Virus record (IMG/VR): IMGVR_UViG_3300046804_002239
Location: 1-25,518 of that record
Strand: one strand, 5' to 3'
DNA length: 25,518 nt
Source of the DNA: a virus
Positions 1-25,518 of this stretch are shown here, piece by piece. The notes under the pieces are model-generated. The model searched no databases and was not told the origin of the DNA. It saw only the letters and a list, made by a program, of their open reading frames with translations. Every line of letters starts with the position of its first letter. Position 1 is the stretch's first letter. The position numbers and the translations under genes are program-made.

Positions 1-20
1 GTTTGTAAGCGAGTACTAAA

Positions 21-689
21 ATGAAACTGATATCAGAACACATTGAAGATGTAAAATACATCGTAGAAGAAAAAGAAGGTTCTAAGAACTACTACATCCA
101 GGGCATTTTCATGCAAGCTGAGATGGCAAATAGGAATAACCGCAAATACCAACTCCCTGTCATGGAGAGGGAAGTTGCTCGTTATGCAAAAGAATACATT
201 GCTACCAACCGCGCTGTTGGAGAGCTTGGACATCCTAATGGTCCTTCTATTAACCTAGATCGCATTTCCCACAAAATTGTCGCCTTGGAACAAGACGGCA
301 ATAACTTTATTGGCAAGGCCAAGATTGTTGATACACCTATGGGCAAGATTGCACGTAGTCTGCTTGAGAGTGGAGTGCAGCTTGGTGTCTCTTCTAGAGG
401 AATGGGATCAATCAAAGAAATCAACGGTATCATGGAAGTACAAGACGACTTCTTCCTTGCTACTCCTGCTGACATTGTAGCTGATCCATCAGCTCCTGAT
501 GCTTTTGTACAAGGCATTATGGAAGGCGTCGAGTGGGTCATGGACGCAGATACTGGCGTGTATCGTAAGGTCATGATAGAGAAGGCTGAGAAGATGCAGA
601 AGCAAATTACCAAGATGACTGCACGTCAAGTAGAAGAACAAAAGCTCCAAATGTTTGAGAATTTTGTTAATTCTATTGGCCGCAACTAA
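21..689 (+). CDS. 21: Prohead core protein protease (T4 gp21 family)
   Basis: This is the serine protease that matures the prohead by cutting the scaffold and the capsid precursor after short (L/I)xE motifs. At 222 residues it is close to the family length. The expected catalytic His lies in GELGHP (H71) and the nucleophile Ser in GVSSRG (S125). A conserved block with DIVADPSAPDA follows at 151-161. The gene lies directly before the scaffold and capsid genes, as in T4. ATG 21 overlaps a TGA at 22-24. Frame 1 (ending at 24) and frame 2 (ending at TAA 17-19) are both open to the window edge, so an upstream gene, not identifiable here, ends at one of these. The family call rests on motifs and gene order. 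Confidence 0.93.
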   Translation: MKLISEHIEDVKYIVEEKEGSKNYYIQGIFMQAEMANRNNRKYQLPVMEREVARYAKEYIATNRAVGELGHPNGPSINLDRISHKIVALEQDGNNFIGKAKIVDTPMGKIARSLLESGVQLGVSSRGMGSIKEINGIMEVQDDFFLATPADIVADPSAPDAFVQGIMEGVEWVMDADTGVYRKVMIEKAEKMQKQITKMTARQVEEQKLQMFENFVNSIGRN

Positions 690-708
690 TACTTAAAAAA
701 TCAATAGT

Positions 709-716
709 TATAAATA
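709..716 (+). promoter_or_regulatory. T4-type late promoter box TATAAATA before gp22
   Basis: An exact match to the T4 late promoter -10 consensus lies in the 54-base gap between gp21 and gp22, with no -35 element, as expected for gp55-directed transcription. The gp55 gene is in the same window. A strong ribosome site (aggaga, 732-737) follows before ATG 744. Confidence 0.75.
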
Positions 717-743
717 CCCAATAAATCTTACAGGAGATTACCT

Positions 744-1784
744 ATGTCAAAAAAAGAGCTAATTGAAAAAGCTTCTGATCCAGTCGGTGGTGGCGAGAGC
801 GGCGTATCCAAGTCTGCTGACGCTACTGGCGGCAAAGCAACTCTTCCAAAGTCTAACAACAACGGAGAGCCAATGAAGAAGTTGGACGACAACACACCAG
901 GCCAATCTGTATCTGATACAGACAGTGCTAACAACACTAAGGCTACAGCCGACAACTCTGCATCCCATAAATCATCCGTAGCAATGAAGAGTAGCGCAGC
1001 ACAAGCTGGCCAAACTCATAGCTTTGTTCCTAACAGTGTTAAGGAAGAAATGCTTGCTATCATGGGTGACGATCTTTCAGAAGATTTCAAAGAAAAAGCA
1101 TCTGTTATTTTTGAAGCTGCCGTCTCTGGTGCAGTTTCTGAAGCTAAGACTGCTTTGGAAGAAGAATTTGCAGCTAAGGAAGCCGCTCTAGAAGAGTCTT
1201 TCCAAACAGCTGTTACAGAAATGAAAGACGAAATCGCTGGTAAAGTAAACGAGTACCTCGACTACGTCGTTGAAGAGTGGATGAAGCAAAATGAAGTTGC
1301 TATTGAATCTTCTCTCCGTACTGAATTGACGGAAGAATTCATTGGCAAGTTGAAAGGTCTTTTCGAAGAAAGCTACATCGAGATTCCTGAAGAGAAAGTA
1401 AATGTCATCGACGAGATGGCAGCTGCTATGCAAGAACTCGAAGGCAAGTATGACGCAATCGTCGCTGAAAAGATTGACTTAGAGAAGAAGCTCGAAGAAA
1501 GCACAAAGAATACTATCTTTGCTGATGTTTCTGAAGGCCTTGTACTTTCACAAGTAGAAAAGTTCCGTGCTTTGGCAGAAGGCGTGTCTTATGACTCCGC
1601 TGAAGCCTTCAAGAAGAAACTTGAAATTGTTAAAGAACAATACTTCGGTCAAAAAGCAGCTCCTACTGTAACGCATATCGCTGAAGATACGCAAGTGGAT
1701 CTGAACGAAGAAGCACCAGCTAAGCCTGTCGATGCATCAGTGTCACGCTATGTGAGCGCTATTGCTAGAACAGTCAAGAAATAA
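744..1784 (+). CDS. 22: Prohead core scaffolding protein (T4 gp22 family)
   Basis: This is the main internal scaffold of the prohead, later degraded by the gp21 protease. The 346-residue protein has a low-complexity N-terminal third (about residues 10-95, rich in Ser, Gly, Asn, Thr and Lys). A long, highly charged helical region rich in Glu, Lys and Ala follows, of coiled-coil type, and holds several LxE motifs that the protease could cut. The C-terminus ends in a basic tail (RTVKK). T4 gp22 is about 269 residues, so this version is extended, mostly at the N-terminus. The call rests on composition and the position between gp21 and gp23, since scaffold sequences diverge quickly. Confidence 0.85.
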   Translation: MSKKELIEKASDPVGGGESGVSKSADATGGKATLPKSNNNGEPMKKLDDNTPGQSVSDTDSANNTKATADNSASHKSSVAMKSSAAQAGQTHSFVPNSVKEEMLAIMGDDLSEDFKEKASVIFEAAVSGAVSEAKTALEEEFAAKEAALEESFQTAVTEMKDEIAGKVNEYLDYVVEEWMKQNEVAIESSLRTELTEEFIGKLKGLFEESYIEIPEEKVNVIDEMAAAMQELEGKYDAIVAEKIDLEKKLEESTKNTIFADVSEGLVLSQVEKFRALAEGVSYDSAEAFKKKLEIVKEQYFGQKAAPTVTHIAEDTQVDLNEEAPAKPVDASVSRYVSAIARTVKK

Positions 1785-1789
1785 ACAAA

Positions 1790-1797
1790 TATAAATA
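1790..1797 (+). promoter_or_regulatory. T4-type late promoter box TATAAATA before gp23
   Basis: This is a second exact late -10 consensus, in the 62-base gap before the capsid gene. No -35 box is visible. The leader carries a purine-rich ribosome site (aaaagggga) just before ATG 1847. Its position before the most abundant virion protein fits strong late expression. Confidence 0.78.
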
Positions 1798-1846
1798 AGT
1801 TTACGTAAGTTTTTTATTAACTAGAAAAATAGGAAAAGGGGAAAAT

Positions 1847-3196
1847 ATGTTCTTATCCGAAGACATTCAAAAGAAATGGGCTCCTGTCATTGAGCACGCT
1901 GATCTACCATCAATCAAAGATGCACATCGCCGTGGCGTTACAGCAGTTCTTCTCGAGAACACAGAAAAAGCACTTCGCGAGTCTGGCCAATATGGCGGTC
2001 AATACTTGACAGAAGCTCCACACGTCAACAGCATGGGTGCTTCTAGCTCCACAGCTTCTGACGGCGCAATCGACACGTTTGATCCAGTGTTGATCAGCTT
2101 GGTTCGTCGTGCAATGCCTAACCTCATTGCTTATGACATCTGCGGCGTACAGCCAATGACAGGACCTACAGGCTTGATCTTCGCAATGCGTGCTCGTTAC
2201 ACAGATCAATCTGGTACAGAGACATTCTACAACGAAGTTAACACAGCTTACAGCTCTGTTACATCCGGTGCTAACACACTCGGTCAAAAGAACGTTGGCG
2301 GATATCCTGGCAACACATCTACCGGTACAGCTAACTTGGCTGAACAAGGTATCTACAACATGGGTACTGGCATGTCACGTGCACAAGCAGAAGCTTTGGG
2401 CACATCTGGCAACACAGCTTTCCCAGAAATGGCATTCTCGATCGAGAAAGTATCTGTTACAGCAAAGACACGTGCTTTGAAAGCAGAATACACAATGGAA
2501 CTTGCACAAGACTTGAAAGCAGTTCACGGTCTTGATGCTGAAACAGAATTGTCTAACATCCTTACTGGTGAAATCCTTGCTGAAATCAACCGTGAAGTTG
2601 TTCGTACAATCAACGTAACTGCTACACGCGGTGCTACTGAAGGTACAACAACAACTGGCCGTTTCGACCTTGATGTTGACTCTAACGGTCGTTGGTCTGT
2701 TGAAAAGTTCAAGGGCTTGATGTTCCAAATCGAGCGTGAAGCTAACCAAATTGCTAAAGCTACCCGTCGTGGTAAGGGTAACATGATCATCTGCTCATCT
2801 GATGTTGCTTCTGCACTTCAAATGGCTGGTGTTCTTGATTACACTCCTGCTTTGAATAGCAACAACCTTCAAGTCGACGACACAGGCGCTACATTTGCTG
2901 GCGTATTGAACGGTCGTATCAAGGTATACATTGACCCATACGCAACTGGCAACTACATGACAGTAGGCTATAAGGGCGCTAGCGCATTTGATGCTGGTCT
3001 CTTCTACTGCCCATACGTTCCATTGCAAATGGTTCGTGCAGTCGATACAGGTTCTTTCCAACCTAAGATCGGCTTCAAGACCCGTTATGGCATGGTTGCA
3101 AACCCATTTGCTGAAGGTGCAACAGCTGGTGCTGGCGCTCTCACAAAGGACAGCAACGTCTACTACCGCAGAGTGTTGGTTGACAACATTATGTAA
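1847..3196 (+). CDS. 23: Major capsid protein precursor (T4 gp23 family)
   Basis: This is the HK97-fold subunit of the head shell. The 449-residue protein has recognisable gp23 features: an amphipathic N-terminal pro-region, the block around DPVLISLVRRAMPNLIAYD (about 81-99), PMTGPTGLIFAMRARY (about 102-117), and a C-terminal part with KTRYGMVANPF. An LTE motif at residues 54-56 is a likely gp21 cleavage site, so about 56 residues would be removed on maturation (about 65 in T4). Codon use is cleaner than in neighbours, with many CGT, AAC and GGC codons, as expected of a very highly expressed gene. A late promoter precedes it and a strong terminator follows. Confidence 0.97.
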   Translation: MFLSEDIQKKWAPVIEHADLPSIKDAHRRGVTAVLLENTEKALRESGQYGGQYLTEAPHVNSMGASSSTASDGAIDTFDPVLISLVRRAMPNLIAYDICGVQPMTGPTGLIFAMRARYTDQSGTETFYNEVNTAYSSVTSGANTLGQKNVGGYPGNTSTGTANLAEQGIYNMGTGMSRAQAEALGTSGNTAFPEMAFSIEKVSVTAKTRALKAEYTMELAQDLKAVHGLDAETELSNILTGEILAEINREVVRTINVTATRGATEGTTTTGRFDLDVDSNGRWSVEKFKGLMFQIEREANQIAKATRRGKGNMIICSSDVASALQMAGVLDYTPALNSNNLQVDDTGATFAGVLNGRIKVYIDPYATGNYMTVGYKGASAFDAGLFYCPYVPLQMVRAVDTGSFQPKIGFKTRYGMVANPFAEGATAGAGALTKDSNVYYRRVLVDNIM

Positions 3197-3220
3197 TCTC
3201 CATTAAGAGAGATCTTTACA

Positions 3221-3246
3221 AGGGCCGCTCATGCGGCCCTTTTTTA
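3221..3246 (+). terminator. Rho-independent terminator after gp23
   Basis: A perfect 8-bp stem (agggccgc / gcggccct) with a 4-base tcat loop is followed by a run of six T. It sits 24 bases after the gp23 stop and isolates the capsid gene from the tube-like gene downstream. Confidence 0.93.
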
Positions 3247-3249
3247 TTG

Positions 3250-3257
3250 GATAAATA
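3250..3257 (+). promoter_or_regulatory. Possible late promoter box GATAAATA
   Basis: A one-mismatch version of the late box lies immediately after the gp23 terminator and 17 bases before ATG 3274. The placement after a terminator and before a virion gene supports it. The single mismatch and the AT-rich setting weaken it. Confidence 0.5.
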
Positions 3258-3273
3258 GCACATAGGAGATAAT

Positions 3274-3792
3274 ATGGCTATTGGATCACAACCAGACACA
3301 GTAAACTTTCTTTCGCCACTTGGATTCAAGTTAATAATTGAGCGCGCACCCAGCGTTAATTACTTTGTTCAAGCTGTGGAGCTGCCTTCTGTTAACTTAG
3401 GGTTAACTAGCGTTCCTACGCCGTTTACACGCGTACAATTGGGTGGAGATCATATAACATACTCTGAAATGAGTGTTACGTTCAAGGTAGATGAGAAGCT
3501 TGAAAACTATATTGAAATGCTGAATTGGATAAACGGTCTTGGATTTCCAGATAGTTTTGACCAGAGTTTTGATCGATCTGTAAGATTCCCGCCAGCAGAC
3601 AAACAAGCTCTTTCTGATATTAAATTGATTATCTTGTCCAGCTCAAAAAACCCAACACGTGAAATAACTTTCATCGACGCCCACCCCACATCGTTGACTA
3701 GTTTGAATTTTACTAGTACACTATCAGACGTCGACCATTTGGAATGTACTGCTACATTCACTTTTAGGACTTTTGTTATTAATAATATTTAA
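3274..3792 (+). CDS. Tail-tube-like virion protein (gp19/gp3-type)
   Basis: This 172-residue protein is predicted to be mostly beta strand. Its pattern resembles T4 tail tube-fold proteins: an N-terminal FKLIIERAP strand, a central YSEMSVTFKVDEKLENY segment followed by a WI-containing helix, and C-terminal alternating strands ending in TATFTFRTFVI. In other aquatic T4-like phages a tail protein, as I recall gp3 (tail completion/sheath stabiliser), occupies the slot between gp23 and uvsY. I cannot decide between gp3 and another tube-family member. A good ribosome site (aggag) precedes ATG 3274 and a possible late promoter lies upstream. Alternative: an uncharacterised baseplate or tube initiator protein. 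Confidence 0.55.
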   Translation: MAIGSQPDTVNFLSPLGFKLIIERAPSVNYFVQAVELPSVNLGLTSVPTPFTRVQLGGDHITYSEMSVTFKVDEKLENYIEMLNWINGLGFPDSFDQSFDRSVRFPPADKQALSDIKLIILSSSKNPTREITFIDAHPTSLTSLNFTSTLSDVDHLECTATFTFRTFVINNI

Positions 3793-3793
3793 T

Positions 3794-4228
3794 GTGAAAC
3801 TTGAAGATATACAAGCTGCTTGGAAATCCGACAGCGCCATTGACCGAACTGAATTGGGTGAAGAAAGTTTAAAAATCCCACAACTCCATAGTAAGTACTT
3901 TAATATATTCTCGCAAGAGCGATTAACTTATAAGAAAATGGAGTCTGATTATAAGAGACTGCTTCGTCTTAAACATGAATACTACACTGGAGTGATTAGT
4001 GAAGAAGACCTTCGCGAGCACCAGTGGGATCCTTTCCAGCTGAAAATTCTCAGAACAGACCTCAGTCTTTACCTGGAGAGCGATACTGATCTACAGACCC
4101 TTCAACTAAAACTTGAAATGCAGAAAGAGAAAGTTGACTTTCTTGATTCAGCAATCAAGAGCCTATCTGTGCGCGGATACCAAATAAAGAACGCAATAGA
4201 CTGGACCAAATTCCAGATGGGTGGCTAA
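3794..4228 (+). CDS. uvsY: UvsY recombination mediator
   Basis: UvsY loads the UvsX recombinase onto single-stranded DNA coated with gp32. The 144-residue product begins with KLEDIQ after the start, like the LEDLQ start of T4 UvsY. It keeps the helical core around YKKMESDYKRLLRLKHEYY and the C-terminal IKSLSVRGYQIKNAI block. I chose GTG 3794, which directly follows the upstream TAA (3790-3792) and gives the conserved N-terminus. A TTG seven codons upstream (3773) would add residues that overlap the previous gene and have no family counterpart. T4 UvsY is 137 residues. Gene order with UvsW next supports the call. Confidence 0.88.
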   Translation: MKLEDIQAAWKSDSAIDRTELGEESLKIPQLHSKYFNIFSQERLTYKKMESDYKRLLRLKHEYYTGVISEEDLREHQWDPFQLKILRTDLSLYLESDTDLQTLQLKLEMQKEKVDFLDSAIKSLSVRGYQIKNAIDWTKFQMGG

Positions 4229-5688
4229 TGAGCGACGTAACATTATTCATTGAAAAGTACAATGACGTCCACATCAAAGTTTATAGTAACGATGATGGGG
4301 TTGCGTATGAGCTGAATGAATATTTTACATTCTCCGTTCCGAACGCTAAGTTTCATCCAAAGGTCAGGAACAAGATGTGGGACGGCAAGATACGTCTTTT
4401 CAATCTAATGACTCGGTTATTGTATGTTGGGTTGATTCCTTACGTGGAGCAATTTGCAAAAGAGAGAGATTATACAGTTGAGTATGCATTTGATAATGCT
4501 GCTGAGAATTTTTCTGTCGAAGAAGCACGCCAATTCTGCAGTAAACTCGATTTAACAATCGATCCTAGGGATTATCAGTTAGAAGCGTTTGTACACGCTA
4601 TAAGGCACCGTAGAGCGCTTTTATTGTCTCCTACAGCATCAGGTAAGTCATTCATCATATTCTTAATTATGATGTACATTCTTACCCAGAAAAAAGGCAG
4701 GTGTTTGATTGTCGTGCCTACAACATCTCTTGTTCATCAAATGTCTTCTGATTTTGAATCGTACTCGCACTACGCTAATGGTATGTGTCACAAGATTACA
4801 GCCGGCGAATCTAAAGATACAAACAAAAGAGTGATTGTATCGACGTGGCAATCAATATACAAACAGCCACGGAAATGGTTTGATCAGTTTGATCTGGTCA
4901 TTGGAGATGAAGCGCACTTATTCAAAGCAAAGAGCTTGACCGATATCCTAACCAAAATGACTGTATGTGAGCACCGGTTTGGATTTACGGGAACGCTTGA
5001 TGGTACACATACACACAAATTAGTGCTTGAAGGACTGTTTGGTGCAGTCAAGAAAGTGACTACGACCGCAGAATTAATAGAACAGAAACATCTTGCTGGG
5101 TTCTTGATTAAAGGTATCGTTCTCAGCTACTCTGATGAAGACAGGCAACTCCTTAAAAAGTACCTGTATAAGGACGAGATTGATTGGTTAGTTCGTCACC
5201 CAAAACGAAATGCTTTCATTAAGAATTTGGCCCTATCATTAGAAGGCAACACACTACTGCTGTTTCAATTTGTTGAGAAGCATGGTAAAGTATTGTATGA
5301 TGCACTCAAGCATAGAGAAAATGTATACTTCGTTAGTGGTAATGTAGATGGGGATGAGAGAGAAGAGATTCGAAAAATTGTCGAGACACAACAAAACGCA
5401 ATTATTGTAGCATCGTATGGAACTTTCTCTACTGGCGTCAACATTAAGAACCTACATAATATTATATTCAGTAGCCCTTCAAAATCGCGCGTTAGGAATC
5501 TTCAGTCTATCGGTAGAGGGCTAAGGAAAAGTGATACAAAGTCGCGAGCAGTTCTTTATGATATAGCCGACGACCTGACTTGGAAGTCTCGTAAAAACCA
5601 CACACTTAATCACTTTACAGAGCGGATTAAAATGTATGGTGAAGAGAAGTTTGATTATAAGATTTACACAGTAAACATCAAGGGGTAA
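4228..5688 (+). CDS. uvsW: UvsW helicase
   Basis: This is a superfamily 2 DNA/RNA helicase that remodels replication forks, unwinds R-loops and helps shut off origin replication. It has 486 residues (about 500 in T4). An N-terminal substrate-binding domain contains KFHPKVRNKMWDGKIRLFN (about 41-59). The Walker A motif is SPTASGKS (134-141), the DEAH box GDEAH (226-230) and motif III TGTLDG. The C-terminal RecA lobe contains QSIGRGLRKS, which carries the motif VI arginines. ATG 4228 shares a base with the UvsY stop (TAATG), suggesting translational coupling. Confidence 0.96.
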   Translation: MSDVTLFIEKYNDVHIKVYSNDDGVAYELNEYFTFSVPNAKFHPKVRNKMWDGKIRLFNLMTRLLYVGLIPYVEQFAKERDYTVEYAFDNAAENFSVEEARQFCSKLDLTIDPRDYQLEAFVHAIRHRRALLLSPTASGKSFIIFLIMMYILTQKKGRCLIVVPTTSLVHQMSSDFESYSHYANGMCHKITAGESKDTNKRVIVSTWQSIYKQPRKWFDQFDLVIGDEAHLFKAKSLTDILTKMTVCEHRFGFTGTLDGTHTHKLVLEGLFGAVKKVTTTAELIEQKHLAGFLIKGIVLSYSDEDRQLLKKYLYKDEIDWLVRHPKRNAFIKNLALSLEGNTLLLFQFVEKHGKVLYDALKHRENVYFVSGNVDGDEREEIRKIVETQQNAIIVASYGTFSTGVNIKNLHNIIFSSPSKSRVRNLQSIGRGLRKSDTKSRAVLYDIADDLTWKSRKNHTLNHFTERIKMYGEEKFDYKIYTVNIKG

Positions 5689-5689
5689 T

Positions 5690-6094
5690 ATGGCAGCAAT
5701 TGTACTCTTAAAATTACGCAATTCAAATGAAGTCATTGGAGACGCAGTTCACGTCGATGATGATGTCGTTGAGTTGCAAGATCCCTTTATTATTAACTAT
5801 CGATTTATTGCAGGGCAGCCGATGCCCTCCATTAGCTTGAGCAGATACATTCCCTTTTCTGCCGAGCATCAGCACGTGTTTCCTTCAAAGGAAGTGATGC
5901 ATGTAACAGTGCCTAGCAAAGCGTTTGAGTTATACTACAAAAAAGCGTTGCAGTATTGTAAGGAGGTTGTTGACGAAACAATCGACACGGAATTGCAAGA
6001 GGTAACTGAGAAGACAATGAATAGTCGTAGCAACATGATGGATGTATATCAAGCAATATTGGAGCGTACTCAGTTTGATGGTCCACTAAACTAG
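5690..6094 (+). CDS. Sm-like (LSm/Hfq-type) domain protein
   Basis: This 134-residue protein begins with a pattern typical of Sm folds: VLLKLRNSNEVIGDAV, then VDDDVVELQDPFII, giving alternating strands around a Gly turn in the first 35 residues. The second half is different and mainly helical (EVVDETIDTELQEVTEK). To my knowledge an Sm-like protein of putative cyanophage origin has been described structurally, and genes like this one sit between uvsW and gp55 in marine T4-like phages. The target is unknown; RNA binding is the obvious hypothesis. It has a strong ribosome site (aagggg) formed within the end of uvsW. Confidence is high that it is a gene and moderate for the fold. Confidence 0.72.
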   Translation: MAAIVLLKLRNSNEVIGDAVHVDDDVVELQDPFIINYRFIAGQPMPSISLSRYIPFSAEHQHVFPSKEVMHVTVPSKAFELYYKKALQYCKEVVDETIDTELQEVTEKTMNSRSNMMDVYQAILERTQFDGPLN

Positions 6095-6122
6095 TTGACT
6101 ATTTTGTTTTTGGTTATATAAT
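6095..6122 (+). promoter_or_regulatory. Sigma70-like promoter upstream of gp55
   Basis: TTGACT (6095-6100) and TATAAT (6117-6122) are separated by 16 bases, starting right at the end of the Sm-like gene. Transcription would start near 6129, leaving a short leader with a ggag ribosome site (6139-6142) before ATG 6147. This suggests host-polymerase expression of the late sigma factor before late transcription begins. Confidence 0.7.
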
Positions 6123-6146
6123 GAATTATAATAATATTGGAGTGGT

Positions 6147-6719
6147 ATGACAGTACACTATGTTGATAATAAGCAGCTGTATGCTGTAATGGTAGAATAT
6201 AGAAACGCAGTTAAAGAAGCGAAAGCTAATGGTACGTTGCGTCCGCAAATCCCTAACTATGTTGGGGAATGTATTCTTTTAATTGCTAAACGGCTTTGTA
6301 CAAAACCTAATTTTATCAACTACTCTTACAGAGAGGAAATGATTAGCGATGGGATTGAGAACTGTATTAGTTATATTGATAATTTTGATCCTGACAAATC
6401 CAACAACCCATTTGCTTACTTCACTCAAATCATCTACTATGCGTTCCTACGTCGTATTCTAAAAGAAAAGAAACAAATATACATTAAGCATAAGACAATG
6501 GAGAATTCGATGTTGTTCAATGAGTTAGTTGAACAAGGTCAGTTTGATGATGCGCACCAGACTAATAATATAATTGATTTAGATAATGATAATATGTTCG
6601 ACTTCATTAAATCGTTTGAAGATAATATAAACGCTAAAAAGAAAAAGCGTAAGAAGGCATTAGAGAAATTCTTCGATGAGGAAGAAGAAAAAGAAGATGG
6701 CGAGGACGAAGAAGTATGA
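6147..6719 (+). CDS. 55: Late-promoter sigma factor (T4 gp55 family)
   Basis: gp55 is a reduced sigma factor that directs host RNA polymerase to TATAAATA late promoters, activated by the sliding clamp. The 190-residue protein (185 in T4) shows a sigma region 2-like core: EEMISDGIENCISYIDNFDP, then NPFAYFTQIIYYAFLRRILKEKK, which is the signature stretch of the family. The C-terminal tail after FIKSFEDNI is highly charged (a Lys/Arg run, then a Glu/Asp run). In T4 the extreme C-terminus contacts the clamp. It is preceded by a sigma70-like promoter and its stop overlaps the gp47 start. Confidence 0.93.
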   Translation: MTVHYVDNKQLYAVMVEYRNAVKEAKANGTLRPQIPNYVGECILLIAKRLCTKPNFINYSYREEMISDGIENCISYIDNFDPDKSNNPFAYFTQIIYYAFLRRILKEKKQIYIKHKTMENSMLFNELVEQGQFDDAHQTNNIIDLDNDNMFDFIKSFEDNINAKKKKRKKALEKFFDEEEEKEDGEDEEV

Positions 6720-7774
6720 AGGTAGCCATCTTAGGAGATACGCATATTGGTGCTCGCAATGATAGTGCTGTGTTCCATGACCACTTCGACCAGTTCTACA
6801 CCAAGACTTTTTTTCCTTACCTAGAGCAAAATAATATACTGCACATTGTGCAACTTGGAGATCTATTCGATCGTCGTAAGTATATTAACTTCCAATCTCT
6901 TAAACGAGCTCGCGGTTATCTCTTCGATAGGATGAATGATGGCTACACTACTTGGGTGCTAGTTGGAAATCATGACACCTATTACAAGAACACAAACGAA
7001 GTTAATTCATTGGACTTATTGCTCGATGGATATCACAACATTATTCCCGTGAACGAACCCAAAGAAGTAGAATTCGAAGATACGACCTTCTTATTGATTC
7101 CTTGGATATGTGAAGACAATGAAAAGGAAATGATTAACGCCATTCAGACTTCACGAGCAAATGTCATTGCTGGACATTTTGAAATCCGTGGATTTGAAAT
7201 GCAAAGAGGTATGTTGAACGATGAGGGGCTAGAAGCAGAAGTGTTTAAGGATCAGGAGTTGGTCATATCGGGCCATTTCCACCACAAATCAACAAACCGT
7301 AACATTTCATACTTGGGTACACCTTATGAATTGACGTGGTCGGATTTTGATGATCCAAAAGGATTTCATGTATATGATACAGAAACACGAGAACTAACGT
7401 TCGTACCAAATCCAGAACGAATGTTCCATAAGTTGTTTTACAATGATCAAGATCAAACCGTAGACTACTACAAACAAGAAGATGTGTCAGGCTTAGCTGG
7501 AAAAATAGTCAAAGTCATTATTAAGAATAAAGATAATCCAGTTTGCTTCGACAAATACATTGAACGTCTTGAGAAGGCTGGTGTTGCAGATCTGCAAGTG
7601 GTAGAAGATCATCTCAACTTAGATCTCGAAGGCGACGAAGATATTGTAAACGAGGCAGAGGATACAATCACAATCCTCAAGAAGTACATTGAGCAAGTGG
7701 ATGTACAAGTAGATCGTAAACAATTGAATAAACTAATGCAAGAACTATATCAAGAAGCGTTGGCTGTTGAATGA
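6716..7774 (+). CDS. 47: Recombination endonuclease subunit gp47 (Mre11-like)
   Basis: This is the nuclease half of the gp46/gp47 complex that resects DNA ends for recombination-dependent replication. The 352-residue protein carries all calcineurin-type phosphoesterase motifs: GDTHIG (7-12), GDLFDRR (48-54), GNHD (84-87), AGHFE and SGHFHHKS. These supply the Asp, Asn and His metal ligands. The length matches T4 gp47 (about 340). ATG 6716 overlaps the gp55 stop (ATGA), and its own stop overlaps the next gene in the same way. Unusually, its partner gp46 is not the next gene, because a sugar epimerase gene intervenes. Confidence 0.96.
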   Translation: MKVAILGDTHIGARNDSAVFHDHFDQFYTKTFFPYLEQNNILHIVQLGDLFDRRKYINFQSLKRARGYLFDRMNDGYTTWVLVGNHDTYYKNTNEVNSLDLLLDGYHNIIPVNEPKEVEFEDTTFLLIPWICEDNEKEMINAIQTSRANVIAGHFEIRGFEMQRGMLNDEGLEAEVFKDQELVISGHFHHKSTNRNISYLGTPYELTWSDFDDPKGFHVYDTETRELTFVPNPERMFHKLFYNDQDQTVDYYKQEDVSGLAGKIVKVIIKNKDNPVCFDKYIERLEKAGVADLQVVEDHLNLDLEGDEDIVNEAEDTITILKKYIEQVDVQVDRKQLNKLMQELYQEALAVE

Positions 7775-8496
7775 GAATATTAGTAACCGGGCACAGAGGG
7801 TTTATTGGTCGCAACGTTTATGAACACTTCTCGACCGACCATGATGTTGTAGGAATCGATATCAAAGATGGTATTGATTTATACGATTGTGTATTGCCGG
7901 ATGTAGATGTTGTAATTCATCTTGCTGCAAATGCTGGTGTGAGGCAAAGCATTGCCGATCCAATTCCCTATTGGCGTAACAATGTAGAAGTCAGTAAGAG
8001 ATTATTTGAACACTATAAGCAAACATCATACATTGCCTATGCCTCAAGCTCATCAGCGAAGCAATGGTACAACAATCCATACGCCACTACAAAAGCTGTA
8101 GTAGAAGTGCTTGCTCCCAACAACTCTTGTGGGATGCGCTTTCACACTGTGTATGGCGTTGACTCACGTCCAGATATGATGTATGATAAATTGATTAATG
8201 GTCGTGCAAAATATGCGACGAATCACTCACGAGACTTTACTCATGTGTCAGATGTTGTATCGGCCATAGAGTGTGTAATACAACATAGGTTGACTGGCGT
8301 AATAGATGTCGGTACTGGCGCTCCTGTTTCTGTGATAGATTTAGTTGAGGCAGCAGGCCAAAGATTACCTATTCAATCTGTTACTGGCGAGGCTGTTCAC
8401 ACTGAAGCCAATCCTACAGCATTATTATCATGTGGTTGGCGTCCAACCAAAAATGTATTGGAACAAATAAGATATGATATTGTTCGAAAAACTTAA
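7771..8496 (+). CDS. NAD-dependent nucleotide-sugar epimerase/dehydratase
   Basis: This is an extended short-chain dehydrogenase acting on a nucleotide sugar. The Rossmann motif TGHRGFIG is at 6-13, the acidic NAD-ribose contact follows in GIDIKD, and HLAANAGVRQS is at 50-60. The catalytic set is Ser in ASSSS (91-95) plus Tyr104 and Lys108 in YATTK. RDFTHVSDVV (154-163) is the usual substrate-domain motif. At 241 residues it is much shorter than typical 310-340 residue epimerases, with a trimmed substrate-binding part, so the exact substrate is not predictable. It overlaps gp47 by 4 bases and gp46 by 23 bases, so it is built into the operon rather than loosely inserted. Confidence 0.85.
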   Translation: MRILVTGHRGFIGRNVYEHFSTDHDVVGIDIKDGIDLYDCVLPDVDVVIHLAANAGVRQSIADPIPYWRNNVEVSKRLFEHYKQTSYIAYASSSSAKQWYNNPYATTKAVVEVLAPNNSCGMRFHTVYGVDSRPDMMYDKLINGRAKYATNHSRDFTHVSDVVSAIECVIQHRLTGVIDVGTGAPVSVIDLVEAAGQRLPIQSVTGEAVHTEANPTALLSCGWRPTKNVLEQIRYDIVRKT

Positions 8497-10186
8497 ATGG
8501 AAAAACATACTCAGCACTGGCAACGCCTTTACAGAAGTTCATTTAAACAACCATAAAACGTCATTAATTGTCGGGGAGAATGGTGCAGGAAAGTCTACAA
8601 TACTTGATGCATTATGCTTTGCTCTTTATGGTAAACCGTTTCGGAAAATTAACAAGAATCAGCTGTTGAATTCAATCAACGGTAAAGGCTTAGTTGTAGA
8701 GATTGAATTCAAGGTAGGCAAACGTCAGTATCTTATCAAGCGCGGAATCAAGCCAAACTTGTTTGAGATCTATGTTGACGGTACCTTACTCGATCAACAT
8801 TCCGATGCTCGCGAGTATCAGGATATGCTCGAGAAGCAAATTCTCAAACTCAACTATCGTTCCTTCTCACAAATTGTCATATTAGGTAGTGCGTCATTTG
8901 TTCCATTCATGCAGCTGCCTGCTGCACACCGTCGTGAGGTTATTGAAGACTTGTTGGATATTCAAATCTTTTCGGTAATGAACACTTTGTTGAAAGACAA
9001 GCAGAATGTCAATAAGATAAAGATTGGAGACGCAGATTACTCGATCAAGTCGGCTGCTGAAAAGATTGAGCTCTATAAAAAGCATATTGACACACTTAAA
9101 CAAAACAACGATGAACTGATTGCACAAAAGCAAGCTCAGATTGATAAGTTGTGTACGGATATTGATTTTTCAAACTCAGCGGTAATTAAGCTGCAACTTG
9201 AAATTGAAAAGCAAACTAGCACAATTGCTGATGAGGATAAAGTTCGTAGTCGCTTGGATAAGATTAAAGTACTATCCAATAAGGTTGATAGTCGACTTGA
9301 GAAGATAAAGAAAGACATCGAATTCTTTGATTCGCACGATGATTGTCCTACCTGCAGGCAAGGGATTGCTCACGAACATCGAACAACTATCCTGGAAAAT
9401 AGTAGTTCACAGGTAGCCGAAATTGAGCAGGGAAAGACGCAAATAACAACAGAGCTACAAAGTATTAATACTCGTCTTGCTGAAATATCGGAAGTGTCCG
9501 CGTCAATTACTGCAAAGAACAGAGAGGTATCTGATATCCTAGTACAGATACGCACGTGGCAGAACTTTGTCTCTATGATCACTAAAGAAGTAGAAGATCT
9601 TAGAACGAACACAAAACAAATAGATGACAATACAATAGAGGTGAACACTCTCAAAGAACAGTTGCGTCAAGCTATTGCAGATAAAGAAAGTTTGTCTGGT
9701 CAACGATCGCTGTATGATACAGCAGCGTTGTTATTGAAGGATGGTGGAATTAAAACAAAGATTATCAAACAGTACATACCCGTAATTAATAAACTAATTA
9801 ACAAGTATCTTGCTGCAATGGACTTCTTTGTCAATTTCGAGTTGAATGAAAATTTTGAAGAAACTATTAAATCGAGGTTTAGAGATGAATTTACTTACGA
9901 CAGCTTTTCAGAAGGTGAAAAATTACGTATTGACCTTGCCTTGTTATTTGCTTGGCGAGCTGTTGCAAAGTTGCGTAATAGCGCTTCTACTAACCTCCTC
10001 ATTATGGATGAAGTATTTGACAGCTCTTTAGACGGATCAGGTACAGATGAGTTTATGAAAATATTGAACGGAGTTACTTCTGATACAAATACTTTCATTA
10101 TTAGCCATAAAGGTGATCAACTCTTTGAGAAGTTTGAACACGTCATTAAATTTGAAAAGCACAAGAACTTCTCAAGGATAGCTTAA
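8474..10186 (+). CDS. 46: Recombination endonuclease subunit gp46 (Rad50-like)
   Basis: This is the SMC-type ATPase partner of gp47. The 570-residue protein (560 in T4) has Walker A GENGAGKS (34-41) and a long coiled-coil middle. A zinc hook CPTC lies near 291-294 at the coiled-coil apex. The ABC signature is in FSEGEKLRIDLAL, Walker B with catalytic acid in LLIMDEVFDSSLD, and a switch His in IISHKG. The start at ATG 8474 lies inside the end of the epimerase gene, and the N-terminus MILFEKLKWKN matches the usual family beginning. The stop shares a base with the next start (TAATG). Confidence 0.96.
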   Translation: MILFEKLKWKNILSTGNAFTEVHLNNHKTSLIVGENGAGKSTILDALCFALYGKPFRKINKNQLLNSINGKGLVVEIEFKVGKRQYLIKRGIKPNLFEIYVDGTLLDQHSDAREYQDMLEKQILKLNYRSFSQIVILGSASFVPFMQLPAAHRREVIEDLLDIQIFSVMNTLLKDKQNVNKIKIGDADYSIKSAAEKIELYKKHIDTLKQNNDELIAQKQAQIDKLCTDIDFSNSAVIKLQLEIEKQTSTIADEDKVRSRLDKIKVLSNKVDSRLEKIKKDIEFFDSHDDCPTCRQGIAHEHRTTILENSSSQVAEIEQGKTQITTELQSINTRLAEISEVSASITAKNREVSDILVQIRTWQNFVSMITKEVEDLRTNTKQIDDNTIEVNTLKEQLRQAIADKESLSGQRSLYDTAALLLKDGGIKTKIIKQYIPVINKLINKYLAAMDFFVNFELNENFEETIKSRFRDEFTYDSFSEGEKLRIDLALLFAWRAVAKLRNSASTNLLIMDEVFDSSLDGSGTDEFMKILNGVTSDTNTFIISHKGDQLFEKFEHVIKFEKHKNFSRIA

Positions 10187-10827
10187 TGTTTAAAATGAAA
10201 CCGACCCAGATTGGCAATAGAAGCGAAGACCTTTTGTGGGTTGCTAGCGATCAAGGATGCTATGACTACATTATCCACGATTGGAAAGAATACTTTCATC
10301 ACATTGCTAAATGGATCAACGACACGCGTGTAGTTGTGCAGGCTGGTGGTAACTGCGGCTTGTATCCATTGTACTATGCTGAAATATTTGAGCGAGTGTT
10401 CACATTCGAGCCTGATCCTCTTAACTTTCATTGCCTTGCAGCTAATTGCAAGAATAGCAAGATAATTAAGTTCAATACTGCACTTACAGATAATCCTCAA
10501 TATTTGCGAATTGGCAATCCAGATCCACTTAACAACGGCATGCCATGTATCAACGGGGGCGACACTATTGTTTATGGCATTACAATCGATAGCCTAGATC
10601 TACCAGTAGTTTCATTAATTCATCTCGATGTAGAAACGTATGAGTATGAAGTAATACAAGGTGCAGTAAGAACAATCGAGAGATGCAGGCCACTAGTTGT
10701 ATTGGAAATAACAAGAGCTCATCAGGAAATCAACCAGTTGATGAAAAGTCTGAATTATAGGATAGTAACAGAATATGGAGACCCTCCAAATTTTGTATAT
10801 GTGCCGATCGAAAGGATACCAACATGA
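10186..10827 (+). CDS. FkbM-family methyltransferase
   Basis: This is a class I SAM-dependent methyltransferase of the FkbM type, a family often acting on sugars or polyketides. The 213-residue protein has a motif I-like loop VVQAGGNCGLYP (50-61), though the usual initial Asp is Gln here. The acidic ribose contact is in FEPDPLN (74-80), and IHLDVETYEYEVIQGA (145-160) is the most diagnostic FkbM block. VLEIT follows. It starts on the base shared with the gp46 stop. With the epimerase, nucleotide-sugar dehydrogenase and glycosyltransferase elsewhere in the window, sugar O-methylation is a reasonable but unproven role. Confidence 0.83.
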   Translation: MFKMKPTQIGNRSEDLLWVASDQGCYDYIIHDWKEYFHHIAKWINDTRVVVQAGGNCGLYPLYYAEIFERVFTFEPDPLNFHCLAANCKNSKIIKFNTALTDNPQYLRIGNPDPLNNGMPCINGGDTIVYGITIDSLDLPVVSLIHLDVETYEYEVIQGAVRTIERCRPLVVLEITRAHQEINQLMKSLNYRIVTEYGDPPNFVYVPIERIPT

Positions 10828-11066
10828 CAAAACAATTCTTAGCTGAATTCGTTGACGGCGGCGTAGGTTGCATGAGAGACGATTGCATGATTACTGAGAA
10901 TGGGCCTAGTATGACTACGGCGGCTTATTACCCGCCAGTTTACAACAAGCAGGGAATAAACACAAACCCTGATATGAATATTACAACACATCACCGCCGT
11001 TGTCTTTCGTGCGGTCAAACTTGGACGGAGAGTTATCAAAATGGTATTAGACTTAGTAGCACCTGA
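10824..11066 (+). CDS. Small zinc-ribbon-like protein
   Basis: I do not recognise this 80-residue protein. It has two Cys pairs, C16-x4-C21 and C60-x2-C63 (RRCLSCGQTW), arranged like a small zinc ribbon. The second pair followed by GQTW resembles zinc-ribbon knuckles. The start overlaps the FkbM gene stop (ATGA), and the 3' end overlaps the deformylase gene by 26 bases. That packing supports a real gene. Function is unknown. Confidence 0.65.
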   Translation: MTKQFLAEFVDGGVGCMRDDCMITENGPSMTTAAYYPPVYNKQGINTNPDMNITTHHRRCLSCGQTWTESYQNGIRLSST

Positions 11067-11661
11067 ACATCCTATCTTGAAGCAGACGCTAGAGGAATTT
11101 GATTTCAAAAATCCTCCTGTAGATCCTATCGAGCTTGCGAACAACTTAATTGAGACAATGGCTGCAAGGCGTGGCTTAGGTCTTTCTGCTAGCCAGTGTG
11201 GCTTGCCGTACCGCGTATTTGTATTGTGGTCGGAAACGCCAACGGTATGCTTCAATCCTCGTATTATTGATACGTCATCGGAAACTAATCTATTGGAAGA
11301 GGGTTGTTTAACTTTCCCACACCTCTTGATTAAAATTAAGAGACCTTCCGCGATCAAAGTTCGTTTTGAAGATGAGCGAGGACAAACGCATACAGAGAAA
11401 TATATTGGAATGACATCACGTGCTTTCCAACATGAGCTAGACCATTTGAATGGTGTAGTGTATACGGCAAAAGCAAATAAGATTCACCTAGATCGCGCTC
11501 TCCATCAGCAAAAGATTTTAATGCGTCGCCTTAAGCGCGGAGAAGTGTACTACAAGCCGGATAACGTATTGACGGAAAATCAATTGAGAGAAGCACAAGG
11601 TCAGTTGTCCATCTCTACAACTGAGAGAACCGTACAGTTAGCTGATTCTATAACATTATGA
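11041..11661 (+). CDS. def: Peptide deformylase
   Basis: This enzyme removes the formyl group from the N-terminal methionine of new proteins. All three motifs are present: GLGLSASQ (45-52, the GxGxAAxQ motif), EGCLTFP (87-93, metal ligand Cys89) and QHELDHLNG (130-138, metal ligands His131 and His135, catalytic Glu132). The 206-residue length includes a C-terminal extension of about 50 residues beyond the usual helix. Deformylases are recurrent auxiliary genes in marine phages, where they are thought to support rapid processing of newly made proteins. A ggagag ribosome site lies 8 bases before ATG 11041. All catalytic residues are intact. Confidence 0.93.
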   Translation: MVLDLVAPEHPILKQTLEEFDFKNPPVDPIELANNLIETMAARRGLGLSASQCGLPYRVFVLWSETPTVCFNPRIIDTSSETNLLEEGCLTFPHLLIKIKRPSAIKVRFEDERGQTHTEKYIGMTSRAFQHELDHLNGVVYTAKANKIHLDRALHQQKILMRRLKRGEVYYKPDNVLTENQLREAQGQLSISTTERTVQLADSITL

Positions 11662-12434
11662 AGATCCTCATATTTGGCAAAGGTAAGGTAGGTCAAGCTA
11701 CCTCACATGCTCTTTCTAGAGGAGTAGATAACACCTTCGGATGGGTAGATCCAAAACTAGGATTGGATGTGCCAGATGTCAATGATTATGAAGTTGTAAT
11801 ACTATGCGTCTCTAGCTTAGAGAACGGACCATACGATCATTCTGCAGTCAATCAATGCCTATTGCGACTTCACGATGAACATTTCAAAGGGATTGTTGCT
11901 ATTCGTAGCACTCTATCACCTGAGTGGAGTGGGTTGAAAACGTTTGACCACCTCAGAATGATACACTTTCCAGAGTTCATGAAACAACACGGTGACCACA
12001 TTAACGACAAGCCTTGGGTTGTAGTGTTGGGTGGTAAGAAAGACGAGACTGAAGAATTCAGCAAAGTATTACACCTATCCGGCTATGCCAAGAAGGACTT
12101 GGTGATGCATGTTGACTTTATACAGTCAGTTATTATAAAATTAGGCCAGAATGGTTTCTTAGCCACCAAAGTGGCCTACTTCAATATGATAGCCAAGTTA
12201 TGTCAACAGTACAATGTTGATTACGGACCTGTACAGTGTGGAATTACAGTCGATGATCGTATTAACGCTAAGCACACGAACGTTCCTGGTTGGGACGGTA
12301 TGTTGGGGTACGGTGGTCATTGTTTACCAAAAGATGCGCTTGCATTGGCAATGGTTACTAAAGGGTGTGAAATTATGGGAAGCGTTATAAGTTATAATGG
12401 AAGGATTCGGAATGAAAAGATACAGACTCAGTGA
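11658..12434 (+). CDS. Nucleotide-sugar 6-dehydrogenase (UDP-glucose/GDP-mannose type), short form
   Basis: This is an NAD-dependent enzyme that would oxidise a nucleotide sugar to the uronate. The Rossmann loop GKGKVG is at 7-12, RSTLSP at 83-88 matches the family ksTvxPG motif, and PEFMKQ (105-110) matches PEFlxeG. The central helix with Lys161 and Asn165 (KLGQNGFLATKVAYFN) follows. The catalytic Cys222 is in GGHCLPKD. The protein has 258 residues against about 390-430 for bacterial enzymes, because most of the C-terminal nucleotide-binding domain is absent. The active site is nevertheless complete, so the short form may be specialised rather than broken. Start and stop overlap both neighbours. 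Confidence 0.85.
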   Translation: MKILIFGKGKVGQATSHALSRGVDNTFGWVDPKLGLDVPDVNDYEVVILCVSSLENGPYDHSAVNQCLLRLHDEHFKGIVAIRSTLSPEWSGLKTFDHLRMIHFPEFMKQHGDHINDKPWVVVLGGKKDETEEFSKVLHLSGYAKKDLVMHVDFIQSVIIKLGQNGFLATKVAYFNMIAKLCQQYNVDYGPVQCGITVDDRINAKHTNVPGWDGMLGYGGHCLPKDALALAMVTKGCEIMGSVISYNGRIRNEKIQTQ

Positions 12435-13305
12435 GATGTTTTTTAGCTTCCAAGGCGAGGCCTTGCACGCTGGAAAACCGAGTGTGTGGGTGAGATGGTT
12501 TGGGTGCAACTTAGAATGTAATGGGTTCGGGCAAAAAGATCCTAAAGATCCTTCCACATACGTTTTACCATACCAGACGTTTGATATTAGTAAAATTCAA
12601 AAAGTAGAAGATCTCCCTGTATGGGATTATGGGTGCGATTCTTCTTATTCATGGTCTGCGAAGTATAAACATCTCGTTCACGACAAGACGGCTGAAGAGA
12701 TTGTAGATCAATTAACCGACATGATGAGACATCCAACCAATCCAGATGGATTGTTTGTTCACCCAATTACACATCAGGATACTATGATGTGTTTTACAGG
12801 TGGTGAACCTATGATGTGGCAAAAGGGATTAGTTGCAGTGTTGGATGAGTTTGAGAAACGTGGCAACATGCCAAGACTTGTTACTATTGAAACAAATGCT
12901 ACACAGAAAGTACATGAAGTATTTCATTCGTGGATGGATCGTAATTATAGAGGTGTAGACATACATTTCGCTATGTCGCCTAAACTATTCACCGTATCTG
13001 GTGAAAAGGACGCTGTTAACCCTGATATTATTCAATCATACATTGAGTTTGGTTACAGTCATGTGTTAAAGTTTGTATGTAACGGCACAGAGGAGAACTG
13101 GCAAGAGCTAGAAGCTGCCGTTAAGGCCGTACAGCAAAAGACAGGAAACTTGTTGCAGAATGTGTGGGTAATGCCAGTTGGTGCAACGAAGGACCAACAA
13201 GAACAACAACAAGTGGCTGACATTTCGATTGAGGCTATGAAACGTGGTTATAATGTTGCGACGCGCAACCATTGCTACGTGTTTGGTAATGTGATAGGAA
13301 AATAA
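12412..13305 (+). CDS. queE: 7-carboxy-7-deazaguanine synthase (QueE), radical SAM
   Basis: QueE converts 6-carboxytetrahydropterin to 7-carboxy-7-deazaguanine. The 297-residue protein starts with the typical FFSFQGE region and contains WVRWFGCNLEC. The third cluster Cys lies in YGCDSSYSW, and FTGGEP is the usual SAM-binding GGEP motif. The presumed iron-sulphur ligands are C32, C36 and C75, so about 38 residues are inserted between the second and third Cys. I chose ATG 12412, with ggaagga six bases upstream. An in-frame ATG at 12397 adds five residues but has no ribosome site. The gene begins inside the end of the dehydrogenase gene. Confidence 0.9.
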   Translation: MKRYRLSEMFFSFQGEALHAGKPSVWVRWFGCNLECNGFGQKDPKDPSTYVLPYQTFDISKIQKVEDLPVWDYGCDSSYSWSAKYKHLVHDKTAEEIVDQLTDMMRHPTNPDGLFVHPITHQDTMMCFTGGEPMMWQKGLVAVLDEFEKRGNMPRLVTIETNATQKVHEVFHSWMDRNYRGVDIHFAMSPKLFTVSGEKDAVNPDIIQSYIEFGYSHVLKFVCNGTEENWQELEAAVKAVQQKTGNLLQNVWVMPVGATKDQQEQQQVADISIEAMKRGYNVATRNHCYVFGNVIGK

Positions 13306-13306
13306 G

Positions 13307-13747
13307 ATGTATTACTCTAGCCAAGACTGTTTACACGACATCGACGCAATAGCACATGAAGTAATTGCTGCCGGCGAGCCAATCGATTATATTGTAGGAA
13401 TTGCACGAGGTGGTTTGATACCGGCTGTACTCCTTTCACATCGCTTAGAATTGCCGATGAGAAGTGTATCGTGGTCTACCTTTCATTCCGACCAGATGAG
13501 AGAACATGCTCTTGATATAGCAGACGATATCAATGAAGGTAAGAAGATCTTATTGGTCGATGATATTTTAGATTCAGGCAGAACATTACAAGAGTTATTG
13601 GAAGACTGGCAGTGTGAAAGAAACAAAATTAAAATAGCTGTTCTTTTACACAACACGGATCAAAAGATTGCGCCAGACTTCTGTGGGAGGAAGTTTAGTA
13701 GAACAGATGCACCGGAGTGGATTGACTTCTGGTGGGAAAAGGCATAA
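13307..13747 (+). CDS. Purine phosphoribosyltransferase (guanine/xanthine type)
   Basis: This is a type I phosphoribosyltransferase of 146 residues. It has the N-terminal IVGIARGGLIPA loop (30-40) and the PRPP-binding loop LLVDDILDSGRT (82-93). The C-terminal EWIDFWWE resembles the base-stacking Trp segment of xanthine-guanine phosphoribosyltransferase. It would join a purine-like base to PRPP. The gene lies between queE and queD with 1- and 3-base gaps, so it is probably part of the same operon. The standard preQ0 pathway has no such step. Ordinary purine salvage and charging of a deazaguanine base are both possible. Confidence 0.85.
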   Translation: MYYSSQDCLHDIDAIAHEVIAAGEPIDYIVGIARGGLIPAVLLSHRLELPMRSVSWSTFHSDQMREHALDIADDINEGKKILLVDDILDSGRTLQELLEDWQCERNKIKIAVLLHNTDQKIAPDFCGRKFSRTDAPEWIDFWWEKA

Positions 13748-13750
13748 TAA

Positions 13751-14251
13751 ATGAATACACCAATTGTATACAAATACACAAGTACGAAAGAATATCACGA
13801 TGCATTTCCATGTGCATACAGACAATGGAAAGCTGACAGCCACTGTAATTTAATTCACGGTTATAGTTTTTCAATGAAGTTCTATTTTGGAACAGACAAT
13901 CTTGATGCTCGTAATTGGGCAGCTGATTATGGTGGCCTCAAAGAACTGAAGGGTGTATTGGAAAGCCAGTTTGATCACACTCTGTTAGTATCAGAAGATG
14001 ACCCTCATCTTGATCTTTATATGCAAATGCAAGAACGCAACATTGCTAAATTAACTATTCTGCCAAAGGTAGGATGTGAAGGGCTTGCAGATCAGCTGTA
14101 CAAGTACGTTAACGGCGTATACATTCCAGATTATTGGGGACCAGGTGAAGCTGAGCGTCTGTGGTGCTATAGGGTTGAAGTTCGCGAGACACAAAGCAAT
14201 ATGGCTTACAGAGAAGGTCATCGTGAGTGGAATGAGGACTTGTTTGCGTAA
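13751..14251 (+). CDS. queD: 6-carboxytetrahydropterin synthase (QueD family)
   Basis: QueD makes 6-carboxytetrahydropterin from dihydroneopterin triphosphate. The 166-residue T-fold protein retains the first zinc His (H16), the catalytic Cys (C32, in HCNLIHG), the second zinc His (H36), the catalytic pair Asp75-His76 (FDHTLLV) and the pterin-anchoring Glu110 (GCEGLA). The usual HGH motif reads HGY here, so the third zinc ligand is Tyr38 unless a nearby His (H31) substitutes. It is longer than E. coli QueD (about 120), with an insertion around 86-105 and a C-terminal tail. It sits between the phosphoribosyltransferase and a small gene, two genes before FolE. Confidence 0.88.
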   Translation: MNTPIVYKYTSTKEYHDAFPCAYRQWKADSHCNLIHGYSFSMKFYFGTDNLDARNWAADYGGLKELKGVLESQFDHTLLVSEDDPHLDLYMQMQERNIAKLTILPKVGCEGLADQLYKYVNGVYIPDYWGPGEAERLWCYRVEVRETQSNMAYREGHREWNEDLFA

Positions 14252-14457
14252 TGGCATTCCAGCAATTTAAATGGGTACCGGATGGCACCTATGATTATAC
14301 TGATTATTTGGTTCGCTATGTCATTAAGGATGGAAATCCAACTGTCGTAATATCGAAGATGTGGGTTGACAAAGGTGCACCAGATGATGTATCATTAGAA
14401 CTGAAACAACCTTGGGGATCGTTTCCGGACTTTCCTCCAAAACCACCAAAAAAATAA
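14251..14457 (+). CDS. Small hypothetical protein, Pro/Lys tail
   Basis: I do not recognise this 68-residue protein. It is rich in aromatic residues (FKWVPDGTYDYTDYLVRYV), predicted to be beta-rich in the first two thirds, and ends in a Pro-rich basic tail (DFPPKPPKK). ATG 14251 shares a base with the queD stop (TAATG), and folE follows 10 bases after its stop, so it is embedded in the deazaguanine operon. No function can be assigned. Confidence 0.65.
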   Translation: MAFQQFKWVPDGTYDYTDYLVRYVIKDGNPTVVISKMWVDKGAPDDVSLELKQPWGSFPDFPPKPPKK

Positions 14458-14467
14458 CGGAGTATAG

Positions 14468-15211
14468 ATGACTAACCAAAACACAATGACATTTACAGTA
14501 AGCGCTGATGCAGCAGTGACCGAAGGGACATATATGATGTCCGCTATTATTAGAGACCGACTAAAGAAAGCTAATAAGCGGTTTAATGCTAATGATAACA
14601 TCTCTGCGTTTATTGGAGAAAACGAACTTCCAATGTTGGTGGATGAGTTGACAGGTAAGTTTCAGGGAGTACTTGAAACATTGGTAATTGATACAGCGAA
14701 CGATCCTAACTCGAGAGACACAGCTCGACGCCTTGCAAAGATGTATGTGTATGAGTTGATGGCTGGTCGTTATGAGCCTCCTCCAACTGTCACGGCTTTC
14801 CCTAATGAAGGACCAGAACGGTTCGAAGGAATGTTGGTTGTTAGAGCCGAGTTGGTATCGATGTGTTCTCATCACCACCAACCAGTAAAAGGAATTGCTA
14901 TCATTGGTATTGTACCTACCGGTGAAGTAATCGGGTTATCCAAATACGCACGGATAGCTCAATGGTGCGCTCGTCGCGGCACACTACAAGAAGATCTCGC
15001 AAATCAAATAGCAAAGGAGATCATGAAATCGACAGATACAGAAAACTGTGCTGTCTATATCCAAGCAACCCACGGTTGTATGGAGAACCGCGGCGTAATG
15101 GCACATTCGAGTCTTACTCAGACTTGTGTTGTACATGGACTATTCCACAACGATTCTGTCAAAGCTGAATTTATGTCCCACGTCAAAATTCAGTTGATGG
15201 GAAATCGTTGA
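14468..15211 (+). CDS. folE: GTP cyclohydrolase I (FolE)
   Basis: FolE converts GTP to dihydroneopterin triphosphate, the first step of both folate and 7-deazaguanine synthesis. The 247-residue protein has the zinc and catalytic set: C133, H135 and H136 in SMCSHHHQP, plus H202 and C204 in ATHGCMENRGV. It also has GLSKYARI and the expected N-terminal helical part. It is slightly longer than E. coli FolE (222). A ggag ribosome site precedes ATG 14468. The stop codon lies inside the -35 box of the next promoter. With queD and queE just upstream, all steps from GTP to 7-carboxy-7-deazaguanine are covered. Confidence 0.94.
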   Translation: MTNQNTMTFTVSADAAVTEGTYMMSAIIRDRLKKANKRFNANDNISAFIGENELPMLVDELTGKFQGVLETLVIDTANDPNSRDTARRLAKMYVYELMAGRYEPPPTVTAFPNEGPERFEGMLVVRAELVSMCSHHHQPVKGIAIIGIVPTGEVIGLSKYARIAQWCARRGTLQEDLANQIAKEIMKSTDTENCAVYIQATHGCMENRGVMAHSSLTQTCVVHGLFHNDSVKAEFMSHVKIQLMGNR

Positions 15212-15236
15212 CTTATACAAAAAGAACTACTATAAT
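15208..15236 (+). promoter_or_regulatory. Strong sigma70 promoter
   Basis: TTGACT (15208-15213) and a perfect TATAAT (15231-15236) are separated by 17 bases, the optimal spacing. The -35 box overlaps the folE stop codon. It drives the small DNA-binding protein gene at 15289, with a predicted leader of about 45 bases. It is the best host-type promoter I can see in the window. Confidence 0.85.
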
Positions 15237-15245
15237 AGTGGTTCT
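15223..15245 (+). promoter_or_regulatory. Operator-like inverted repeat over the -10 box
   Basis: Arms agaactacta (15223-15232) and tagtggttct (15236-15245) are complementary except for one position (a T/G pair), around a 3-base centre. The repeat covers the whole -10 element and the expected transcription start, so it is more likely a protein-binding operator than an RNA hairpin. The adjacent gene encodes a small putative DNA-binding protein, so autorepression is plausible. Confidence 0.6.
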
Positions 15246-15288
15246 GGGTTTGTCCAGTTATTTTATTTTTTCTAGGAGTGATTTTATT

Positions 15289-15543
15289 ATGAGTCAAAAA
15301 AACCGCATTCTCGCCTCTCTCAAAACAGGTAAAGAGTTTACTACCAAGCAATTCGAATCTAACTTCAACATTGCATCCCCTTCCAAAGTTATCTCCCGTT
15401 TGCGCCGGGATGGCCATGCCATCTACTTGAACAAGCGTGTCGACACTTGTGGTCGTGAAACTCTCAAGTATCGTCTCGGAACCCCTAACCGTAAGATGGT
15501 ATCTGTTGCGATCGCAGCTCTTGGCGCTTCAGCTTTTGCCTAA
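15289..15543 (+). CDS. Small helix-turn-helix-like DNA-binding protein
   Basis: This 84-residue basic protein has the pattern of a winged helix-turn-helix: ILASLKTGKEFTTKQFESNFNIASPSKVISRLRRDGHAIYLN (helix, turn, recognition helix with SKVISRLRR, then a wing). A hydrophobic Ala-rich tail follows. Such short HTH proteins occur in several phage groups. ATG 15289 is chosen because taggag lies 8 bases upstream. The frame is open further upstream to 15208, but only through the promoter itself. The gene forms its own transcription unit, with a sigma70 promoter and operator in front and a terminator behind. Its targets are unknown. Confidence 0.75.
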   Translation: MSQKNRILASLKTGKEFTTKQFESNFNIASPSKVISRLRRDGHAIYLNKRVDTCGRETLKYRLGTPNRKMVSVAIAALGASAFA

Positions 15544-15564
15544 TGCCTAATTAGGTACTTTTGG

Positions 15565-15593
15565 GGCCTACATCTCGGTGTAGGCCTTTTTTT
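15565..15593 (+). terminator. Rho-independent terminator after the HTH gene
   Basis: A perfect 8-bp stem (ggcctaca / tgtaggcc) with a 6-base loop is followed by seven T. It ends the single-gene HTH transcript, so the genes from 15608 on need read-through or another promoter. A 10-base palindrome, cctaattagg, lies between the stop codon and the stem (15546-15555). Confidence 0.94.
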
Positions 15594-15607
15594 ATTTAAG
15601 GTGTGTA

Positions 15608-16138
15608 ATGATTGTTGTGACCTATGAACTTGGTGATCTAGCAAACGGTGGATTCCAAAAATCTAAGCAAGCTGAGCATGCTTTGCTCAATCTTATATCC
15701 AGAAAACGTCGCACGACCTTTTCGGTAGATCTCGGTGAGGGTAAGAATACTGACTGGGACGGAATGTTGGGTTCAGACCACGTGGAAATTAAATTTTCTG
15801 CAAAAGTATTCAAGGATGATAATCGTTTGGCAAATTTTTTCGAAACTCATTACAAGAGTGGTGCACCGTCAGCATTGCTGTTGACAAAAGCAGAGAAATA
15901 TATTACAGTGAGTCCTGGCTGGTCCAACAAATACCAGATGCTTACCGGAAAGGTGCGTATGTGGAATGTAAGGGATCTGCTATTCAAAGGTATGGCGCAT
16001 TATCCTATTGTCGAAGGGGATTATGGTGAACGTGGATTCTTTATTCCGAACAAGTCAGCTTTAGTGAGTCACGATTGGATTGGTGACGTGTTTTTCGACC
16101 AAGCAAAGTGTAGTTACGATTTATCGAAATGGATGTAA
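15608..16138 (+). CDS. Possible PD-(D/E)XK-fold nuclease-like protein
   Basis: I do not recognise a named family for this 176-residue protein. It contains a helix with Glu23 followed by TDWDGMLGSDHVEIKFSAK (48-66). This gives Asp49/Asp51, then Glu60 and Lys62 in VEIK, the spacing of a PD-(D/E)XK nuclease core (D-x(8-10)-ExK). Hydrophobic strands follow (SALLLTKAEKYITVSP), as in that fold. The gene comes directly after a terminator and before a possible T-fold protein. If it is a nuclease, a role in attacking host DNA or processing phage DNA is possible. The fold assignment is inference from one motif. Confidence 0.5.
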   Translation: MIVVTYELGDLANGGFQKSKQAEHALLNLISRKRRTTFSVDLGEGKNTDWDGMLGSDHVEIKFSAKVFKDDNRLANFFETHYKSGAPSALLLTKAEKYITVSPGWSNKYQMLTGKVRMWNVRDLLFKGMAHYPIVEGDYGERGFFIPNKSALVSHDWIGDVFFDQAKCSYDLSKWM

Positions 16139-16141
16139 TAT

Positions 16142-16549
16142 ATGGATAATAAAAGTTTTATTTGGGTGACCTTTAGAAAAGAAGGAATTCATAGGTATCC
16201 GGCTGCTGCAACTGATCCTAAGTTAGCAACAGGCGATTGGTTAGATGTATCGTTTTTGGCGGATCCGCACCGTCATATTTTTCACTTCCGTGTGGAGATG
16301 CAGGTATATCATGACGATCGTGATGTTGAATTTATTCAAGCAAAACGCATCATGGAAAAATGGTATAGCGATGGTACATTGCAGCTAGATTATAAGTCTT
16401 GTGAGATGATAGCACGCGACCTATATACTAAATGCAAAGAGGCATTTGGCGGCCGCGATTATGCGATCGAAGTGTCAGAGGACGGCGAAAATGGATGCCG
16501 TCTTGTCTTCCCATACTGGAATCCAGCACTTGTTACACGAGAAGACTAA
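16142..16549 (+). CDS. Conserved phage protein, possible T-fold (QueD-like) relative
   Basis: This 135-residue protein resembles a small family I recall from phages and bacteria, starting with WVTFRKEGIHRYP and containing HRHIFHFRVEMQVYH, DYKSCEMIARDL and EVSEDGENG. The spacing recalls T-fold enzymes: HRHIFHFRVEM parallels the HGHsFxvxv strand of QueD, and SCEMIARDL parallels the PTxENLA helix. The final strand with SEDGENG would be the last beta strand. No zinc set is fully evident. With FolE and QueD nearby, a pterin or deazaguanine-related role is suggested but unproven. The ribosome site is weak. Confidence 0.6.
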   Translation: MDNKSFIWVTFRKEGIHRYPAAATDPKLATGDWLDVSFLADPHRHIFHFRVEMQVYHDDRDVEFIQAKRIMEKWYSDGTLQLDYKSCEMIARDLYTKCKEAFGGRDYAIEVSEDGENGCRLVFPYWNPALVTRED

Positions 16550-16571
16550 TAACGACGCCGTCTACGACTCA

Positions 16572-16709
16572 ATGCACGAGAGGGTGGTAGACATATGGCG
16601 TGCTCAGGGCACGTGGCCATTTCCTAGATGGGAGAATGGTCGTATTGTTAAACTTCGTGTCGTACCGCCTCCTTTTGATATTACAAAAGTCGAGGATGCA
16701 CCGATATGA
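16572..16709 (+). CDS. Small hypothetical protein
   Basis: This is a 45-residue product if read from ATG 16572 (MHERVVDIWRAQGTWPFPRWENGR). It has no recognised family. The frame stays open upstream into the previous gene, with alternative ATGs at 16491 and 16446, but those give residues typical of an out-of-frame shadow. No convincing ribosome site is visible, so the start is uncertain. Its stop overlaps the next start (ATGA), which supports a translated gene, and it fills a gap that would otherwise be empty. Confidence 0.45.
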   Translation: MHERVVDIWRAQGTWPFPRWENGRIVKLRVVPPPFDITKVEDAPI

Positions 16710-17197
16710 GCGTAAAGTTAGGACAAGTGGCGTTAGTTGCAGCGCTAGCTAGCCTTATAAAAATTGAGAGTAGTAGCAGCGGCAAGGTGGACTTGTCGCC
16801 TGGTATATCTAAGTTTGAACCAAAGGTACCAAATCCAAATTTGGCTAAGTTTGAACAAAAGAAATGTTTAGATCTTCAACTCAAGCTCGAGTTAATGAAG
16901 TTCAACTTTAAATTACCTCCACTCATCACATTACCTAAGCTGCCACAGCTACCTAACTTACCAGCTCTTAATATTGATCTTGGACCAGTGTTGAAGTGTG
17001 TGCTGGAAATGCTAGCACTCTTGGCTCTGTTTAAGAAGCTAAGCGATTCAGGCGAAACAGGCGGCCGCGCTGGTTCTTTTGCAAACACTGCAACGGTTCA
17101 GTCTGTGTCGAATGTCGCTACAGCGCAAACATCTACTTCCAGTACAACTTACTATAACCCAGCTTTCGCTAACACAAACAACACAGGCAGTATTTAA
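16706..17197 (+). CDS. Hypothetical protein with Leu-Pro repeat core
   Basis: I do not recognise this 163-residue protein. It has a hydrophobic N-terminus (VALVAALASLI, 8-18) and two related segments (ISKFEPKVPNPN / LAKFEQKK). A striking central run of Leu-Pro repeats covers about 71-90 (LPPLITLPKLPQLPNLP). A hydrophobic helix follows (LGPVLKCVLEMLALLALFKKL, about 92-112), then a Ser/Thr/Asn/Ala-rich C-terminus. The composition suggests a membrane-associated or structural protein rather than an enzyme. It overlaps the preceding small gene by 4 bases. Confidence 0.65.
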   Translation: MSVKLGQVALVAALASLIKIESSSSGKVDLSPGISKFEPKVPNPNLAKFEQKKCLDLQLKLELMKFNFKLPPLITLPKLPQLPNLPALNIDLGPVLKCVLEMLALLALFKKLSDSGETGGRAGSFANTATVQSVSNVATAQTSTSSTTYYNPAFANTNNTGSI

Positions 17198-17218
17198 TTA
17201 TTTTTGAAAGGCTATATT

Positions 17219-18109
17219 ATGTTTGAAAGATCGAGTGTAAACGATCCGATTAAGTTTTGTCACATCTCCCCTACCCCTCATCTTGAGGAATATACAAAGC
17301 ACAACGGGGCGCATTTGTTATTAGCGCACCTCGTTGAGCAAGATCCAGATTACATGGAATTCTATGCTAATTTGGATGACGGTCGCACTAAGATTATGGA
17401 CAACTCAGCATTCGAGATGTTCAAGCAAGGCCGGCCGATGTATGACTCTAATAAATTGATTGAAATGGGTAAAGCCTGTAAGGCTGACGTCATTGTGATG
17501 TCCGACTACCCAAAAGAACCGTGGACAAAGACACGCGACGCTGCAATCAATATGATACCAGCTCTTAAGGATGCTGGATTCGGTACATTTTATGTCCCTC
17601 AAAGCAATCTCAGCGACATTGACGGTGCCCTCAAATCATTTGACTGGGCATTGGGCAACAGTGAAGTTGATCTGATTGGGGTGTCGATTCTGACTTGTCC
17701 AATTGCATTTGGTGTCGATGAAAGCTCCTATGGTGAAGGAAAGCGTAACGATGCGTATAAGATGCAGCGGTTCCTTTCTCGTTGGAAGATGTTTATTGAA
17801 CTAGATCGTGCAGGCCTTTTGAGCGCGCACGCGATTAAAAGATTCCATTGTTTGGGAATGACTGATGGACCAAACGAGATAGAGCTGTTGACTTCTTGTG
17901 GGTTTGGGAAGTATATTTACTCATGGGACTCTAGTGCTGCTGTTTGGGCAGGATTGAACGGAATTCAATTCGACGGATCGCCATCAGGACTCCGTAACGG
18001 CAAGTTCGAGCACGAAGTTGACTTCGATTTCAAGGGTGAACATCTAGGCACTACTAACCTTCAAGTTATTAACAATATCAATTACATTAATAAATTATGC
18101 AGCAAGTGA
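17219..18109 (+). CDS. dpdA: DpdA-like tRNA-guanine-transglycosylase-family protein
   Basis: I read this 296-residue protein as a phage DpdA, the transglycosylase that swaps guanine in DNA for a 7-deazaguanine base. Supporting features are the MDNSAFE motif (60-66), in which Asp61 would match the conserved TGT Asp, and the barrel-strand segments VIVMSDYP (91-98) and FYVPQS (124-129). Others are LIGVSI (152-157), RFHCLGM (208-214) and YSWDSSA (234-240), where Asp237 could be the nucleophile. The deazaguanine synthesis genes are about 2 kb upstream. I chose ATG 17219, with gaaagg eight bases upstream. A TTG at 17204 is unlikely. No classic C-terminal TGT zinc site is evident. Confidence is moderate that it is DpdA and high that it is a gene. 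Confidence 0.68.
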   Translation: MFERSSVNDPIKFCHISPTPHLEEYTKHNGAHLLLAHLVEQDPDYMEFYANLDDGRTKIMDNSAFEMFKQGRPMYDSNKLIEMGKACKADVIVMSDYPKEPWTKTRDAAINMIPALKDAGFGTFYVPQSNLSDIDGALKSFDWALGNSEVDLIGVSILTCPIAFGVDESSYGEGKRNDAYKMQRFLSRWKMFIELDRAGLLSAHAIKRFHCLGMTDGPNEIELLTSCGFGKYIYSWDSSAAVWAGLNGIQFDGSPSGLRNGKFEHEVDFDFKGEHLGTTNLQVINNINYINKLCSK

Positions 18110-18678
18110 TAGCTTTGACAGGCCCAAAGGGCAGTGGCAAAGATACAGTAGCAGATATGATCTATAGACATTATACCCAGGAGTGGTATACTGTTACTCG
18201 TATCGCGTTTGCCGATCCGATCAAGGATATGGTACAACACATATTCGATCTCAATCCCCACGACACAACTCAATACGACTTGTTTAAACGCACGACGTTG
18301 AACTATCAACTACCAGGCTATCTTTCACATACTGTTGAAGGACGTCATGTGGTTCGTGAGATTGGTATGTTGATGCGGTCGTACAATGAAAAACAATTTA
18401 CAGATTATGTGGAAAGTAAATTTGCACAAGGGTTTGTATCGCGCCGTCTTTTTGTTGTAACTGATCTTAGATTCGATAACGAATACACAATGCTAAGAAA
18501 GCATAATGCAAAGATCGTTAAAGTTACTCGCCCTGACTACCATTACGATGGTCATATAACAGAGCGTGGTTTCGATGATGAGCTTGTTGACTTTGTCATT
18601 GATAATAAAGGATCATTGATAGAATTGCAGTCTAAGGTTAAGGACATGATGAATAAATTTAATGAGGGGTGGAAATGA
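18097..18678 (+). CDS. Deoxynucleoside monophosphate kinase (T4 gp1-like)
   Basis: This P-loop kinase phosphorylates dNMPs for phage DNA synthesis. The 193-residue protein has Walker A GPKGSGKDT (9-17), ADP.IKD (FADPIKDMVQ), REIGMLMRSYN and VTDLRFDNE, the pattern of the T4 gp1 and related dNMP kinase group. DGHITERGFDDE near the C-terminus is the lid/His region. T4 gp1 is 241 residues, so this is a shorter version. It overlaps the DpdA-like gene by 13 bases and the next gene by 4 bases. The position suggests a nucleotide-supply group with the dCTP deaminase/dUTPase-like gene. Confidence 0.85.
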   Translation: MQQVIALTGPKGSGKDTVADMIYRHYTQEWYTVTRIAFADPIKDMVQHIFDLNPHDTTQYDLFKRTTLNYQLPGYLSHTVEGRHVVREIGMLMRSYNEKQFTDYVESKFAQGFVSRRLFVVTDLRFDNEYTMLRKHNAKIVKVTRPDYHYDGHITERGFDDELVDFVIDNKGSLIELQSKVKDMMNKFNEGWK

Positions 18679-19175
18679 AACACATTATGGGGCAAGGTAG
18701 TAGATCAACTTTAACGAACGTTAAAGAGGGTGATGTACAACCGAACGCAGTCGATCTACGTGTAGATAAAATCTTCAAAATTAAAACCGATCTGTTTCAG
18801 ATTTCCAATGAAGAAAAGACGCACAGAGGAACAGATTATGAAATCAAACCAGACCATGTCGGATACTTTAATCTCCAACCTGGACATTATGAAGTGGTTA
18901 TGGAAAATATTATCCACGTTGGAGAAAATGAAGCAGGATGGGTTATCACTAGGAGTACTCTTAACCGTAATGGGTTATTTCTTACTTCTGGCTTGTACGA
19001 TAGTGGTTACAACGGTGTTATGGCCGGTGTATTGCATGTCACTATTGGTCCGGCACGTATTAAGAAAGGTACGAGAATTGGTCAGTACCTAAGTTTCGAC
19101 GCGGAAGCGTTACATTCGTATGAAGGCTCTTACGGGTTAAATTCTGAGCATGATAAAAAATATGGAGTAAAATAA
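18675..19175 (+). CDS. dCTP deaminase / dUTPase superfamily protein
   Basis: This trimeric-fold enzyme acts on dCTP and/or dUTP. The 166-residue protein has QPNAVDLRVDKIF (22-34), RSTLNRNG (93-100), GLYDSGYNG (106-114, Asp109 matching the dUTPase motif III Asp) and KGTRIGQYLSF (131-141). The Tyr/Gly-rich tail YEGSYGL resembles that of dCTP deaminases. The Glu used by dCTP deaminases after motif III appears to be absent (Val119 by my alignment), which favours dUTPase-like activity. ATG 18675 overlaps the kinase stop, with gaggggt five bases upstream. A GTG two codons earlier (18669) is less likely. Confidence 0.8.
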   Translation: MKHIMGQGSRSTLTNVKEGDVQPNAVDLRVDKIFKIKTDLFQISNEEKTHRGTDYEIKPDHVGYFNLQPGHYEVVMENIIHVGENEAGWVITRSTLNRNGLFLTSGLYDSGYNGVMAGVLHVTIGPARIKKGTRIGQYLSFDAEALHSYEGSYGLNSEHDKKYGVK

Positions 19176-20017
19176 TGGAAATCAAAGTAGATATCTCTGA
19201 ACTACAGAAGAAGAAACTGTTCGTAGCCACACCGATGTATGGTGGTCAGTGTGCGGGCATGTATACGCGTAGTATTGCTGACTTGTCAGCGATTTGCGCA
19301 AAGTATAACATCCCATTACAACTATACTACCTATTCAACGAATCGTTGATCACACGTGCTCGTAACTACTGTGTTGATGAGTTTATGCGTTCTGGCGCTA
19401 CTCACCTGATGTTCATCGATAGCGATATTGGTTTTAACCCACAAGATGTCATTGCGATGCTTGCGTTGGTTACTGACGATAGCCCATACGATGTTATCGG
19501 TGGTCCATATCCTAAGAAGTGTATTAGCTGGGAAAAGATCAAGCTCGCTGTAGATAAAGGTGTTGCTGATAAAGATCCTAACACACTAGAAAAGTTTGTT
19601 GGTGACTATGTGTTTAACCCAAAACACAACCAAAGGGAAATCCCTATTGGTGAGCCAGTTGAAGTCCGTGAGATTGGAACAGGCTTCATGATGATTCGTC
19701 GTAAGACATTTGAGGATTATGCTAAAGCATACCCAGAACTCAGCTACAAGCCAGATCATGTTCGTACTGAGCATTTCGATGGTTCGCGTGAGATTATGGC
19801 TTACTTTGATTGTATCATCGATCCAGAAACTAAGCGTTACCTTTCTGAAGATTACAACTTCTGCTATCACGTCGATAAGATGGGTAGCCGTACATGGTTC
19901 TGTCCATGGATGCAACTACAGCACGTAGGTAGCTATGTGTTTGGTGGTAGCCTTGCAGATCTTGCATCGATTGGAGCTTCTGCAACAGCCGATCAAAGTC
20001 AAATTAAACCAAAGTGA
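19175..20017 (+). CDS. Glycosyltransferase family 2-like (GT-A) protein
   Basis: This is a GT-A fold glycosyltransferase of 280 residues. The N-terminal KLFVATPMYGGQCAGMYTRS is typical of phage-encoded GT2-like proteins. The metal-binding DxD is in FIDSDIGF (80-87, Asp82 and Asp84). GGPYPKK, EIGTGFMMIRR and the acidic SEDYNFC near 228-234 complete the usual acceptor/catalytic region. It lacks any membrane segment, so it acts in the cytoplasm. The target could be DNA, a virion protein or a cell-surface precursor. It starts on the base shared with the preceding stop (TAATG). Confidence 0.88.
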   Translation: MEIKVDISELQKKKLFVATPMYGGQCAGMYTRSIADLSAICAKYNIPLQLYYLFNESLITRARNYCVDEFMRSGATHLMFIDSDIGFNPQDVIAMLALVTDDSPYDVIGGPYPKKCISWEKIKLAVDKGVADKDPNTLEKFVGDYVFNPKHNQREIPIGEPVEVREIGTGFMMIRRKTFEDYAKAYPELSYKPDHVRTEHFDGSREIMAYFDCIIDPETKRYLSEDYNFCYHVDKMGSRTWFCPWMQLQHVGSYVFGGSLADLASIGASATADQSQIKPK

Positions 20018-20027
20018 GATTAATTAA

Positions 20028-20687
20028 ATGAAATTTGAACAACAGACACTAGCAGTTCTCAAGAACTTCTCTAGTATCAATCCTTCGATATGTTTTAAAG
20101 AAGGTCAAAAGTTGCGTACAATTTCTCCAGGCAAAACAATTCTAGCACAAGCTGCTGCAACGAGTGAGTTACCTGGAACATTTGCAATATACGACCTTAG
20201 TAAGTTTATGAGCGTGATCTCGTTATTCGAAGATCCTTCCATCTCAACGAGCACGACTCACTTAACGATTAAAGATAACCGACAAACAATTAACTACACG
20301 TTTGCTGATATATCGACAATCATTGCTCCACCAGATAAAACTCCTGTCGTTGCATCGCCAGAGATTGAATTTGAACTGAGTGCTGATGTACTGTTGCGTG
20401 TACAGAAAGCGATGGGCGTATTGGGATTATCTGAGATGTCAGTTACAGGCGATGGTAGCACTATCTCTGTTAAAGCTGTTGATAGCAAGAAACCTGGTAA
20501 CGACAGCTTTGCAATTGAGGTCGGCGAAACGACACACAACTTTAATATGATTTTCAAAGCTGAAAATATTAAGATGATGCCGTCGACGTATCAAACGCAG
20601 ATCTCATCTAAAGGTATTGCCTATTTCAAGAGCGATCTAGTAGAGTACTGGATTGCAACAGAAGCTTCTTCATCGTTTGGAGGTTAA
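20028..20687 (+). CDS. 45: Sliding clamp, DNA polymerase processivity factor (T4 gp45)
   Basis: This ring-forming clamp tethers the polymerase and also activates gp55-dependent late transcription. The 219-residue protein (228 in T4) opens with the family start KFEQQTLAVLKNFSSINPSI and has the central SPGKTILAQA and the AIYDLSKFMSVISLFEDP segment. The C-terminal domain includes FNMIFKAENIKMMP and ends in a strand with VEYWIATEA. It begins the replication cluster, with gp44, gp62 and RegA downstream as in T4, though with extra genes between them. Confidence 0.95.
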   Translation: MKFEQQTLAVLKNFSSINPSICFKEGQKLRTISPGKTILAQAAATSELPGTFAIYDLSKFMSVISLFEDPSISTSTTHLTIKDNRQTINYTFADISTIIAPPDKTPVVASPEIEFELSADVLLRVQKAMGVLGLSEMSVTGDGSTISVKAVDSKKPGNDSFAIEVGETTHNFNMIFKAENIKMMPSTYQTQISSKGIAYFKSDLVEYWIATEASSSFGG

Positions 20688-20867
20688 ATGAAGCCAACAT
20701 CATCTTTTAAGTTTCCGAAGTACTACAAGGCGCGTATGGCGTCGATTGTCGACAAGGAACAACGCAACTCTTACAAACGTGCCATGATCAGCGCGCTTTT
20801 GTATGCTCAAGAACAAGAGCGGCGTTTGGGTAAGAGCGATAAGAGTAATAACTACAATGATGAATGA
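20688..20867 (+). CDS. Small basic hypothetical protein
   Basis: This is a 59-residue product starting right after the gp45 stop, with ggag at the end of gp45 as ribosome site. It is rich in Lys, Arg, Ser and Tyr (FKFPKYYKARMASIV, then SYKRAMISALLYAQEQERR), predicted to be helical and strongly basic in its first half. It lies where T4-like phages often keep a small gene after the clamp. It is not recognisably RpbA, which is about twice as long. Binding to nucleic acid or polymerase is only a guess. Confidence 0.6.
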   Translation: MKPTSSFKFPKYYKARMASIVDKEQRNSYKRAMISALLYAQEQERRLGKSDKSNNYNDE

Positions 20868-21663
20868 GTACTGGCCATTCGAGACTGCTAACTACTGGAA
20901 TGAGGTCGCCGTTTTAGCAGCCGCAGAGCCACCATCTGATTCATTTAAGACCGATAAAGTAGCAAAAAAAGTTCCGTTGTTTGCTAGACGTCCGACTGCG
21001 TTTGATATTGTATACCTCGATGAAGTATCGCAATATATTAATAGTTTGGGCAATCTAACGGCAGCACGCGTGGCACGTGCTCTTGTTGAGCGGCGCATTG
21101 GACATACGGAAGAAACTTATCAGGACACAATCTTCAGTCCTACGCCACGCTTACAGGACGTTAGTGTATGGAATATTAAATCATTCCATCACTGGATGAC
21201 TTTGAAAGAAATGGCACACTTAACTTCGTTTGATAAGTTTAGTAGGATTGTTGAAATTGGAGCTGGTATTGGCGAATCTGCTCGAATGTTGCTGGATGCC
21301 TTCGGATACAAAGGAGAGTATGTTATTGTCGATCTTCCGTCGATTATCCCTTACTCCAAAAAGAATCTTGAAGGATACAATATTAAATTTACAACCGACT
21401 ATAAGTCTTTAGAACAACAACCAGAAACGTTGGTGTTTAGTACTTGGGGGTTGAGTGAAATAGAGTTGTCTTTGAGAGAGCAAATGTTAGATCATATTAA
21501 TCCTGATCAAATGTTTGTAGCTTTTCAAGGAAAGATATTTGACGTCGACAACCGAGAATACTTCCTCAAAGACTATACTAGGCGCTACAAGAAATACATT
21601 TCATTGAAACAAATTCCTCTTCATCATGTCGATGGAGGCAATTATTATATGTGGGCTTATTAA
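20857..21663 (+). CDS. SAM-dependent methyltransferase (putative sugar O-methyltransferase type)
   Basis: This 268-residue protein contains a class I SAM-binding motif, IVEIGAGIGESARML (131-145), and a motif II-like VIVDLP (156-161). An N-terminal helical region of about 110 residues precedes it, with SVWNIKSFHHWMTL just before the SAM domain. This arrangement resembles proteins annotated as putative sugar O-methyltransferases. ATG 20857 (or the adjacent ATG 20860) lies inside the preceding small gene. The frame continues upstream to a TTG at 20803, but that part is only shadow of the small gene. It splits gp45 from gp44, which are adjacent in T4. Confidence 0.8.
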   Translation: MMNEYWPFETANYWNEVAVLAAAEPPSDSFKTDKVAKKVPLFARRPTAFDIVYLDEVSQYINSLGNLTAARVARALVERRIGHTEETYQDTIFSPTPRLQDVSVWNIKSFHHWMTLKEMAHLTSFDKFSRIVEIGAGIGESARMLLDAFGYKGEYVIVDLPSIIPYSKKNLEGYNIKFTTDYKSLEQQPETLVFSTWGLSEIELSLREQMLDHINPDQMFVAFQGKIFDVDNREYFLKDYTRRYKKYISLKQIPLHHVDGGNYYMWAY

Positions 21664-21667
21664 TATT

Positions 21668-22606
21668 ATGAGAGAAGATTTTTTATGGACAGAGAAGTAT
21701 CGCCCAAAGACGATAGATGAAGCTGTCCTTCCAAACGAACTGACGAAAGTATTTCAACAGTTTATCAACGATAAAGAGGTTCCCAACCTTTTACTTACAG
21801 GAAGAGCAGGGGTAGGTAAAACAACAGCTGCTAAAGCGATTTTAACGCAGCTAGGATGCGATTTCATTATTATCAACGGTAGCTTGCATGGTAATATCGA
21901 TACGCTCCGTAATGAGATTCTCACATATGCTTCAGCTGTATCACTTACCGGTGGTCGCAAATATGTTATTCTTGATGAAGCAGATTACCTCAACCCCAAT
22001 TCAACGCAACCAGCTCTTCGTAATTTTATGGAAGAGTTTGCGAAGAATTGCGGGTTCATTTTAACGTGTAATTACAAGAATCGCATTATTCCCGAGCTGC
22101 ACAGTCGTTGTAGTGTAGTGGAGTTTAAGATTCCTAATACAGAGAAGCCCAAACTAGCTGCAAGGTTCTTTAGACGTGTAATTGATATCTTGGCAAGTGA
22201 GGGAGTCGAAAACGATCCTAAAGTTGTTGCTGCGGTCGTAGAAAAGCATTTTCCAGACTTCAGACGAACGTTGAATGAGCTGCAACGATATGCAGCGACC
22301 GGTAAGATTGATTCTGGTATTTTATCGAACATCCAAGAAACCTCAATGAAAGAGCTTTTGGGTGCTTTAAAGAATAAAGAGTTTTCCACTGTCCGTAAAT
22401 GGGTTGGAGAAAACTCAGACATCGATTCAGTCACAATGTTCAGAAAGTTCTATGATACTGCTCATGAGTTTTTGAAGACAGCCAGTATCCCACAACTTGT
22501 TTTGATTATCGCGGACTACCAATACAAACACGCTTTTGTGGCAGACCATGAGATTAATCTTGTTGCGTTCTTAACTGAAGTAATGGTTGAGTGTGAATTC
22601 AAATGA
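21668..22606 (+). CDS. 44: Clamp loader large subunit (T4 gp44)
   Basis: This AAA+ ATPase opens the sliding clamp and loads it onto primed DNA. The 312-residue protein (319 in T4) has the family N-terminus FLWTEKYRPKTIDEAVLP, Walker A GRAGVGKT (45-52), Walker B VILDEAD (100-106), sensor I in FILTCNYKNRIIPEL and the arginine finger in HSRC (145-148). I chose ATG 21668, four bases after the methyltransferase stop. An upstream in-frame ATG (21626) gives a non-family leader. There is no good ribosome site, so re-initiation after the upstream gene or low-level control is likely. In T4 RegA represses gp44 translation. Confidence 0.96.
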   Translation: MREDFLWTEKYRPKTIDEAVLPNELTKVFQQFINDKEVPNLLLTGRAGVGKTTAAKAILTQLGCDFIIINGSLHGNIDTLRNEILTYASAVSLTGGRKYVILDEADYLNPNSTQPALRNFMEEFAKNCGFILTCNYKNRIIPELHSRCSVVEFKIPNTEKPKLAARFFRRVIDILASEGVENDPKVVAAVVEKHFPDFRRTLNELQRYAATGKIDSGILSNIQETSMKELLGALKNKEFSTVRKWVGENSDIDSVTMFRKFYDTAHEFLKTASIPQLVLIIADYQYKHAFVADHEINLVAFLTEVMVECEFK

Positions 22607-22833
22607 AAACAATAGTACACGTCAATCAAGCACATATTCGTAGTAATCGTAAAGCTGGTCCTGACGGCGATGGCGTTCCTGTGCTGACGGTTAAAACGTA
22701 CAAAACGAATGTATACGCTAATAGCGTATCGATCGGTGGGCCTAGTAAAATTGTATATTCACCACACAAGCCTTTGAGTTGCGGAGCGCGCGTGTGGATT
22801 GAAACAGAGAGTGAGGTAAAAATAGATGGATGA
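22603..22833 (+). CDS. Small conserved T4-like phage protein
   Basis: This 76-residue protein of unknown function resembles a small protein I recall from marine T4-like phages, with the pattern VHVNQAHIRSNRK, PVLTVKTYKTNVY and SCGARVWIETE. It is predicted to be all beta, without membrane segments. Its start overlaps the gp44 stop (ATGA) and its stop overlaps the next gene, so it is translationally coupled to the clamp loader. No activity can be assigned. Confidence 0.78.
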   Translation: MKTIVHVNQAHIRSNRKAGPDGDGVPVLTVKTYKTNVYANSVSIGGPSKIVYSPHKPLSCGARVWIETESEVKIDG

Positions 22834-22993
22834 AAATAACATTCCCGATCCAAAATGGCATCAGCGGATCAGTTTTATAAAAAGTGCTTTCAGAGTATTT
22901 GCTGGAGTTGCTTTGATATCTGGAACCGTAATAGATGCTGGAATATATTTGATTATTGCTGAAGTTTTAGGTATAGTAGAAGAACTTGTATGA
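22826..22993 (+). CDS. Small membrane protein
   Basis: This 55-residue gene runs from ATG 22826 to TGA 22991-22993. A polar N-terminus (about 20 residues, DENNIPDPKWHQR) is followed by a hydrophobic stretch of about 30 residues (VFAGVALISGTVIDAGIYLIIAEVLGIV), enough for one long or two short membrane helices. It overlaps the genes on both sides by 8 and 4 bases. No family is recognised. Confidence 0.62.
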   Translation: MDENNIPDPKWHQRISFIKSAFRVFAGVALISGTVIDAGIYLIIAEVLGIVEELV

Positions 22994-23178
22994 GGTCTAA
23001 GTACCCTTTATCCTACCGCTTGAAATATTTTTGGTCCATGTGGGCTAAGGCTCTTGGTCAGAAGGGTCATCATGACGATCGGTATGCAGATAAAATTGCT
23101 GCTATCAGAACAGTAATCGTACTGTCTTATTTAATAACGAATTGTTTTATTATTGCTGGTGTAATACACCATTGGTGA
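22990..23178 (+). CDS. Small membrane protein
   Basis: This 62-residue protein has a basic, aromatic N-terminal half (YPLSYRLKYFWSMWAKALG), a His/Asp segment (GHHDDRYADK) and one C-terminal transmembrane helix (RTVIVLSYLITNCFIIAGVI). The basic residues before the helix suggest a cytoplasmic N-terminus. ATG 22990 overlaps the preceding stop (ATGA). Similar short proteins occur in other aquatic T4-like phages by my recollection, without known function. Confidence 0.7.
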   Translation: MRSKYPLSYRLKYFWSMWAKALGQKGHHDDRYADKIAAIRTVIVLSYLITNCFIIAGVIHHW

Positions 23179-23189
23179 GGAGATATACT

Positions 23190-23648
23190 ATGAATGTCAA
23201 TGAAAGACGTGGCTTCTTGAAGGGGTTTGGACTGCTCGGAGCTGTAGTTGGCGGAGCTGTTGCTACTAAAGTTGTCGTAGAGCAGAAGGCGGAACAGGCT
23301 CTTGTTCCTGTTAGTGCTCCTACGGTCGATCCTAAAATTATTGCTATGATTGAAGAGCAGTCGCCATCCAACATGCAATTGCAATCAACGTATGGTGAAA
23401 TCAAACCTCCTCCACCTCCTCCACCTCCAACTAATTGGAGTGGCACCAACGGTTCGTTTATAGTGAGTAATGGTAGCGGTGGGTATTTTACTTCTTCACC
23501 AAACTTTGGTTCTCTATCAATTAACAGTAATACAAAACAATTTGTACCAGGTACCGAGAAGTCTGTGTCAGTGAAAATGGTTCCTGGTCCGGACGGCGAG
23601 CTGTACATCAACGTTAATGGTAAATGGAAGCGTGTGATCACGACCTGA
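23190..23648 (+). CDS. Exported protein with twin-arginine signal and polyproline linker
   Basis: This 152-residue protein begins with a textbook Tat motif, ERRGFLK (5-11). A moderately hydrophobic region (GFGLLGAVVGGAVATKVVV) and a charged segment follow, so export of a folded domain or membrane anchoring is likely. After a spacer comes eight consecutive Pro (73-80), then a Ser/Gly/Asn-rich part and a C-terminal module (VKMVPGPDGELYINVNGKWKRV) that looks like a small beta domain. ATG 23190 is preceded by gaggag. Upstream in-frame ATG 23142 lies inside the previous gene. The function is unknown; envelope modification or superinfection exclusion are possible. Confidence 0.72.
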   Translation: MNVNERRGFLKGFGLLGAVVGGAVATKVVVEQKAEQALVPVSAPTVDPKIIAMIEEQSPSNMQLQSTYGEIKPPPPPPPPTNWSGTNGSFIVSNGSGGYFTSSPNFGSLSINSNTKQFVPGTEKSVSVKMVPGPDGELYINVNGKWKRVITT

Positions 23649-23649
23649 T

Positions 23650-23940
23650 ATGCTAGACACTTTTTTTAAACCCACACTAGACTGGATCAAAAGTGATTAC
23701 AAAAGTCATAGAGTACGTTTTTGTCTTGAGGTCCTTGCTTGGGCTATATCTATTGGCTGTAGTCTCACTATGGCTATTACCGTCCCCAATCCACCTCTTT
23801 TGGGTCTATACCCCATTTGGATTTCTGGCTGCGCTATTTACGCTTGGTGTGCTTATAGTCGGCGTTCCTTTGGTATGCTGGCTAATTACATCCTTCTCAC
23901 AACAATCGACACAGTCGGCCTCTTCAGAATGATTCTATGA
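23650..23940 (+). CDS. Multi-pass small membrane protein
   Basis: This 96-residue protein has about three hydrophobic segments: VLAWAISIGCSLTMAITVP, LGLYPIWISGCAIYAWCAY and GMLANYILLTTIDTVGL. A conserved-looking SRRSFGM loop lies between the second and third. I recall close relatives in marine T4-like phages but no assigned role. A second open frame within the gene (23693-23932) also encodes hydrophobic residues and is rejected as a shadow. The gene is one base after the Tat-signal protein gene and overlaps gp62 by 4 bases. Confidence 0.75.
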   Translation: MLDTFFKPTLDWIKSDYKSHRVRFCLEVLAWAISIGCSLTMAITVPNPPLLGLYPIWISGCAIYAWCAYSRRSFGMLANYILLTTIDTVGLFRMIL

Positions 23941-24350
23941 CTCCGTTTGACTTCATTAACGCTATCAATAGTAAAGGAAAAAAAGATGTAATGTCTGGAA
24001 CAGACAACGACGTGGCTGCGGAAGCAGCTTATGTTCCATACGTTGCTAATAAAACACTTTCGTATTTTCCGGAAACGCTCATGCACGCTAACGAAGCGAA
24101 TAAAATGAGCCATTTGGATAAAAAACTCCAATTTCACTACCTTCTAAATAGTATTCGTCCAGGCAAAAGATATGCCAAATGGGTAAAGAAGGAAGATAGT
24201 GACGAGTTAGACCTTGTAAAGCAGTATTATCAATTCAACGATGAAAAAGCTAGACAAGCCCTTGCACTACTCTCAAAACAACAACTTTCCATGATAAGAA
24301 CAATTTTAACAAATGGAGTTAATAATGAGTGTAGTAGACCAGTTGATTGA
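23937..24350 (+). CDS. 62: Clamp loader small subunit (T4 gp62)
   Basis: gp62 is the non-ATPase subunit that completes the gp44 clamp loader. The 137-residue protein retains the family N-terminus PFDFINAIN and the diagnostic block NKTLSYFPETLMHANEANK...LDKKLQFHYLLNSIRPGKRYAKW (about 38-82). T4 gp62 is 187 residues, so this version lacks about 50 residues, mostly toward the C-terminus. It sits between a membrane protein gene and RegA instead of adjoining gp44, and its end overlaps the regA start by 26 bases. Confidence 0.88.
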   Translation: MTPFDFINAINSKGKKDVMSGTDNDVAAEAAYVPYVANKTLSYFPETLMHANEANKMSHLDKKLQFHYLLNSIRPGKRYAKWVKKEDSDELDLVKQYYQFNDEKARQALALLSKQQLSMIRTILTNGVNNECSRPVD

Positions 24351-24720
24351 AGTGCGTCTAGTAAACGAAGATGATTTTTTAAAAGTAAGAGAAACATTGA
24401 CCCGTATTGGGGTGGCTTCCAAAAAAGATATGAAGCTGTATCAATCGTGCCACATCTTACATAAGCAAAGCAAGTACTATATTGTGCATTTCAAGGAATT
24501 GTTTGCGCTAGATGGAAAGCCATCCAATTTTTCAGATGATGATATGGGCCGCAGAAACACAATTGCGCGCCTTCTTGATGAGTGGGGATTGATACAACTA
24601 GTCGATCCTGTAAAGAGCTCAACTCCTCTAACACCCTTGTCTCAAATAAAAGTGCTTCCACACAAAGAGAAAGATCAGTGGGAGCTTGTTGCGAAATATA
24701 ATATCGGTAAGAAGAATTAA
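24325..24720 (+). CDS. regA: RegA translational repressor
   Basis: RegA binds mRNA at the start sites of many early genes, including clamp and clamp-loader genes and its own, and blocks ribosomes. The 131-residue protein (122 in T4) matches strongly: DFLKVRETLTRIGVASKKD, LYQSCHILHKQSKYYIVHFKE and RRNTIARLLDEWGLI, ending WELVAKYNIG. ATG 24325 is chosen, with ggag upstream, because an ATG four codons earlier (24313) lies further inside gp62. The TAA stop overlaps the stop of the minus-strand gene in a shared TTAA. Confidence 0.95.
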   Translation: MSVVDQLIEVRLVNEDDFLKVRETLTRIGVASKKDMKLYQSCHILHKQSKYYIVHFKELFALDGKPSNFSDDDMGRRNTIARLLDEWGLIQLVDPVKSSTPLTPLSQIKVLPHKEKDQWELVAKYNIGKKN

Positions 24721-25229
24721 CGTATTGGCCAGTGTTTATTGAAACGCTCAAAATAAAACATTAGTTCTTCTTTATCGTCGTCATAATACTCGCCGACATA
24801 ATCTGATTTCACTTTAGAGTGTATGTTCTCGCACATAGCGACGAGAGTAACATCGTTTCGTTTGAAACCGAATAAATCTAGCACTTCCAGCATCCATTTC
24901 CAGTTACCGCCTCGTATAATTCCAGCTTCGATCATCACGATCTTAGAGTATTGCTGGAATTCGTGTATCTTCATCTTCATTTCAGCAATGTACGGTTCTG
25001 GCGATTCGTCGGGATACGTTACTTGCACGGGAATAATATGTAACATATCGCCGCTGCGGGACCATGCATGTGCAAGATGCATTGCAACGGTTGCAGAATA
25101 GTCTGGTGAAGCCATTACAACAGCCGTCGTTGTAGGATCGAAATCACTACTATCCACTATAGTCAGAAGCTTCTGAATGAGCTCCCACTCCTTTTCGCGG
25201 GTAATAAAATGTAAGGGGCGTCTGTTCAT
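24717..25229 (-). CDS. Hypothetical protein, possible phosphoribosyltransferase-like fold
   Basis: This 170-residue minus-strand protein is not recognised with certainty. The order of segments suggests a type I phosphoribosyltransferase fold: TAVVMASPDYSATVAMHLAHAW (about 35-56) like the first strand-loop-helix, and KIVMIEAGIIRGGNW (96-110) like a degenerate PRPP loop. A following strand VTLVAMCENIHS completes the pattern. The usual acidic pair of the PRPP loop is reduced to one Glu. It converges with regA, the stops sharing TTAA, and is coupled to its upstream gene by a 4-base overlap. A purine or nucleotide role is speculative. Confidence 0.55.
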   Translation of the reverse strand: MNRRPLHFITREKEWELIQKLLTIVDSSDFDPTTTAVVMASPDYSATVAMHLAHAWSRSGDMLHIIPVQVTYPDESPEPYIAEMKMKIHEFQQYSKIVMIEAGIIRGGNWKWMLEVLDLFGFKRNDVTLVAMCENIHSKVKSDYVGEYYDDDKEELMFYFERFNKHWPIR

Positions 25230-25462
25230 TTGCTATCCTCAGGAAGAATCAACTGTTTGTTCTTTTTATAATTTTCCTCATCGAGGAATTTTATTGCTTG
25301 TGTTATCTTATCTAGATCGTGCTTTTGCAACTCTTCCATCTTCTTCCTATACTCGCCTTTCTGTGCAAGCTCCGGCCATCTTTTTAGTTTATCGTAGTGT
25401 ATCCATGTAAACATTAAAACGATCACTATAATAACAACAAGTATGCCCGACGCTATTGCCAT
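25226..25462 (-). CDS. Membrane-anchored small protein, possibly incomplete at window edge
   Basis: From ATG 25462 this gives 78 residues. An N-terminal membrane helix (ASGILVVIIVIVLMFTWI) is followed by a charged, helical cytoplasmic tail rich in Lys and Glu. Its stop overlaps the start of the next minus-strand gene. No clear ribosome site precedes the ATG, and the same frame stays open to the window end (EAIRAAKRKKRLE before the Met), so the true gene may begin outside the window. A second minus-strand frame is also open there and would end just inside this gene. No family is recognised. Confidence 0.6.
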   Translation of the reverse strand: MAIASGILVVIIVIVLMFTWIHYDKLKRWPELAQKGEYRKKMEELQKHDLDKITQAIKFLDEENYKKNKQLILPEDSK

Positions 25463-25518
25463 TTCAATGTGAAGTGTTTCAAGGCGCTTTTTACGTTTTG
25501 CTGCACGTATTGCTTCTT

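Follow-up and report, generated by a model that had tools for sequence, protein, structure and literature searches.

The 25,518-base metagenomic virus contig analysed here (the window, of T4-like make-up) encodes, within an operon for 7-deazaguanine synthesis, a type I phosphoribosyltransferase (PRTase) that probably acts as a guanine-type (6-oxopurine) enzyme, returning to GMP the guanine expelled from DNA by DpdA and completing a cycle through GTP and FolE. The association of this PRTase family with queE is real and general; it is not a matter of chance, since the pairing is found repeatedly in many independent contigs and phages.

The PRTase and its operon

FolE, QueD, and QueE make 7-carboxy-7-deazaguanine (CDG) from GTP, as established for these families elsewhere. 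Enzymes of the TGT/DpdA type exchange a deazaguanine for guanine in DNA, releasing one free guanine per modified site. All four genes, the set that defines a phage 7-deazaguanine DNA modification cluster, are found in the window (Table 1), and the phage probably replaces guanines in its DNA with a similar, protective base. The window DpdA resembles the annotated DpdA of Flavobacterium phage immuto (26%, 1e-7) and keeps TGT-like motifs (alignment A2), while a Pfam search gave no match and a PDB search only chance matches; its listed start is a TTG, with an in-frame ATG at 17219. No QueC was seen in the 25.5-kb window. A peptide deformylase-like gene (11041-11661) is also kept near que genes in loci L005, L006, L008, and Rhizobium phage L013, and a short UDP-glucose/GDP-mannose dehydrogenase-like gene (11658-12434), overlapping the start of queE, occurs in L005 too.

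Table 1. Genes of the operon and active-site elements of the PRTase in the window.
Feature	Position	Strand	Evidence
queE (start perhaps 12415)	12397-13305	+	QueE-like phrog_2076, E 9.4e-46
Type I phosphoribosyltransferase (146 aa), subject of this work	13307-13747	+	PF00156, E 7.2e-20
PRPP-binding loop LVDDILDSGRTL (within residues 82-94)	13550-13588	+	aligned with E. coli Gpt D88-D89-L-V-D92-T-G-x-T
Codon of N7-contact Asp89	13571-13573	+	Gpt alignment
Asn116, at the position of the O6-contact Lys (Gpt K115) of 6-oxopurine PRTases	13652-13654	+	alignment
C-terminal purine-stacking tail WIDFWWE (W138-I-D-F-W-W-E144)	13718-13738	+	aligned with Gpt W134-I-E-Q-P-W-D140
queD (6-carboxytetrahydropterin synthase)	13751-14251	+	PF01242, 5.9e-14; phrog_2389, 3.5e-36
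folE (GTP cyclohydrolase I)	14468-15211	+	PF01227, 2.4e-38
DpdA-type DNA-guanine transglycosylase	17204-18109	+	match to annotated immuto DpdA; alignment A2 motifs
Deoxynucleoside monophosphate (dNMP) kinase, overlapping the end of dpdA	18097-18678	+	PF21448, 9.3e-22; phrog_139, 8.3e-44

The PRTase reading frame runs from an ATG to a TAA, 1 base after queE and 3 bases before queD. The protein scores 71.3 bits against the PF00156 gathering cut-off of 26.3, and its PRPP loop (VDDILDSGRT) carries the two acidic residues of that family. Its nearest solved sequence is the Pyrococcus purine PRTase 1vdm (2e-13). An AlphaFold (AF2) model is confident (pLDDT 91.8, pTM 0.87), with 1vdm, Sulfolobus HGXPRT, and H. 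pylori XGHPRT as the best Foldseek matches. In the alignment with E. coli Gpt, D85/D86 and D89 of the window enzyme correspond to Gpt D88/D89 and D92, and W138 and E144 to Gpt W134 and D140. Two marks of 6-oxopurine PRTases, the N7-contact Asp (Asp89) and the C-terminal stacking Trp (W138), are present; the third, the O6-contact Lys, is replaced by Asn116, and the protein stays below the NCBIfam equivalog cut-offs of Gpt (NF006613, 46 of 138 bits) and Hpt (TIGR01203, 39.9 of 150 bits). Because of the missing Lys, the enzyme is described here as one that seems to work like, rather than to be, a standard guanine PRTase, and we infer the base it uses from its sequence. The position of the gene, its short gaps, and its company of QueE, QueD, FolE, dNMP kinase, and DpdA had been proposed in the initial annotation, together with an intact PRPP loop and a purine-stacking tail. 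The frame coordinates, the profiles with the immuto DpdA match, and the Gpt alignment bear these points out, the change from Lys to Asn116 having escaped that annotation.

Linkage with queE and DpdA across phages

A scan with PRTase patterns (PRPP loop included) and context profiles yielded 88 PRTase loci, whose fetched stretches hold queE in 74, folE in 58, and queD in 39 cases. As this search pattern contained the PRPP loop, Asp included, the conservation of Asp in these loci was rejected as evidence, and two further scans were made. Viral loci picked by queE alone carry the PRTase in 41 of 80 cases. A third scan, with a Streptomyces PRTase (TubE/ToyH-type, see below) as the query, gave 80 loci, with queE in the flank of 50 (34 of 57 once non-redundant). 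In 37 out of the 169 loci that hold both genes, fewer than 100 bases separate the two (open-frame distances, with some redundancy); they adjoin each other in the clade of the window and in a 37%-identical relative. All locus counts given here mix related contigs, many loci being cut off by flank ends, and E-values from profiles built in this analysis refer to small sets.

Among named isolates, the PRTase family forms six lineages, all with queE: Cellulophaga ST, immuto, BUCT-ZZ01, PA5oct, Campylobacter CPt10, and Brevundimonas StAshley. This figure covers named isolates; weaker matches occur in other unannotated scaffolds. A match to the window QueE occurs in only 153 of 50,697 phage records. 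The association with deazaguanine genes in related phages, on which the initial annotation had made its proposal depend, is clearly present. An exception is the unannotated faecal scaffold MT835497, the PRTase of which is nearer to archaeal enzymes.

Several variants of this arrangement were observed. One group of PRTases carrying a C[AS]xxYN motif (L035, L036, L037, L026, L075, L342, and L343) has flanks without queE, and the contigs of L035 (126 kb) and L036 (59 kb), both carrying the PRTase, gave no QueE match when searched whole. In the immuto PRTase (L003:5977-6372), ~20 residues are missing between the first segment involved in PRPP binding and the PRPP loop; in the numbering of the window protein, the gap follows residue 54. 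In StAshley (L427:641-5456), ribonucleotide reductase (RNR) beta, RNR alpha, dNMP kinase, folE, and the PRTase are consecutive, with queE ~8.5 kb off. In the BUCT-ZZ01-like clade, two glycosyltransferase-like families (L002:7909-9249 and 10900-12063), the second of them found in ~40 loci, accompany queE, the PRTase, and folE, and might add a sugar to the DNA deazaguanine. PDB searches with the co-occurring families returned nothing informative.

In the queE-selected set, 21 of 40 loci with the PRTase have a DpdA-like gene within the fetched flank, and whole-record searches found one in most of the larger contigs; guanine should therefore be released in those infections. The window-type DpdA profile (A2) matches immuto, Cellulophaga phi13:1, and an ORF of the Firehammervirus CPt10 (E 1.2e-31), and weakly StAshley. 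A longer TGT-like family (A3, ~530 aa, near queE, without Pfam or PHROG match, e.g., L425:3986-5608 and L064:715-2346) was found in 20 of the 46 records that were searched over their full length, and also in PA5oct, where its member EST35_0316 is annotated as a hypothetical protein; it is likely a further DpdA subfamily. In BUCT-ZZ01, an unannotated TGT-like protein (UTS52034, L002:9245-10495) with the motifs DSGGLQ, HVLGIG, and YDST matches phrog_10773 (unknown function), has relatives in L016, L019, and L020, and probably represents a third type of DpdA in phages. Both types are putative DpdAs, recognised through their motifs and through weak matches to profiles. The PRTase was also considered as a marker of DpdA-free phages, an idea rejected once A3 and the third type were recognised in seemingly DpdA-free loci.

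The PRTase step is not essential, as four phages with a close DpdA (Aeromonas Ahp1, Vibrio D479, Vibrio Bakedbeans, and Rhizobium RHph_I1_18) have no PF00156 gene. None was found either in CAjan, 9g, nt-1, Dp-1, and HVTV-1, the DNA of which is only partly modified, at about 0.1 to 32% of G (PMC6884629). The dNMP kinase adjoins DpdA in phages without the PRTase too. Of 20 records with the PRTase, the contigs being incomplete, 16 gave no QueC and only three had one above the cut-off; most PRTase phages seem to lack it. Given this incompleteness, CDG as the end product of the pathway is a guess.

Proposed guanine recycling and alternative roles

In the proposed mechanism, FolE, QueD, and QueE of the window phage would make CDG from GTP, and DpdA would swap a deazaguanine for guanine in the finished DNA, freeing one guanine per modified site. 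The PRTase would then join the freed guanine to PRPP to give GMP, and kinases would convert this to GTP and dGTP, available to FolE and to replication. Such recycling would save purine and clear poorly soluble guanine that would otherwise pile up. It is supported by the 6-oxopurine PRTase fold that the model suggests and by a PRPP loop, an N7-contact Asp, and a stacking Trp that all appear intact. By simple arithmetic, a 200-kb genome like that of the window holds ~83,000 guanines; with every G replaced and 100 progeny, ~8 million guanines would be released per cell, or ~14 mM in 1 fL. The guanine load would thus be large where replacement is heavy. Crippen et al. reportedly found in 2019 that Firehammervirus has 100% of its dG replaced and that its nucleotide pool held no detectable deazaguanine nucleotide; this genus has the PRTase, and the combination fits an enzyme serving recycling. 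The absence of the PRTase from the partly modified CAjan, 9g, nt-1, Dp-1, and HVTV-1 counts in the same direction. Against recycling, hosts usually possess Hpt or Gpt, and the change from Lys to Asn116 makes the base pocket differ from that of the standard guanine enzyme. The four phages with a close DpdA and no PF00156 gene also count against it, as do the loci, about 15% of those selected by PRTase motifs, in which the flank holds no queE. Salvage of guanine after DpdA, one of two roles suggested in the initial annotation, is nonetheless the best-supported reading, and a probable one, through the deazaguanine-gene association and Asp89; the identity of the base falls short of certain because of Asn116.

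The other suggested role was to charge a deazaguanine to a nucleotide. TubE, a PRTase of tubercidin synthesis encoded among queD-queE-folE homologues, couples PRPP with CDG but does not accept 7-deazaguanine (PMC6112128); TubE/ToyH had been overlooked in the initial annotation, which stated that a nucleotide form is not required by the known pathway. Streptomyces clusters were collected via their QueD genes, and ten contain a PRTase near queE, taken as TubE/ToyH orthologues by gene order. One (L230) reproduces the tub order exactly (queD-queE-folE-GMP reductase-PRTase-UbiD-Nudix), and another (L228) has the toyocamycin-type partners GMP reductase, adenylosuccinate lyase, and adenylosuccinate synthetase. 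At the position of Gpt Asp92, which contacts N7, all ten have Gly. Asp is found there in 41 of 41 queE-selected phage PRTases, a set not selected for Asp, in 80 of 80 found with the Streptomyces query, and in the PRTases of PA5oct, CPt10, and StAshley. The N7 of guanine interacts with this Asp; 7-deazaguanine has a carbon there, often with a side group, and Gly therefore makes room. The stacking Trp is kept in 40 of 40 queE-selected PRTases with a residue at the W138 position. The O6-contact position is N, K, or R family-wide, with Asn in 80 of 92 members of one set and 29 of 40 of the queE-selected set, and this Asn is common to the phage family and the Streptomyces enzymes. The tree groups the Streptomyces enzymes in a separate clade (98/89), with the phage PRTases outside. 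A kinship of the phage PRTases with TubE/ToyH, considered on account of the shared Asn and queE neighbourhood, was rejected by the tree and the Asp/Gly position. As a separate observation, two Streptomyces queD-queE-folE clusters contain an ORF with a match to the profile of the short phage DpdA (L237:7075-8232, minus strand, E 8e-16; L251:10938-12041, plus strand, E 2e-17).

These data bear directly on a TubE-like role, in which CDG or another deazaguanine would become a nucleotide, and kinases and ribonucleotide reductase would deliver a dNTP to be polymerised ahead of, or alongside, the action of DpdA. The precedent of TubE, the shared Asn116, the rarity of detected QueC, whereby the pathway may end at TubE's substrate CDG, and the StAshley PRTase adjoining folE, dNMP kinase, and RNR speak for it. 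It is nevertheless quite improbable, and the charging route of the initial annotation is disfavoured, given Asp in all scored phage members against Gly in the Streptomyces deazapurine enzymes, the separate clade of the latter, and the presence in the same genomes of DpdA, which acts on polymerised DNA without need of a nucleotide. The nearby dNMP kinase, invoked by that annotation for the dNTP route, lends no support, its place beside dpdA being unspecific to PRTase phages. That the PRTase charges CDG despite Asp89, a deazaguanine dNTP entering replication and DpdA completing a two-route replacement of guanine, is very doubtful.

General purine salvage, supplementing host salvage of guanine, hypoxanthine, or xanthine to supply replication after host DNA breakdown, with no specific link to DpdA, would fit the fold and motifs, the ~40% of ToyH-type-query loci without queE in the flank, and the 126-kb and 59-kb PRTase contigs without a QueE match. 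This role is unlikely in view of the tight and recurrent queE linkage, with adjacency in the window clade and its 37%-identical relative, and of named lineages that are all queE phages although so few phage records match this QueE. PRTase folds have also been recruited as regulators elsewhere (PyrR, GfcR), and the window PRTase has weak NCBIfam matches to both; a non-catalytic, PyrR-like or nucleotide-sensing protein controlling the que genes is extremely unlikely, however, as the catalytic positions are conserved in highly diverged members.

The main open paper on phage deazaguanine leaves salvage and phosphoribosyltransferases unmentioned (PMC6884629), and the fate of the guanine expelled by base exchange seems to have been previously unaddressed. 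That a PRTase keeps turning up in these operons points to recycling as a component of the modification system, and would predict where guanine replacement is heaviest. The single residue at the N7-contact position, Asp or Gly, may also tell guanine recyclers apart from builders of deazapurine nucleosides, a marker that would be useful for annotating phage and antibiotic clusters.

Comparison with known systems

The window PRTase shares with E. coli Gpt (XGPRT), 1vdm, Sulfolobus HGXPRT (4z1o/4zfn), and H. pylori XGHPRT (7kl6) the fold, the PRPP loop with its N7-contact Asp, the Trp stacking tail, and the Mg-binding acidic residue. It differs from these 6-oxopurine PRTases by Asn116 in place of the O6-contact Lys, by scores far under the Gpt and Hpt cut-offs, and by being encoded inside a queE-queD-folE operon. 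With TubE/ToyH it has in common the company of folE, queD, and queE, the Asn at the O6 position, and a Trp-containing tail. It bears Asp89, in contrast to their Gly, and lies outside their clade, and none of their partner genes UbiD, GMP reductase, and Nudix was seen next to the phage gene. Compared with the phage 7-deazaguanine modification system (FolE-QueD-QueE-DpdA, PMC6884629), the window holds the same biosynthetic genes and DpdA, shows no QueC within its 25.5 kb, and possesses an extra PRTase in the operon.
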